Source: Xanthomonas sp. GPE 39 (lineage in GTDB: Bacteria > Pseudomonadota > Gammaproteobacteria > Xanthomonadales > Xanthomonadaceae). From it: a DNA stretch of 64,000 nucleotides. Both the position numbers and the translations under genes were made by a program. Below the pieces are notes generated by a model. The model ran no database searches and was not told the origin of the DNA. It saw only the letters and a program-made list of their open reading frames with translations. The DNA lies in NCBI RefSeq assembly GCF_000963005.1, contig NZ_JZHZ01000007.1, positions 3,355,456 to 3,419,455 on the forward strand, in the 5' to 3' direction. Within the stretch, counting starts at the first letter, position 1. The number at the start of each line of letters is the position of its first letter. Below, in pieces: positions 1 through 64,000 of this stretch.

Positions 1-66
1 TTCGTCGTCTTCTCAATGCTCATGCTTGGAAATGCAACGTCTCTACTTCAAAGTTCATAACACGCT

Positions 67-2248
<2,182 letters not shown>

Positions 2249-2249
<1 letters not shown>

Positions 2250-2281
2250 GAAAACGCGGATGGTCTGCGAGCATCCGCGTT
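2249..2281 (-). terminator. Hairpin terminator between convergent pobR and aldehyde dehydrogenase
   Basis: A perfect 10-bp inverted repeat has arms AACGCGGATG (2253-2262) and CATCCGCGTT (2272-2281) with a 9-nt loop. On the minus strand it is followed by TTTTCTT, so it looks like an intrinsic terminator for the minus-strand dehydrogenase operon. It also lies directly after pobR and could act on both sides. Confidence 0.7.
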
Positions 2282-2432
2282 CCGATTCGGGGCGATAGCG
2301 GTTGTCCTGAGCCAGGACGCAGCGTTCCCACTGCAATGCGCAAGCGCGCCGCACCGACTTGCATCAATGCATCCACACACCCTCACATGCCGGTGCTGCC
2401 GACGCAGATGCCGGCAGCACAGACTCGCCAGG

Positions 2433-3908
2433 TCAGAATGGATACGGTGGCGTGCTGTCCCGAATCGTCACCCACTGCCAGTGCGTGTACTGGCTCCAAT
2501 CGGCCGGACCGCCCATGCTGGTGCCATTGCCGGAAGCGCCAGTGCCGCCAAACGGATTGATGACCTCATCGACCACGGTCTGGTCGTTGATGTGCAACAT
2601 GCCCGTGTTCAAGCGTTCGCCCAGTGCCATCGCCCGACCGACAGAAGCGGAGAGGATGCCGGCCGACAGGCCATAGTCGGTCTGATTGGCTAAGGCGACC
2701 GCTTCGTCTTCGGTATCGAAGGCAATCACATTGGCGACCGGGCCGAAGACCTCTTCCTCGAACGCACGCATGCCCGGCCGCACATTCGACAACACGGTTG
2801 GCGCGTAGAACAAACCATCGTGAGTCCCGCCCGCTTCCAGCACCGCACCGGCAGCGACCGACGCATCGACCACGTCCTTGACGTGCTGCAACTGGCGCGC
2901 ATCGATCAACGGCCCGAGCGCGACATGCGCGGTCGCCGGATCGCCCACCGGCAGATGTCGGGCTTTCTCGACCAGGCGCCGGGTCAGTTCGGCGGCGATG
3001 CGGCGCTGGACCAGTACACGCCCGGTCGCCATGCATATCTGACCCTGGTGGAAATAAGCACCGAACGCAATCGCCGAGACGGCTTTGTCGAGATCGGCAT
3101 CTTCCAGCACGATCAGCGAGTTCTTACCACCCAGTTCCAATGCAACCTTCTTCAGATGCTTGCCGGCCAGCTCGCCGATGCGGCGGCCGACGGCGGTGGA
3201 GCCGGTGAAGGCAATCATCTGCACTCCTGGCGCCTCGATCAATGCCTGACCCACATCGGCGCCACCCGGCAACACGTGCAACAGCCCTTTCGGCAAACCC
3301 GCCAACTGCAATATCTCGGCAATGAGGAAGCCACCGGCATACGGTGTGCGCGAATCGGGCTTGAGGATCACCGCGTTGCCGACAGCCAACGCCGGCGCAA
3401 CCGAGCGCAGCGACAGAATCAACGGGAAGTTGAACGGAGAAATCACAGCCACCACGCCCAACGGCAAGCGCCGGGCAAGGCTCATTCGCCCCGATACACT
3501 CGGCAGTAACTGGCCTTGCGCCTGTAGCGGCATCGCCGCCGCCTGCTGAAAGAGCAGGATCGCTTCGCGCACTTCGTGTTCGCCCTTGGGCAAAATACCG
3601 CCGGTTTCTCGCGCGATCAGCGCCGCCGCAACCGCAGCTTGCTGCTGCAGCAAATGCGCGGCACGGTGAAAAACCGCTGCGCGCTCGCGCGGTGGGAGAT
3701 CGGCCCATTGGCGTTGCGCGACACGCGCCTGCGCCACCGCCGCCGCCACATCCGCCACATTGGCGTGACCAGTGTGGTGCAGCGGCTTGCCACTGCCGGG
3801 TTCGATCACTTCGAGCGTGCCGCCCTCGGCGGCGATCCACTCGCCATTGAAGATCCGTCCACTCCAGCTAGTGGACGATGCCAGCACGTCGCTGTGGGTA
3901 CTGTTCAT
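2433..3908 (-). CDS. Aromatic aldehyde dehydrogenase (vanillin/4-hydroxybenzaldehyde type)
   Basis: This NAD(P)+-dependent aldehyde dehydrogenase has about 491 residues. Visible family features are the cofactor-binding FTGSTAVGRRIG segment, the general-base motif ALELGGKNSLIVL, the catalytic cysteine in FHQGQICMATGR, and the FEEEVFGPVANVIAF motif near the C-terminus. The sequence style is that of benzaldehyde/vanillin dehydrogenases. As the last gene of the ech-fcs cluster it should oxidise the 4-hydroxybenzaldehyde or vanillin released by Ech. Its product from p-coumarate, 4-hydroxybenzoate, is the substrate of neighbouring pobA. I chose the ATG at 3908; the frame also has an ATG at 3923. 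Substrate preference is inferred from context. Confidence 0.9.
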   Translation of the reverse strand: MNSTHSDVLASSTSWSGRIFNGEWIAAEGGTLEVIEPGSGKPLHHTGHANVADVAAAVAQARVAQRQWADLPPRERAAVFHRAAHLLQQQAAVAAALIARETGGILPKGEHEVREAILLFQQAAAMPLQAQGQLLPSVSGRMSLARRLPLGVVAVISPFNFPLILSLRSVAPALAVGNAVILKPDSRTPYAGGFLIAEILQLAGLPKGLLHVLPGGADVGQALIEAPGVQMIAFTGSTAVGRRIGELAGKHLKKVALELGGKNSLIVLEDADLDKAVSAIAFGAYFHQGQICMATGRVLVQRRIAAELTRRLVEKARHLPVGDPATAHVALGPLIDARQLQHVKDVVDASVAAGAVLEAGGTHDGLFYAPTVLSNVRPGMRAFEEEVFGPVANVIAFDTEDEAVALANQTDYGLSAGILSASVGRAMALGERLNTGMLHINDQTVVDEVINPFGGTGASGNGTSMGGPADWSQYTHWQWVTIRDSTPPYPF

Positions 3909-4073
3909 CGAATATGCTCTCATCGATTGGAAGAAACGCCGGGCTCACACCGGCGAGGCAGTCAAGCCATAGCCCTGACCCACGGCATCGGCACCGATGT
4001 CCGGAACGACAGCGGTGGCGAGCCAGATTGGCATGCCAACGCAGGCAACCTGACTCCTATGCGCGGTGTGGTA

Positions 4074-5087
4074 TCAGAACACATGGACATACTGAAAATT
4101 GACGTTATCGCCGGAGGGCGCATTCTTCACCTGCACCGGCATGTAGAAATTGGCGTTGAAAATATTGTGATGATCGATCTTCCACGACAATCCCGGACCA
4201 AGGTAGAACAGCGTCTGCTTGCTATCAGCCACACGGATGTCGTTGGTCCGGTTGTCGCGTAGCTGTTTCAGGTAATAACCATTGATACCGACGTGCAGAT
4301 CCTTCACCAATTCCACGGAACTGGCGAAGTTGAGCCACGCCGCATCGCCCGCCTGGCCGTTGTGGAAGACGAAACCACCGAACTGCGGCACGTTCGATGC
4401 CTTGTCCGCACGGAAGTTGTAGATGTAATTCAGACGTCCGCTGATCTCCCAGCGCGGCGTGGGCAGGATGCTGAACGCCCAACTCGGCAACACCGACCAA
4501 TAACCCGATCCCTGGTTGATATCGCGGTGCTGGTCGAATTTGCCGATCGGCACCAGTGCATCCAGCTCGAAACGTTGCGAAAACACCGGGCGCCCATCGC
4601 GCATCACCGGATCCATCTGCAAATACGGACCAATCGTGAGATCGCCGAGACCGACCCCATTGGCGCGCAGTGCTACCGGACTGTTGCGCGCGAAAGACGC
4701 ATCCAGATCGACCAGCGCCGTCAGCGCGTTGAAGCCCAACGCACCACCGAACAGCTTGTAGCCACTGACGTAGATCACCTGGGTGACCCAGACCGACGAG
4801 CCGATGTGCGGATCGCGGAACACCGGCACGTCATCGCCGTGCGCGTCCTTGATCGCATCGAAGTCGTAGCGTCGCAGGTACTGAATCGCCGCCCAGCCCG
4901 GCTTGGTGCTGGTGAAGCCATCGAAGAAGCTGGTACCACCGGTATTCAGGCCTGTCGGTAGCGTGGCGCTCTGCGGCACCGATTGCGCCGCCGCTGGCGC
5001 GGCATGGACGATGGACAGCAGGGCCAGCACCGACAGCCGCTGGCGAATGCGCGAAGGCAACGGGAAACGCATGCGGGAACGATTCAT
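4074..5087 (-). CDS. Outer-membrane channel-like protein, MetA-pathway phenol degradation family
   Basis: This predicted outer-membrane beta-barrel protein has 337 residues. The N-terminus has basic residues, a hydrophobic stretch and AAPAAAQS, consistent with a Sec signal peptide cleaved near residue 34. The body has alternating aromatic strands and ends in an aromatic C-terminal residue (YVHVF), as barrel proteins do. It resembles the SphA/MetA-type proteins found in aromatic-degradation clusters, thought to help hydrophobic or aromatic substrates cross the outer membrane. The frame runs upstream to 5312, but that part reads as non-coding, and the ATG at 5087 starts a normal signal peptide. 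It sits inside the hydroxycinnamate cluster, suggesting uptake of hydroxycinnamates or their relatives. Confidence 0.82.
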   Translation of the reverse strand: MNRSRMRFPLPSRIRQRLSVLALLSIVHAAPAAAQSVPQSATLPTGLNTGGTSFFDGFTSTKPGWAAIQYLRRYDFDAIKDAHGDDVPVFRDPHIGSSVWVTQVIYVSGYKLFGGALGFNALTALVDLDASFARNSPVALRANGVGLGDLTIGPYLQMDPVMRDGRPVFSQRFELDALVPIGKFDQHRDINQGSGYWSVLPSWAFSILPTPRWEISGRLNYIYNFRADKASNVPQFGGFVFHNGQAGDAAWLNFASSVELVKDLHVGINGYYLKQLRDNRTNDIRVADSKQTLFYLGPGLSWKIDHHNIFNANFYMPVQVKNAPSGDNVNFQYVHVF

Positions 5088-5271
5088 GGACAGGCACTCC
5101 AGGCAAAGGGAACACGGCATGGGGCGGGGGAACGGTGAGGCAGGCCAACGTCTAGGCCCACGCGACGCGGTGATCGCACGGCGGCGCACGCCACGATCAC
5201 GCTGACTACAACGCGGAAATCGAGAAAGCAGCGGTGCGGCCGCAAGCCGGGATCGACCGCGCATGTCGCGG

Positions 5272-5763
5272 CTAGAGCGCCTCCAGCCGGTCGAGTGCCC
5301 GCAACAATGCACGCGCCTGGTTCATGCCAAGCGCACTGACGAGTTGCTGCTCCATCCGCACCACTTCGACCTCGGCTTGCGCCAGCAGCGCGCTGCCGGA
5401 CGCGGTCAGGTGCAGATGCTGCATGCGTCGATCCTGACGTCCACGCACCTGGCGCAGCAAACGCCGCTTGACCAGACGCGCGACCACGATGGCCAGGTTC
5501 GGCGGCGACACGCTCAGCACTTCGCCCAGTTGTCGCTGGTGAATGGCGGGATTGGCATCCACCAGCACCAGCAGCGAATACTCCACCGGCTTCAGATCGA
5601 AGCCACGCACGCACTCTTGAAACAGACGCCGCACCTGCAACTCGCTGCGCGTGATGCGGTAGCCGAGCAGGCTGGTCAGACGGCGCTGATCCACGCTGTC
5701 CACCGTGTTCGCGTCGGCGGACAGCGCGCTGCTGGGGGTCTCGGGAATCGGTTTCGAGCGCAC
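5272..5763 (-). CDS. MarR-family regulator of the hydroxycinnamate cluster
   Basis: This winged-helix MarR-type regulator has about 163 residues. The core contains the recognition region HQRQLGEVLSVSPPNLAIVVARLVKRRLL and the wing RQDRRMQHLHLT. It lies between the MFS transporter and the outer-membrane protein, and MarR repressors that respond to hydroxycinnamoyl-CoA commonly control ech/fcs operons, so it is the likely repressor here. The open frame extends to 5868. I prefer the GTG at 5763 because AGGA sits about 7 nt upstream and residues before it do not resemble the family. Confidence 0.85.
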   Translation of the reverse strand: MRSKPIPETPSSALSADANTVDSVDQRRLTSLLGYRITRSELQVRRLFQECVRGFDLKPVEYSLLVLVDANPAIHQRQLGEVLSVSPPNLAIVVARLVKRRLLRQVRGRQDRRMQHLHLTASGSALLAQAEVEVVRMEQQLVSALGMNQARALLRALDRLEAL

Positions 5764-5880
5764 GGCGCGTCCTGCAAAGGGAATTTTGCGACAACGCCAC
5801 GGCGCATGCGCACGCAGCTTCCACTGGCACTGGCCGACAACGCCATCGCCGCTGCATTGTAAGGACACGGCCGCGCATCG

Positions 5881-7203
5881 TCACAACACCGGATCCACAC
5901 GCCGCAGCAACGCCCGGTAAGGCGCAACCGCGTACCACAGGCACAGCGCGCCAAGCAGCGCAGCCGCCATGCACACCACGCCCAGCGACAAGCCGACCTG
6001 ACGTTCGTCGACGAGCACGTCGTCGGTGCCTAACGCCACCAGATAAGGGCCCAGTCCCAATCCGATCAGATTGACCAACAGCAGATAGATCGAGGTGACC
6101 TGGCCACGCAAACGGTTCGGCGTGACCGCCTGCAGGATCGCCGGGGCTAACGCCACCGGCATGCCCAGCAAAAATGTCGTCAGCGCGATCGCCGCCAACG
6201 CCATCCACGGTCCTGGCGCGAACGCGAACAGCGCGCTGCTGACAATCAGCAACAGCGCCCCGATCAGCGAAATCCGCAGCGCCACGTCGCGGTGTCCACG
6301 CGCCATCAGGCGATCGCTGAGAAAGCCGCTGAACAACATGCCAGCGATGCCGAAGGTGAGGATGATCGCGCCATACGCCGGGCCGATTTCACCGGGCGTC
6401 CATCCCCACCGACGGATGAAGGTCGCCGGTAGCCAGGCGGTGGTGGCGAAGGTGATCATCGCGATCACCCCATTGGCCAGGAACAGCGCACTGTAGAGTC
6501 GCGCGTTGTCGCGCAGATGCGCCAGGTCTGGACGCGCGCTTGGCATCGCCGCGGCTTGCTCGCGTCGCAGTGGCTCGCGCACCGTGGCCATCAAGGCGAT
6601 CGCCGCCAGGCCGGGCAGCGCCACCAGGAGGAACGCCGCCTGCCACGGCCGGAAGCCGCCCAGTAACGGTAAGACGACCAGGCTCTGCTTGCTGGTCGCC
6701 GCGATCACCAGGCCGCCGACGATGAACGCTGTCGCCGAACCGATGTAGACGCCGGAGGTGTAGACGCTCATCGCCCGCGCCCGCCGCTGTGGCGGGAAGT
6801 AATCGGCCAGCATCGAGTACGCCGCTGGCGACAGCGAGGCCTCGCCGACACCGACGAACACCCGCGCCATGAATAGAGTGAAGAAGCTGGTGACGTAGGC
6901 ACCGGCAGCCGTCGCCACGATCCACACCACAATGCCCAGCACGATCAGGTTGCGCCGGTTGTGGCGGTCGGCGACGCGCCCCAGCAACACGCCGATCAAG
7001 GTGTAGAACACCGCGAAGGCAAGGCCGTGAACCAGACTGAATTGCGTGTCCGACAGCAGTAGATCGCGTTTGATCGGTTGGACCAGCAGGCCCAGGATCT
7101 GCCGATCGACGAAGGACAGGGTGTAGGCCAACAACAGCACCACGGTCACGTACCAGGCGTACAGCGGGCGGTACGGCGTCGGCGATGATAGCGAATCGTG
7201 CAT
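5881..7203 (-). CDS. MFS transporter, candidate aromatic-acid uptake permease
   Basis: This major facilitator superfamily protein has 440 residues and about 12 hydrophobic segments. The signature between TM2 and TM3 reads GRVADRHNRRNLIVLG, and the spinster-like motif RVFVGVGEASLSPAAYSMLADYFPPQRR follows. A long polar loop near the middle separates the two halves. The ATG at 7203 is preceded by GGAG about 9 nt upstream. It lies between fcs and the MarR gene, so import of p-coumarate, ferulate or related acids is the natural role, though export cannot be excluded from sequence. The 280-nt gap from fcs could hold an internal promoter. Confidence 0.88.
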   Translation of the reverse strand: MHDSLSSPTPYRPLYAWYVTVVLLLAYTLSFVDRQILGLLVQPIKRDLLLSDTQFSLVHGLAFAVFYTLIGVLLGRVADRHNRRNLIVLGIVVWIVATAAGAYVTSFFTLFMARVFVGVGEASLSPAAYSMLADYFPPQRRARAMSVYTSGVYIGSATAFIVGGLVIAATSKQSLVVLPLLGGFRPWQAAFLLVALPGLAAIALMATVREPLRREQAAAMPSARPDLAHLRDNARLYSALFLANGVIAMITFATTAWLPATFIRRWGWTPGEIGPAYGAIILTFGIAGMLFSGFLSDRLMARGHRDVALRISLIGALLLIVSSALFAFAPGPWMALAAIALTTFLLGMPVALAPAILQAVTPNRLRGQVTSIYLLLVNLIGLGLGPYLVALGTDDVLVDERQVGLSLGVVCMAAALLGALCLWYAVAPYRALLRRVDPVL

Positions 7204-7482
7204 GTAACTGCTCCGTGGCGGTTCAAAAGCGCAGGATCAGGGTAAGACCGGGCAAACGCCGTCGCGGACATGGCGACGTGCATCGCGCACAAATGCGCCG
7301 GTCGAGCTGGAGACGACGCGCCTGGACACGCTCAAACCGCGTCTGTCCGGCGTGCAGTGAACACGCGTATGAAACACCGTCATCGATGATTCCCTCCCAA
7401 GTCTCCAAACCAGTGGAGTACTGCCACCACCGCGCTGGCGGCAATGTCGCACCGCCGGCGCGCAGGCCAACGCGTTATCGCA

Positions 7483-9345
7483 TCACGGCGGTGCCTCGAC
7501 CGCGCTTGGCGCAACACCGGCGTAGAACTGCTCTACCAACGCGGCGCGGTTACGCAACACGTTGCGCTGGTTGATCGAACCCTTATCGGTGATCTCACCG
7601 GCTTCCAAATTCGGCGGCTGTTCCAGCCACGCCGCACGCGCGATGCGGCTGGCGTTACCGGTAGCGCTGCGGTTGAGCACCGCGAGCAGATTCTGTAGCC
7701 AGGCACGCACCGGCGCGGCTTGCAGAATCTCCATCGCCTGCGCCGCTGGCGGCAATCCAGCCAGCGCCTGTAGCGCGTCCAATCGCGGGAACAGCAACAC
7801 GCCGATGTCGCCACGGTCGGCCCCTGTCACCACCACATCCTGCACGTATACGGCAGCTTCCATGAGCACCCGCGTGCGCAGTGGACCGACACTGACGAAA
7901 ACGCCGGAGGATAGCTTGAAGTCCTCTGCCAGGCGCCCGTCGAACAAAAGGCCGCGTTCGGGATGCTGCGGATCAATCGGTTTGAGCGCATCGCCGGAGC
8001 AATAGAAGCCTTCTTCGTCGAATACCTCGGCCGTCTGCTGCGGCGCGTTCCAGTAGCCGGGCATCACATGCGGGCCACGGAAGCGCGCTTCCAACTTGTC
8101 GCCCACCGGCACCAACTTGACCTCGCAGCCCGGCGCCGGCACACCGACTTCGCCGGGCGTGTTGCTGGTGCCGTGAGTGAAGGTGCACGACGGCGCGCAC
8201 TCGGTCATGCCCAGACCGGCCAGCATGCGGATGCGTTCACCGCAATGCGCCTCGGCAATGCGCTCCAGACGGTCCCAAATGTCCTGCGACAACGCCGCGG
8301 CGGCAAAGAAGAACATGCGCATGCGCGATAGGAACGTCTCGCGCAGCGCCGGATCCTGTTCCAGTGCCTGCGCCAACTGTTCCCAGCCGCGCGGCACGCT
8401 CAGATACACCGTGGGCGCGATCTCGCGCAGATTGCGCAGGGTCTGCGCGAACAAGGCAGGGGTCGGCTTGCCATCGTCGATGTAGAAGCTGCCACCGTTG
8501 TACAACGCAATACCGATATTGTGACTGCCACCGAACGTATGATTCCACGGCAACCAATCGACCAACACCGGCGTCTCGCCCAGCACCGGGAACGTCTGCA
8601 GCAACATCTGCTGATTCGCACACAACATGCGTTGCGTGGTGATCACCGCCTTCGGCAACAACGTAGAGCCGGATGTGAACAGAAATTTGGCGATGCTGTC
8701 CGGGCCAGTGGTAGCGAATGCGGCATCGGCCGCATCCAAGGCGCGTGGCGCCAGCATGTCTTCAAAGCGCAGGCACGCACGGTCGCTCACCGTGCCGCGC
8801 ACGCACACCACCGGCACATCCGTGGGGAACACGGCCGCGATGGCGGTCGCGAATGCCGCACCGTCGCTGGCGAACAACAGCCCCGGCTGCAACACCTGCG
8901 CGACATGCCGCAGCTTGGCGAAATCGCGCGAGAGCAACGCGTAACCTGGGGATACCGGGCAATACGGAATGCCGGCATACATCGCCGCGAACGCCAGTTG
9001 CAGATGTTCCAGATCGTTGCCGGACAGGATCGCCAACGGACGCTGCGCCGACAGCCCCATGTCCAGCAGATGCGCCGCGATACGGCGGGTGCGCTCCAGC
9101 ATCTGCGCATAGCTCAAGCCATGCCAATGTCCGTCTTCGCCGCGCTGGGCCACGAAGGTCGTTTCGGGCGTGTGCTGCGCCCAGTGCTGCAAGCGCAGCA
9201 GCAGATGCCGCGGCAGTGGCGCCAGCGGCTCGCGGGCACGCATGCGCAGCACGCCATTGGCATCGCGATGCACCTCGGTATCGGCATGGCTCAGCCCGAC
9301 CGGACGATAGCGGGCGGCAGGTACATCGTGCTGTGCAGAGATCAT
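7483..9345 (-). CDS. fcs: Feruloyl/4-coumaroyl-CoA synthetase
   Basis: This ANL-superfamily acyl-CoA synthetase of about 620 residues activates hydroxycinnamic acids to their CoA thioesters with ATP. The AMP-binding P-loop reads LFTSGSTLLPKAV, the acid-binding A5 region LAGLGMTECAP, and the core A7 motif YCSGDALKPI is followed by the hinge FDGRLAEDFKLSSG. This divergent form, with LLPKAV in place of TGxPKGV, is typical of the longer feruloyl-CoA synthetase subfamily. It is next to ech (p-hydroxycinnamoyl-CoA hydratase/lyase), its pathway partner. The frame starts upstream at a TTG (9387), with ATGs at 9375, 9354 and 9345. The choice of 9345 is uncertain. Confidence 0.93.
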   Translation of the reverse strand: MISAQHDVPAARYRPVGLSHADTEVHRDANGVLRMRAREPLAPLPRHLLLRLQHWAQHTPETTFVAQRGEDGHWHGLSYAQMLERTRRIAAHLLDMGLSAQRPLAILSGNDLEHLQLAFAAMYAGIPYCPVSPGYALLSRDFAKLRHVAQVLQPGLLFASDGAAFATAIAAVFPTDVPVVCVRGTVSDRACLRFEDMLAPRALDAADAAFATTGPDSIAKFLFTSGSTLLPKAVITTQRMLCANQQMLLQTFPVLGETPVLVDWLPWNHTFGGSHNIGIALYNGGSFYIDDGKPTPALFAQTLRNLREIAPTVYLSVPRGWEQLAQALEQDPALRETFLSRMRMFFFAAAALSQDIWDRLERIAEAHCGERIRMLAGLGMTECAPSCTFTHGTSNTPGEVGVPAPGCEVKLVPVGDKLEARFRGPHVMPGYWNAPQQTAEVFDEEGFYCSGDALKPIDPQHPERGLLFDGRLAEDFKLSSGVFVSVGPLRTRVLMEAAVYVQDVVVTGADRGDIGVLLFPRLDALQALAGLPPAAQAMEILQAAPVRAWLQNLLAVLNRSATGNASRIARAAWLEQPPNLEAGEITDKGSINQRNVLRNRAALVEQFYAGVAPSAVEAPP

Positions 9346-9422
9346 CGAAACCATCCGGAACGAAGGAAACGGCATGGTGACGGGCAACGCGGCGACGGCA
9401 CGCCACCGCGCTGCGGCCAGGG

Positions 9423-10253
9423 TCAGCGCTTGTAAGTCTGCAAACCGGGCTTGATGGTTTTATCGTCGAGGAATTGTTTCAGCCCCTGCTGGCGGCCTTT
9501 CTCCGGGTCACGGTGGTTGGACTGGTCGACCTTGGCGTAGAGGTAATCCTCGTTCTGCTCCCAGGTCAGCTCGCGGCAGCGTTTGAAACCGTGCTTGGCG
9601 AAACGCAGCACCACCGGATTCTTCTGCTGTAGTTCCTGCGCCAGCTTGGTCACCTCCGCACGCAGTTGCGCGCGCGGCACGCTGGCGTTGACCAGCCCCA
9701 TCTGCGCGGCCTCGGTCCCGGTGAAGGTGCGGCCGGTCATGATGTACAGCATCGCGTTGCGGTGCCCCATGGTATCGGCTACTGCCTTGCTCACCAGGTT
9801 ACCCGGCGGGATACCCCAATTGATTTCCGACAATCCGAACACCGCTTCGTCCGCCGCGATGGCCAGGTCGCAGGCCACCAGCGGCGAGAACGCACCACCG
9901 AAGCACCAGCCATTGACCGCCGCGATAGTCGGCTTGCTGTAGAAGCGCAGCAGCCGCCACTGCCACTGCGAGCAATCGCGGCGCATGCGCTCCTGCACGA
10001 TTTCTTCCTTGCCATCGGTCTCGCGGAAGTATTCCTTCAGGTCCATGCCCGCCGACCACGACTCGCCGGCACCGGTCAGCACCAGCACTTCGGCGGCGCT
10101 GTCCAGCTCCAGTGTCTCCAGCACGTCGATCATCTCGCGATTGAGCGTCGGGCTCATCGCATTACGCTTTTCGGGACGATTCAACGTGACCCAGGCGATG
10201 CCTGCGTCGATCTGGACCTGTACGGTCTGCCAGCGGTCTTGGTAGCTGCTCAT
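9423..10253 (-). CDS. ech: p-Hydroxycinnamoyl-CoA hydratase/lyase
   Basis: This crotonase-fold enzyme hydrates 4-coumaroyl- or feruloyl-CoA and cleaves it to 4-hydroxybenzaldehyde or vanillin plus acetyl-CoA. The protein shows GMDLKEYF, the oxyanion-hole segment [12 protein letters not shown], catalytic Glu in [12 protein letters not shown], and [11 protein letters not shown]. Starting at the second ATG (10253) gives 276 residues and places S123, E143 and Y239 at the numbers of the Pseudomonas fluorescens enzyme; the ATG two codons upstream (10259) shifts all three by two. It is the first gene of the minus-strand cluster and directly precedes fcs. Confidence 0.97.
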
Positions 10254-10644
10254 GGACATGCCTGCGGGGGAGGTGACGTGGGGAGCGGGGGAGCGACGAT
10301 GTCTTCGTTTCGATAATAGTTATAGATCATCATTATTTTGGCGCAAGTTGCACCGCAGCATGAAATGGCAGCGCCGGCCCGGCTGCCAGACACGCCGTTC
10401 GCGCCGCGCGTTCATCGTGCACGGGGGAGGTGATCGCGCTCGCGCCACACGCTCGGCGTGTGTGTTTTATACTGTGCAGCCGCGCATCTTCGCTGCGCAT
10501 GTTCGGTTCTTCGCGCCCCACCATGACGCCACCCTGACCCTCGCACTCCACACCGGCTTGCCCCTTGCGGCGGGCCACGAGTTGCTGGCTTTCCTTCGTG
10601 AACAGCGTCGTCCCGCCGTAGGGGCGGCTGCAGGAGTGTGTATC
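10254..10644. promoter_or_regulatory. Divergent intergenic region: ech-operon promoter and sulP leader
   Basis: This 390-bp gap has no convincing gene. Near ech there is an AT-rich island (10313-10336) bounded by ATAAT and ATTAT. Read on the minus strand it offers TTGCGC, 16 nt, TATAAC as a possible sigma-70 promoter for ech-fcs, and the flanking half-sites could bind the MarR regulator. For sulP, a TATACT box (10468-10473) follows a perfect 7-bp palindrome CACACGC-TCG-GCGTGTG (10446-10462). About 165 nt of GC-rich leader then precede the sulP start, with small hairpins such as CCGCC/GGCGG just before the ribosome-binding site. Confidence 0.4.
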
Positions 10645-12267
10645 GTGAAACTGTATCCTTCGCTGCGCCAGCAATGGTGCGGCAATCTCCGTGGCGACGT
10701 GCTCGCCGGTTTGGTCGTGGCCTTGGCGCTGATTCCGGAGGCGATCGCGTTCTCGATCATCGCCGGGGTCGACCCCAAGGTCGGGCTGTATGCCGCGTTC
10801 TGCATCTGCGTGACCATCGCTTTCGCGGGCGGGCGACCAGGCATGATTTCCGCCGCCACCGGCGCGATGGCGCTGTTGATGGTCGGCCTGGTCAAGCAGC
10901 ATGGCCTGCCCTATCTGCTGGCCGCGACGCTGCTGACCGGCGTGTTGCAGATCCTCGCCGGGCTGTTCAAGCTCGGCGCATTGATGCGCTTCGTCTCGCG
11001 CTCGGTGATCACCGGCTTCGTCAATGCGCTGGCGATCCTGATCTTCATGGCGCAACTGCCCGAGTTGATCGGCGTGCCGGTGCCGGTCTATCCGCTGGTC
11101 GCACTGGGATTGCTGCTGATCTACGGCCTGCCATGGCTGTCGCAGCGCAGCTTCCCCGGTATCGGCCTGTGGCTGCTGTTGTTGGGCACTGCGCTCACCG
11201 CGGGCAGTCTCGCGGCCTGGACCCTGCTGCCGGTGGCGGGAATCGGGACGGCGGTGCTGCTGCTGGGCCATCGCTGGACCCGCACCCTGGCATTACCGCC
11301 GCCACTGGTGACCATCGTGTTGTTGACCGGGCTTGCGCTGTATTTCGGCATCCATGTCCCCACCGTCGGCGACAAGGGCCAATTGCCCGACAGCCTGCCG
11401 ACCTTCTTGCTGCCGGCTGTGCCATGGACGCTGGAAACACTGAAGATCGTGTTCCCGGTGTCGGCGACGATGGCCGTGGTCGGCCTGCTCGAATCGATGA
11501 TGACCGCGCAGATCGTCGACGACATGACCGACACCCCCAGCGACAAGAACCGCGAGTGCATCGGCCAGGGCGTGGCCAACTTCATGAGCGGGCTGATCGG
11601 CGGCATGGCCGGCTGCGCGATGATCGGGCAATCGGTGATCAACGTGAAATCCGGCGGGCGCGGACGCCTGTCCGCGTTGGTGGCCGGCAGCGTGTTGTTG
11701 CTGCTGGTGGTCTTCGCCGGTGCGTGGGTGCGGCGGATTCCGATGGCCGCCCTGGTAGCGGTGATGATCATGGTCTCGATCGGCACCTTCAGCTGGCGCT
11801 CGCTGGCGCAACTGCGCACGCACCCGACCAGTTCCAGCGTGGTGATGCTGGGCACCGTCGCGGTGACCGTGGCCACCCACGACCTGGCACGCGGCGTGCT
11901 CACCGGCGTCTTGCTATCGGCGCTGTTCTTCGCCCGCAAGGTCGAGCGGATGCTCGACATCGAAAAGACCGAAGACGCCGATGGCGGCCACACCTACCGC
12001 ATCCGCGGCCAGTTGTTCTTCGCCTCCGCCGCCGGCTTCGCCAATGCGTTCGACTTCGCCCACGCCCCGGCGCGGGTCACCTTGGACCTGTCGCATGCGC
12101 ATATATGGGACATCAGTGCAATCGGCGCACTGGACAAGGTGGTGCTGAAGTTTCGACGCCACGGCGCGCAGGTGCAGGTGGAGGGGCTGAACCCAGCCAG
12201 CGCGACGATGGTCGGCCGCCTGGGCATCCACCACCGCGATGACGCACAAGCCGTCGCGTTGCACTGA
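10645..12267 (+). CDS. SulP-family anion transporter with STAS domain
   Basis: This inner-membrane transporter has 540 residues. Around 10-12 hydrophobic segments begin with [37 protein letters not shown], the SulP signature region, and residues 290-330 contain [22 protein letters not shown] and [24 protein letters not shown]. The C-terminal ~90 residues form a STAS domain ([23 protein letters not shown]). Family substrates are sulfate, bicarbonate or dicarboxylates; which applies cannot be told here. The frame opens upstream, but the GTG at 10645 has an AGGAG about 9 nt upstream and begins exactly where SulP homology begins. It follows a leader with a palindrome. Confidence 0.92.
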
Positions 12268-12283
12268 AGCGATACCCGAACGT

Positions 12284-12308
12284 GTCTGCGCCCTGGCCAG
12301 GCGCAGAC
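12284..12308. terminator. Hairpin after sulP
   Basis: GTCTGCGC and GCGCAGAC form a perfect stem with an inner CTGG/CCAG, 17 nt after the sulP stop. There is no T-run, so termination is inferred only from position between convergent genes. Confidence 0.4.
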
Positions 12309-12358
12309 GGCATCGCGGCACTGCACTGCTACTCTAGTGCGCGGTCATGCCCGACAGT

Positions 12359-13402
12359 TCAGGCAGCCGAGACCAATGCGTGCCAGTACAGACTGTTACC
12401 GCCCTGGCGCTTGGCTTCGTAAAGCGCCGCATCGGCGTTGGCATACCAATCGTTCCAGTCCGAATACGGATCCACCTGACTGATGCCGATGCTGACCGGA
12501 CAAATATGCGGCACCGCATGCGGTACAGCGAGCAGATTCTGCACGGTGGCGATCACGAACTCGCCGATGCGGCACAGGTCTTCGACAGTAGCATTGGCCA
12601 CCAGCAAGCAAAACTCGTCGTCGCCGAGACGGCAGGCGATGTCGTCCTGCCCAGTCACCGAGCGCAGGATATTGGCGACATTCCACAACACGCGGTCGCC
12701 GACGCCATGGCCGTGGACGGTGTTGATTTCCTTGAAGCCATCGCAATTGATCAGCAACAGGCCCGGGCCGGGCGATCGGCTGTCGCGGCAGCATTCCTGC
12801 ATGCGTAGGATCAGCCCACGGCGGTTGTACAGCCCCGTCAGTTCGTCGATACGTACCAGCTCTTCGGACTGATTGAGTTGATACGTGGTGGTGCACACGT
12901 TATCCAGCGCGGCTTCCAATTCATCGTTGCGTCGGCGTAATTGGCGTATCAGCATTTGCTCGTTCGTCACCACGTCCATGATGGTGCGGCGGAGAAAATA
13001 GGCAACGATGACCGGGTCGCGCTCCACCAGAAGCTGGAAGTCCTCGTGATCCAACTCCACCAGAACGCCATCGCTGACGGCAATGGCATCGGCGCTGCGC
13101 ATATGGCTACCGATCAGCATGCCCAATTCACCGAAGAACTCGCCATGCCCCAGGTGCTTGACCAGCAGATCTTCACCGAAATCCAGGTCGATCACGCCAC
13201 TGCTGATGACGAACATGCTACGGCCACCATCGCCGCGCCGGAACAACACCTCACCAGCACGAACCGCGCGCGACCGTCCGAACTCGGAAAACAAATGCAG
13301 TTCGGCCACCGTCAATATCGCCGGCCCTTTCGCCGTTGAGACGACCGCAGCCACCTTCGGCATCATGCTGCGTATATTTGTTGCAGTGCTGGCGCAATTC
13401 AT
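12359..13402 (-). CDS. Cyclic-nucleotide-binding domain plus GGDEF domain protein
   Basis: This is a two-domain cytoplasmic signalling protein with no membrane segment. Residues ~31-140 match a cyclic-nucleotide-binding (Crp-type cNMP) fold, including GEVLFRRGDGGRSMFVISSG and GEFFGELGML. Residues ~180-340 form a GGDEF diguanylate-cyclase-type domain beginning DELTGLYNRRGL. The signature is RLGDDEF (residues 258-264), so the second Gly of GGDEF is Asp, and I see no RxxD inhibitory site before it. Catalytic activity is therefore doubtful, and it may be a receptor or a weak cyclase. I chose the ATG at 13402 because GAGGGG lies just upstream; the frame reaches 13468 and further ATGs lie at 13366/13363. 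Confidence 0.85.
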   Translation of the reverse strand: MNCASTATNIRSMMPKVAAVVSTAKGPAILTVAELHLFSEFGRSRAVRAGEVLFRRGDGGRSMFVISSGVIDLDFGEDLLVKHLGHGEFFGELGMLIGSHMRSADAIAVSDGVLVELDHEDFQLLVERDPVIVAYFLRRTIMDVVTNEQMLIRQLRRRNDELEAALDNVCTTTYQLNQSEELVRIDELTGLYNRRGLILRMQECCRDSRSPGPGLLLINCDGFKEINTVHGHGVGDRVLWNVANILRSVTGQDDIACRLGDDEFCLLVANATVEDLCRIGEFVIATVQNLLAVPHAVPHICPVSIGISQVDPYSDWNDWYANADAALYEAKRQGGNSLYWHALVSAA

Positions 13403-13768
13403 CCTGCCCCTCATTTTTGTGTCGCTGGCCTTAATATGGTCAGCATAGCACCGGCCTACCGCGCTCACGACGATGTCACAGACGATCTCCAGGCGGAGAA
13501 AGCGCAGGAAGACAGGCTAAAAATGCCTTTTCCTGTGCCCATCTCGAATGTCGTAGACAGATTTACACCAGCATGGCTCTCTTCCTGCATGAGGGACAGG
13601 ACGCCGCATACTATCGCGCAGCTCCGGCCTGCCTATGTCGCCATGGAACGCGTGGTCGCATTTTGTCCACGGCCGACGACCGCGCATGGATCGGATCGCG
13701 GCTAGTATTGCAGTGAATCGCTGCACATCGGATACATCGCAACCACCATCAGACCCGCAGGGGACGAC
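13403..13768. other. Intergenic region upstream of cas1
   Basis: About 365 nt separate the divergent GGDEF gene and cas1. I found no gene. The cas1 start has a good ribosome-binding site (AGGGGA, 5-6 nt before ATG). A CTAGTAT stretch near 13702 is a possible -10 element for the cas operon, but no matching -35 box is evident. Confidence 0.3.
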
Positions 13769-14755
13769 ATGGACGATCTATCGCCTTCGGATCTGAAAAC
13801 GATCCTGCATTCCAAACGCGCCAACCTGTACTACCTGCAACACTGCCGGGTACTGGTGAATGGCGGCAGAGTCGAGTATGTCACCGACGCAGGCAAACGC
13901 TCGCTGTACTGGAACATCCCGATCGCCAACACAACAACACTGTTGCTCGGAACCGGCACATCGATCACCCAAGCGGCCATGCGCGAACTCGCCAAGGCCG
14001 GGGTGCTGGTGGGCTTCTGCGGCGGTGGCGGCACGCCCTTGTTCTCCGCCAACGAGATGGATGTCGAGATCGCTTGGTTCTCCCCGCAAAGCGAGTACCG
14101 CCCGACCGAGTACCTGCAGGCATGGGTCGGGTTCTGGTTCGATGACGACCTGCGCCTGAGCGCCGCCAAAGCCTTCCAGCTCGCACGTGCGCGCCGCATC
14201 GGCGCGCAATGGCAACAGCGCGCACTGCACGATGGCGGATTCGCGCCGGACCTGGCGCGGTTGCAGACATTGCTCGAACGCACAGCCAGCGCCATCGCAC
14301 TGGCACAGGACAACACCGCCCTGCTCACCGAGGAGGCACGGCTGACCAAGGCACTGTTCAAACTGGCGGTGGACACCGTGGGGTACGGCGACTTCACCCG
14401 TGCCAAGCGCGGGACGGGCAGCGACGCGGCCAACCGCTTCCTCGATCACGGCAACTACCTGGCCTACGGGCTGGCGGCAAGCGCGACCTGGGTGCTGGGT
14501 CTGCCGCACGGCCTTGCTGTGCTGCATGGCAAGACGCGGCGTGGAGGACTGGTGTTCGATGCCGCCGATCTGGTCAAGGATGCCAGCATCCTGCCGCAAG
14601 CCTTCCTATCCGCCATGCGCGGCGACGACGAGCAAACCTTCCGGCAGAACTGCATCGAAGCGCTCGCGCGCAGCGAGTCATTGGATTTCATGATCGACAC
14701 GCTCAAGGACGTGGCACTGGCGACCCAGGCACTGCAACGCGAGCAACCGCGATGA
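13769..14755 (+). CDS. cas1: CRISPR-associated integrase Cas1 (type I-F)
   Basis: This spacer-integration endonuclease has 328 residues, the usual I-F length. The N-terminal beta-rich domain includes SITQAAMRELAKAGVLVGFCGGGGTPL. The helical catalytic domain has Glu188/189 in LLTEEARLTK, His253 in VLHGKTRRGG and Asp264/267 in FDAADLVKD, matching the E-H-D metal site of the Pseudomonas aeruginosa enzyme. AGGGGA precedes the ATG. Its stop overlaps the ATG of cas3 (ATGA), so the two are translationally coupled. With the Cas2 domain fused to Cas3 it forms the I-F Cas1:Cas2-3 adaptation complex. Confidence 0.98.
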   Translation: MDDLSPSDLKTILHSKRANLYYLQHCRVLVNGGRVEYVTDAGKRSLYWNIPIANTTTLLLGTGTSITQAAMRELAKAGVLVGFCGGGGTPLFSANEMDVEIAWFSPQSEYRPTEYLQAWVGFWFDDDLRLSAAKAFQLARARRIGAQWQQRALHDGGFAPDLARLQTLLERTASAIALAQDNTALLTEEARLTKALFKLAVDTVGYGDFTRAKRGTGSDAANRFLDHGNYLAYGLAASATWVLGLPHGLAVLHGKTRRGGLVFDAADLVKDASILPQAFLSAMRGDDEQTFRQNCIEALARSESLDFMIDTLKDVALATQALQREQPR

Positions 14756-17700
14756 ATATCCTGCTGGTCTCCCAATGCGACAAGCGTGCACTGAAAGAAA
14801 GCCGGCGCATATTGGACCAATTCGCCGAACGGCGCGGCGATCGCACCTGGCAAACGCCGATCACCCGCGCCGGCCTGGACACCTTGCGCAAACTGCTGCG
14901 CCGCACCGCACGCAAGAACACCGCCGTGGCCTGTCATTGGATTCGCGGCCTGGACCACAGCGAGTTGCTGTGGGTGGTCGGCGACGCCAGCCGATTCAAC
15001 GCACAGGGCGCCGTACCCACCAACAGCACCGCGCGCGATGTCTTGCGCCGCGAAGACGAAAACGACTGGCATTGCGCCGAAGACATTCGCCTGCTGGCGC
15101 AATTGGCCGCGTTGCTGCACGACCTCGGCAAAGCCAGCCTTGCGTTCCAGGCGCGCCTGCGCGGCGAGTTGAAAGAACGCAACCTCTACCGCCACGAATG
15201 GGTGTCTTTGCGCCTGTTCCAAGCCTTCGTCGGCGAGGATGACGATGCCGGCTGGTTGCAACGGCTGGCCGATCCCGAACACGATCATACGCCGTGCTGG
15301 ACAGCCGAAGGACGCTACCGCCGCGACGGCCTGGATGCCGAGCCCGGAGCTCCCTTCCGCACCCTGCCGCCGCTGGCCGCCGCCGTCGCCTGGCTGATCC
15401 TGACCCATCACCGCCTGCCGCTGGCGCCGTTCAAGACAGACGGCAGGCAAGACTGGCTGGGCCGGCGCGTGCAACACACCATATCGACCTGGATGGAACT
15501 GCCGCTGTCTCTGGTCGAGCACGATTGGAACGAGATCCGCGTGCAAGCGGAACCTGCCAGGATCGCCGCGTACTGGACGCTCGCCGGCCCATTGCCGGTC
15601 GCAACGCCAGCCTGGCGCGCACAGGCGGCGCGGCTGGCCAAACGCCTGGATACGCTGCGCCTGCGCAGACCCGAAGGCTGGCTCGACAATCCCTACGTCA
15701 TGCACCTGGCGCGGCTCAGCCTGATGCTGGCCGACCATAGCTATTCGCGTCTGGGCCTGGACCGCAACGACCAACCCGTCGCCGAGCGCACGCGGCATGT
15801 GCAGCAACACGCCACGCTTGCCGCCAACACCACCTGCAACCGTGCCGGCAAGATCGTCCGCAATCAGTCACTGGAGGAACACCTCCTCGGCGTCGCCCAC
15901 ACTGCGGGATTGGTCGCACATGCGCTGCCCGGCTTCGAGCGGTTTCTGCCGCGACTGGCGCAGCATCGCGGCCTGCGCAAGCGCAGCGCCGACTCGCACT
16001 TCGCCTGGCAGAACAAGGCCGCCGACGCGGCCACGGCGTTGCGCGAGTCCGCCTGCGAGCACGGCGCCTTCATCGTCAACATGGCCTCCACCGGCTGCGG
16101 CAAGACCCTGGGCAACGCGCGCATCCTCTACGCACTGGCGGACCCGCAACTGGGCCTGCGCCTGACCTATGCGCTCGGCCTGCGCACCCTCACCCGACAA
16201 ACCGGCGACAGCTATCGGCGCGATCTGCACCTCAACGACGACACGCTCGCCATGCTCGTCGGCGGCTCCGCCAGCCGTCCCCTTTTCGATCACCACAAAC
16301 GGGAAGCCGCCGCCAGCGGCTCGGCCTCGATACAAGCGCTGATCGAGGAAGACAGCCACGTCCTCTACGACGGCGCGGAAACCGAACATCCGTTGTTGTC
16401 GCGCGCACTGCACGATTCGCAAATGCGCAAACTGCTATCGGCACCGATGCTGGTCTGCACCGTCGACCACATGGTGCCGGCCACCGAATCGCTGCGTGCC
16501 GGCCGCCAGATCGCGCCGATGCTGCGGCTGATGAGCGCCGACCTGATCCTCGACGAACTCGACGACTACGACATCGACGACCTGCCCGCGCTGACGCGGC
16601 TGGTGCACTGGGCCGGCCTGCTCGGGACCCGTGTGCTGTTGTCCTCCGCAACGCTGCCACCGGCCTTGGTCGAAGGCATGTTCGCCGCCTATCGCACCGG
16701 GCGCGCGCACTATCGGCGCAATCGCGGTGTCGATGGCGGGCGCGCCGATGCGCTGATCGAGATCCCTTGTCTGTGGACCGACGAGTTCGATGCGCATACC
16801 GCGCATTGCGTCGATACCGAGGCATTCGCCGCCCAGCATGCGCAATTTGTCGCAAAGCGTGCGACCAAATTGCGCACGACCGCGCCACTGCGACGCGGCG
16901 AACTGGTTCCATTGCAGATCCAGGCGCGGCAACCGGAGCAGATCCATGCCGCGTTCGCGCAACATCTGCGCGAGGCGATCCAGCGCCTGCACGGCGCGCA
17001 CGCGCAAACCGACCCGGTCAGCGGCAAGCGGGTCAGCTTCGGCCTGGTGCGCATGGCCAATATCGGACCGCTGATCGACGTGGCGCAGGCACTGTACCGA
17101 CTCGGCGCACCCTCCGGCCTGCGCATCCACCTGTGCGTCTACCACGCGTGCTTTCCCCTGTTGGTGCGCTCGGCAATCGAACACCTGCTCGATGCGGCGT
17201 TCGACCGCCGCCAGGCCGATGCGGTGTATCGCTTGCCCAGCGTGCGCGCCGCGCTCGATGCACATCCGGAACCGGACCATGTGTTCGTGGTCCTGGCTTC
17301 GCCAGTATGCGAAGTCGGACGGGACTGGGACGCAGATTGGGCCATCGCCGAACCCTCTTCGCTGCGCTCGCTCATCCAGTTGGGCGGTCGCGTGCAACGC
17401 CACCGACGCACGCCTGGCACCGCCGCCAACCTCCTGATCTTCGATACCAACCTGCTGCATTTCCACAAACTCGACCAGGACGCACCGGCCTATGTGCAAC
17501 CGGGATTCGAGCAGAACGATACCGACGGCACGCGTGCTGGACGTTTCCGCCTACAGACCCATCGCCTCGGCAAACTCCTGCGCGAGGACGAGTACCGTGT
17601 CCTCACCGCCCTTCCCCGGATCCAACCGCCGGAGCCCCCCTGGCATCCTCAAGAGCGCCTGTGCGATCTGGAACATGCACGGCTGAGTGAGGCCATGCTG

Positions 17701-18168
17701 CCCAAATCGCGCGAGGCCGCTGCGCCGTCACGACGCAGCGCTCCATCGTTCTCCCTGGATGCGGCATGTGCCTGGCAATACCCGCACGCCATGCTGACCG
17801 GCGTGCTGCCGCAGCAACAGCCGTTCCGTCACGACACCACACCGACAGACACCCTGGTGTTTCTAACGGACGACGACGAGGAACGCGTGGTGCTGCATCG
17901 CATCGAAGCCGGCGATCGCCATCGTAGCGACACGCTCTACACCATCGTAGAGCGCAGCGCATGCGCGCCGCTCGCACTCGAACCTAGCCCAGGCATCGCG
18001 CCCTGGGGCGAATTCGACCTGATGACGCTACTCACCGAGCAGGCCGAACAGCTCGGCTTGTCGTTGCAGGACTGTGCCAAGCGGCTGGCGACGGTGAACG
18101 TGCCGAATGGCAAGGACGGGAAGAAGTGGGGATATCACCCGTTACTAGGATTCAAATCCCCGAATTAA
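14752..18168 (+). CDS. cas3: Cas2-3 fusion nuclease-helicase (type I-F Cas3)
   Basis: This 1138-residue protein combines adaptation and interference functions. The first ~95 residues (MNILLVSQCDKRA...) are the Cas2-like domain characteristic of I-F systems. An HD nuclease follows with LLHDLGKAS (H123, D124). The SF2 helicase has Walker A STGCGKT (446-452), a DELDDYD DExD box (601-607), motif III SATLPP (632-637) and motif VI QLGGRVQRHRR (876-886). The frame runs far upstream through cas1, but the ATG at 14752 overlaps the cas1 stop and begins the Cas2 fold. In this class Cas3 is recruited to Csy-bound DNA and degrades it, while the Cas2 part scaffolds Cas1. All key motifs look intact. Confidence 0.98.
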   Translation: MNILLVSQCDKRALKESRRILDQFAERRGDRTWQTPITRAGLDTLRKLLRRTARKNTAVACHWIRGLDHSELLWVVGDASRFNAQGAVPTNSTARDVLRREDENDWHCAEDIRLLAQLAALLHDLGKASLAFQARLRGELKERNLYRHEWVSLRLFQAFVGEDDDAGWLQRLADPEHDHTPCWTAEGRYRRDGLDAEPGAPFRTLPPLAAAVAWLILTHHRLPLAPFKTDGRQDWLGRRVQHTISTWMELPLSLVEHDWNEIRVQAEPARIAAYWTLAGPLPVATPAWRAQAARLAKRLDTLRLRRPEGWLDNPYVMHLARLSLMLADHSYSRLGLDRNDQPVAERTRHVQQHATLAANTTCNRAGKIVRNQSLEEHLLGVAHTAGLVAHALPGFERFLPRLAQHRGLRKRSADSHFAWQNKAADAATALRESACEHGAFIVNMASTGCGKTLGNARILYALADPQLGLRLTYALGLRTLTRQTGDSYRRDLHLNDDTLAMLVGGSASRPLFDHHKREAAASGSASIQALIEEDSHVLYDGAETEHPLLSRALHDSQMRKLLSAPMLVCTVDHMVPATESLRAGRQIAPMLRLMSADLILDELDDYDIDDLPALTRLVHWAGLLGTRVLLSSATLPPALVEGMFAAYRTGRAHYRRNRGVDGGRADALIEIPCLWTDEFDAHTAHCVDTEAFAAQHAQFVAKRATKLRTTAPLRRGELVPLQIQARQPEQIHAAFAQHLREAIQRLHGAHAQTDPVSGKRVSFGLVRMANIGPLIDVAQALYRLGAPSGLRIHLCVYHACFPLLVRSAIEHLLDAAFDRRQADAVYRLPSVRAALDAHPEPDHVFVVLASPVCEVGRDWDADWAIAEPSSLRSLIQLGGRVQRHRRTPGTAANLLIFDTNLLHFHKLDQDAPAYVQPGFEQNDTDGTRAGRFRLQTHRLGKLLREDEYRVLTALPRIQPPEPPWHPQERLCDLEHARLSEAMLPKSREAAAPSRRSAPSFSLDAACAWQYPHAMLTGVLPQQQPFRHDTTPTDTLVFLTDDDEERVVLHRIEAGDRHRSDTLYTIVERSACAPLALEPSPGIAPWGEFDLMTLLTEQAEQLGLSLQDCAKRLATVNVPNGKDGKKWGYHPLLGFKSPN

Positions 18169-18270
18169 TTTTTTGTCTCTTACCAATTCCTCCAAACATA
18201 GTAGAAGTTATAAAAGCATGTTGTCGTCACCAAGTTGCAGCCATCCCCAAAGCCAACGAAAGGATTCCAC
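18169..18270 (+). promoter_or_regulatory. AT-rich gap, possible internal promoter for csy genes
   Basis: About 100 nt, clearly more AT-rich than the surroundings, separate cas3 from csy1, while other cas genes overlap or nearly touch. It contains a TTATAAAAG stretch near 18209 and a good ribosome-binding site (AAGGA) 6 nt before csy1. I infer a separate csy promoter, but no clean -35/-10 pair is visible. Confidence 0.35.
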
Positions 18271-19638
18271 ATGACAGAAGACCCGCAACATCTCACCCGC
18301 TCCGAACGCTTCCGCTCGGCCATCGCCGCGTTCATCGACGCGCGGCGCGAGGCCAAGCTGAAGAGCAATGAGGGCGATAGCGACACAGACGCCAAGTACG
18401 ACTACGCCACCTGGCTGTCGGACGCGGCCCGCCGAGTCGGCCAGATCCAGGCCGTGACCCATGTACTCAAGGCCACCCACCCCGACGCGCGCGGCAGCAG
18501 CCTGCACATCGCTCCCGCCCGCTTGCAAACACACGCGGAAGTCGGCACGCACACGCTCGGCGCGGACTATGCCGAGGACGTGGTCGGCAACGCCGCAGCG
18601 CTGGACGTGTTCAAACTGCTCAAACTCGAAGTCGACGGTCGGCGCCTGCTCGACTGGATGCAGGAAGACGACGCGGATCTGCGTGCGGCACTGCATGAAA
18701 ATGCCAAGGTCGCCTCGGACTGGATCGGGGCATTCTGCAATCTGGTCCGTCACGATGCCCAACCCAGCTCGCACCAGGCCGCCAAGCAAGTGTACTGGTT
18801 GGTCGGCGACGAGCCGAAAGACGATACCCACTACCACCTGCTGCAACCGCTGTTTTCCAGCAGCTTGGCGCACGCGGTGCATGCGGATATTCAGGACGCG
18901 CGTTTCGGGGAAACCAACAAACAAGCGCGCCAGGCTTACCGCGAAAAAGATCCATTCGACGGTACCTACCGCGACTACCGCAATCTGGTTGCACGCAAAC
19001 TCGGCGGCACCAAGCCGCAGAACATCAGCCAACTCAATAGCGAGCGCGGCGGCATCAACTACCTGCTGGCCTCGCTACCACCACATTGGACGCAAGAAGA
19101 GCGTCCTCGCAGTTTGCTCAAGCTGGACTCGGCGCTGGATCGCTTCTACCGGTTCGAAGGTGTGCGACACCTCCTCAAGACACTGAGCGATTTCCTGCTG
19201 AGTAATCCGCCGCAGAACCAAGACACACGAGAACGACGCGAAGCAATCGAGCAAGCACTTGGTCTGCACTTGAGCTACTTCGCCAGCACCATCCACGCCC
19301 GCTTCGAGCCTGGCTGGACCCGCGATCCAGACTGCCAACTCCCCACATGCGAACAATTGTGGTTGGACCCCGAGCGCACCGCCCTGGCCGACCGCGAAGA
19401 CGCCGAACATCCCGAATGGACGCAGCAAGATCGCGCCTTCAAAGCCGCCTACGATTTCGGCGACTGGCCGGACGAGGTCGCAGGATCCTTCGCCACCTGG
19501 GTCAATGACCGACTACGCGCCGCCGGAATCGTCGGCCTCGGCGACGACCAATACCGGCATTGGGCCAAGCAAGCCATCGTCGATGCCGCCTGGCCAGTCC
19601 CGATGCGACGGCGTGCTCCGGCCGGAGGTGCGGCATGA
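18271..19638 (+). CDS. csy1: Csy1 / Cas8f, large subunit of the type I-F Cascade
   Basis: This subunit of the Csy surveillance complex has 455 residues and binds the crRNA 5' handle and PAM-side DNA with Csy2. Family hallmarks seen are RFRSAIAAFIDARREAKL at the N-terminus, NISQLNSERGGINYLLASLPP in the middle, and RFEPGWTRDPDCQLPTCEQLWLDP near residue 360. Length is close to the Pseudomonas protein (about 434). The frame extends upstream to 18235, but the ATG at 18271 has AAGGA 6 nt before it. Its stop overlaps the csy2 start. Confidence 0.97.
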   Translation: MTEDPQHLTRSERFRSAIAAFIDARREAKLKSNEGDSDTDAKYDYATWLSDAARRVGQIQAVTHVLKATHPDARGSSLHIAPARLQTHAEVGTHTLGADYAEDVVGNAAALDVFKLLKLEVDGRRLLDWMQEDDADLRAALHENAKVASDWIGAFCNLVRHDAQPSSHQAAKQVYWLVGDEPKDDTHYHLLQPLFSSSLAHAVHADIQDARFGETNKQARQAYREKDPFDGTYRDYRNLVARKLGGTKPQNISQLNSERGGINYLLASLPPHWTQEERPRSLLKLDSALDRFYRFEGVRHLLKTLSDFLLSNPPQNQDTRERREAIEQALGLHLSYFASTIHARFEPGWTRDPDCQLPTCEQLWLDPERTALADREDAEHPEWTQQDRAFKAAYDFGDWPDEVAGSFATWVNDRLRAAGIVGLGDDQYRHWAKQAIVDAAWPVPMRRRAPAGGAA

Positions 19639-20618
19639 ACAATTGCCCGACCTTCGACCACTTGCTGGTGGTGCCACACTTGCGCGTGCAGAACGCCAAT
19701 GCCGTTTCCAGCCCGCTCACCCACGGCTTCCCCTCGATGACCGCGTTCCTGGGCCTGATGTGGGCGCTGGAACGCAAGACCATCGACGCCGGGCTGGATC
19801 TGGCCTTCAACGCGGTCGGCGTGGTCTGCCACGACCATCAGGAACAGGTCACCGAAGGCGGCTTCGTCAAGAGTTTCCGCCTGACCCGCAATCCGGTGAA
19901 CAAAGATGGTGGAACCGCCGCCATTGTCGAGGAAGGCCGCATCCACCTGGAACTGAGCCTGGTATTCGCGGTGCACAGCAAACGCTGGCTGGCCGATCCG
20001 TCCACCCACGCCGCGGATCTGGCCGTGGTGACCGACCTGCTGGCCGGCATGCGCGTCGCCGGGGGCAGCGTGCTACCGCCGCCGCACCCCCAGCGTCCAC
20101 GCTATCAAGCGCAGGTCATCGCCTGCACTGGCACGCCGTCCGACCAACAGGCGCTGTTCCGCAAACTGCGGCTGCGGCTGTTGCCCGGCTTCGCCCTGGT
20201 GGCACGCGACGATCTGCTCGACACGCGGTTGGCCGAACTGCAAACGCACACGCCCGAGGCCACCGCTTTGCACGCCTGGCTTTCGCTGTCGCGCATCAAC
20301 TGGCGTCACGTGCCGGATGCGGCGGCGGGCAAGGGCGAGTGGCAACACGATCGCGCCGGCCGCGGCTGGATCGTGCCCATCCCGGTGGGCTACGGCGCAC
20401 TCGGAGCCGTGCACGAGCCCGGCAGCGTCGCCAACGCGCGCGATGCCAACACCCCGTTCCGCTTCGTCGAGAGCCTGTACTCGGTCGGCGAATGGATCAG
20501 CCCGCACCGCCTGCAATCACTGCACCACCTGCTCTGGTACGCCGACAGCCAACCCGCTGCCGACCTGTACCGCTGCCGTAACGATTATCGCCCAGCTACC
20601 ACCCACAACTTCGATTGA
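19635..20618 (+). CDS. csy2: Csy2 / Cas5f, type I-F Cascade subunit
   Basis: This 327-residue protein matches the length of the Pseudomonas Csy2. The N-terminus ([32 protein letters not shown]) and the C-terminal [19 protein letters not shown] are characteristic. In the Csy complex it forms the tail heterodimer with Csy1 at the crRNA 5' handle. The ATG at 19635 overlaps the csy1 stop (ATGA), giving translational coupling. Confidence 0.97.
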
Positions 20619-20644
20619 CCACACGCACGACAAGGAATTCCATC

Positions 20645-21694
20645 ATGGCTCACGATACCCTCAAGACCGCATCCGTCCTCGCCTTCGAGCGCAAACTCGA
20701 TCCGTCCGACGCGTTGTTCTTCTCCGGCAGTTGGTCCACACGCAAGGCTGCACACGATTGGCCGCCGGTGCGCATCCGCGAAAAATCGGTGCGCGGCACC
20801 ATTTCCAATCGGCTCAAGGACAAGAGCAAGGAACAATCCGACCCCGCCAAACTCGACGCGGCCATCCAGAACCCCAACCTGCAGACCGTGGATGTCGCCG
20901 CGCTCCCGCTGGAGGCGGACACGCTGAAAGTGCAGTTCACCCTGCGCGTGCTTGGCGGCACGGGCGAACCTTCCGCCTGCAACGCGACCGACTATCGCAA
21001 CAAACTCCGCGCCACTGTCGGCGGCTACCTCCAGCAGCATGGCTTCGGCGAACTGGCACGGCGTTATGCGGCCAATCTCGCCAATGGCCGCTTCCTCTGG
21101 CGCAACCGCATCGGTGCAGAACAGGTGGAAGTGCATGTCGCCCACCTGCGCGACGGTAACCCAGCGACTCAGTGGACCTTCCAGGCGCTTGACCATGCGC
21201 TACGCACGCTGTCCGCACCCGACGACGCAGCCGAGAGCCTGAACGCCTTGGCCGCGACCATCGCCGACGGCCTGACCGGCAAGACACATGTGCTGCTGCA
21301 AGTCACCGCCTTCGTCCGCATCGGCGCGGGGCAGGAAGTATTCCCCTCGCAGGAATTGATCCTGGACCGCGGCCGCGGCGACAAAAGCAAGACGCTCTAC
21401 GCCGTCGGCGAAGGCGACAAAACCGTGGCAGCCATTCACTCGCAGAAGATCGGCAATGCACTGCGCACCATCGACACGTGGTACCCGGATGTGGAGGAAA
21501 ATGGCGCGATTGCCGTCGAACCCTATGGCTCGGTGACCACGCAAGGCAAAGCGTACCGGCAACCGAAGGACAAGCAGGACTTCTACAACCTGCTCGACGC
21601 CTGGGTCATCAAGGACAAAGTGCCGAGCGTGGACCAACAGCATTTTGTCATCGCCACGTTGATTCGCGGCGGCGTATTCGGCGAGTCGAACTGA
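20645..21694 (+). CDS. csy3: Csy3 / Cas7f, type I-F Cascade backbone
   Basis: This 349-residue protein forms the six-copy filament along the crRNA spacer. It starts with [25 protein letters not shown], a conserved Csy3 beginning, and contains [12 protein letters not shown]-like and [12 protein letters not shown] segments typical of the family. An AAGGAA box lies 7 nt before the ATG at 20645, which is preferred to the upstream in-frame ATG at 20615. It follows csy2 by 26 nt and is followed by csy4 after 9 nt. Confidence 0.97.
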
Positions 21695-21703
21695 GGCGAA
21701 ACG

Positions 21704-22270
21704 ATGCAGCATTATCTCGATCTGCACCTTCGCCCCGACCCGGAGCTTGCGCCCTATCAATTGCTTGGCGCGCTGTACGCGCGCCTGCACCGAGCACTGG
21801 TGACATTGAACACCACCAGGGTCGGCGTGAGCTTCCCCGGCCATGACAACCGCGTACCGACGCTGGGGACGCACCTGCGGCTGCATGGTGACGCGCACAC
21901 CTTGCAGGAACTGATGGCAACCAATTGGCTGCATGGTATGGGCGACCATATGACCATCACAAACATCGGTGCCGTGCCACCGGATGCCGTGCACCGACAC
22001 GTAACGCGCGTACAGGCCAAGAGCAGCCCCGCCCGCCTGCGTCGGCGGGCCATGCGCCGACATGGCATCAGTGAGGATCTCGCCGTGCAACGCATTCCGG
22101 ATTCGGCGGCCGAACAGGTGCGACTTCCATTCGTCGTCCTGGGCAGCCGCAGCACCGGCCAAGCCGCGTTCCCGGTATTCGTCAAGCATGGCCCCGTACA
22201 GCATGACCCTGTCGCTGGCGACTTCAGCAGCTATGGACTCAGCCGGGGAGCGACCGTTCCCTGGTTCTGA
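21704..22270 (+). CDS. csy4: Csy4 / Cas6f, crRNA-processing endoribonuclease
   Basis: This 188-residue enzyme cleaves pre-crRNA after the repeat stem-loop and remains bound to the crRNA 3' end. Active-site residues align exactly with the Pseudomonas aeruginosa enzyme: His29 (LYARLHRAL), Ser148 (VVLGSRS), and Tyr177 one position from its Tyr176. An arginine-rich helix at residues 111-119 (RLRRRAMRR) matches the helix inserted in the RNA major groove. The repeats downstream carry the expected CTGCC/GGCAG stem. It is the last cas gene, 130 nt before the array. Confidence 0.98.
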   Translation: MQHYLDLHLRPDPELAPYQLLGALYARLHRALVTLNTTRVGVSFPGHDNRVPTLGTHLRLHGDAHTLQELMATNWLHGMGDHMTITNIGAVPPDAVHRHVTRVQAKSSPARLRRRAMRRHGISEDLAVQRIPDSAAEQVRLPFVVLGSRSTGQAAFPVFVKHGPVQHDPVAGDFSSYGLSRGATVPWF

Positions 22271-22315
22271 CCCTTTTTTCTTACGTCCAAACCCACCAAG
22301 GAAAAACAACCACTT

Positions 22316-22352
22316 AGCAGCCGCCCAAGAAAAAGGGGTCGGCTGCTTTTCT
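22316..22352 (+). terminator. Hairpin with T-rich tail between csy4 and the array
   Basis: Arms AGCAGCCG (22316-22323) and CGGCTGCT (22340-22347) form an 8-bp stem, followed by TTTCTTT. The 16-nt loop is A-rich. It fits a terminator for the cas operon, which would leave the array to its own promoter, or it may be a structural part of the leader. Confidence 0.6.
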
Positions 22353-22359
22353 TTACCCG

Positions 22360-22399
22360 TTTACCTTCCAGTTCAAAGACTTGGATAATAGGATGGCTA
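22360..22399 (+). promoter_or_regulatory. Candidate CRISPR leader promoter
   Basis: TTTACC (22360-22365), an 18-nt spacer and GATAAT (22384-22389) form a reasonable sigma-70 promoter. Transcription would start near 22396, just before the first repeat at 22400. The leader is thus the csy4-proximal side, consistent with the degenerate repeat at the far end. Predicted from sequence only. Confidence 0.5.
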
Positions 22400-25300
22400 G
22401 TTCACTGCCGTGTAGGCAGCTCAGAAATTCGGGGCCTAAACCTTCCTAAGGTGCCGATCGTTCACTGCCGTGTAGGCAGCTCAGAAAAGTACCAAGCAGC
22501 GACCTCCACAGCGTCGTCCGTTCACTGCCGTGTAGGCAGCTCAGAAAACAAACGAGGAAGTACTAGCGGCTAAAGCGGGGTTCACTGCCGTGTAGGCAGC
22601 TCAGAAAACAGGTGCCGCGCCGCCGCCCGCTCCGCCACCGTTCACTGCCGTGTAGGCAGCTCAGAAAGCGCGGGCTTACTTGCGGTGCTGGTCTACGTCG
22701 TTCACTGCCGTGTAGGCAGCTCAGAAATTTGGGGCGCGCACGTAGTTGGCCGGCAGCACGTTCACTGCCGTGTAGGCAGCTCAGAAACGTAGCTTGATCT
22801 AGGCGCATCGGCTGTGTGCGTTCACTGCCGTGTAGGCAGCTCAGAAAGGAGATTGCGGATATCAAGCCGCGTTTGTATGGTTCACTGCCGTGTAGGCAGC
22901 TCAGAAAACGACGATTTGTGCTGCTGGGAACGGCAAACAGTTCACTGCCGTGTAGGCAGCTCAGAAAACACGGCACGCGCGATTTGATTGATTGCGCCGG
23001 TTCACTGCCGTGTAGGCAGCTCAGAAATCGTCATCCAGCGCTTCGCCCTTGGCGAATCAGTTCACTGCCGTGTAGGCAGCTCAGAAATGCTTCGGGCGGC
23101 GCTTGAGTCAGCGGCGGATGTTCACTGCCGTGTAGGCAGCTCAGAAATTCATCTGCGAGCGCATTCACCAATTCAATGCGTTCACTGCCGTGTAGGCAGC
23201 TCAGAAATACGCAGGCGTACGTAGACGTAACGCTCTTTATGTTCACTGCCGTGTAGGCAGCTCAGAAAGCGTAAGACCAGCCGAGTGACAGGGTGTTATT
23301 GTTCACTGCCGTGTAGGCAGCTCAGAAACATGCGCGACGCACCACCACCACCACCCACGGGTTCACTGCCGTGTAGGCAGCTCAGAAAGAATGTTGGACC
23401 ACGGTGGATTGCAGAAGACGGTTCACTGCCGTGTAGGCAGCTCAGAAATACGACACGCCGACGGATTATGCGAAGGCGCAGTTCACTGCCGTGTAGGCAG
23501 CTCAGAAACTTGACCGGAGCCGGCTGAGCGGACTTGTCAAGTTCACTGCCGTGTAGGCAGCTCAGAAATGCTGTTGATGACGTTGCCGCAGCCGCTGCCG
23601 GTTCACTGCCGTGTAGGCAGCTCAGAAAGTTCATAGCGGCTTCGTTGCCCTCGTCGCCCAGTTCACTGCCGTGTAGGCAGCTCAGAAAACTCCGCCGTCC
23701 CTGCTGATTGATCCGTCTGCGTTCACTGCCGTGTAGGCAGCTCAGAAAGGCTGCACGCCACGAGGCGGGCCGACGGGGTCGTTCACTGCCGTGTAGGCAG
23801 CTCAGAAACATCCAGACTGCAACGATGGCTGGATCCGCTGGTTCACTGCCGTGTAGGCAGCTCAGAAAGATGCCTTCAAGACGCGGTCGTCCTGCAAAAC
23901 GTTCACTGCCGTGTAGGCAGCTCAGAAAATTCTGGGGGCTGTATGGCTCGCATTGGATTCGTTCACTGCCGTGTAGGCAGCTCAGAAAACGGCCAGCGCG
24001 CTGTCGATCGCCTTGGCAACGTTCACTGCCGTGTAGGCAGCTCAGAAAAGCACAGAGTTGCAATACGACGACCGCCCTTTGTTCACTGCCGTGTAGGCAG
24101 CTCAGAAAAATTATCCGCCGCAATCGCGCGCGCGTTCTATGTTCACTGCCGTGTAGGCAGCTCAGAAAGTAACTCCGGCGCTGCGAAGCAGAGCACCAGG
24201 GTTCACTGCCGTGTAGGCAGCTCAGAAAAAGCAAGAGCACCGCGCCGGCGGCCGGAACCGGTTCACTGCCGTGTAGGCAGCTCAGAAATTCCCTCGTTTT
24301 GCCGCGCCGGGGTGGCTTGGGTTCACTGCCGTGTAGGCAGCTCAGAAATCTTTAACGAGGGTTATACCGACAGCTATAACGTTCACTGCCGTGTAGGCAG
24401 CTCAGAAAGCAAACGACGATTGATGCAGCAACAATACCCGGTTCACTGCCGTGTAGGCAGCTCAGAAACGCAGATACCGCAAAAGGTCTACGTCCCTGTC
24501 GTTCACTGCCGTGTAGGCAGCTCAGAAAGAGCAAGAGCAATGCCCGAGATGTGAACGCATGTTCACTGCCGTGTAGGCAGCTCAGAAATGCTGGCAAGAT
24601 CATCGGGATACCGCGAAATTGTTCACTGCCGTGTAGGCAGCTCAGAAAGACCAGGCCAAGAATCGAGGCGGTGAATGCGAGTTCACTGCCGTGTAGGCAG
24701 CTCAGAAATTGAAGTCCTATCCGGGAATCCTGTCGTCGCTGTTCACTGCCGTGTAGGCAGCTCAGAAAGCAACATCTTGATCTGATATGTCCACCCTGCC
24801 GTTCACTGCCGTGTAGGCAGCTCAGAAATTCGGTGGAAGCCAGCCGAGCGTGAAGTAGTAGTTCACTGCCGTGTAGGCAGCTCAGAAATTTTTCTGCGAC
24901 CCGTAGGGGGCCATGGTTGTGTTCACTGCCGTGTAGGCAGCTCAGAAAAAGTGACAAACGGCAATCAGCTTCTGGTCGTCGTTCACTGCCGTGTAGGCAG
25001 CTCAGAAAAAGAGAAAGCGATGCGTCAAACGACAAGCCGGGTTCACTGCCGTGTAGGCAGCTCAGAAACGCATGCGTTTGCCGCTGCGAGCCTGACGTCG
25101 GTTCACTGCCGTGTAGGCAGCTCAGAAAATCTGATTTGCTACCGCCGCGATGTTGCAAATGTTCACTGCCGTGTAGGCAGCTCAGAAAGCAATCGCGCGC
25201 GCGTTCTATCTATCCAAGCCGTTGACTGCCGTGTAGGCAGCTCAGAAATGACGTCCCGCACGTCTACGGCGTGCTTGAGCGTTCACTGCCGTGTAGGCAG

Positions 25301-25667
25301 CTCAGAAAAGTCCTGCGCAATCTCCGCACGCAAGCCTGGGGTTCACTGCCGTGTAGGCAGCTCAGAAAGGCAAGCCCGTGGAGGGCTACCGCAATGCGGC
25401 GTTCACTGCCGTGTAGGCAGCTCAGAAATCCGCAATCCCCCCCTATATATCGGGGATACAGTTCACTGCCGTGTAGGCAGCTCAGAAAGTTCCGAATCAA
25501 CACGGCCGCTCAAGGGAAGCGTTCACTGCCGTGTAGGCAGCTCAGAAAAGTGCTTTCGCAGATTGCTGCAGCTCGGCCTTGTTCACTGCCGTGTAGGCAG
25601 CTCAGAAAAACCGCGACAATGACCAGGAGAAACTAAGTGAGTCACTGCCGTATAGGCAGCCCAAAAA
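22400..25667 (+). CRISPR. Type I-F CRISPR array, 55 repeats and 54 spacers
   Basis: The 28-nt repeat starts GTTCACTGCC, contains the stem-loop CTGCC-GTGTA-GGCAG and ends with the 8-nt handle CTCAGAAA; it is the I-F repeat cleaved by Csy4 after GGCAG. Repeats occur every 60 nt from 22400 to 23180 (14 copies) and from 23241 to 25581 (40 copies). A degenerate 55th copy is at 25640-25667. Spacers are 32 nt except number 14 (33 nt) and the last (about 31 nt). All full copies are identical apart from the 48th (25221), which has C-to-G at position 4, outside the stem. Orientation is the same as the cas genes. The degenerate repeat marks 25667 as the old, leader-distal end. Spacers 29 and 47 overlap in sequence. 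Confidence 0.99.
25640..25667 (+). repeat. Degenerate terminal CRISPR repeat
   Basis: The last repeat differs from the consensus at its first two bases, has GTATA instead of GTGTA in the loop, and ends CCCAAAAA instead of CTCAGAAA. The stem CTGCC/GGCAG is intact, so Csy4 could still cut it. Its loop sequence is that of the classical Pseudomonas I-F repeat. Confidence 0.9.
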
Positions 25668-25715
25668 CGATGCCACTGCCCGACAAGCACAGCCGACAGC
25701 GCGCATACACCACAA

Positions 25716-25747
25716 CGAAAACGGGATGGCCACACGGCCATCCCGTT
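25716..25747 (-). terminator. Intrinsic terminator of the M3 peptidase gene
   Basis: A perfect 12-bp stem has arms AACGGGATGGCC (25720-25731) and GGCCATCCCGTT (25736-25747) with an ACAC loop. On the minus strand it is followed by TTTTCGTT. It lies 30 nt beyond the peptidase stop and would also insulate the array, which ends 50 nt away and converges on it. Confidence 0.85.
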
Positions 25748-25776
25748 CTTGAACCCGGTTTCTTCCCAGGTGTGGG

Positions 25777-27927
25777 TTAGTTCTTCAAACCGCGATTTTC
25801 CAGCAACGGCTCGACGCTGGGATCCTTGCCACGGAAATCGCGATACAAGGTGGCCAAGTCGACACTGTTGCCGCGAGAAAGGATCTTGGCACGGAATATA
25901 TCGCCGTTCTTGCGCGACAGGCCACCGTTCTCCTTGAACCACTGGAATGCGTCGTCATCGAGCACTTCCGCCCAGAAGTAGGCGTAGTAATTCGCCGAGT
26001 AGCCGCCACCCCAGATGTGTTCGAAGTAGGTGGTGTGATAACGCGGTGGTACTTGCGCCAAATCCACTTTGTATTTCTTCAACGCTTCGGCTTCGAACTT
26101 GTCCACGTCCTGCAGCGACGCATCGGCCGGTAGCGTGTGCCAAGCCAAGTCAAGCAACGCTGCCGACAGGTACTCGGTGGTGGCGTAACCTTGGTTGAAG
26201 GTCCGCGCCTTCTTGAGTTTCTCGACCAGTTCGGCCGGCATCGCTTCACCAGTCTGATAGTGCTTGGCGTAATGCGCGAATACCTTCGGGTCCGAGGCCC
26301 AGTGTTCGTTGAACTGCGAGGGGAACTCGACAAAGTCCGGCGCCGTGCTGGTGCCGGCGAGCGAGGGGTACTTCACCGCCGAGAGCATGCCGTGCAGCGC
26401 ATGGCCGAACTCATGGAACATGGTGGTGACGTCGTCGAAGCTCAGCAACGCCGGCTGGCCCGGCGCGGGCTTGGTGAAGTTGCAGACGTTGTAGACCACC
26501 GGCTTGGCGCCGGTCAGGCCATCCTGGACGACCAATTGATCCATCCAGGCACCGCCAGACTTGCTGTCACGCTTGAAGTAGTCGGTGTAGAACAGCGCCA
26601 TCGACTTGCCGTCCTGGTCAAACACCTCGTAGACCTTCATGCCGTCGTGGTAGGTCGGGATGTCGGTGCGTTCTTTGAAGGTGATGCCGTACAGCTCGGT
26701 GGCGGCGTAGAACACGCCGTTCTTGAGCACGTTGTCCAGTTCGAAGTACGGCTTGATCTGCGCTTCGTCGATATCGTACTTGGCCTTGCGTACCTGCTCG
26801 GCGTAGAAATCCCAGTCGGCGGCGGTGAGCTTGAAGCCGCCCTTCTGCGCATCGATCACCTTCTGGATTTCCGCGCTTTCGCTACGCGCCTTGGCGGTGG
26901 CGGCAGGTACCGTGTCGGTGAGCAGCTTCAGCGCCGCGTCCGGGGTCTTGGCCATCATGTCGCTGAGGCTGTAGGCGGCATAGGTGTCGAAACCGAGCAG
27001 CTTGGCTTTCTGCGCGCGCAACTGGGCCAGGCGTTGCACAGTCTGGCGGGTATCGTTGGCGTCACCTTTCTCAGCGCGCGACTGCGAGGCCGCCATGACT
27101 TGCAAGCGCAGGTCGCGGTTCTTGAGCGAGGCCAGCACCGGCTGTTGGGTGGTGTTCTGCAGGGGCAGCAGGTATTTGCCATCGAGTTTGCGTGCGCTGG
27201 CGTCGCGCGCGGCCGAGGCGATGTCACCATCGGACAGACCATCGAGCTTGGCCTTGTCGTCCACCACCACCGCGCCGGCGGCGCTGGCCGCGATCAACTT
27301 GTTGTGGAACTGGGTGGATAGCGAGGTTTCCTCGACATTGAGCTTGCGCAACGTTGCTTTGTCGGCATCGGACAGTTGCGCGCCGGAGCGCACGAATTGG
27401 TCGTAATCGTGCTCGACCAAGTGCTTTTGCACCGGATCCAGATTCAGCGTGTCGCGTTGTTCGTAAAGGCTTTTGATTCGCGCGAACAACTTCGGATCCA
27501 TGCTGATCTCATCCTGGTGCGCAGCCAATTTGGGTGCCACGGTCTCCTGGATCTTCTGTCGCGCTTCGTTGGTATCGGCCTGGACCAGGCCAAAGAAAAT
27601 ACGCGACACGCGCTTCAAGGTCTCGCCGCTGCGCTCCATCGCCTCGATGGTGTTGGCGAAGGTGGCAGGCTCGGGGTTGTCGGCGATCTTGCGGATTTCG
27701 GCCAGTTGCTGCTTCATGCCCTCATCGAACGCGGGCAGGTAGTCGGCATCCTTGATCTTGTCGAACGGCGGTGCCTGGAACGGCAACGAGCTGGGGCTCA
27801 GCAGCGGATTGGCGGCGGGCTGCGCGGGGGCAGGAGCGGGGGCAGCAGGCACGGCGGTGGACTCCTTACCGGAACAGGCGGCCAGCGCCAAGCTGATGGC
27901 GGCGGCCAGAAGGACAGTACGCGACAT
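25777..27927 (-). CDS. M3-family metallopeptidase lipoprotein (peptidyl-dipeptidase Dcp/oligopeptidase type)
   Basis: This 716-residue zinc peptidase has a lipoprotein signal: MSRTVLLAAAISLALAACSG contains a LAAC lipobox, and a Pro/Ala-rich linker follows. The catalytic zinc motif HEFGH is near residue 505 (TMFHEFGHALHGM), with the third ligand Glu expected in the FVEFPSQFNEHW segment. The C-terminal substrate-binding region shows YFEHIWGGGYSANYYAYFWAEVL, typical of M3. It probably degrades short peptides in the periplasm. I chose the ATG at 27927 because AGGAG lies 9 nt upstream and the signal peptide starts there, not at the frame's 27969. Confidence 0.94.
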   Translation of the reverse strand: MSRTVLLAAAISLALAACSGKESTAVPAAPAPAPAQPAANPLLSPSSLPFQAPPFDKIKDADYLPAFDEGMKQQLAEIRKIADNPEPATFANTIEAMERSGETLKRVSRIFFGLVQADTNEARQKIQETVAPKLAAHQDEISMDPKLFARIKSLYEQRDTLNLDPVQKHLVEHDYDQFVRSGAQLSDADKATLRKLNVEETSLSTQFHNKLIAASAAGAVVVDDKAKLDGLSDGDIASAARDASARKLDGKYLLPLQNTTQQPVLASLKNRDLRLQVMAASQSRAEKGDANDTRQTVQRLAQLRAQKAKLLGFDTYAAYSLSDMMAKTPDAALKLLTDTVPAATAKARSESAEIQKVIDAQKGGFKLTAADWDFYAEQVRKAKYDIDEAQIKPYFELDNVLKNGVFYAATELYGITFKERTDIPTYHDGMKVYEVFDQDGKSMALFYTDYFKRDSKSGGAWMDQLVVQDGLTGAKPVVYNVCNFTKPAPGQPALLSFDDVTTMFHEFGHALHGMLSAVKYPSLAGTSTAPDFVEFPSQFNEHWASDPKVFAHYAKHYQTGEAMPAELVEKLKKARTFNQGYATTEYLSAALLDLAWHTLPADASLQDVDKFEAEALKKYKVDLAQVPPRYHTTYFEHIWGGGYSANYYAYFWAEVLDDDAFQWFKENGGLSRKNGDIFRAKILSRGNSVDLATLYRDFRGKDPSVEPLLENRGLKN

Positions 27928-28238
27928 GAGGTGGAACTCCTGAGAGGACGTTAGGGCCAAGGCAACCAAGCACCCTACCGGGTTTGCATTGCACTGGCAT
28001 GTGCCATTGGATCGTGCGGTGGCGTGGGCAAGGCCATGGACGATGGACAGGGCCGAGCCGTAGCCGTGGGGTCTGGTCTATCCGGCAATGGCGAGCTCGC
28101 ATGAGCACCATGCGCCGGGGTCTGGTGCGGCGTATCCATACATTCTGCGGCGGTGCAATATGGATCGAATGCGGATCGAGCGGCATTGCCGCTGTGGTGG
28201 GCGACAAGCGTTGCCGCTCCGACAGCGGCCTCGTCAGC
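27928..28238. other. Intergenic region, nothing recognised
   Basis: This 310-nt stretch lies between the peptidase start and the acyltransferase stop, both on the minus strand. It should hold the peptidase promoter. I found no convincing gene, hairpin or repeat apart from two copies of GGGGTCTGGT about 50 nt apart. Confidence 0.3.
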
Positions 28239-28841
28239 TCACAGCGTATCGCGATGCCTGCCGCGCCATGGCCGGTACCAGGCGCGGATGGCCTCTATGT
28301 CCGCCTGCATGTCTTCGCTGGTGTAGACCGGTTCGCCCAGGCCGACGGTGCGGCTGGGGTAATCGAAATACACCGGGAAAATCGGCACCTGCGCATCGTG
28401 GGCGATCTTCCAGAAACCGGTCTTCCACTTCTCCACCCGTTTACGCGTGCCCTCGGGGGTGATGACGTACCACATGCGTTCGGCGCCGCGAATCAGCGCC
28501 ACCGCCTGTTCGATCACCCCGCGCGGGGATTTGCGGTCGAGCGGGATGCCGCCGAGCTTGCGCAGCAGCGCACCCAGCGGCCACCAGAACAACTGGGTCT
28601 TGCCGAGTACGCGCACCTCGAAACCGACCGCGAACTTGACCACGAAGCCCAGCACACCATCCCAGTTGGACGAGTGCGGTGCCACGATCATCACCAGTTT
28701 GGGCAGGTCCGGAAACGTACCGACCACCCGCCAGCCGGCGAACCGTAACGCGGTCCGGCCGAGCCAGCGCATGCAGCGGCTGGGCTTGACCATCGGCATG
28801 TTCGGGGGTGCGGGGGGCAGTGTGAAATCGCGTTCGCTCAA
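28239..28841 (-). CDS. Lysophospholipid acyltransferase family protein
   Basis: This 200-residue protein carries the PlsC-type acyltransferase signatures: HSSNWD (HX4D catalytic motif, near residue 56) and PEGTRKR (near residue 129), with the intervening LGGIPLDRKSPRG segment. Such proteins transfer acyl chains to glycerolipids or other lipid acceptors at the inner membrane. The exact acceptor is not evident; the short form resembles orphan family members and not the PlsC housekeeping enzyme. Its start lies 3 nt after the arfB stop, so the two form an operon. Confidence 0.9.
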   Translation of the reverse strand: MSERDFTLPPAPPNMPMVKPSRCMRWLGRTALRFAGWRVVGTFPDLPKLVMIVAPHSSNWDGVLGFVVKFAVGFEVRVLGKTQLFWWPLGALLRKLGGIPLDRKSPRGVIEQAVALIRGAERMWYVITPEGTRKRVEKWKTGFWKIAHDAQVPIFPVYFDYPSRTVGLGEPVYTSEDMQADIEAIRAWYRPWRGRHRDTL

Positions 28842-28844
28842 GGG

Positions 28845-29276
28845 TCACTCCCAACGGCCGGGCGAGCGGCCACGTTTGATTTGGCTACGCTCACGCTTGG
28901 CATCCAGGCGTCGCAGCGTGGAACCATGCGAGGGCTTGGTGGCAATGCGCCGCTTCGGCACCGACAACCCGGCGGCAATGAACTCGGCCAGACGCTGGCG
29001 CGCATCGTCGCGATTGCGGTCCTGGGTGCGGAAGCGCTGCGCATCGATCACCAGCACCCCCTCGGCGGTGATCCGGCGATCGCGCCGCGCCAGTAGCCGA
29101 GCCCGTAGCGGTTCGGGCAAGGATGGCGAGCCGGCCAGATCGAAGCGCAATTCCACGGCGGTGGCGACTTTGTTCACGTTCTGCCCGCCCGCGCCGCTGG
29201 CGCGCACGAAGCGCTCGACGATTTCGTCCTCCGGAATCGCCAGGCTATTGGAGATGTGGATCGCACCGTTACCCAT
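28845..29276 (-). CDS. arfB: Alternative ribosome-rescue peptidyl-tRNA hydrolase ArfB
   Basis: This 143-residue class-I release-factor-like protein frees ribosomes stalled without a stop codon. The catalytic GGQ is present in RASGAGGQNVNKVATAVELRF, and the C-terminus is basic (RRLDAKRERSQIKRGRSPGRWE), as needed to enter the empty mRNA channel. There is no codon-recognition domain, which separates it from RF1/RF2. The frame extends upstream to 29702, but the ATG at 29276 gives the normal ArfB beginning (IHISNSLAIPEDEI). Confidence 0.95.
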   Translation of the reverse strand: MGNGAIHISNSLAIPEDEIVERFVRASGAGGQNVNKVATAVELRFDLAGSPSLPEPLRARLLARRDRRITAEGVLVIDAQRFRTQDRNRDDARQRLAEFIAAGLSVPKRRIATKPSHGSTLRRLDAKRERSQIKRGRSPGRWE

Positions 29277-29417
29277 GCGCGGATTGTAGGGCATCGGCCA
29301 AACGCTGGATCTTCCGGCCACCGGCTGCCCGGTCGCCAACCGGTAGCAAGGCCATCGCGGCGGCGGCAGTGCGATTGGCGTATTCTGGTCGCCAGTCATC
29401 GTCAGGCAGGATGCTCC

Positions 29418-29948
29418 ATGAATTTGCTTCCGCGCTTTTCCCCTCGTTGGCCGCAACGCGTGCTGCTGGCCATGCTGCTGGCCTTGACCAGCGTACCGGC
29501 CCTGGCCGAGCCACCCAGCGATGCCGACATCAACCGTCTGCTGTCGGCATCGCGTGCGCAAAACATGCTCGACAGCATGCTGCCGCAGATCGAGGCGATG
29601 CAGCGCCAGCAATTCGCGCAACTGACCGCGCAGCGCCACTTGAGTCCTGAGCAACAGCAGAAATTGCAGCATATCCATGAGCTTACCCAGGCCACGGTGC
29701 ATCAGGCCCTGTCCTGGCAGGAGATGCGCCCGCTCTACGTGAATCTATACAAGCAGTCGTTCTCCAAGCAGGACGTACTGGCGATGGCCGAGTTCTACGA
29801 GAGTCCGGCTGGCCAGAGCATGCTCGACAAGACCCCGCAACTGATGCAGAACCTGATGGTCGCGATGCAGCAGAAGATGACCCCGCTGCTCGCCAACCTG
29901 CAGAAAGAACTGCAAGAGACGGTCAAAGAGCCGCCAGCAAAGCCTTGA
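29418..29948 (+). CDS. Secreted DUF2059-type protein
   Basis: This 176-residue protein has a clear signal peptide (MLLALTSVPALAEPP) and a helical body matching DUF2059: YVNLYKQSFSKQDVLAMAEFYESPAGQSMLDKTPQLMQ. Members are small periplasmic proteins of unknown function. It is divergent from arfB. The ATG at 29418 starts the signal peptide; the open frame upstream to 29256 does not look coding. Function unknown. Confidence 0.88.
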   Translation: MNLLPRFSPRWPQRVLLAMLLALTSVPALAEPPSDADINRLLSASRAQNMLDSMLPQIEAMQRQQFAQLTAQRHLSPEQQQKLQHIHELTQATVHQALSWQEMRPLYVNLYKQSFSKQDVLAMAEFYESPAGQSMLDKTPQLMQNLMVAMQQKMTPLLANLQKELQETVKEPPAKP

Positions 29949-30033
29949 TGGTTGCAAGAAAATCGTCTTGCGTCGCGCGAACACGCAGATGGTGACACAA
30001 CGTCAGTGCAGTGACCTTGAGGCGATCGGATGC

Positions 30034-30897
30034 TTACGGCTGCGCATGCGCGATGTCGCCTGTGTGCGCATCGACGCACACCACTGCTGCTGACGGCACC
30101 ACAGGATCGTCACTGGGCGCGGGATGCAACCCGCTGCCCATCGCGCCGGGTAGCCACGGCACAACCGACCAACCGAATAATGCGAATGTACGCACGAACT
30201 GCGCATCCAGCGGCGCGCGCACTTCCACGCGATGGCCATGCGGATGCGGAAACGCCAATCGCTCGGCGTGCAGCAGCATGCGGTGTATTCCCTGCATCCG
30301 GAAAATGCGGTTATGGCGGCCGTCACCGTGACTGGTGTCGCCGATCAAATGGTGCGAGAGGTGCTTGAGATGACGGCGAATCTGCCGGAAGCGCCCGGTC
30401 ACCGGACTGCAGCGCAATAGCGCGTAGCGCGAGGTCGGAAACTCGCCCGAAGGCACCGCCAATTCGCCACAGGCCAAGCGTTCAAAGCGAGTTTGCGCCG
30501 GTTTCTTCAATGGCTTACCGGGACCGCCGTCGAGTGGATGATCGACCTCGAAGCGCATCTGCGCCGGCCAACCCCGGCAGATCGCCAGATAGTCCTTTTC
30601 AACCTCTCCACCCATCAGTGCTTTGCCAAGCAGGCTCGCGGTGTCGCGGTCGAAGGCCAACAACAAGCAGCCGCTGGTGGCACGGTCGAGCCGGTGGATC
30701 AGGAAGATCGGCCGCCCCAACTGCGCACGCAGGCGGTCGGCAAGGAAGTCGTCTTCGCCACGGGCCAGCTTGCTATCGTGGGCCATCAGCCCAGCCGGCT
30801 TATCGACCACGGCGATCCATGGATCCTGGTAGAGAATCTGCAGAGAATCAGCTGAAGCGTTCACCGTTGCATTATCCGCATCGCATTGATGGGCCAC
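30034..30897 (-). CDS. truC: tRNA pseudouridine(65) synthase TruC
   Basis: This RluA-family pseudouridine synthase has about 287 residues. The catalytic aspartate is in FLIHRLDRATSGCLLLAF, preceded by the DKPAGLMAHDSKL motif. TruC-like features are the short length, the absent S4 domain and the conserved HPLDGGPGKPLKKPAQTRF and SHHLIGDTSHGDGRHNR segments. It should modify U65 of certain tRNAs. The predicted start is a GTG (30897). The C-terminal ~35 residues beyond the catalytic domain are not obviously conserved. Confidence 0.88.
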   Translation of the reverse strand: MAHQCDADNATVNASADSLQILYQDPWIAVVDKPAGLMAHDSKLARGEDDFLADRLRAQLGRPIFLIHRLDRATSGCLLLAFDRDTASLLGKALMGGEVEKDYLAICRGWPAQMRFEVDHPLDGGPGKPLKKPAQTRFERLACGELAVPSGEFPTSRYALLRCSPVTGRFRQIRRHLKHLSHHLIGDTSHGDGRHNRIFRMQGIHRMLLHAERLAFPHPHGHRVEVRAPLDAQFVRTFALFGWSVVPWLPGAMGSGLHPAPSDDPVVPSAAVVCVDAHTGDIAHAQP

Positions 30898-31033
30898 AAT
30901 GCACGCGATGATCCACCGTCGGCGTCACACCTGCTGCGAGGGTGATCCACTCTCGCGCCAGGCTCGGTGTTGAACAGCCATGCCACACGCGTCGTCCGGC
31001 GCATACAGTGACGCAGAGACAGCGCGGCAAGCG

Positions 31034-32692
31034 CTAGCCCCGCCACCACGCCGCCAGCAACGCGCACGCTCCAGCAGTACTGCTGATCCACGCCCACAAC
31101 GACGCACCGCCCACATGCGGTCCACCCGCATCCAGCGCGTACAACAAGGTGCCCACTGTGAGCAGGCCAACGCCGGCGATTGCCGCGACCACACGGCGCT
31201 GGACGCGCCGCAGAAACAGATTGAGCTCGGCCAGGTCACGCGAGTGCATCGACAACTCGTGGCGGCCTTCGACCTGTTGCCGCAACCAGCCATGGATCAG
31301 CCGCGGCATATCCGGCGCATGGGTCATCAGCTCGGGTACGCGCTTGCGCAACTCCTGCAGCACGCGCTGTGGGCTGTAACGCTTGATCAAGATGCGTTCG
31401 AGCACCGGCCGTGCGACCGCCCAGATGTCCAGCTCCGGATCCAACTGGCGGCCCACGCCTTCGATGTTGAGCAAGGTTTTTTGCAACAGAATCAGTTGCG
31501 GCTGCAAGGTGAGCTGGTAGCGCTGGGCCACGCGGAAGAGTTTGATCAGCACCTCGGCCAGCGAGATTTGCGACAGTGGCCGGGTGAAATACGGCTCGCA
31601 TACCGAACGCGCCGCCGCCTCCAGCTCGTCGATGCGCACGTTGGCCGGCATCCAGCCCGCCTCCACGTGCAACTCGGCCATGCGCCGGTAGTCCTTATTG
31701 AAGATGGCCATGAAGTTCTCGGCCAGGTAGTACTGATCTTCCTGCGAGAGCTGGCCCATGATGCCGAAGTCCAGCGCGATGAAACGCGGGTTGGCCGCGC
31801 GCGCCGGGTCGCCATCGACCCAGATGTTGCCGGCGTGGGCGTCGGCATGGAAGAAATTGTCGCGGAACACCTGGGTATAGAACACCCGCACGCCCTTGGC
31901 CGCGAGCACCTGACGGTCGATGCCGGCGGCATCCAGCGAGGCGATGTCGTCGGAGGGAATGCCGCGCACCCGCTCCAAGGTCAGCGCACGCTCGGCGGTG
32001 TGGGTCCAGATCACCTCCGGCACGTACAGATCGTCCGAGTTCAACCAGAACCGGCGCAGCACGCTGGCGTTAGCGCCTTCGCGCTGCAGGTCCAGCTCTG
32101 CGGCCAGGGTGGTCTCGATTTCGGCCACCACTTCGCGCGGACGGATCTTGTCGGCACGCGGATGGGTGCGTTCGATCAACGCCGCAGCGGATTTCAGCAG
32201 CGCGATGTCGGCATCGATCTGCATTTCGATGTCCGGGCGCAGTACTTTGACGACCACCTCGCGGCCATCGTGCAGCGTCGCCGCATGCACCTGCGCGATT
32301 GAGGCCGAGGCCAGCGGCTCGGTATCGAAACTGGCGAAGGCCACCGTGATCGGCCGGCCCAGCGCCTGCTCGACGATGCAACGCGCCGCCTCGCCATCGA
32401 AGGGGCGCACCCGATCTTGCAACAAGGTCAGTTCCGCGGCCACATCCGGTGGCATCAGGTCGCGGCGGGTGGACAGGATCTGTCCGAACTTGACGAAGAT
32501 CGGCCCCAGATCCTGCAACGCCAGGCGCAAGCGCGCACCGCGCGATTGCGCGGCGATGTCGGGACTGGCGCGCGGCACGAACGGCTTGGCCAGATCCAGC
32601 CAGCGTTCCATCGGGGTGCCGTCGAGCAGATCGTCCAGGCGGTAGCGCAGGATCACCCGACCGATGCGGCTGGCGCGAAACAGCGCCTTCAT
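31034..32692 (-). CDS. ubiB: UbiB, ABC1/ADCK-type atypical kinase for ubiquinone biosynthesis
   Basis: This 552-residue UbiB-family protein carries the KxGQ signature in [18 protein letters not shown], the alanine-rich nucleotide loop [11 protein letters not shown], an ExD motif in [12 protein letters not shown], a catalytic-loop-like [13 protein letters not shown] and DFG ([10 protein letters not shown]). Two hydrophobic C-terminal segments ([20 protein letters not shown] and [20 protein letters not shown]) are the membrane anchors. It supports aerobic and anaerobic ubiquinone synthesis. Its ATG overlaps the ubiJ stop, so they are co-translated. Confidence 0.96.
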
Positions 32693-33339
32693 GCGCCACG
32701 CCCCGGTTGCAGCCGCGCTATCCGCGCGGCCAAGCGCTCCAGGTCATCGCGCAGGACATCGACGTCGTCGTAAAACGCCTCCAGTTCGGCGCGCGCGATC
32801 ACGTCGCGGGATTCCTCGGTGACATATTCAGCTGCGCTGTGCGCCAGATCCTGCGCACCCTGCCAGGCATGCTGCAACGCCGAGCGCATGGCGTTGGCCA
32901 GTTGCACCCCCAGCACCTCGCCGAACACCTGGGCGAACGGCTGCTGCCAATCCGGATCGAAACGCGCGGCCAGTTGCTGCAGGCGTCGCGCCAGTTCGGC
33001 GTCGCCGGACACGCGCACCCGCCCGACCGGGCTGGCACCGCGCCGCGCCTGGGCCAGGAACGGCAGTTGTGCGAACAATCCACCGAGGGTGCTGCGCACC
33101 GCCAGGTCCGGCTCCTGCGTCGCGTCCACCGGGCCGACCCGCAGCCGGGTGCCGTCCACGCGGATCTGCAAAGCCAGCGCGGGTGCCTCGATGGTCAACG
33201 CCACCCGCTGACCATCAAGATCACGCAGGGCCTGGCAGGTCTCTGGGTCCAGCGCCAACACGCGATTGAGCGCGGCTTCCAGCGCACGGCCGGCCAGGGG
33301 CTTGAGAGCATCGAGAGGGGAAAGTGACATGTCCGGCAT
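32689..33339 (-). CDS. ubiJ: UbiJ, SCP2-domain accessory factor of ubiquinone biosynthesis
   Basis: This 216-residue protein has an N-terminal SCP2 lipid-binding domain ([28 protein letters not shown]) and a C-terminal coiled coil ([30 protein letters not shown]). UbiJ organises the soluble Ubi metabolon and binds polyprenyl intermediates. It directly precedes ubiB with overlapping stop and start codons, a common arrangement. The preceding ubiE gene is not in this window. Confidence 0.93.
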
Positions 33340-33396
33340 TCTACAAGGCTGCAGTGATGAGACATGCGCCTGCGGCGCGGGGCTGTTTTCACTTCG

Positions 33397-34407
33397 CTAA
33401 CGGGTCACGTGGGCACCCTGATGCCATGAGGATGCCAGGTGTTGCAAGCCTTGTGCGATCGACACGCGCGGCACGTAGCCGAAGTCGCGCCGTGCTGGTT
33501 CCATGCTGTACCAGTGCGGGGTGCACAACTGCTCGGCCAGGAAGCGGGTCAGCGGCGGCTCGCCGCGCAAGCGCAATAGCGGCCACAGTGTCTCGCAGGC
33601 GCGGCCGATACGGTAGGCGCTCTTGAACGAGAGCGTTTTGGTCACGGCCGGCGCACTGACTGCCGCGAGCAGCCTGTTCAACAACTCGCGCATCGGCAGC
33701 GGTTCGCCGTTGGAAATGAAGTAGGCCTTGCCGGCGCAGGCCGCGCCCACCGCCAGATGGTCCAGCGCGTCGAAATGCGCCTGCGCGGCGTTGTCGATGT
33801 AGGTGGAATCGACCAGGTTGTCGCCGCTGCCGACCAGGCGCAGGCGACCCGCCTGCGCACGCGCCACCAGCTTGGGCAGGATGTGTTGATCACCCGGCCC
33901 CCAGATCAGGCGCGGCCGCAGCGCCACCACCGCCAACTGCGCGTCGTTGGCGGCGAGCGCCTTGCGTTCGGCGAGCATCTTGGTCGCCGCATACGGTGCC
34001 TGGAAATTTTCTCCGTATGGCACCGCGTCCGCACCCAGGCCTTCGACCGGATGGGTGGCGCGATGGGTCACGCTCGGCGTGGAGGTGTAGATCAACCGGC
34101 TCACCCCATGCGCACGGCACGCGGCCAGCACGTTCTCGGTGCCGACCACGTTGGACTGGTAGTAGCTGTCGTAGCGACCCCAGACGCCGGCTTTGGCCGC
34201 GTTGTGCAAGACCACGTCGGCACCGGCCAACGCATGCTGCAGCGCCCGCGCATCGGCCAGGTCGCCACGCACCTGGGCCACGCCCAGCGTCCGGAGTTCC
34301 GGATAGTGGCCGCGGTTGTAACTGACCACTTGGTGCCCACGCGCGACCAGGCCACGACACAACGCCTGCCCCAGGAACCCACCACCGCCGGTCACCACAA
34401 TTTTCAT
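33397..34407 (-). CDS. oleD: OleD, 2-alkyl-3-oxoalkanoate reductase
   Basis: This 336-residue extended short-chain dehydrogenase starts with [13 protein letters not shown] (NAD(P)H-binding TGxxGxxG) and has the catalytic YxxxK in [12 protein letters not shown]. It reduces the beta-keto acid made by OleA to the beta-hydroxy acid in long-chain olefin biosynthesis. The assignment rests on family type plus its position beside oleC. The frame extends to 34470, but the ATG at 34407 begins the Rossmann fold at once, as expected. Confidence 0.93.
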
Positions 34408-34563
34408 CGTGTCGCATCCATCGAACCAAGGGACACACGATAGCCGGGGGCACCAGCGAAGGCGATCCACAGCAGCGCATCCAGCGAGGGCGTCATGCGA
34501 GCGCGGGATCCTGCATACCTTCGGAAATCTTCACCGTGGCATCGAGCACGTCAGCGTGGTGGC

Positions 34564-36210
34564 TCAGCGCACGCGGTCCTTGGCCCACACGGCCAGTTTC
34601 TCGCGACCGATCTTGGCATTGTGGCGGATGTCCACCGGAAAACCCGGATGGCGCAGGAAATCGACGATGCCGGCGGTATGCGGGTGCGCCAACGCCAGCG
34701 CACGCAGTTGCGCTTGCGCTCGCGTCGGCGCCGCCACGCCCTGCACCACCTCGTAGCACAGCACAGGGCGCTGCGCGCCTGGCTTGCCGATCCCGACCAG
34801 AGCACTGCGTCGCAGCCACGGCACTGTATTGAAGATCGGCTCCACCTGCTCGGTGTGCAGTGGCCCCTGCGCGGTTTCCACGCGTTGGGTTTTCCGCCCG
34901 CAGAACCACAACCGTCCCTGCGCATCGAAATAGCCGACATCGCCCATGCGGTGCACGATGCGCTCGCTGCCGTCGGCCAGGCGTTCGCGAATCTTGGCCA
35001 GAGACGTGGCCGCATCGCGGTTGAAATAGGTATCGGTGGCGGTCGGCCCGGCTACGGTGATCTCGCCGACACTCCCCTGCGGCAGTTCGCGCACGTCGCT
35101 CCATTGGACAATCGCCGCATCGTCGATGGCGATGATGCGCACGTGGTTGGGCGCCACCACCTTGCCGACGCAGGTGCCGGCGCCGCTTTCCGTGGCTGCG
35201 CGGGTATCCTGCAGTTCGCGCCCTTCGATCACCGCCACCGGCAGGCACTCGGTGGCGCCGTAGGGGGTCCACAGTTGTGCGTCCTGCGGCAATAAGCGGC
35301 GCATTTTGGCGACGACCTCAGGCGGCACCGGGGCGCCCGCCGAGGTCGCACGCCGCACATTCGGCAGCGGCTTGCCATAATCGGCCAAGACCCGCATCAG
35401 CGCCGGCGATCCGAATAATTGGGTCACGCCGAAGCGCGTGATCGCATCGTGCAGCCTGCGCGGATCGACGTTGGCTGGACGGGTCGGATCCATATCCGGA
35501 ATCACCGAGGTCAAGCCCAACGCCGGGTCGAACAAGGCGAACGGCGGGAATGTCGGCAAATCGACCCCACCGGGCAGCATGCCGAATGCATTGCGCATCA
35601 GTTCGATCTGCGCGATGAAATGGCGGTGCCGATAGACCACGCCCTTGGGCACGCCGGTGGAGCCACTGGTGAACAGGATCGCCGCCACCGTGTCGGCGTC
35701 GGTGGCCACCAACTGGCCGGCCGCGCCCTGGCCGGCACGTTCAATCTGCGCGAGTGTGGTGCCGCCCCAAGCCCAGCGTCGGCCCACGGTGACAATGCGC
35801 GTCGCCGAGCGTGCCCATCCCAGCAGACGCCGCGCCAACTGCGCCAGCGCGATGCCAATGAACGCCTGAGGTTGCGCCTCGTCCAGACATTGCGCGAGCG
35901 CGCGCTTGTCGATGCCCGGATCGACCAGCACCGGCACCGCACCGATCTTGAGCAACGCAAACATCAGCAGGAAGAACTCCAGCGATGGCCGCACCATCAC
36001 CACGGTGCGGGTTCCGCGACCGATGCCGTAACCGACCAGACCAGCGGCGATTGCATCGCTGCGTGCGTCCAATTGCGCATAGCTCAGGGTCACGTCGTAG
36101 GCGGCCAAACCATCGACACCGCGGCGGCCAGGACAGCGGATCGCGATCTGATCGGGACGCTCGCGCGCCAACAGCGGCAGCGTCGCCGCGATGTTCCAAT
36201 TGGTGGTCAT
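34564..36210 (-). CDS. oleC: OleC, beta-lactone synthetase
   Basis: This 548-residue ANL-superfamily enzyme has the P-loop LFTSGSTGVPKGV, the A5 motif YGATECLPVAV, and the C-terminal lysine segment HNAKIGREKLAVWAKD. OleC proteins use ATP to cyclise 2-alkyl-3-hydroxy acids to beta-lactones, which OleB then decarboxylates to cis-olefins. The long loop GGVDLPTFPPFALFDPALGLTSVIPDMDPTRPA is typical of the OleC subgroup. The ATG at 36210 is preferred to the frame's 36321. It lies 156 nt upstream of oleD. Confidence 0.95.
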   Translation of the reverse strand: MTTNWNIAATLPLLARERPDQIAIRCPGRRGVDGLAAYDVTLSYAQLDARSDAIAAGLVGYGIGRGTRTVVMVRPSLEFFLLMFALLKIGAVPVLVDPGIDKRALAQCLDEAQPQAFIGIALAQLARRLLGWARSATRIVTVGRRWAWGGTTLAQIERAGQGAAGQLVATDADTVAAILFTSGSTGVPKGVVYRHRHFIAQIELMRNAFGMLPGGVDLPTFPPFALFDPALGLTSVIPDMDPTRPANVDPRRLHDAITRFGVTQLFGSPALMRVLADYGKPLPNVRRATSAGAPVPPEVVAKMRRLLPQDAQLWTPYGATECLPVAVIEGRELQDTRAATESGAGTCVGKVVAPNHVRIIAIDDAAIVQWSDVRELPQGSVGEITVAGPTATDTYFNRDAATSLAKIRERLADGSERIVHRMGDVGYFDAQGRLWFCGRKTQRVETAQGPLHTEQVEPIFNTVPWLRRSALVGIGKPGAQRPVLCYEVVQGVAAPTRAQAQLRALALAHPHTAGIVDFLRHPGFPVDIRHNAKIGREKLAVWAKDRVR

Positions 36211-36319
36211 CGGCGGATTATCGCCGATGCCGCACCCGCGCACTGCACCACAGGTGGCATCGGTTCGGTCACAATGACCCGCTCCCCAACGCGCTTGCCG
36301 CGCAAAATCCGGCTGTGTC

Positions 36320-36694
36320 ATGGCTCATCCCTGCCTCACTTGCGGCGCTTGCTGCGCTTACTTTCGCGTCAGTTTCCACTGGAGCGAAGCCGATCCCGCA
36401 CTCGGCGGCAGAGTGCCGTTGGACCTCACCGAACCGCTACGCACGCACGAGCGGGCGATGCGCGGAACCTCGCAAGCGCAACCGCGCTGCGTCGCGCTGG
36501 ATGCCGACATCGGTCGCTACAGCCGCTGCACGATCCACACCCAGCGCCCCTCCGTGTGTGCGGCGGTTCCCGCCTCACTGGAGTTCGGCGAACGCAGTGC
36601 GCAATGCGACAAGGCACGGCTGGCACACGGGCTCTCACTCTTGAACGAAGCAGACTGGGACGGGGTGATCGAGCGCAACCTTCCGGATGCTTGA
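36320..36694 (+). CDS. YkgJ-type cysteine-cluster protein
   Basis: This 124-residue protein starts MAHPCLTCGACCAYFRV, the CxxCGxCC zinc/iron-binding signature of the YkgJ/CxxCxxCC family, with two more cysteines in RCTIHTQRPSVC. Function is not established for the family. It is divergent from oleC across 110 nt and breaks the run of ole genes. No sign of decay. Confidence 0.88.
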   Translation: MAHPCLTCGACCAYFRVSFHWSEADPALGGRVPLDLTEPLRTHERAMRGTSQAQPRCVALDADIGRYSRCTIHTQRPSVCAAVPASLEFGERSAQCDKARLAHGLSLLNEADWDGVIERNLPDA

Positions 36695-36696
36695 GG

Positions 36697-36720
36697 CGGT
36701 CGCGAGGGAGGTCGCGACCG
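36697..36720. terminator. Hairpin after the cysteine-cluster gene
   Basis: CGGTCGCGA (36697-36705) and TCGCGACCG (36712-36720) form a perfect 9-bp stem, 2 nt after the stop codon. There is no T-tail, so termination is inferred from position. Confidence 0.5.
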
Positions 36721-36808
36721 TCTGCACCGGACAGGCTTTATTGCACTGTGCCGACCGGGTCCAGTGCGGCGCTGCGGCCGCTGCCCCACGCACAGGCGTG
36801 GACACGGT

Positions 36809-37297
36809 TCACTTGTGCTTCCACCCGGTTGGCACCGGATTGGCCACGGTGTTCTTTTCCTGGGTGTAAGTGCCGTTCTGCTGGGCAATGGCTTCGCCGG
36901 TATCGACGATAGCGTTCTGGATGAACACGTTCTGCTGCTCGCCACGCACGAACGTCAATTGATGGAAGGCGGTCTTGTTGCCCCAATCTTCGGAAGGCAA
37001 GGAAATGAACCTGACGGTATAGGTCTGGTCATCAAAACTGCCTTGCAGCACGTACACGCCGTAATGATTCTCGCCCTGGGAAATGAGCTTGTAAACGCCG
37101 TTGCTGTAGTAATAGAGCTCGGCATCGGGGAACGGTTTTTTATCGTACATCTTCCGATAATGCAGCACCTGCTTGATGGTTGGCTGGCCGAAACCGACCA
37201 CCAGCGTCTTGCCATCGTGGGAAGTCGTCAGGTCTTCCGCGTGCACACCCGTACTGCTCATCGACATCATTAACATCGACATTGCCATTGCTTTCAC
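36809..37297 (-). CDS. Small secreted protein of unknown function
   Basis: This 162-residue protein has a Met-rich hydrophobic signal peptide, probably cleaved after GVHA near residue 20. The mature part is polar, with aromatic-rich segments (ELYYYSNGVYKLI, HYGVYVLQGSFDDQTYTV). I do not recognise the family. It lies between oleC/ykgJ and oleB on the same strand as the ole genes, but nothing links it to olefin synthesis beyond position. The upstream gap (37298-37589) contains a short 9-bp tandem repeat. Confidence 0.7.
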   Translation of the reverse strand: MKAMAMSMLMMSMSSTGVHAEDLTTSHDGKTLVVGFGQPTIKQVLHYRKMYDKKPFPDAELYYYSNGVYKLISQGENHYGVYVLQGSFDDQTYTVRFISLPSEDWGNKTAFHQLTFVRGEQQNVFIQNAIVDTGEAIAQQNGTYTQEKNTVANPVPTGWKHK

Positions 37298-37489
37298 TGG
37301 ATTTGTCTCCTGTCGGTTTCAATCAATCGCTCGATGCGGCGGACCGCATGCACAACGCATCTACACTCTATCTTGGTGCTCTTATGACGGGGCGGCAATC
37401 GGTTGCATTTCAACAGCCTCGCACGCCTACCAATGCAGCCGTTGGCGACGTAGGCGGCCGTGACCGCCCTGGGTGATCCAGAAATCCGC

Positions 37490-37516
37490 ATGGACAGCAT
37501 GGACAGCATGGACAAC
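37490..37516 (+). repeat. Short tandem repeat, three copies of a 9-mer
   Basis: ATGGACAGC occurs twice, followed by a third copy ATGGACAAC, in the non-coding gap between oleB and the small secreted protein gene. No function is evident. Confidence 0.7.
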
Positions 37517-37589
37517 AACGCCATGCCATCGCACCGCATTGCCAGCAACGCTTACGCCAAACTCGCCTTCATTTCACGCAGGCGCACAC

Positions 37590-38495
37590 TCACGTCAACG
37601 GATGCGCGTCCAGAAACCTGCGGATCGCCGGCACCAACACCTCGTGTTTGTCTTCCAACACATAGTGGTTGGCATCCTCGAACGCCATGACCTCGGCCTG
37701 CGGCAGCGCGCGGCGAAATCCCTCAAGGAAATGGTGATCGAAGCAGATATCGCGCAACCCCCAGCCGATGAATGCGGGACGATCAGCGAAGCCAGGTAAC
37801 GCCTGCGCCGCGCGCTCCAGTAACGACCACGCCGGGTCCGCGGGCGATAGCGGAATATCCTGCATGAAGCGGATCGTGGAAATGCGGTTGGCCCACGTGT
37901 CGTAGGGCGCCACGTAAGCGCGACGCACGTCGGCTGGCATGCGTCGCGACACGCCCAACCACGATGCGCCAGCGGAGAATGCGTTGAAGGTACGGATGAA
38001 CCACTCGCCCAAACGCCAGTGTCTGCCCATGGCGATCTGCCACGGCATCGGCTTGGCTGCCGGCAGCGGAAACGCCGCCGTGTTGGTGATCACCAGGCGC
38101 CGGACCTGCGCGGGATGCGATAGCGCCCAGCCGAAGCCGATCATGCCGCCCCAATCGTGCACGGCCAACGTCACCGGGCCGTCGATGCGCAGATGCCGCA
38201 ACAGTGCATCGAGATCGTCCACACGCGACTGCAGCGTGTAGTCATAGCCTGGTTGCGCACCGGGGGCATCGTCCGGTTTGTCAGAAAGCCCCATGCCGAT
38301 GTGGTCGGGCACGATGCAGCGGTATCGGTCCGACAGTCCGGTCACCAGCGTGCGCCACAGATAGCTCCACGACGGATTGCCATGCAGCATCAGCACCACC
38401 TCGCCGTCGCGCGGACCTTCGTCGAGGTAGGACATCTGCACACCCGGACGAACCTGGAAGCGCTGCGGAGTGAAGGGATAGCCGGGGTAGTTCAT
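37590..38495 (-). CDS. oleB: OleB, beta-lactone decarboxylase (alpha/beta hydrolase)
   Basis: This 301-residue haloalkane-dehalogenase-like alpha/beta hydrolase converts OleC beta-lactones to olefin and CO2. Starting at the ATG 38495 places the nucleophile Asp at 114 (AVHDWGGMIGFGWALSH) and the His at 277 (EDANHYVLED), which agrees with my recollection of the numbering for Xanthomonas OleB. The oxyanion region is MLHGNPSWSYLWR. The frame extends to 38627, and an ATG at 38543 has a weak GGA upstream, so a longer form is possible. It is separated from oleA by a decayed Fic gene. Confidence 0.93.
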   Translation of the reverse strand: MNYPGYPFTPQRFQVRPGVQMSYLDEGPRDGEVVLMLHGNPSWSYLWRTLVTGLSDRYRCIVPDHIGMGLSDKPDDAPGAQPGYDYTLQSRVDDLDALLRHLRIDGPVTLAVHDWGGMIGFGWALSHPAQVRRLVITNTAAFPLPAAKPMPWQIAMGRHWRLGEWFIRTFNAFSAGASWLGVSRRMPADVRRAYVAPYDTWANRISTIRFMQDIPLSPADPAWSLLERAAQALPGFADRPAFIGWGLRDICFDHHFLEGFRRALPQAEVMAFEDANHYVLEDKHEVLVPAIRRFLDAHPLT

Positions 38496-38592
38496 GCCAA
38501 TGGACACTTCTCGTGGGCGGAGACGGTAGTGGGAGACAGACATCGCGTTCCAACATCTGCATGCGCAGCGCACGCACCGAGACGAAAGTGCG

Positions 38593-38941
38593 TCAGCCAC
38601 GCTCCGGGGTGTCGGCACCGCGTCCAAGCAATTCGAATAGTGGCCGGTTCACATCATAGTTGTTGCGCCCGACTCTGAGCTTCTGCAAGACCCCATCCTG
38701 TGCCAGCCGATCGAGCGGCCTGGAGATTGAACAGATCGTGGATCAAGTCCTGGCGATGGAACTGAGCGCGCTCTGACACAGGCGTTACTTGGAGACTGCA
38801 ACAACGTTTGATCGCCACGCCCGTCGCGCCTGTCTATGCCGCAGTGATGGCGAGAGTATCGGGCATGTACAACACTTGGCTGCTGCATTCGTCTTGCTCG
38901 CGCAGCGCCTGGAGAAGCCGCCAATATTGATCCCGCCACTA
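38593..38941 (-). pseudogene. Fic-family (AMPylase) pseudogene, 3' remnant
   Basis: Three pieces in different frames resemble successive parts of a SoFic-like Fic protein. DQYWRLLQALREQ with VLYMPDTL (38834-38941) matches the helix after the Fic core, normally about DYYRLLQ-VREQ--WE-WVLYML. RQDLIHDLFNL (about 38715-38765) matches the YSQDLINNLF segment. LDRLAQDGVLQ and KLRVGRNNYDVNRPLFELL (38593-38715) match the C-terminal winged helix. Stops and frame changes separate them, and about 17 residues are missing before LDRLAQ. No intact HPFxxGNGR motif is seen, although AGNGFSGGIN just upstream could be its ruin. It fills most of the gap between oleB and oleA. Homologies are from memory of the family. 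Confidence 0.6.
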
Positions 38942-39150
38942 AAGCCGTTTCCGGCGTAGACGAAGCATGCTGTCGTTGATGTCCAGACGCGCTGCACAGA
39001 GCCGGTTCAACGCATGGATCGGCATGCTGGCAAGTACATGCAAAGAGAAATGGATTTTATCTGCTCGCCAGAGCGAACCTGTCTAATTTTCCCAAAAATC
39101 TATACATGTTCGCTTTGCTATGGACGCTGCAAGCACGCTTCTCGCGCCGC
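38942..39150. other. Gap downstream of oleA, no gene seen
   Basis: Together with the Fic remnant this makes about 650 nt between oleB and oleA. Apart from possible further Fic debris near 38942-38990, nothing is recognised. Confidence 0.3.
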
Positions 39151-40167
39151 CTACCACACCACCTCGGCCATCGAGCAATTCAGGCCAGAGCCGATGCCCA
39201 TCAATGCGATGCGGTCGCCCTTCTTCAGCCGGCCCAGTTCTTTCAGTTTGCTCAACACGATCGGCACGCTGGCGGGGCCGATGTTGCCGTGTTCGCCAAA
39301 GATGGTCATGACCTTCTTGGGATCGATGCCGAAATTCTTGATGAAGGCTTGCGTATGCGGCAGGCTGACCTGATGGATGACGAACTGATCCAGTTCATCC
39401 ACCGCCCAGCCCAGCGCCTGCTTGGCGGCGGCAAAGGTCTTATGCGCCAGCTTGAGGCCTTCGATCAACAGCATCCGGGTGTCAGTGACCATGCGGTCCA
39501 GATTGCCACGGCACAGCTTGTTCCATTCGGTGGCCGAACGGGTCACACAGCCACGGTAACGCGGCGCGTCCGGCACCAGTTCGGCACGCGCCATCACCAT
39601 CGCCACGGCACCACAGCCCAACGTCAGCGCGGCCAGCTCATCGCGGAATTCGTTCGCGGTCACCTCCGGCGAGGTCATCCGTTCCAGGGTCTTCTCGTAG
39701 AGCAGGTTGGCAGTCTCGCCATCGACGACCAAGGCGTAATCAATTTCGCGGCGCTCAATCATCCGCGCCGCGATATCCATGCCGTTGATGAAGGCCAGGC
39801 AGGCATTGGCGACGTCGAAGGTCATGCACTGCTCGCCAACGCCCAGGTTGCCCGAAACGATGCTGGCCGTGGACGGCTCCAGATAGTCGCGACTGACCGA
39901 GGTATTGACCAGCAGACCGACCTGGTTGGCCTCGATCCCCGCATCCTGCATCGCCTTGCGCGCGGCCAGCGTGGCCACGTCGGACGCCTGCATGCCCTGG
40001 TCCCACATGCGCCGCGCATGGATACCGGCGATATCGCCCAGGGCATCGGCACGGATCCCCAGCCGTTGGTATGTCGGCTGCAGACGCTCGTTGATCTGCT
40101 TAGAAGTCAACGTGTGCGGCGCATCAATGTGCGCCAGCCCCGCGATGGAGACATTGTTAAAGAGCAT
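39151..40167 (-). CDS. oleA: OleA, acyl-CoA head-to-head condensing thiolase
   Basis: This 338-residue thiolase-superfamily enzyme joins two acyl-CoAs by a non-decarboxylative Claisen reaction, the first step of long-chain olefin synthesis. The active-site Cys123 is in FDVANACLAFING, His265 in QFVIHQVSLP and Asn295 in EHGNIGPAS. Glu97 (RDYLEPST) is the base that distinguishes OleA from FabH. It has the same 338-residue length as I recall for Xanthomonas OleA. It is the first gene of the ole series on this strand. Downstream genes oleB, oleC and oleD are spread over 6.8 kb with interruptions. Confidence 0.96.
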   Translation of the reverse strand: MLFNNVSIAGLAHIDAPHTLTSKQINERLQPTYQRLGIRADALGDIAGIHARRMWDQGMQASDVATLAARKAMQDAGIEANQVGLLVNTSVSRDYLEPSTASIVSGNLGVGEQCMTFDVANACLAFINGMDIAARMIERREIDYALVVDGETANLLYEKTLERMTSPEVTANEFRDELAALTLGCGAVAMVMARAELVPDAPRYRGCVTRSATEWNKLCRGNLDRMVTDTRMLLIEGLKLAHKTFAAAKQALGWAVDELDQFVIHQVSLPHTQAFIKNFGIDPKKVMTIFGEHGNIGPASVPIVLSKLKELGRLKKGDRIALMGIGSGLNCSMAEVVW

Positions 40168-40268
40168 CGAGGTGTACGCCAGGGTAAGGCGAGGGGCACC
40201 AATTCTAGCGGCTGCTCGGTTTTAGCGCATCTTTAACAGATCCAGCGAGAGCGTATGGCCTGAGCGAT

Positions 40269-40586
40269 TCAGGATCCGCTGCACTGGTAGGCGACAAAAC
40301 GCTGCTCGCCATTGCTCGGCTCGCCCATGGCTTGCACTGTGTTGGCGCCCACACCCGACGCCTCGTTGCGGGCCAGGGTCTCCAACTCTTCCCGCACCCG
40401 CAGCGGATTGCGCTGGTAGAAGCCGACGCTGCTCTTCACTGACACAGCCACCTCGCCGCGCTTCTCGCAACCAGCGACGGCCTGCCCAGGCAGCAGCACC
40501 CGGACACTCTTACCTTCCGGCGCCATCGGCACCCAGGTGCAGGCGGCGAGACTGACAAGCAGGAAAGACAGGATCAATAGGCGCAT
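40269..40586 (-). CDS. DUF4156-type lipoprotein
   Basis: This 105-residue protein has a lipoprotein signal peptide (LILSFLLVSLAACTW, lipobox LAAC). The body matches DUF4156-like small lipoproteins: GKSVRVL..GCEKRGEVAVSVKSSVGFYQRNPLRVREELETLARNEA with a conserved asparagine-rich helix and a second cysteine near the C-terminus. Function unknown. The ATG at 40586 is chosen; the frame's 40790 start is not credible. Confidence 0.85.
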   Translation of the reverse strand: MRLLILSFLLVSLAACTWVPMAPEGKSVRVLLPGQAVAGCEKRGEVAVSVKSSVGFYQRNPLRVREELETLARNEASGVGANTVQAMGEPSNGEQRFVAYQCSGS

Positions 40587-41053
40587 GGGCAGTTCGCTGG
40601 CAGGTGGACTCGGATTGTGGCGCACATCGCTGAATCGACGATGACGTTCACTGGCTCGATGCCGCAGCGTGGGCCACGGGTGTCGGCCATCTCGATCAGC
40701 GTTGGCAAGCTCAGAGCCCGATGGCGCGACGCAGGCGTGCCTTCTCTGTTTCGCGATCAACCACATCTTGGCGTTGGCGAACACACCCATCTGCTCGTGA
40801 GCTTAATGCAGCGCTGGAATATGACAGATACATGCGGGAAGCCCTGACCGGCTCGCGCACACCATCGCACGAGTCAATTCCTTATAAAACAATCGATTGT
40901 CGTTGCAGCAAGATCTCTTCATGGAGTAAATGCCACAGAAAAATGAATTTCAACTTAATTGAAACGCGCAACAGCCAAGAGAGCTTGCCCTTTCTCACTT
41001 GGTGTTTTACTTTACTACAACACCACAAATCAAAAGCACCAATGAGGCCATCA
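40587..41053. other. Intergenic region with an AT-rich half and a 12-bp palindrome
   Basis: About 465 nt lie between two divergent small envelope genes. The right half (about 40880-41050) is AT-rich for this genome. It contains TATAAA followed by the perfect palindrome ACAATCGATTGT (40889-40900), a plausible promoter/operator, and TTTACTTTACT nearer the next gene. No convincing gene was found. Confidence 0.4.
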
Positions 41054-41419
41054 ATGAAAACCGCCCCCTTCCTGCTGGCTGCGGCCATTGCAGCCCTGTG
41101 CGTCACATCGGCACTCGCTGCTCCCCGCATCACCACCCTGGGAATTGTTCAGGTGCACCCTTCCGCCGAGCAGCTCGCCCAGCACCGCGCTGTACTGTCG
41201 GACCACATCGTCACCCTTGCCGCAGTGCGAGTACGCCCGTCGGCCGACCTGATCGCCCTGCGCGATGTGGAGCAAGCCGCCAGCCCACACCTGCTCACCC
41301 TGGCGACGGTGTATGTACACCCAGATGCCAAACTGGAGGGGATCTTCGCGCTCGGCAATGGCGCGGGCAGTGTGTTGCGGCAGTGTGCTCAGGCACTGGC
41401 GAGTGACCTGACGCCATAA
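41054..41419 (+). CDS. Small secreted protein with three tandem motifs
   Basis: This 121-residue protein has a signal peptide (LLAAAIAALCVTSALAAP). The mature part consists of three copies of a ~28-residue unit: ITTLGIVQVHPSAEQLAQ, IVTLAAVRVRPSADLIAL and LLTLATVYVHPDAKLEGI. The common pattern is TL-x-x-V-x-V-x-P-x-A-x-L. A Cys is near the C-terminus (SVLRQCAQAL). I do not know the family. The start at 41054 (MKTAPF) is preferred to the ATG 12 nt upstream and to the long upstream frame. Confidence 0.78.
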   Translation: MKTAPFLLAAAIAALCVTSALAAPRITTLGIVQVHPSAEQLAQHRAVLSDHIVTLAAVRVRPSADLIALRDVEQAASPHLLTLATVYVHPDAKLEGIFALGNGAGSVLRQCAQALASDLTP

Positions 41420-41460
41420 TTGACCCGCGCGACACCTATCCCGGCGCGTAAACTGCGCCC

Positions 41461-41940
41461 ATGACTGCCACACCGAAGCTGCACGTTCTGCTGTTCCAAC
41501 CCGAGATCCCGCCGAATACGGGCAACGTCATCCGCCTGTGCGCCAATACCGGTGCACAGTTGCACCTGATCGAGCCGCTGGGCTTCGACCTTAGCGACAA
41601 GCAACTCAAGCGCGCTGGTCTGGACTATCACGAATATGCTCAGTTGCAGGTGCATGCCTCGCTGAACGTCGCGTTGCAAACGGTCGCCCCGCAACGCCTG
41701 TTCGCACTGAGTACGCGCGGATGCGTCCGTTACGATGCTCCCGCGTTCACAGATGGCGACGCGTTTTTGTTCGGCCCGGAAACCCGAGGCCTACCCGCCG
41801 AGGTACTGGAAGCGATCCCGCCCACACAGCGGCTGCGCCTGCCGATGCGCCCAAACAACCGCAGCCTCAACCTGTCCAACGCCGTGGCGGTCGTGGTGTT
41901 CGAAGCATGGCGACAGCTGGGATTCGCCGACGCTGTGTGA
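41461..41940 (+). CDS. trmL: tRNA (cytidine(34)-2'-O)-methyltransferase TrmL
   Basis: This 159-residue SPOUT methyltransferase 2'-O-methylates the wobble base of tRNA-Leu isoacceptors. It begins LLFQPEIPPNTGNVIRLCANTG and has the knot motifs FLFGPETRGLP and LRLPMRPNNRSLNLSNAVAVVVFEAWRQLGF. Length and motifs are exactly those of TrmL. It is followed by an AT-rich gap leading to the Ax21 gene. Confidence 0.96.
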   Translation: MTATPKLHVLLFQPEIPPNTGNVIRLCANTGAQLHLIEPLGFDLSDKQLKRAGLDYHEYAQLQVHASLNVALQTVAPQRLFALSTRGCVRYDAPAFTDGDAFLFGPETRGLPAEVLEAIPPTQRLRLPMRPNNRSLNLSNAVAVVVFEAWRQLGFADAV

Positions 41941-42135
41941 ATAGCTACAAAAAATTTACAGCCCAATTAACCTTGCCAAGTCAAGCAATTACACCCCAGA
42001 ACTTCCTGAACACAGCGAGAAATCTCCGCTTTAAATTCAGGGCAAGTTCGGATAGATAACGGATAATTTACAAACGGCAGCGAACGGCATCACGCCTCAG
42101 CGCCCACACACCCATAACGAAGGTACCCGATTATT

Positions 42136-42738
42136 ATGAAGACCTCTCTGCTTGCCCTGGGCCTGTTGGCCACCCTGCCGTTCGCCGCTTCGGCCGCCGA
42201 AGGCATTTCCTACAACTACGCTGAAGCCGGTTACGCCCAGACCGACAACGGCGGCGACGCCGACGGCTGGGCCGTGAAGGGCTCCTACGCGTTCCACCCG
42301 AACTTCAGCGTGTTCGGCGATTTCAACCGCCAGAATAGCGATTTCGGCAATTTCCACGTCAACCATTGGCGTATCGGCGCTGGCTACAACTACGAGATCG
42401 CGAACAGCACCGATCTGGTGACCCGTATTGCTTACAACCGTCTGGGCATACCTAAAAACACCAGTATCGGCGATGTGGACCTGTCGAGAAAAACCAATTT
42501 CAACGGCTGGAGCGCCGAAGCCGGTATCCGCACCGCCTTCAATCCGTACCTGGAAGTGTATGCACTGGGCGGCTACGAGGATTACCTCAAGAAAGACGGC
42601 ATCAACCCGGAAGGCCGTTTCTACGGCGTTATCGGTGGTGAAGCCAAGCTCAATCAGAACTGGAGCCTGAGCGGCGACATGAAGATGGACCGCCACGGCA
42701 CCAAAGAATGGTTCGTCGGCCCGCGCTTCAGCTGGTAA
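42136..42738 (+). CDS. ax21: Ax21-family outer-membrane protein
   Basis: This 200-residue outer-membrane beta-barrel protein starts with a signal peptide (LLALGLLATLPFAASAAEG) and ends in FVGPRFSW, with the aromatic terminus used by the Bam machinery. The sequence matches the Xanthomonas Ax21 family throughout (HWRIGAGYNYEIANSTDLVTRIAYN, GWSAEAGIRTAF). Ax21 was once reported as a secreted immune elicitor/quorum signal, claims later withdrawn, and is now regarded as a porin-like outer-membrane/vesicle protein. A GGATAATTT box upstream is a possible -10, and a strong terminator follows. Confidence 0.92.
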   Translation: MKTSLLALGLLATLPFAASAAEGISYNYAEAGYAQTDNGGDADGWAVKGSYAFHPNFSVFGDFNRQNSDFGNFHVNHWRIGAGYNYEIANSTDLVTRIAYNRLGIPKNTSIGDVDLSRKTNFNGWSAEAGIRTAFNPYLEVYALGGYEDYLKKDGINPEGRFYGVIGGEAKLNQNWSLSGDMKMDRHGTKEWFVGPRFSW

Positions 42739-42792
42739 GCGCTTGTCCTAGCGCCACGCGCGACGTCTTCTCTCCCGCCGCGCGCGGCTCTG

Positions 42793-42824
42793 AAAGCCCG
42801 GTCTCACGACCGGGCTTTTTTTTT
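42793..42824 (+). terminator. Strong intrinsic terminator after ax21
   Basis: AAAGCCCGGTC (42793-42803) and GACCGGGCTTT (42808-42818) form an 11-bp stem with a TCAC loop, followed by a T-run. It also separates the convergent gpsA gene. Confidence 0.95.
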
Positions 42825-42922
42825 GCGCGACCAATCGATCGCAGACAACGACGCCGTTTACGGCAACGCATACGAAAACGCCCGGCGTAGCCAGGCGCGC
42901 AATCGGTCGAGCCTGGCTCGAA

Positions 42923-43945
42923 TCAGCTGAACAGGGTGGCCGGGTACTCCGGCTTCTGCTCACGCGCCAGCAACTGCTGCAAGCCAGCGGCCGGGGTCAG
43001 TTCGCCGTGCAATACGGCACGCACGGCATTGGAGATCGGCAGGTCAATCCCATGACGCTCGGCCTGGCGCATCACCTCGTCAGCCGTCTGCACCGACTCG
43101 ACAACCTGGCCAATCGCACGCACCGCTTCCTGTAACGGTTGCCCGCGCCCCAGGGCCAGGCCCAGGCGGCGATTACGCGATAGGTCGCCGGTACAGGTCA
43201 GCACCAGATCGCCAAGTCCGGCCAGGCCCATCAGTGTTTCCGGTTTGGCGCCAATCGCCGCAGCCAGCCGCAGCATCTCGTTGAGGCCGCGGGTAATCAG
43301 CCCAGCGCGCGCGTTCAAGCCCAACTCCATGCCATCGGCCACACCGGTGGCGACCGCCAACACGTTCTTCATCGCCCCACCCAGCTCGGCGCCAATCATG
43401 TCGTCGCCGGTGTAGGCACGGAAGGTCGGTCCATGCATCGCTCCGGCGACCTGTTGCGCGAACGCGGCATCGCCATGCACGGTCACCGCAGTCGGCAGGT
43501 TCAGTGCCACTTCCTTCGCAAAGGAAGGACCGGTGACGACCGCCAGTGGCACGTGCTGACCCAGGATCTCCTGCGCCACCTCATGCAGGAAGCGCCCGGA
43601 ACCTGGCTCGAAGCCCTTGGTCGCCCAAGCCACGCCTGCCTGCGCCGGCCGCAACGGGGCGAGCTGACGCATGGTCTGGGTGAACGCATGCGACGGCACT
43701 ACCACCAGGATCCAGTCGGCGCCGTGGACAGCCGCCGCCAGATCGGTGGTGGCCTGCAGCGTTGCCGGCAACGCAATGGCCGGCAGATAACGTGGATTCT
43801 CGTGGCGCTGCGCGATGGCCTCAGCGACACTGAGGTCACGCCCCCATAACACGGTCGCAAAACCATGCCGTGCGGTAAGCGCGGCCAAGGCCGTCCCCCA
43901 GGAACCGGCACCGAGAACGGCGATCTTCTTGGCGTTATCGCGCAT
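42923..43945 (-). CDS. gpsA: Glycerol-3-phosphate dehydrogenase [NAD(P)+]
   Basis: This 340-residue enzyme reduces dihydroxyacetone phosphate to sn-glycerol-3-phosphate for phospholipid synthesis. It has the N-terminal [10 protein letters not shown] nucleotide-binding loop, [25 protein letters not shown], the catalytic-lysine region [19 protein letters not shown], and [23 protein letters not shown]. It follows secB by 18 nt, the typical proteobacterial order. Confidence 0.97.
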
Positions 43946-43963
43946 GCGTAATGGCGGACGCGC

Positions 43964-44482
43964 TCAGGCGTTGCCTGCCGGCTCCGAATCGGCCAGCGCC
44001 TGGTCCTCGCCCTGCTGCGCACGCTGGCGCAGGGTCTCGGCGTACAGCGCCTCGAAGTTAATCGGCTGCAGGAAGAACGGAGGAAAACCGCCGGCCTGAA
44101 TCAAATCGCTGACCAACGAACGCACGTAGGGGAACAGGATGCTTGGGCATTGCGTACCAAGCAGTACGTCCACTGCCTGCGGCTCCAGGCCGATCAAACC
44201 AAACACACCAGCCTGCTGCACTTCGGCCACGTAAGCGGTCTTGCCAGCGGCGGTGCAGGTCAGCGTCACGCCGAGCACCACTTCGAACGCCTGCTCGTTC
44301 AGGCGCTGCACGCGCTGATTGAGGTTGAGCTGCAATTCCGGCTGTGCGTTATCGTTGAACACCAACGGCGCATTACGCGACTCGAACGAAACGTCCTTGA
44401 CGTAGATCTTCTCGATGGTGAAAGCGGGGCCAGCCGCAGCTTCGGTCGGCGCAGCCGCGCCGTTGTTGGTGACATCGGACAT
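43964..44482 (-). CDS. secB: Protein-export chaperone SecB
   Basis: This 172-residue tetrameric cytosolic chaperone keeps preproteins unfolded and passes them to SecA. Family motifs are [43 protein letters not shown] and [32 protein letters not shown]. It lies between the rhodanese gene and gpsA as in many gammaproteobacteria. Confidence 0.98.
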
Positions 44483-44570
44483 TAATTTTGACTCCGGTGG
44501 ATTCAGTAATAGAACAAAACGGGATTATCACATGCCAGCCATACGACTCGAGGGCCGGCGATGGCGCGCC

Positions 44571-45005
44571 TCAGCGGCCTTTGACCAGTGGCAACTCGGC
44601 CTGCTGCCAAGCGGCGATGCCGCCATCGAGCACGTAAACCTGCTCGAAGCCAGCCTTCTTCAATTGTTTGGCTGCGCCGTCGGCGGTAGTACCGGTACGG
44701 CACACCAGTACCACCGGCTGCGACTTGGCATTGCTCACCAGCTTGTGTTGCGGACCGAACTGACTAGGTAAAGCGCTGCGGCTCCCGGCGATATGGCCCT
44801 TTTCGAAATCAGCCGAAGCCGACAGGTCCACCACCACTGTATTGCCAGCATTGATCAGCCGGGTCAGTTCGGCCGGGCGCAAGCCCTTATAGCCGCGAAA
44901 CAGGCGCGCCACTTCGGTGACGACCAAGGCGATGGTCAGGCCAACCAGGGCCATGGCCAACATCGGATTGCGACCGGCGAAGGCCAACAGTTCTTGGGAG
45001 TTCAC
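44571..45005 (-). CDS. Membrane-anchored rhodanese-like protein (YibN type)
   Basis: This 144-residue protein has one N-terminal transmembrane helix (MLAMALVGLTIALVV) and a rhodanese domain with the active-site Cys in VLVCRTGTTADGAAKQL. Sulfurtransferase activity is likely, substrate unknown. The likely start is the GTG at 45005 (VNSQELLAFAGRNP), which gives the normal family N-terminus; the open frame continues to 45125. It precedes secB, the usual YibN-SecB neighbourhood. Confidence 0.88.
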   Translation of the reverse strand: MNSQELLAFAGRNPMLAMALVGLTIALVVTEVARLFRGYKGLRPAELTRLINAGNTVVVDLSASADFEKGHIAGSRSALPSQFGPQHKLVSNAKSQPVVLVCRTGTTADGAAKQLKKAGFEQVYVLDGGIAAWQQAELPLVKGR

Positions 45006-45058
45006 GGGAATCGGAGACTGGAAACGGGCGCAGATTGTCGCACAGCTAGATGGCCGCG

Positions 45059-45478
45059 CTACTGGCCATTCCATAGATCCGGCAGGCCATCCTGCAACCA
45101 CCAGGTCTTGGCCTCGGCATCCCAACGCCAGCGTTCGTGGTAGCGGACGCTACGCTCGGCCTGGGTGTTGCGGTTGATCACCCCCAGTTCGATTTCGCGC
45201 TGCACCTCACCATCGCTCGCCATGGCGGCTCCGACCCGATAAGAGGAAATCTGAATCTGACGGTAGCGCTCCAGTTGCATGTCGGTCAGCGGGTGCGCTT
45301 GCCGGTAGACCGGGTCCACCGCCTGCCAGGCCGACTCGAACTCGCTCCAGCGAATCGCGGCGGCGTAGGCAGTCTGCAAATCGTCCAGTTTGCGCTGTTG
45401 CGCGCGACTACCGGCTATGGCCGTGCCGAAGCAACCCAGCAACAACACCAGCACAAGCGTGCGGAACATCGAGTGCAT
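45059..45478 (-). CDS. Conserved secreted hypothetical protein
   Basis: This 139-residue protein has a signal peptide (LVLVLLLGCFGTAIAGS). The mature part is helical, with charged and aromatic residues and a WWLQDGLPDLW C-terminus. It resembles small uncharacterised Xanthomonadaceae proteins. A second Met (45469) may be the start. It lies upstream of the rhodanese gene on the same strand, 53 nt away. Function unknown. Confidence 0.75.
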   Translation of the reverse strand: MHSMFRTLVLVLLLGCFGTAIAGSRAQQRKLDDLQTAYAAAIRWSEFESAWQAVDPVYRQAHPLTDMQLERYRQIQISSYRVGAAMASDGEVQREIELGVINRNTQAERSVRYHERWRWDAEAKTWWLQDGLPDLWNGQ

Positions 45479-45523
45479 GACAGATCCCCCGGGGCGGCGC
45501 GCAGCGCGTGCGATGCGTGCATT

Positions 45524-45994
45524 CTATCCTTTGGCAATGGCAACGAAGCGCCCGCTCAGCGTCGCCGACGCCGCCGCGCCAAGCGCGCCCACCTGGGCCT
45601 GGATGCCGATCCGGGCACGACCACGCTGGCGGAAGGTGTCCACAAACACGTCCCAGTCGGCACCCTCCTCTGCAGCGGCCTGGGTATGCAAGTCAGCGTA
45701 GAGCGGGGCCAGATAGCGCACCTGCGTATCGGCGACGTACACATCGCCATGCAATCGGGCCTGGTGCAGTTCGCAATTGACCAGTGCCCAGCCGGCCAAC
45801 GTCATCACCGAACCCAAACTACCGCCGAAGGCATTACCTTTGTCGTTGATGTTCGCCGCCAGCGGCGCGCTCATATGCAAGCGTCGCTCGGCATAGCCCT
45901 GCAGCGTGACCTGCAACGCCGCCGCCGGCGGCATCGCCTCGAACTGCCGTTGCAACTGCTGCAAGAACGCATCGAAAGAGAAATCCGTTGTCAT
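45524..45994 (-). CDS. Hot-dog thioesterase, YiiD C-terminal-domain type
   Basis: This 156-residue protein has the hot-dog-fold pattern of the YiiD_C thioesterase family: NINDKGNAFGGSLGSVMTLAGWALV is the hallmark helix region, followed by VYVADTQVRYLAPLYADL. It should hydrolyse an acyl-CoA or acyl-carrier thioester, with substrate unknown. The ATG at 45994 begins a normal N-terminus; the frame's earlier start is not supported. It is divergent from hemD, 41 nt away. Confidence 0.85.
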   Translation of the reverse strand: MTTDFSFDAFLQQLQRQFEAMPPAAALQVTLQGYAERRLHMSAPLAANINDKGNAFGGSLGSVMTLAGWALVNCELHQARLHGDVYVADTQVRYLAPLYADLHTQAAAEEGADWDVFVDTFRQRGRARIGIQAQVGALGAAASATLSGRFVAIAKG

Positions 45995-46035
45995 GGTGCG
46001 ATTGTTCGGCCAGTAAGGCTCGCATAATGCCTGGC

Positions 46036-46812
46036 ATGAGCACATATGCAACCACCGCGGCGGTAGCTTGGACGCTGATTTCACTGCGCCCGCTCGGCGA
46101 ACATGAACCACTGCGGCGGGCCGCCGCACGCCATGGCGCGCGTCTGCTGGCAGTGTCGCCCTGGCGTCTGCAAGGCCGCACCGATAGCACCACCCGCAGC
46201 ACACTGGCTCAAGCGCTGGCCGCACCACGGGTGATCTTCAGCAGCCCGGCGGCGGTACGCGCAGCGGCGGCGCTGCAGCCGTTGGTCTCCAGGGCGGACC
46301 AGTGCTGGCTGGCGGTCGGTGCCGGCACCGCACGCGCACTACACCGCCACGGTATCGCCGACGTGGCAGTGCCGACACGGATGGATAGCGATGGACTGTT
46401 GGCCCTGCCGCAACTGGCGGCTGTTGCTGCACCGGTCGGATTGGTCACCGCACCCGGCGGCCGTGGCATGATCGCCACGCAACTGCAGGCGCGCGGCACG
46501 CCACTGCTGCGCGCGGACGTGTATGAGCGCGTACCGCTACAACTCAAGCCACAACGGATCGCGCAACTGCGCACCGTCGGGTCCGGCGTACTGGCGTTGA
46601 GCAGTGGCGAGGCGCTGCAATTGATCGTGGCGCAACTGCCCGACGACCTGCTTACAGCCTGGCGCACGCAACCCCTGGTCGCTGCCAGCGCGCGTTTGGC
46701 AGCGCTGGCCGCCGAGCTGGGCTTTACCGACATCACTCGCGCGGCCGGACCGCTGCCGCAGCAATTGGCTGCAGCCGCTGCGGCCACGATGACACATCCA
46801 CGACCTCGCTGA
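46036..46812 (+). CDS. hemD: Uroporphyrinogen-III synthase
   Basis: This 258-residue enzyme closes hydroxymethylbilane to uroporphyrinogen III in heme and siroheme synthesis. The family is weakly conserved. Supporting segments are TLISLRPLGEHEPLRRAAARHGA near the start, VIFSSPAAVRAAAAL, GLVTAPGGRGMIATQLQARG and YERVPLQ. The assignment is strengthened by hemX and hemY immediately downstream. An ATG at 46027 could also serve as start. hemC is not in the window. Confidence 0.9.
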   Translation: MSTYATTAAVAWTLISLRPLGEHEPLRRAAARHGARLLAVSPWRLQGRTDSTTRSTLAQALAAPRVIFSSPAAVRAAAALQPLVSRADQCWLAVGAGTARALHRHGIADVAVPTRMDSDGLLALPQLAAVAAPVGLVTAPGGRGMIATQLQARGTPLLRADVYERVPLQLKPQRIAQLRTVGSGVLALSSGEALQLIVAQLPDDLLTAWRTQPLVAASARLAALAAELGFTDITRAAGPLPQQLAAAAAATMTHPRPR

Positions 46813-46933
46813 ACGCGGGCGAACAACTGGCTTGCGGCCACGGTGCCGCACACGCCATGCTCCGGTAGCGAGGTGCCGACCTTCACCTTAGTTTGCAACG
46901 GGGCGAAAGCCATGAAGGATAAGGATGCTGCCA

Positions 46934-47914
46934 ATGACCGACGACACTCTATCCACACCACGCCGTTCCTTGCACTGGATCGGGCTGCTGTTGGTCGCTG
47001 CCACAGTGCTGGCGCTTGGGGCCACCGGCTGGCGTGGTTGGAACTGGTGGCAGGCACGCAGCGCACGCGAGCGAGTGCTGCAGTCGGAAGTCCAGCAGCA
47101 ATTGCAGGCCTTGCAACAGAACCTTGAAGTTCTACGCAGCGATCAACGCGCCACCGTACAGCGGCTCCAGGACGCAGCGAGTACCAATCGCGTGTTGCGC
47201 GACGAAATGCTCGGATTGAGCCAGCGCAGCGCGCTGCTCGAAGCCAACGTGGCAAAACTGGCCGATTCCAATCGCCACGGCGCGCAGGCGCTGCGCCTGG
47301 ACGAAGTCGAACTGCTCCTCAACCAGGGGCAACAACGCCTACTGCTTGCAGGCGATGCGCAAGGTGCGCGGCGCGCCTACGCACTGGCCAGCGGCGTGCT
47401 CGATGGCATCGACGACCCACAATTCCTCAACCTGCGGCAAACCCTGCTACAGGAACGTACCGCCTTGGATGCGCTCGGCGAAGGACCACAGGCGCGTTTA
47501 TCGGCACAACTGGACGCCTTCGCCGCCAGTATCGATGCACTGCCCACGCGGCTGCCGGAGAGCGCACAGCAACCGTTGTGGCAGCGTTTGCTGGCGCCGC
47601 TGATCAAGATTCGTCCAGCACAAGGCGGAGTGCTGGCCGCTCGCTCGGAACGCGTGGCTGCCCGCGACGCCCTGCAGTTGGACCTGACCCTGGCCCGTGC
47701 GGCGCTGGAGCGTGGCGACGCGCGCGGCTACCGCAGCGCCCTGGCGCGTGCCGGCAGGTGGCTGCAACGGCTCTGGCCGGAATCGCCGCAGCTACGTGCA
47801 TGTCGCGACACCCTGCGCACGCTGGGTAATGCCGACCTGCGCCCGACGATTCCCGAGTTGGGAACCACCCTGCAGCAACTACGCACCCTGCGCGACGCAA
47901 GGAGCCACTCATGA
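46934..47914 (+). CDS. hemX: HemX-type uroporphyrinogen III methyltransferase-like membrane protein
   Basis: This ~326-residue protein has one N-terminal transmembrane helix (SLHWIGLLLVAATVLALGATGW), a long coiled coil (residues ~55-105) and the HemX domain signature ALRLDEVELLLNQGQQRLLLAGDAQGA. Despite the family name it lacks a SAM-methyltransferase domain. Its role in tetrapyrrole synthesis is unclear. An ATG at 46925 is an alternative start. Its stop overlaps the hemY start region. Confidence 0.92.
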   Translation: MTDDTLSTPRRSLHWIGLLLVAATVLALGATGWRGWNWWQARSARERVLQSEVQQQLQALQQNLEVLRSDQRATVQRLQDAASTNRVLRDEMLGLSQRSALLEANVAKLADSNRHGAQALRLDEVELLLNQGQQRLLLAGDAQGARRAYALASGVLDGIDDPQFLNLRQTLLQERTALDALGEGPQARLSAQLDAFAASIDALPTRLPESAQQPLWQRLLAPLIKIRPAQGGVLAARSERVAARDALQLDLTLARAALERGDARGYRSALARAGRWLQRLWPESPQLRACRDTLRTLGNADLRPTIPELGTTLQQLRTLRDARSHS

Positions 47915-49152
47915 AATCTTTCCGTTCCCTGATCGTGCTCCTGATCGTGATCGCACTCGGCGTGATCGGCGCGCAATGGCTGGCGCAGGAGCAACTGCGC
48001 GAATTCGGCGAAGTGATCGTGCGTGCCGGCGACACCGACTACATCGCATCACTCCCGCAGGCCGCGTTGCTGCTGGTGATCGCGTTCCTGCTGCTGTGGC
48101 TGATCGGAAACGTGCTGAGTTTTCCGTTCCGCGCTTGGGGCCAACATCGCCGTAAACAATCGCGAGCACGCCTGATCGAGGGGCTGACCGCCGTGCACAA
48201 CGGCCAGTGGACGCGTGCGGAAAAACAACTGGATACCGCAGCGCAAGATCCAGACGTGAGCGTGATTGCCCTGATCGCCGCAGTCCGTGTGGCCGACGCG
48301 CGTGGCGATACACACGCGGTCGAGCGCCATCTGCGGCACCTGGCCGAACGTGATGCCTGTGCCCACGCACTGCTGCAGGCCGAACGCTATCTGGACCGGG
48401 AGCGCCCGGTGGATGCGATCAACACGCTCGACGTGGCGGCGGCGCAGCCGCTACCGCCTCGCGGACTGTTACTGCGTACCGAAGCACTGATCCAGATCGG
48501 TCGCGCCAACGAGGCCTATGGCCAACTTGGCGCGATCCGCCGGCAACAAGCGCTGCCATTGGACGCCATCGCCGCGCTGGAAACCCGTCTGGCCAGCGCA
48601 TCGCTGGAACAGGCCAGCGATGCCAACGCACTCGCCGAGCGTTGGGAAAGCCTAGCCAAATCGCTGAGCAGCGAGCCGGATGTGGTTGGGACCTATGCAT
48701 TGCGTGCCGCTGCCTTGGGCTGGGACGATGCGGCACTGCGCAGTCTGGAACAGGCGCTGGACACGCGCTGGGACGAGGGCTTGGCGGTGCTGTACGGACG
48801 CCTGCCGATGCAGCGATACGATACGCGCCACGCCAGCGCACAACGCTGGCTGCAGCAGCATCCTGACAGCCCGGCGCTGTTGCTGACGCTGGCTCGCTTG
48901 GCCCGCCACCAGCAGCAGTGGCCGCAAGCCGAAGAGTTCCTGCACCGGGCGCTGACGCTCGACCCCAGTGCCGAGGCCTGGGAGGTATTGGGCGATGGAT
49001 ATGCCGAGGCCGGCGACACGCTCGCCGCGCAGCACTGCTATGCCAATGCGCTGCGCGTGCAGCGCGGCGAGCAGGCGTTGCCATTACCCACGCAGGTGCC
49101 CCCGTCGCCGCACGATCCACAGGACGACGGCTTTACGCAACGGCAAGACTGA
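47911..49152 (+). CDS. hemY: HemY-type TPR membrane protein
   Basis: This 413-residue protein has two N-terminal membrane helices (LIVLLIVIALGVIGAQWLA and AALLLVIAFLLLWLIGNVLS) followed by tetratricopeptide repeats, ending with PSAEAWEVLGDGYAEAGDTLAAQHCYANAL. It belongs to the proteobacterial HemY_N family next to hemX and hemD; it is not the protoporphyrinogen oxidase of the same name. It overlaps the hemX stop by 4 nt. Confidence 0.93.
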   Translation: MKSFRSLIVLLIVIALGVIGAQWLAQEQLREFGEVIVRAGDTDYIASLPQAALLLVIAFLLLWLIGNVLSFPFRAWGQHRRKQSRARLIEGLTAVHNGQWTRAEKQLDTAAQDPDVSVIALIAAVRVADARGDTHAVERHLRHLAERDACAHALLQAERYLDRERPVDAINTLDVAAAQPLPPRGLLLRTEALIQIGRANEAYGQLGAIRRQQALPLDAIAALETRLASASLEQASDANALAERWESLAKSLSSEPDVVGTYALRAAALGWDDAALRSLEQALDTRWDEGLAVLYGRLPMQRYDTRHASAQRWLQQHPDSPALLLTLARLARHQQQWPQAEEFLHRALTLDPSAEAWEVLGDGYAEAGDTLAAQHCYANALRVQRGEQALPLPTQVPPSPHDPQDDGFTQRQD

Positions 49153-49282
49153 ACTGCGACGGCATGCGCTATACCATCGCCGTCACCGTGCACACAAACT
49201 ACAACGCAGCGTAAGCGGCGCGTAGGTAAGACACCCTCTGACCATCACGCCGCACGGTCTTGCAGCGCGGACAGCCGACACT

Positions 49283-50563
49283 TCAGCGCTCGACGATCGC
49301 CACCACGCCCATCCCGCCAGCGGTGCAGATCGAGATCAACGCACGACCTCCGCCCCGCTCGACCAATTGCTTGGCGACGGTCGAGACAATGCGCGCCCCT
49401 GTCGCGGCGAACGGGTGACCGGTGGCGAGCGAGGATCCCAGCGGATTGATCTTGGCCGGATCGATCTGCCCCAGCGGCGCATCCAAACCCAGACGCGTGC
49501 GGCAGTAGTCCTCGCTCTCCCAGGCGCGCAGCGTGCACAACACCTGCGCGGCGAAAGCTTCGTGGATTTCGTAGATATCGAAATCCTGCAGGCCCAGTCC
49601 GTGACGCTTGAGCATTTCCGGCACAGCCACCGTCGGTGCCATCAACAGGCCCTCGCCATGCACGAAATCCACCGCCGACACGTGTACGTCGCGCAGATAG
49701 GCCATTGGCGCATGACCATGCGCCCGCGCCCATTCCTCGGAGGCAAGCAACACCGCTGCGGCCCCATCGGTCAGCGGGGTGGAATTGGCGGCGGTCAGGG
49801 TGCCGCGGCCACTGGCCTTATCGAAGGCCGGCTTCAACGTCGCCAATTTTTCCAGCGACGTATCCGCGCGCAGAATGTTGTCGCGCTCCACGCCACGGAA
49901 TGGCACGATCAAGTCGGCGAAGAAGCCGCGCGCGTAGGCTGCCGCCAGTTTCTTGTGCGAGGACACCGCCCAGGCATCTTGCGAATCACGCGCGATGCTC
50001 CACTGCTTGGCCATGTCCTCGCAATGCTCGCCCATGCTTTTGCCGGTACGCGGCTCGACCACACCGGGGAACTCGGGCTTGAGTTCAGCGAACTTGAAAT
50101 TGCGGGTGAGCACGCGCAACTTGTCACCAGCCGTCTTGGCACGGTTGGCGGCCAGCAGACGCGCGCGCAACTTTTTGCCATAGACGATCGGCACTTCGGA
50201 TGTGGTGTCCGAACCGCCGCCGATCCCAGATTCGATCTGCCCGAGCGCGATTTTGTTCGCCACCGTGATAATGCTGTCCAGGCTGGTCCCGCACGCGCGC
50301 TGCAGGGTGATGCCGGGAGTCAGCGGCGACAGCCCCGACGACAGTGCCGCCTCGCGACCAAGATTCCAATCGCTGGCATGCTTGATCACCGCGCCCATCG
50401 CCACTTCGCCCAACTGCTGGCCGTGGAGGCCGTAGCGCTCCACCAGCGCACCCAGCGTGCGCACCGACATGCCGAGGTTCCCGACATCCGCATACACCGT
50501 GTTCTGGCGACAAAACGGAATACGGACGCCGCCGAGAATAGCGACAGGGCGGGCTACTGGCAT
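49283..50563 (-). CDS. Acetyl-CoA acetyltransferase / 3-ketoacyl-CoA thiolase (FadI type)
   Basis: This 426-residue thiolase has the acylated Cys in TLQRACGTSLDSI, the His in LATGHPFAATGARIV and the second Cys in ISICTAGGMGVVAIV. The length (about 30 residues beyond AtoB) and DIYEIHEAFAAQVLCTLRAW place it with FadI-like long-chain thiolases. It could cleave beta-oxidation intermediates. No fadJ partner is adjacent. Confidence 0.92.
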   Translation of the reverse strand: MPVARPVAILGGVRIPFCRQNTVYADVGNLGMSVRTLGALVERYGLHGQQLGEVAMGAVIKHASDWNLGREAALSSGLSPLTPGITLQRACGTSLDSIITVANKIALGQIESGIGGGSDTTSEVPIVYGKKLRARLLAANRAKTAGDKLRVLTRNFKFAELKPEFPGVVEPRTGKSMGEHCEDMAKQWSIARDSQDAWAVSSHKKLAAAYARGFFADLIVPFRGVERDNILRADTSLEKLATLKPAFDKASGRGTLTAANSTPLTDGAAAVLLASEEWARAHGHAPMAYLRDVHVSAVDFVHGEGLLMAPTVAVPEMLKRHGLGLQDFDIYEIHEAFAAQVLCTLRAWESEDYCRTRLGLDAPLGQIDPAKINPLGSSLATGHPFAATGARIVSTVAKQLVERGGGRALISICTAGGMGVVAIVER

Positions 50564-50665
50564 GAGATCACCTCGCGCGAGGAAGTCGGTAAGATCGCCT
50601 CCACGTTAGCGCAGGCATAATGAAGCGAGTGTAGCTATGCGTCCGCGACAGGCCAACCGCCAACC

Positions 50666-51550
50666 ATGAGCCAAATCCTCACCAGCAACAATGTCTGTGG
50701 TGTGATCGCCCTTGAACTGTCTTCCGGGCGCGAACCGGCGCATGCAGCATTGCCGCATGCACTCACCGCCGAGTTGGCGGAAAAGATCGGCCGCGATCTC
50801 GCACAGTTGGTACCGGCGGTACGCGAACTGGACCTGAGCTTGGCCGGCGCGCACTTCGATCCAGCCGAGGTGTTACGACCGGGCTGGCCAGTGCACCGGC
50901 GTCTGGACGAACTGCGCGCACGCGCGCCAGGACGTGACGACGGTCCACGCCTGCTCGCATTCGGCGCCGATGCCGACGGCAGCGTGCCGTTACCGTTCCA
51001 GGCCGATGCCACGCTCCGCGGAGCTGCACTGCGCGTGGTGCCGTTCCTACTCAGCGGACCGACGGTCGTCGTACAGCCAGTAGCCGAGACGTTGGAAGAC
51101 GTGCTGCTGGCGCAAGGCATGGCGCAAGCGGACACGGCGCTGCTAATGCAGCATGGCTTCGGCGCGCAGATCGAGCATGCTCGCTACCTGACGGTCAACG
51201 ATCTGGCGGCCATGATGTCGATGCAGTACGAGCATCAGGGGCTTGCCGCGCTGTGGCCACTGATCGAGACTGCGCTGCTGGCGCCGGAACAGGAACAATG
51301 GCTGGAAAGCCCGCCCGAGCCGCTGCTGTGTTATCGCGGTGGCGAGGTGCGCATGGCCCTATTCGCCCCAGCCGGCTGGTGTGCACACTATGCCTACGAC
51401 CATCAGGACTGCGACCGCCTGCAGCGAATCTACGAGCAGTATCTAGCACGTCAGCGGCAACTGGCCGCCGTGCTGGAAGCCCACGGCATGCCTGTGCTGT
51501 ACGTGCACTGCGAGAGCGGCCACGACGCCAGACAGGCACTGGAATCCTGA
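50666..51550 (+). CDS. Conserved hypothetical protein
   Basis: This 294-residue soluble protein has no signal peptide or membrane segment. Its amino-acid use and codon pattern look genuinely coding. The C-terminal half contains FAPAGWCAHYAYDHQDCDRLQRIYEQYLARQRQLAAVLEAHGMPVLYVHCES, with several His and Cys that could bind metal. I do not recognise a family. It is divergent from the thiolase. Function unknown. Confidence 0.75.
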   Translation: MSQILTSNNVCGVIALELSSGREPAHAALPHALTAELAEKIGRDLAQLVPAVRELDLSLAGAHFDPAEVLRPGWPVHRRLDELRARAPGRDDGPRLLAFGADADGSVPLPFQADATLRGAALRVVPFLLSGPTVVVQPVAETLEDVLLAQGMAQADTALLMQHGFGAQIEHARYLTVNDLAAMMSMQYEHQGLAALWPLIETALLAPEQEQWLESPPEPLLCYRGGEVRMALFAPAGWCAHYAYDHQDCDRLQRIYEQYLARQRQLAAVLEAHGMPVLYVHCESGHDARQALES

Positions 51551-51891
51551 CCAGACAGCGACAAGCTGCACCGCACCGGATGACGGCGCATCCAAGTATG
51601 TAATGGCGACCAATTGTCGCGGAAAAACGCCATCCAGCAAACACTTCGCCGTCAGTAGCTGACGTGCGATGGGTCCTGCTGGTAACAAGAGACGAACGGG
51701 TTTGCGCATCCGCATTTCCAGTGCATGCAAACCGCATCGACGCATGCGTCATCGTGTCACTAGCAACCGTGCTTGTTGCACATCGGCACGAGAAAGCAGA
51801 GCAGAGGGGAGAAGACCTACAGCCGCTCTCCCTCGTCGCTTCGTTGCAGGATCCAGGCTCGCCAGGGTGGGAACACGCCACGCTGTGCCGA
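51551..51891. other. Intergenic region, nothing recognised
   Basis: About 340 nt lie between the convergent hypothetical gene and sodC-like gene. Several ORFs cross it in both directions, but none has coding character. Confidence 0.3.
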
Positions 51892-52479
51892 TCAACGCAG
51901 TACCGTGATCACCCCGCAGGACACGCGCCCATCGGAATTGCCAGCCGGTTGGCCGCGGTTGTCGTCAGGATCCGTATGCACGATCAGCGCACGGCCCACG
52001 ATGTCGTTGGCCGCGCCACCACCGAGCACACTGCCGCGCAGCAGCACATCGATCTGAACGGTACCCTCGGCATTGGCGGTGAGGTGATCGATCTCGCCGG
52101 CATGGCGCGGACTCTTGCTGGACCGTCCTTGCGCAGCGTCGAGCGGATTGAAATCGCCACCTGCACTACTTGCGTCAGCCGCACTGCAGTCGCCACGCTC
52201 ATGCAGATGAAAAGCAAAGGTATGGTTTGGCTGCAAGCCACCGAGCGTACCGGTGATGCGCACACCACCGGGCGCCGCGACCAACGACAGCTTGCCACTC
52301 ACCAGACTGCCGGAGGCAGGTGCCAACACCGCCTGCGCCTGTTGCGCGGTACCGACGCTGGGCAGCGTCGTGGCCTTGGGCGGCGGATGGGATGGCGCTG
52401 AGTGCGGCGTACTACTGCACGCAGCCAACATCAACAACCCGCTTCCGACGAGACCATGTAATCCACAACGCATCGGCAT
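51892..52479 (-). CDS. Cu/Zn-superoxide-dismutase-like lipoprotein with lost metal ligands
   Basis: This ~195-residue SodC-family protein has a lipoprotein signal (LVGSGLLMLAACSS). In bovine SOD1 numbering, His46 and His48 are kept (FAFHLHERGDC), His80 is kept and His120 is kept (IVHTDPDDN). The bridging His63 is Asp (GGDFNP instead of GGHFNP), the zinc ligand His71 is Gln, and Asp83 is Glu. The disulfide cysteines (GDCSAAD and RVSCGVI) remain. It may be copper-only, inactive or a copper carrier. Start is uncertain between 52479 and 52473; the frame extends to 52533. It should face the periplasm. Confidence 0.85.
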   Translation of the reverse strand: MPMRCGLHGLVGSGLLMLAACSSTPHSAPSHPPPKATTLPSVGTAQQAQAVLAPASGSLVSGKLSLVAAPGGVRITGTLGGLQPNHTFAFHLHERGDCSAADASSAGGDFNPLDAAQGRSSKSPRHAGEIDHLTANAEGTVQIDVLLRGSVLGGGAANDIVGRALIVHTDPDDNRGQPAGNSDGRVSCGVITVLR

Positions 52480-52727
52480 CGACTCCTGTATGCAATAGAG
52501 AAAAAGGCCACCGTGCAAACCACATGAAAGCAAGCGCGGCGTGCCAGTCTAACCGGCAGCCGAAGTGGCGTCGCCTCGTTACCCGTTGCGCGGCGACGGA
52601 TCGCCGATACGACACTGCCATAACGTCGCGTGCATAGATGCGCTCTTTTGCCAAAGCAGGTCCGCTTCAACGTCATTGCCACCGATGTGCATCTGTGCAC
52701 CCGTTGCGAGCAACCAGGCAACCCGTT

Positions 52728-54152
<1,425 letters not shown>

Positions 54153-54162
54153 CGCAGTGCTC

Positions 54163-55200
54163 CTAATCGGTGTCCGCAGCGGCTTGCGGCAGTAACAGGG
54201 TGAACACGGTGTGCCCGGGGCGGGAGCGGAAACTCAATAAACCAGCATGTTCACGCGCCACCTGCTGCGCCAGCGCCAAGCCCAACCCGCTACCTTCGGC
54301 ACGGCCGCTGACCAGCGGCAGGAACAGATGTTCGGCCAATTCCTCGGGCACGCCACGACCGTCATCGACGATGTCAAGGCGCAGGCCGAGCGAATGCACG
54401 CTGTCGCGAATGCGCTGGCCGTGTTCGACACGGGTGCGCAAAGTGACCTGTGCGGCACCGGCCTGGATCGCGTTGCGCACCAGATTCCACACCGCCTGGG
54501 TGAGACGGTCGGCATCGCCAAGGAACTCGGGAATACTGGGGTCGTAATCGCGTTGCAGGCGCACCGACCAACCACCCTCCGACTCGGCAAGGCGCAATAC
54601 ACGTTCGAGCACCGCGTGGATGTTGAGCATGGCATGCGGCCGCGCTGGCGCCGGCGACAACAACTGGTCGAGCAAACTGTTGAGGCGCTCGATCTCCGCT
54701 CCGATCAATTCGATCAGTTCGTGTTCGTCCTCCTCACGGTGTTGCGCGCGGCGCGCCAGCAACTGCGCCGCGCCCTTGAGCCCGGCCAATGGATTGCGCA
54801 GCTCGTGGGCCAGGCCTTTCAGCGCGGCGCTCAACGCACTGGGCAAGACTTGCGCCGGGTCCAGGGTGGGAAACTCATCGACTGGATGCGCCTCCAGTAG
54901 CCAGCCGCCATCGTCCAGCCGCGACAACCATCCCTCGGCGAAGCGCGGCGCCTCGCCGGGAATAGCCAAGGCCATGCGATGCAGGCGCAACACATCGCGC
55001 TCGTCGTTGCGCAGGAACCGCGCCAGCGCGTCGCCCTGTAGTTCCAGCGAAGCCAACGGCTGGTCGAGCAAGCGACGCACGCTGACCCCGAGCCAGCGCG
55101 TGAACGCGGGGTTGGCGCCACGCAGGAGGCCGTCGGCATCAGCCCAGACGACCGGGGTGATGAGGGCGGAAAGCGGGGGCGGCGCGGCGCTCATCGTCAT
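54163..55200 (-). CDS. ntrB: Nitrogen regulation sensor kinase NtrB
   Basis: This ~345-residue cytoplasmic histidine kinase phosphorylates and dephosphorylates NtrC under P-II control. It has an N-terminal PAS-like domain (PVVWADADGLLRGANPAFTRWLG), the H-box His132 in GLAHELRNPLAGLKGAAQLL, the N-box WNLVRNAIQAGA and the G-boxes DIVDDGRGVP and AEGSGLGLALAQQVA. ATGs at 55200 and 55194 are both possible; the longer frame to 55458 is rejected. An NtrC-like dyad just upstream suggests autoregulation. Confidence 0.95.
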   Translation of the reverse strand: MTMSAAPPPLSALITPVVWADADGLLRGANPAFTRWLGVSVRRLLDQPLASLELQGDALARFLRNDERDVLRLHRMALAIPGEAPRFAEGWLSRLDDGGWLLEAHPVDEFPTLDPAQVLPSALSAALKGLAHELRNPLAGLKGAAQLLARRAQHREEDEHELIELIGAEIERLNSLLDQLLSPAPARPHAMLNIHAVLERVLRLAESEGGWSVRLQRDYDPSIPEFLGDADRLTQAVWNLVRNAIQAGAAQVTLRTRVEHGQRIRDSVHSLGLRLDIVDDGRGVPEELAEHLFLPLVSGRAEGSGLGLALAQQVAREHAGLLSFRSRPGHTVFTLLLPQAAADTD

Positions 55201-55217
55201 CGCACCAATATAGTGCA
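55201..55217 (-). promoter_or_regulatory. NtrC-like binding site upstream of ntrB
   Basis: CGCACC-AATAT-AGTGCA matches the NtrC dyad TGCACC-N5-GGTGCA at 10 of 12 positions. It touches the ntrB start, where binding would repress ntrBC, as known in enteric bacteria. Predicted only. Confidence 0.45.
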
Positions 55218-55429
55218 AAAATGAGCGACTGACCCGACACTCACCGGATAACCGGCCACACAGCGGTCCAATTGCACTGTTGCCGTGCCCGCGCACCAGA
55301 CTGCGCCAGCGGCAGGACCACGGAAAAAACAGCATCGGGCGAAGCGAGCATCCACGGCAAATACCTCGATCGCTGGGAACACGGGCATCCTTACGCCCCA
55401 GGGAGCGTCCGTCGTGAAGGCCTCGGGTC

Positions 55430-55494
55430 GTGCGGGCCGGCGAAAACGCCGGCCGCACCTATACCGTTCCGAGTCCCGCGACCACGGGGTCGCG
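55430..55494 (-). terminator. Two hairpins downstream of amtB
   Basis: GTGCGGGCCGGCG (55430-55442) and CGCCGGCCGCAC (55447-55458) form a stem with an AAAA loop and one bulge; CGCGACC (55477-55483) and GGTCGCG (55488-55494) form a second. They lie 13-80 nt beyond the amtB stop. There is no T-run. The rest of the 306-nt ntrB-amtB gap shows no gene. Confidence 0.5.
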
Positions 55495-55506
55495 AGCCGG
55501 TGATGC

Positions 55507-56943
55507 TCAGGACTCGTAGGCCGATTCGCCGTGCGAGGTGATGTCCAGACCCTGGCGCTCGGCGTCTTCCGACACCCGCAGGCCGACCACCGCCTTGGCG
55601 ACAAGAAAACCCACCACGGAGACGATGCCGATCCACAGCACGGTCAAACCGACGCCGGTAGCCTGCACCAGCAGTTGGTGGCCCATGGTCACCCCTGTGG
55701 CGTAACCGGTGCCACCCAGCGCCTTGTCGGTGAACACGCCAGTCAAAAGCGCACCGACGATGCCGCCGACACCATGCACACCGAACACGTCCAGCGTGTC
55801 ATCGGCGTTGAGCAGCTTTTTCAGCCCGGTGACGCCCCACACGCAGATGACGCCAGCGGCGGCACCGATGGCAATGGCGCCAAACGGTCCTACCGTACCG
55901 GCAGCCGGGGTGATGCCGACCAGACCGGCCACCATGCCCGAGGCAACGCCCAACGCCGAGGACTTGCCCTTGACCACCTTCTCGGTCAACGACCAGGCCA
56001 ACACCGCGGCAGCGGTCGCCAGCAGCGTATTGAGGAACGCCAGCGCGGCGATGGCATTGGCTTCCAACGCCGAACCGGCATTGAAGCCGAACCAGCCCAC
56101 CCACAACAACGACGCACCGACGAAAGTCAGAGTGACGTTGTGCGGCTTCATCGCGGCATGACCAAACCCCAGACGCTTGCCGACGAAGTAAGAGCCAACC
56201 AAGCCGGCCACGCCCGCATTGATGTGGACCACGGTGCCACCAGCGAAGTCCAGCGCTCCCTTGCCGAACAGGAAGCCCGGGGTCGACCACACCATATGCG
56301 CCAGCGGCAGGTAGCCGGCAGTGAACCAGATGACGACAAACAACAACACGGCGGCGAACTTCACCCGCTCGGCGAAAGCGCCGACGATCAGCGCGCCGGT
56401 GATGCCAGCGAAAGTCAGCTGGAACGCGACGAACACATACTCAGGCAGCTTGAAGCCCTTGGAGAACGTATCGGCCAACGTGGTGGTATCCACTCCGGTC
56501 AGCAGAGCCTTGTTGAGCGTTCCAATGAACGCGCCGCCATCGGCGAAGGCCAAGCTGTAGCCGTACACCACCCACAGCACCGCGATCAGGCAAAACACCA
56601 CACCGACCTGGATCAGCACCGACAACACGTTCTTGGCGCGCACCATCCCGCCGTAGAACAGGGCCAAGCCCGGCACCACCATCAGCAGCACCAGCAAGGT
56701 GGAGGTCAACATCCAGGCAACGTCGCCCTTGTCCACCACCGGCGCGGCGGCGGGTGTGGCAGCGGTGGCCGGCGCGGGCGGCGGCGTCAGTTGCTCGGTC
56801 TGCACGTTCGCCGTGGACACCGGCGTGATCTGCGCCTGAGCCAATACGCTGCCCGGCACACTCGCCGCCATCGCGCCAACCAGGATCAGCATGCACGCCG
56901 CATAGAACCGGGACTTCCACCCGGAAAACAAACCTGTCTTCAT
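55507..56943 (-). CDS. amtB: Ammonium transporter AmtB
   Basis: This 478-residue inner-membrane ammonium channel has a signal-like N-terminus (AACMLILVGAMAASVPGSVLAQ), an Ala/Pro-rich linker and 11 transmembrane helices from WMLTSTLLVLLMVVPGLALFYGGMVRAKN on. The Amt signature DFAGGTVVHINAGVAGL contains the first pore histidine, and DVFGVHGVGGIVGALLTG the second. It lies directly after the P-II gene, 22 nt apart, the standard glnK-amtB pair. The ATG at 56943 starts the signal region. Confidence 0.97.
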   Translation of the reverse strand: MKTGLFSGWKSRFYAACMLILVGAMAASVPGSVLAQAQITPVSTANVQTEQLTPPPAPATAATPAAAPVVDKGDVAWMLTSTLLVLLMVVPGLALFYGGMVRAKNVLSVLIQVGVVFCLIAVLWVVYGYSLAFADGGAFIGTLNKALLTGVDTTTLADTFSKGFKLPEYVFVAFQLTFAGITGALIVGAFAERVKFAAVLLFVVIWFTAGYLPLAHMVWSTPGFLFGKGALDFAGGTVVHINAGVAGLVGSYFVGKRLGFGHAAMKPHNVTLTFVGASLLWVGWFGFNAGSALEANAIAALAFLNTLLATAAAVLAWSLTEKVVKGKSSALGVASGMVAGLVGITPAAGTVGPFGAIAIGAAAGVICVWGVTGLKKLLNADDTLDVFGVHGVGGIVGALLTGVFTDKALGGTGYATGVTMGHQLLVQATGVGLTVLWIGIVSVVGFLVAKAVVGLRVSEDAERQGLDITSHGESAYES

Positions 56944-56965
56944 GATCAAGGGTTCCAGGATGGGA

Positions 56966-57628
<663 letters not shown>

Positions 57629-59038
57629 TCAGTTGGCGTAATACAGCTGATATTCCAGTGGGTGAGTCGCGGCACGGAACTTGGTCACTTCCTGCATCTT
57701 CAGCGCGATGTAGCCATCGATGAAGTCGTCGGTGAACACGCCGCCAGCCTTGAGGAACTCACGGTCGGCATCCAGCGCTTCCAAGGCCTGATCCAGGCTC
57801 GAGCAGACCTGCGGGATTTTCTTCTCTTCCTCAGGCGGCAGGTCGTACAGATCCTTGTCGCTGGGCGCGCCCGGGTCGATCTGGTTCTTGATACCGTCCA
57901 GGCCGGCCATCATCAGCGCGGCGAAGGTCAGGTAGCCGGACTGCAGCGGATCCGGGAAGCGGATTTCGATGCGGCGGGCCTTCGGGTTGGACACCCACGG
58001 GATGCGGCACGAGGCCGAGCGGTTGCGCGCCGAGTAGGCCAGCATCACCGGTGCTTCGAAGCCGGGGACCAGACGCTTGTAGCTGTTGGTACCGGAGTTG
58101 GTGAAGGCATTGATCGCCTTGGCATGCTTGAAAATGCCGCCGATGTACCACAGCGCCATCTGCGACAGGCCGCCATAGCCGTCGCCGGAGAACAGGTTGG
58201 CGCCGCCCTTGGCAAGCGACTGGTGCACGTGCATGCCCGAGCCGTTGTCGCCGACGATCGGCTTGGGCATGAAGGTCACGGTCTTGCCGTTGCGATAGGC
58301 GACGTTCTTGATGATGTACTTCATCATCATCAGCTCGTCGGCCTTCTTCACCAGCGAGTTGAACTTGGTGCCGATTTCACACTGACCAGCGGTGGCAACC
58401 TCGTGGTGGTGCACCTCGACTTCGATGCCGACCTGCTCCAGGGTCTTGCACATTTCCGCGCGCAGATCCTGCAGCGAGTCGGTCGGCGGCACCGGGAAGT
58501 AGCCACCCTTGACCGCCGGACGATAACCGCTGTTACCGCCTTCGATCTTGCTGCCGCTGCTCCAGGCCGCTTCTTCCGAGTCGATCTTGAAGAAGGTGTG
58601 GCCCATGTCGTTGCCGAAACGCACGCCGTCGAAGATGAAGAATTCCGGCTCCGGGCCGAAGAACGCCTGATCGGCGATACCGCTGGACTTCAGATAAGCC
58701 TCGGCGCGCTTGGCCACGCCGCGCGGATCGCGCGCATAGCTCTGCATGGTCGCCGGATCAAGGATGTCGCAGGTCAGCACCAGGGTCGGGTCGGCCATGA
58801 ACGGGTCGAGGAAAGCCGTGTCAGCGTCCGGCAGCAGGACCATGTCCGACTCATTGATGCCCTTCCAGCCGGCGATCGAGCTGCCGTCGAACATCTTGCC
58901 CTCTTCGAACAGTGCCGGCTCGATGATGCTGACCGGGAACGTGACGTGCTGCTGCACGCCGCGCATGTCGACGAAGCGCAGGTCGACGAACTCGATCTTG
59001 TTGTCCTTAACCAGCTTCTCAATAGTTTCCGCAGACAT
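57629..59038 (-). CDS. glnA: Glutamine synthetase type I
   Basis: This 469-residue dodecameric enzyme makes glutamine from glutamate, ammonia and ATP. It shows [16 protein letters not shown], the catalytic [17 protein letters not shown] segment, [17 protein letters not shown] (ATP-binding) and the adenylylation loop DLYDLPPEE. The ATG at 59038 gives the normal GlnA length and has GAGG 9 nt upstream; the longer frame is not supported. A sigma-54 promoter lies 40 nt upstream with NtrC sites further out. Confidence 0.98.
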
Positions 59039-59078
59039 CAGATACAACCTCAGTTTATGAATGGCACGAGAAATTATG

Positions 59079-59094
59079 AGCAATCCACATGCCA
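59079..59094 (-). promoter_or_regulatory. Sigma-54 promoter of glnA
   Basis: Read on the minus strand the site is TGGCATGTGGATTGCT, a full match to the sigma-54 consensus TGGCAYRNNNNTTGCW. Transcription would begin near 59068, giving a ~30-nt leader before the glnA ATG. NtrC-like dyads lie 70-135 nt upstream. Confidence 0.88.
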
Positions 59095-59132
59095 ACTTCG
59101 TAGACTTCACAAGCCATTGAATTTACAGGGAA

Positions 59133-59202
59133 TGCACACAGATGGTGCGGACATTTCGCACCATTGTGATGCAATTGCCATGAAATGCACCACTGCGGTG
59201 CG
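59133..59202 (-). promoter_or_regulatory. Three NtrC enhancer sites upstream of glnA
   Basis: Dyads resembling TGCACC-N5-GGTGCA occur at 59133-59149 (TGCACA-CAGAT-GGTGCG, 10/12), 59157-59173 (CGCACC-ATTGT-GATGCA, 10/12) and 59186-59202 (TGCACC-ACTGC-GGTGCG, 11/12). Their centres are at about -73, -97 and -126 from the predicted start, much like the enteric glnA enhancer. The divergent uppP gene starts 62 nt beyond. Confidence 0.75.
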
Positions 59203-59264
59203 CAATTCAATGCTCTATCCTTGCGTACATCTCCTGCCCCCATCCCATTGAGCCAATCTCCTCC

Positions 59265-60056
59265 ATGAGCGACCCGCTGTCCGCCCTGTTGTTGGGCATC
59301 ATCGAAGGCCTGACCGAATTCCTGCCTGTCTCCAGCACCGGGCACCTGCTGATCGCCGAGCAATGGCTCGGCCACCGCTCGGACTTCTTCAACATCGTCA
59401 TTCAGGCCGGCTCAATCCTGGCGACCACACTGGTGTACCGGCAGCGGCTGTGGGCACTGGCAACCGGCCTGGGGGACCGCGCCAACCGCGACTATGTGTT
59501 CAAGCTGAGCGCGGCATTCCTGGTCACTGCCGTGGTCGGCTTGACGGTGCGCAAGGCTGGCTGGCAGTTGCCGGAGAGCGTGCATCCGGTGGCCTGGGCG
59601 CTGGTGATCGGTGGCGTGTGGATGCTGGTGGCCGAGCAGATCGCAAGCCGACTGCCCGAGCGCGAGACGGTCACTTGGAAAGTAGCCATCGCGGTCGGCC
59701 TGGCACAAGTGGTGGCCGGCGTGTTCCCCGGCACCTCACGCTCGGCGGCGACGATCTTCCTGGCGATGCTGCTTGGCCTGAGCAAGCGCTCGGCCGCAGC
59801 CGATTTTGCTTTCCTGCTCGGAATCCCGACCATGTTCGCGGCCAGCGCCTACTCCTTCCTGGAACTGTACAAGCACGGCGCGCTGGGCAGCGAGAACTGG
59901 GGCGACGTGAGCATCGCCTTCGCCGCGGCGCTGGTGACCGGCTTCATGGTGGTGAGGTGGCTGTTGGGCTACATCAAATCGCACCGGTTCACCGCCTTCG
60001 CGGCGTATCGCATCGCGCTGGGCACGGCGCTGCTGCTATGGCTGCCGGCAGCGTGA
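59265..60056 (+). CDS. uppP: Undecaprenyl-diphosphate phosphatase
   Basis: This 263-residue integral membrane enzyme recycles undecaprenyl pyrophosphate for peptidoglycan and O-antigen synthesis. The (E/Q)XXXE motif is in GIIEGLTEFLPVSSTGHLL and the second catalytic motif in PGTSRSAATIF. About eight hydrophobic segments are visible. Also called BacA for bacitracin resistance. It is divergent from glnA. Confidence 0.96.
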   Translation: MSDPLSALLLGIIEGLTEFLPVSSTGHLLIAEQWLGHRSDFFNIVIQAGSILATTLVYRQRLWALATGLGDRANRDYVFKLSAAFLVTAVVGLTVRKAGWQLPESVHPVAWALVIGGVWMLVAEQIASRLPERETVTWKVAIAVGLAQVVAGVFPGTSRSAATIFLAMLLGLSKRSAAADFAFLLGIPTMFAASAYSFLELYKHGALGSENWGDVSIAFAAALVTGFMVVRWLLGYIKSHRFTAFAAYRIALGTALLLWLPAA

Positions 60057-60113
60057 TGGCACGGGCGATCCGGCTCGCCCTTGCCCCAATCCCTGTTCCG
60101 AAAGGTAAGCGAT

Positions 60114-60725
60114 TCAAGCCAAGGCGGGATTGAGGCTGTAAGTGCCGTACACAGTGGCTTCGGCCACCACGTGACCCTGCATCGCACGCAGCGCGTCGGC
60201 GCCAGTAAAGCGCGCCGGTAGATCGAGTCGGGCGACGTCCAGCGCGAACAGGCGAAAGAAATAACGATGCACGCGCAGATCGTTGGCCGGCGGATACGGG
60301 CCGTCGTAGCCGTAATAGTCGCCGCCCATCGCCGCGTCGCCGGCGAACCAGTCGGTGTAGCTGTTCAGTCCCTGCCGCGCGCCCTCCAGGCCGGGCGGTT
60401 GCTGTTTGCCCTTGACCACCACGCCGTCGCTGGCGCTGCCTTCGGCAATCGCGCGCGCATCCGCCGGCAGATCCACCATGACCCAATGGATGAATTCCGT
60501 GCGCGGCTGCTCGACCGGAATCCGCACATCGGCGCGGCCGACCATCTCGGCCACGGTCGGTACGTCCGGATCGATGCACAACAGGGCGAACGAGCGGGTC
60601 GTAGACGGTACCTCGTCCCAAGCCAGATGCGGATTGCGATTGCCGCCGAAACCGTCGGGCTGCCCCATCGCATAGGTCGCGGCAAGCGGTTGGCCGGGCT
60701 GCAAGCTGTCACTGCGAAGGCGCAT
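60114..60725 (-). CDS. YbhB/YbcL-type PEBP family protein
   Basis: This 203-residue protein has the phosphatidylethanolamine-binding-protein fold: NPHLAWDEVPSTTRSFALLCIDPD with the DPD ligand-pocket motif, EFIHWVMVDLP and YDGPYPPANDLRVHRYFFRLFALDV (GPxPP-HRY motif). There is no signal peptide. The true ligand and role in bacteria are unknown. Confidence 0.9.
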   Translation of the reverse strand: MRLRSDSLQPGQPLAATYAMGQPDGFGGNRNPHLAWDEVPSTTRSFALLCIDPDVPTVAEMVGRADVRIPVEQPRTEFIHWVMVDLPADARAIAEGSASDGVVVKGKQQPPGLEGARQGLNSYTDWFAGDAAMGGDYYGYDGPYPPANDLRVHRYFFRLFALDVARLDLPARFTGADALRAMQGHVVAEATVYGTYSLNPALA

Positions 60726-60745
60726 ACGGGAAGCTCCGTGGCAAA

Positions 60746-62824
60746 TCAGGTTTCAGGGTAGCCCAGGCGCACCGCAACCGGCGTGAGCAGGGCGAACGCG
60801 GCAGCCAGCGGCCCCGCATAGGCGCGCCAGTGGCCGGCGGCCAGACGCGGCGGGCCGAGCGTGGGCACGGTCGGAAAGGCGACACCGAACGCTTGCTCCA
60901 GGGCTGCGGCCACAGCGGCCGGATCAGTCTCGATGCCGTCCAGCCGCAGTAGCCGGTGCGGGTACAGGTCCTGCGCATGCAGCGTGGCGATCTGCTCCAG
61001 CACCGCCGCCAGCCAGCGCGCGCCGACCTCCGGCGAGGGCAGTTGCAGCGGTGCCGGAGCACCATTGGCCAGCCAGTCCAGCAGCATATCGCGCGGGTCG
61101 CGCAGCACGATCAGCAAGCGCCCTTCCGGCAGATGCGGGCGCAGCGCCCGCAGCAAGGCGTTGTCCCACCACAGCAACCAGTCAACGATGTTGCCATCGC
61201 CAATGCCACGCGCCGGCAACTGCGCGCGCCACTCGGCGACCAGCGCCGCGCCGTCCAGCGCGCCGCTATCGAGTTCGCCGACACTGCGGTAGCGCTGCAA
61301 GCCATCGCTGGGCGGCTGGGCACCGAAACGGTCACCACGCAACACCGGACTGGCCGCACCCAACACCGCAATCACCCGTTCCACGCCGCTGCCGGGCGCG
61401 CCCCAGACAAACAACGGCCGTGCCTGCGTATGCGCCTGCACCGTCGCCAACGGCGGCCATGGCGACAGCGCATCCTGGCCCAGCGGCGGCAACGGCAAAC
61501 GGTGCGCTTGTTGTTCCTGCTGAAATGTCAGCCACGTCGCCAGCGCATCCTCGACGCGACCAGCGGCATCCTGCACCGCCGCCAGCCACGGCCGCAGAAT
61601 GGTCCGGTTCTGCTCAGGCAGACGCTGCATCAAGCCGCACACGTGATCGATGGCCGCCGCGTGTTCACCGCGTTCCAGCATCGCCTCGACCAGCCGCTCC
61701 TCGCCGCTGATCCGACCCGGCTCTAGCGCCACGATACGCTGGGCCACCGCCTCGCCCTGGTCGCGCTCGCCGGCCATGTCGTGCACCCGCATTTGTGCCT
61801 CCAACGCCGGCACGTGCGCGGGCATGGCGGCCTGCCAGCGCGCGATCAACGCACGTGCCTCGGCACCGCCCACCGGCTCCAGCGCCAGCCGTGCCAACCA
61901 CAGGTCATGGGCGTCGGTCGTGCTGGTCAGCGCCGCTTCAAGGGTCGCGCGCGCCTCGTCGAGCGTGCCCAGACGCTGCCAGGCGATCAGCGCCGCGTGC
62001 AGTGTGCGGCGATCGGCGGGAGCCGCAGCCAGGGCCGGACGCAGATGCTCCAGCGCCTGCGCCGGTCGGTCGGCCTGCAAGGCGTATTCGCCGGCCAGGC
62101 GGCGCATGTTGGCGGTATCGCCGGCAGGATCGGCCAGCACCGTTTCCAGCGCGGCAATGGCATCCTCGAGGCGGCCCTGACGATGCGCGAGCTGCGCGAC
62201 CAGCGCCATCATCGGCACACTGGTCCCAGGAGTGAGTGTGGCGACCCGGCGGAACGCCGTCTCGGCGAAGGCCAGATGCTGTTTGTCCAGATAAGCAAAG
62301 CCCAGCGCGTAGAGCAGGCGCGGATCGTCCGGCACGGCATTGCTGGCATGCGACAGCAAGGCCAGCGCGCGGTCGGCCTCGCCACGGCGCAGCGCCAGCA
62401 TGCCGTCCAACCCGAGCAACTGCGGATGCTCCGGCTGCAACCGCGCGGCGGTGCGACTCAACCGCTCCACTTCGTCCAGGTCGCCACGGCCCAGGGCCAG
62501 ATGCCCGCGCATGATGTAGGCCATGAACGCGTTGGGATCCAGCGCCGCCGTCTGTGCCAATGCGACTTCGGCCTGGGCCATGTCGTTGGCACCCACCAAC
62601 ATGCTGGCGCGCAGCAGATGCAATTGCGCATCTTCCGGCGCCAGCGCAATCGCCCGGTCGATGCTGTCCAGGGCCTCGGCGGTATCACCATGCTGCTGCC
62701 GCGCCAGCGCCAACCAGCGCTGCGCTTGTGCATCGTCGGCGGCTTGTGCCGCCCAGGCCTGGGCAAGACGCAGGGCATCGGCGGTGTCCTGGCGGCGTAG
62801 GGCGTCGAGAATGGACTCGTGCAT
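60746..62824 (-). CDS. TPR-repeat protein with C-terminal sulfotransferase-like domain
   Basis: This 692-residue cytoplasmic protein has residues ~1-460 made of tetratricopeptide repeats. Residues ~465-690 resemble a PAPS-dependent sulfotransferase: RPLFVWGAPGSGVERVIAVL stands where the 5'-phosphosulfate loop GxPRSGTT would be, and LLIVLRDPRDMLLDWLAN matches the 3'-phosphate-binding RxPxD motif. The loop lacks the usual Arg-Ser-Gly-Thr, so activity is uncertain. TPR-sulfotransferase fusions are common in Xanthomonadaceae, with unknown acceptors. It is not next to sulfate-activation genes. Confidence 0.85.
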   Translation of the reverse strand: MHESILDALRRQDTADALRLAQAWAAQAADDAQAQRWLALARQQHGDTAEALDSIDRAIALAPEDAQLHLLRASMLVGANDMAQAEVALAQTAALDPNAFMAYIMRGHLALGRGDLDEVERLSRTAARLQPEHPQLLGLDGMLALRRGEADRALALLSHASNAVPDDPRLLYALGFAYLDKQHLAFAETAFRRVATLTPGTSVPMMALVAQLAHRQGRLEDAIAALETVLADPAGDTANMRRLAGEYALQADRPAQALEHLRPALAAAPADRRTLHAALIAWQRLGTLDEARATLEAALTSTTDAHDLWLARLALEPVGGAEARALIARWQAAMPAHVPALEAQMRVHDMAGERDQGEAVAQRIVALEPGRISGEERLVEAMLERGEHAAAIDHVCGLMQRLPEQNRTILRPWLAAVQDAAGRVEDALATWLTFQQEQQAHRLPLPPLGQDALSPWPPLATVQAHTQARPLFVWGAPGSGVERVIAVLGAASPVLRGDRFGAQPPSDGLQRYRSVGELDSGALDGAALVAEWRAQLPARGIGDGNIVDWLLWWDNALLRALRPHLPEGRLLIVLRDPRDMLLDWLANGAPAPLQLPSPEVGARWLAAVLEQIATLHAQDLYPHRLLRLDGIETDPAAVAAALEQAFGVAFPTVPTLGPPRLAAGHWRAYAGPLAAAFALLTPVAVRLGYPET

Positions 62825-62900
62825 GGTGCTCTGGCTGAAGACAAACCCACATTGTAGCGGGGGTGCCCGGCCAATCCGCAGCGACGCGGCGGTGCAGGAT

Positions 62901-63893
62901 TTAGGACGTCACCAGCCCCTGGGTCAGGCGCTCGGCCACCCACCGCTCGGCGAAACCGTCACCACGGGCGTTTTCGATGAAACCGCAATGCCCACCCCAG
63001 CGCGCAATCTCCAGCCGCGCCAAGGCCGGCAGGCGCAAACTGCGGAAATCGTCCAGGGGAATCACCGGATCGTCCTCGGCCATCAGAATGTCGGCCGGTA
63101 CGTGCAGGCCCAATAGACGCTCGCCAGCAATGCTGTAGCTATCGAAATACGCATCCAGGCTGGCGAAACCCGCGTGCCGCTGCGCCAGCCACCCCATCAA
63201 TCCGCGCATGTCCAGCGCCAGCGTGGCATCGTCGTAACCATGTTGGTCCGGAAACAGTTCGCGCTTGCGCATCAGCGATCCGCGCCAATTCCGGCGGAAA
63301 TACCAATCGTAGAACTGCGGGCCGTTCTCGACGCGCTGCATGGCGGCAGCCGGATCCAGCAACGGACACACCGCAGCCACGCGTTGCAGCGGCAAGCCGG
63401 CCACCGGTGCGCGCAAGGCCAGACGCAATGCGAAATTGCCGCCAAGCGAATAGCCAGCGACCAACAGCATCGGTGCCGGGAAACGCCGCCATAGATCGCA
63501 GGCGGCATTGAACACCTCGTCCAGACGATCGGAATGGAACAGGTCCACGTTGAGGTGGTGGGTATCGCCGTGATCGCGGAAATTGAGTCGAAACACCTGG
63601 TAACCACGGGCAACCATCTGTGCGGCGGTCAAAAACATGTAGCTCGAATCGGCACTGCCTTCCCAACCGTGCAACAGCAACACTGTGCCGAGCGGGGCGG
63701 CATCGGCCGGCACGCTCAACCAGCCCTGCAGGCGCACGCCATCGCCGCCATCGAGGATATGCGAGGTGGTGATCGCACCGCTGGCGACAAGCAATTGTTC
63801 GCCACGACGCACGCGCAACAGGCTGGACCCCAGCACCGATTGCAGGTGGGGATTGCGCAACCAGCGTGGGGGAGAGTAATCGGTTGCATTCAT
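62901..63893 (-). CDS. YheT-type alpha/beta hydrolase
   Basis: This 330-residue protein begins with the family's PPRWLRNPHLQSVLGS segment. The nucleophile elbow is VAGYSLGGNFALRLAL (Ser), the oxyanion region LLLHGWEGSADSSYM and the catalytic His WGGHCGFIEN. YheT family members are esterase/lipase-like with unclear substrates. The ATG at 63893 is preferred to the frame's 63938. Confidence 0.92.
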   Translation of the reverse strand: MNATDYSPPRWLRNPHLQSVLGSSLLRVRRGEQLLVASGAITTSHILDGGDGVRLQGWLSVPADAAPLGTVLLLHGWEGSADSSYMFLTAAQMVARGYQVFRLNFRDHGDTHHLNVDLFHSDRLDEVFNAACDLWRRFPAPMLLVAGYSLGGNFALRLALRAPVAGLPLQRVAAVCPLLDPAAAMQRVENGPQFYDWYFRRNWRGSLMRKRELFPDQHGYDDATLALDMRGLMGWLAQRHAGFASLDAYFDSYSIAGERLLGLHVPADILMAEDDPVIPLDDFRSLRLPALARLEIARWGGHCGFIENARGDGFAERWVAERLTQGLVTS

Positions 63894-63960
63894 GGGAGAT
63901 GAGCTTGCATGCAAAGAGGGAGGGTAACCTGTAACCACGGTGCGACCGGTGTTCCAGGGT

Positions 63961-64000
63961 TCAGCCTTGTTCCATTGCCGTGACGATGCGCGCGCGCGCT
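63961..64000 (-). CDS. Possible 3' end of a further gene running off the window
   Basis: On the minus strand the last 40 nt can be read as ARARIVTAMEQG followed by a stop. This looks like the C-terminus of a real protein, but it is too short to identify. Confidence 0.3.
   Translation of the reverse strand, partial: ARARIVTAMEQG

Follow-up and report, generated by a model that had tools for sequence, protein, structure and literature searches.

How two spacers of a natural CRISPR array come to overlap, and whether one of them preserves the protospacer-adjacent motif (PAM) of the other, is the question raised by the locus studied here. An earlier reading made from the sequence alone (hereafter the sequence-only reading) had pointed to spacers 29 and 47 of a type I-F array in the window, i.e., the whole stretch of 64,000 nt that was analysed.

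The type I-F1 array and its cas genes

The array consists of 55 repeats of 28 nt and 54 spacers (Table 1). The spacers are 32 nt long in 52 of the 54 cases, the exceptions being spacer 14 (33 nt) and spacer 54 (31 nt). The terminal repeat (25640-25667) carries five changes. In addition, one base is changed in the repeat directly 3′ of spacer 47 (25221-25248), all other non-terminal repeats being unchanged.

The genes cas1, cas2-3, cas8f, cas5f, cas7f, and cas6f are found together at 13769-22270, directly 5′ of the array, and PADLOC showed that each of the six matches its I-F profile over nearly the entire profile. The start given for cas2-3 is approximate, being that of the stretch scanned (the Pfam scan began at 14209), and the true starts of cas8f and cas5f may fall within their ORFs, the profile matches covering residues 54-444 and 36-339, respectively. 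The type I-F1 gene set, including the cas2-3 fusion, is complete in this one locus, and the array has the 28-nt repeat and, in 52 of 54 spacers, the 32-nt spacer length of type I-F1. It is a normal type I-F1 array. Given the position of the presumed leader beside cas6f and the degenerate terminal repeat at the opposite end, the low-coordinate end, on the cas6f side, appears to be the newer end of the array.

Elsewhere in the same genome, the repeat of this array recurs in two small satellite arrays, G000:C1:480669-480929 (L040) and G000:C1:389970-390237 (L041), each of which has a changed first and last repeat. Similar small satellite arrays were also seen in another genome of the genus (G001).

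Table 1. Positions of the cas genes, the array, and the spacers discussed, in window coordinates
Feature	Position	Strand	Remarks
cas1 (Cas1f)	13769..14755	+	PADLOC Cas1f, E 5e-153; Pfam Cas_Cas1
cas2-3 fusion	14755..18168	+	PADLOC Cas23f, 1219.8 bits, full length; Pfam Cas3_I-F_Cas2
cas8f (csy1)	18235..19638	+	Pfam and PADLOC profile matches
cas5f (csy2)	19560..20618	+	PADLOC Cas5f, E 2.3e-103
cas7f (csy3)	20615..21694	+	Pfam and PADLOC profile matches
cas6f (csy4)	21704..22270	+	Pfam and PADLOC profile matches
Presumed leader	22271..22399	+	Between cas6f and the first repeat; presumed from position
CRISPR array (type I-F)	22400..25667	+	55 repeats of GTTCACTGCCGTGTAGGCAGCTCAGAAA, 54 spacers
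Spacer 1	22428..22459	+	32/32 match in X. albilineans plasmid plasmIII (NC_017555.1), CC in front
Spacer 6	22728..22759	+	31-32/32 in Xanthomonas conjugative plasmids; CC in 3/3 records read
Spacer 29	24109..24140	+	Taken up after spacer 47, given the presumed leader end
Shared 21-nt block, spacer 29 copy	24120..24140	+	Positions 12-32 of spacer 29
Spacer 42	24889..24920	+	30/32 in mobF relaxase gene, X. campestris plasmid; CC in front
Spacer 47	25189..25220	+	Taken up before spacer 29, given the presumed leader end
Shared 21-nt block, spacer 47 copy	25189..25209	+	Positions 1-21 of spacer 47
Spacer 54	25609..25639	+	29/31 between mobB and relaxase gene, Burkholderia plasmid; CC in front

Spacers 29 and 47 overlap by 21 nt

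Sequence comparison showed that spacers 29 and 47 have an exact 21-nt block in common, on the same strand and at an offset of 11 nt; the coordinates, the spacer numbering, and the block given by the sequence-only reading were all exact. The next longest block common to any two spacers of the array is 10 nt on either strand. In 2000 simulated arrays (first-order Markov), same-strand blocks common to two spacers reached 15 nt at most, compared to the 21 nt seen here, so chance identity of the block is excluded. The block includes an alternating G/C run, which cannot alone account for 21 exact bases. In the 3.53-Mb genome that carries the array, the 21-mer occurs at these two array positions only. 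The exact block supports the proposal that one 43-nt target was sampled twice on the same strand, 11 nt apart.

A survey of 12 array stretches from seven genomes of the genus, with 311 spacers in all, gave one same-strand pair overlapping by at least 14 nt. These stretches were a selection from the arrays of seven of the 20 genus genomes, chosen for strong matches to the array. A frequency of one pair per 311 spacers is in line with a rare chance event.

A CC within spacer 29 marks the PAM of spacer 47

The two bases directly 5′ of the shared block in spacer 29 (its positions 10-11) are CC. The sequence-only reading took them for the PAM of the protospacer of spacer 47 and saw in this an evidence of PAM use that needs no database. 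The latter statement was too strong, since CC accounts for 120 of the 1674 dinucleotides in the spacers of the array and would by composition stand before one block with a likelihood of ~7%; external protospacers are therefore needed.

Such protospacers were available for spacers 1, 6, 42, and 54, whose near-perfect targets (29/31 to 32/32) have CC directly in front at 6/6 places read. The array thus shows the 5′-CC PAM of type I-F1 for four spacers with matches of 29/31 or better, and a 5′-CC PAM has been validated for the I-F1 system of X. albilineans (PMC10810201). With these two lines of evidence, the identification of the CC within spacer 29 as the PAM of the spacer 47 protospacer is well supported. 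The PAM of spacer 29 itself was presumably CC as well.

Weaker candidate targets (26-28/32) were found for spacers 4, 27, 41, and 47, and CC was in front at 0/10 of these places: one for spacer 4 (28/32), seven for spacer 27 (26-28/32), one for spacer 41 (28/32), and one for spacer 47 (26/32, in a Propionibacteriaceae metagenome-assembled genome, MAG). They are read as chance or decayed homologues. The line of 29 matches between strong and weak targets was drawn after the results had been seen; counting every candidate with at least 26 matches among the loci examined, CC was in front for four of eight spacers. The matches of spacer 27 in seven genus genomes (CC 0/7) probably represent a conserved chromosomal stretch and were discarded, as was the match of spacer 41 on a 41-kb contig of genome G019, which has its mismatches at the seed end. 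For genome G017, which belongs to a different species of the genus, three phage matches were found, with CC in the exact position in one, shifted by one base in one, and absent in one.

In the 32-nt spacers of the 12 array stretches, the first base was A or T in 193/289 cases, compared to 127/289 at position 16. This may be a preference beyond the CC PAM; 5′ adenines are the subject of a heading in PMC5059440.

The array records conjugative and mobilizable plasmids

The near-perfect targets of spacers 1, 6, 42, and 54 are all carried by plasmids classed as conjugative or mobilizable. That of spacer 1 (NC_017555.1, 22768-22799) is in a hypothetical-protein gene directly before trbC/virB2. A search with the whole array gave matches in 252 of 72,556 plasmid records at E ≤ 1; at E ≤ 0.1 there were 130 plasmid records, 98 of them from Xanthomonas. 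The near-perfect targets were taken from the matches listed, namely 60 of the 130 (E ≤ 0.1) and 30 of the 252 (E ≤ 1). Judged from their length and piece number, the longest plasmid matches look like other CRISPR arrays reached via the repeat. The same search against 50,697 phage records gave three matches at E ≤ 1, none of which reached 85% over a whole spacer, and no phage match was found for the main array of G001. The search of the array's own genome gave five matches, and the four listed are all in CRISPR arrays.

No target for the overlapping pair in the collections searched

As the sequence-only reading had proposed, the merged 43-nt target was sought in phages, plasmids, and genomes of the family (in pieces in the last), and no target was found. 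By blastn at E ≤ 10 there were 27 phage and 47 plasmid records; among the best 20 of each, none covers 80% of the query and the best E was 0.6-0.7. In viral_contigs, neither the exact 21-mer, nor exact sub-pieces of the merged target, nor codon-degenerate patterns for its four open frames gave a match. With up to three mismatches, the 21-mer was found in 20 genus genomes (own included) at three places beyond its own genome, all with three mismatches; these places match spacer 29 or 47 at ≤24/32 and have CC in front in 0/3. A search for 27 nt of spacer 47, allowing three mismatches, in 395 genomes of the family (own included, sampled from a larger group) gave its own array only.

In genome_contigs, the exact 21-mer occurs in one copy, in the Propionibacteriaceae MAG, where its flanks diverge. 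By our reading of its translation, this stretch resembles an ABC ATPase signature. As ~0.1 exact matches are expected by arithmetic in 257 Gb even with uniform bases, the copy is read as chance.

The nearest likeness found was in G001, which has two exact 22-nt matches to spacer 29 (its positions 5-26; E 0.006 each). The stretch is present in two copies, C15:66529-66739 (L065) and C10:9898-10106 (L067), which are 93-100% alike over 211 nt; it matches spacer 29 at 25/32, diverges beyond the 22 nt, and has CA in front. In the array's own genome, G000:C1:2530091-2530117 (L068) matches spacer 29 at 20/32 with CC in front. Both were dropped as targets and regarded as chance or distant likeness, and they could possibly be decayed relatives of the target. 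Self-targeting by the pair was sought with the two 20-nt ends of the merged target in the same genome, where, with up to three mismatches, they were found in the array and at one three-mismatch place. The invader was probably a plasmid or phage absent from the collections searched. With no source found, it is the 21 nt by themselves that argue for a common origin of the two spacers.

Origin of the pair

We consider it very likely that the pair arose by two uptakes of 32-nt pieces from the same strand, 11 nt apart, of one invader or two close relatives, spacer 47 being taken first, beside a CC. The Cas1:Cas2-3 machinery would have taken these pieces on two occasions, with 17 other retained spacers between them; spacer 47 would have come first, beside the CC now seen within spacer 29, and the second uptake would have been either a chance re-sampling or an interference-driven uptake near the site cut by the crRNA of spacer 47, two routes between which the data do not separate. 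The exact block and the 17 intervening spacers, which make one single event unlikely, support the claim of the sequence-only reading that there were two separate acquisitions from the same or a related invader. By array order, with the leader end as presumed, spacer 47 is older than spacer 29.

Random sampling of CC sites was used to calculate the expected number of same-strand pairs overlapping by at least 14 nt. For a 24.4-kb plasmid stretch, 0.038, 0.16, and 1.2 pairs are expected when 10, 20, and all 54 spacers, respectively, come from it; for a 44.3-kb surrogate, the corresponding values are 0.020, 0.083, and 0.62. Since this sampling gives 0.02-0.16 pairs for 10-20 spacers from one element, two independent acquisitions suffice and no special mechanism is needed. 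The idea that the overlap is a sign of strong priming was rejected, random sampling being enough.

A special case of two uptakes is that the crRNA of spacer 47 cut a fully matched target and that a piece beside the cut became spacer 29. This interference-driven uptake is possible, though less likely than not. Spacer 29 holds the CC and the first 21 nt of the spacer 47 target, as would be expected of a still-matched target, and in type I-F targeted acquisition is reported to be more robust than escape priming (PMC5059440). The sequence-only reading, which had suggested that spacer 47 possibly primed spacer 29, objected that primed sites normally spread further from the priming site. The data for type I-F show the opposite, newly acquired protospacers being concentrated around the priming site on either strand (PMC4117759, PMC5059440). 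The objection therefore does not hold, and the position of spacer 29 near that of spacer 47 agrees with such clustering (PMC4117759). However, relative to spacer 47, spacer 29 is displaced towards the PAM without a change of strand (3′ on the target strand). Only ~20% of primed events are of this class (PMC4117759); the position is possible under priming and not diagnostic of it. Moreover, no other spacer of the array has more than 10 nt in common with spacer 29 or 47, and random sampling does not require such a route.

In classical escape priming, a mutant invader evading spacer 47 would have triggered the uptake of spacer 29. The order in the array would agree with this, since with the presumed leader end spacer 47 is the older one. 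However, the source of spacer 29 had CC at the PAM and matched spacer 47 perfectly at positions 1-21, the first eight included, so no change in PAM or seed relative to spacer 47 was found in the part covered (CC and 21/21), and this source had not escaped spacer 47 through a mutation in PAM or seed. An escape change would have had to fall in the last 11 nt of the spacer 47 target, which spacer 29 does not cover. This explanation is improbable; classical escape priming is unnecessary, whereas interference-driven uptake is possible.

It is still harder to accept that two unrelated elements converged on a conserved 21-mer, e.g., one encoding the ARAFY part of an ABC-ATPase-like signature, and we regard this as very improbable. 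The exact 21-mer in the MAG stretch read as an ABC ATPase signature would speak for it, as would frame 3 of the merged target, LSAAIARAFYLSK, which resembles that stretch. However, the MAG place matches spacer 47 at 26/32 with TC rather than CC in front and with diverging flanks, the 27-nt part of spacer 47 is confined to its own array among the 395 family genomes, and a padded 14-residue query of frame 3, a search of low sensitivity, found nothing in plasmids. Duplication or recombination within the array, making one spacer from the other, can practically be dismissed: exchange between repeats duplicates or removes repeat-spacer units as a whole, whereas spacers 29 and 47 each have 11 private nt, are both 32 nt long, and both lie between complete repeats.

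Comparison with known systems

CRISPR-2 (type I-F) of 'Xanthomonas pseudalbilineans' GPE 39, described from a 3.5-Mb draft genome, has 28-bp repeats, cas1, cas3, csy1-4, and at least 54 spacers, and its spacer-54 matches a plasmid gene of X. albilineans GPE PC73 with 100% identity (PMC4584326). The window array resembles it in having 54 spacers and a leader-end spacer that matches an X. albilineans plasmid at 32/32, and is very probably this CRISPR-2, with the spacers counted in the opposite direction. No CRISPR-2 spacer of GPE 39 is reported to match its own genome, and the account of CRISPR-2, as far as it was available to us, makes no mention of an overlapping pair, of a PAM, or of other plasmid targets (PMC4584326). 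Both GPE PC73 (2006) and GPE 39 (1997) originate from Guadeloupe (PMC4584326, Table 1); if the window belongs to GPE 39 and plasmIII to GPE PC73, as seems likely, the array and the plasmid come from the same island.

The I-F1 system of X. albilineans CFBP7063 (GPE PC73) shares with the window the validated 5′-CC PAM and the presence of several I-F1 arrays in the genome, five in X. albilineans (PMC10810201). It differs in that the two systems of CFBP7063 together hold 24 self-targeting spacers (PMC10810201), whereas the own-genome matches listed for the window array, four of five, are all in CRISPR arrays.

Overlapping protospacers at nearby PAMs have been seen in experimental acquisition from pMGB1 in S. 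solfataricus (PMC4390879), and overlapping prespacers at nearby PAMs in primed adaptation of E. coli (PMC6282206). These cases differ from the present one in subtype and in their experimental set-up, and are not two spacers in one natural array. Primed and interference-driven acquisition in the type I-F system of Pectobacterium shows a CC/GG PAM, mostly 32-nt spacers, and clustering near the targeted site (PMC4117759, PMC5059440); there, however, the priming target is known, whereas the target of spacers 29 and 47 was not found here. A narrow literature search on overlapping spacers and protospacers gave no account of the 29/47 pair.

Biological meaning

The pair is real but ordinary: it indicates that one invader, or a close relative of it, entered the immune record on two occasions, and it leaves the knowledge of type I-F immunity unchanged. 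What is new is the test for CC at the targets of four spacers, the plasmids recognized as targets, a calculated expectation for such pairs, and the finding that the PAM and the first 21 nt of the spacer 47 target were intact in the second source. One spacer that carries the PAM of another gives a view of a PAM and of 43 nt of an invader absent from the databases, and the PAM read in this way from spacer 29 agrees with the outside targets. For the history of the strain, it means that, at the time of the second record, the invader still carried the PAM and the first 21 nt of the first site unaltered.

A more far-reaching reading, which we hold to be quite improbable, is that the staggered pair was selected as a double lock against escape. 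A single change in the PAM or the first 8 nt of the spacer 47 target would fall at positions 10-19 of spacer 29, outside the first 8 nt of the latter, and so one seed or PAM change cannot escape both spacers. If this were true, natural type I-F arrays may retain such staggered pairs because a target, once cut, supplies further pieces from the same site for uptake.
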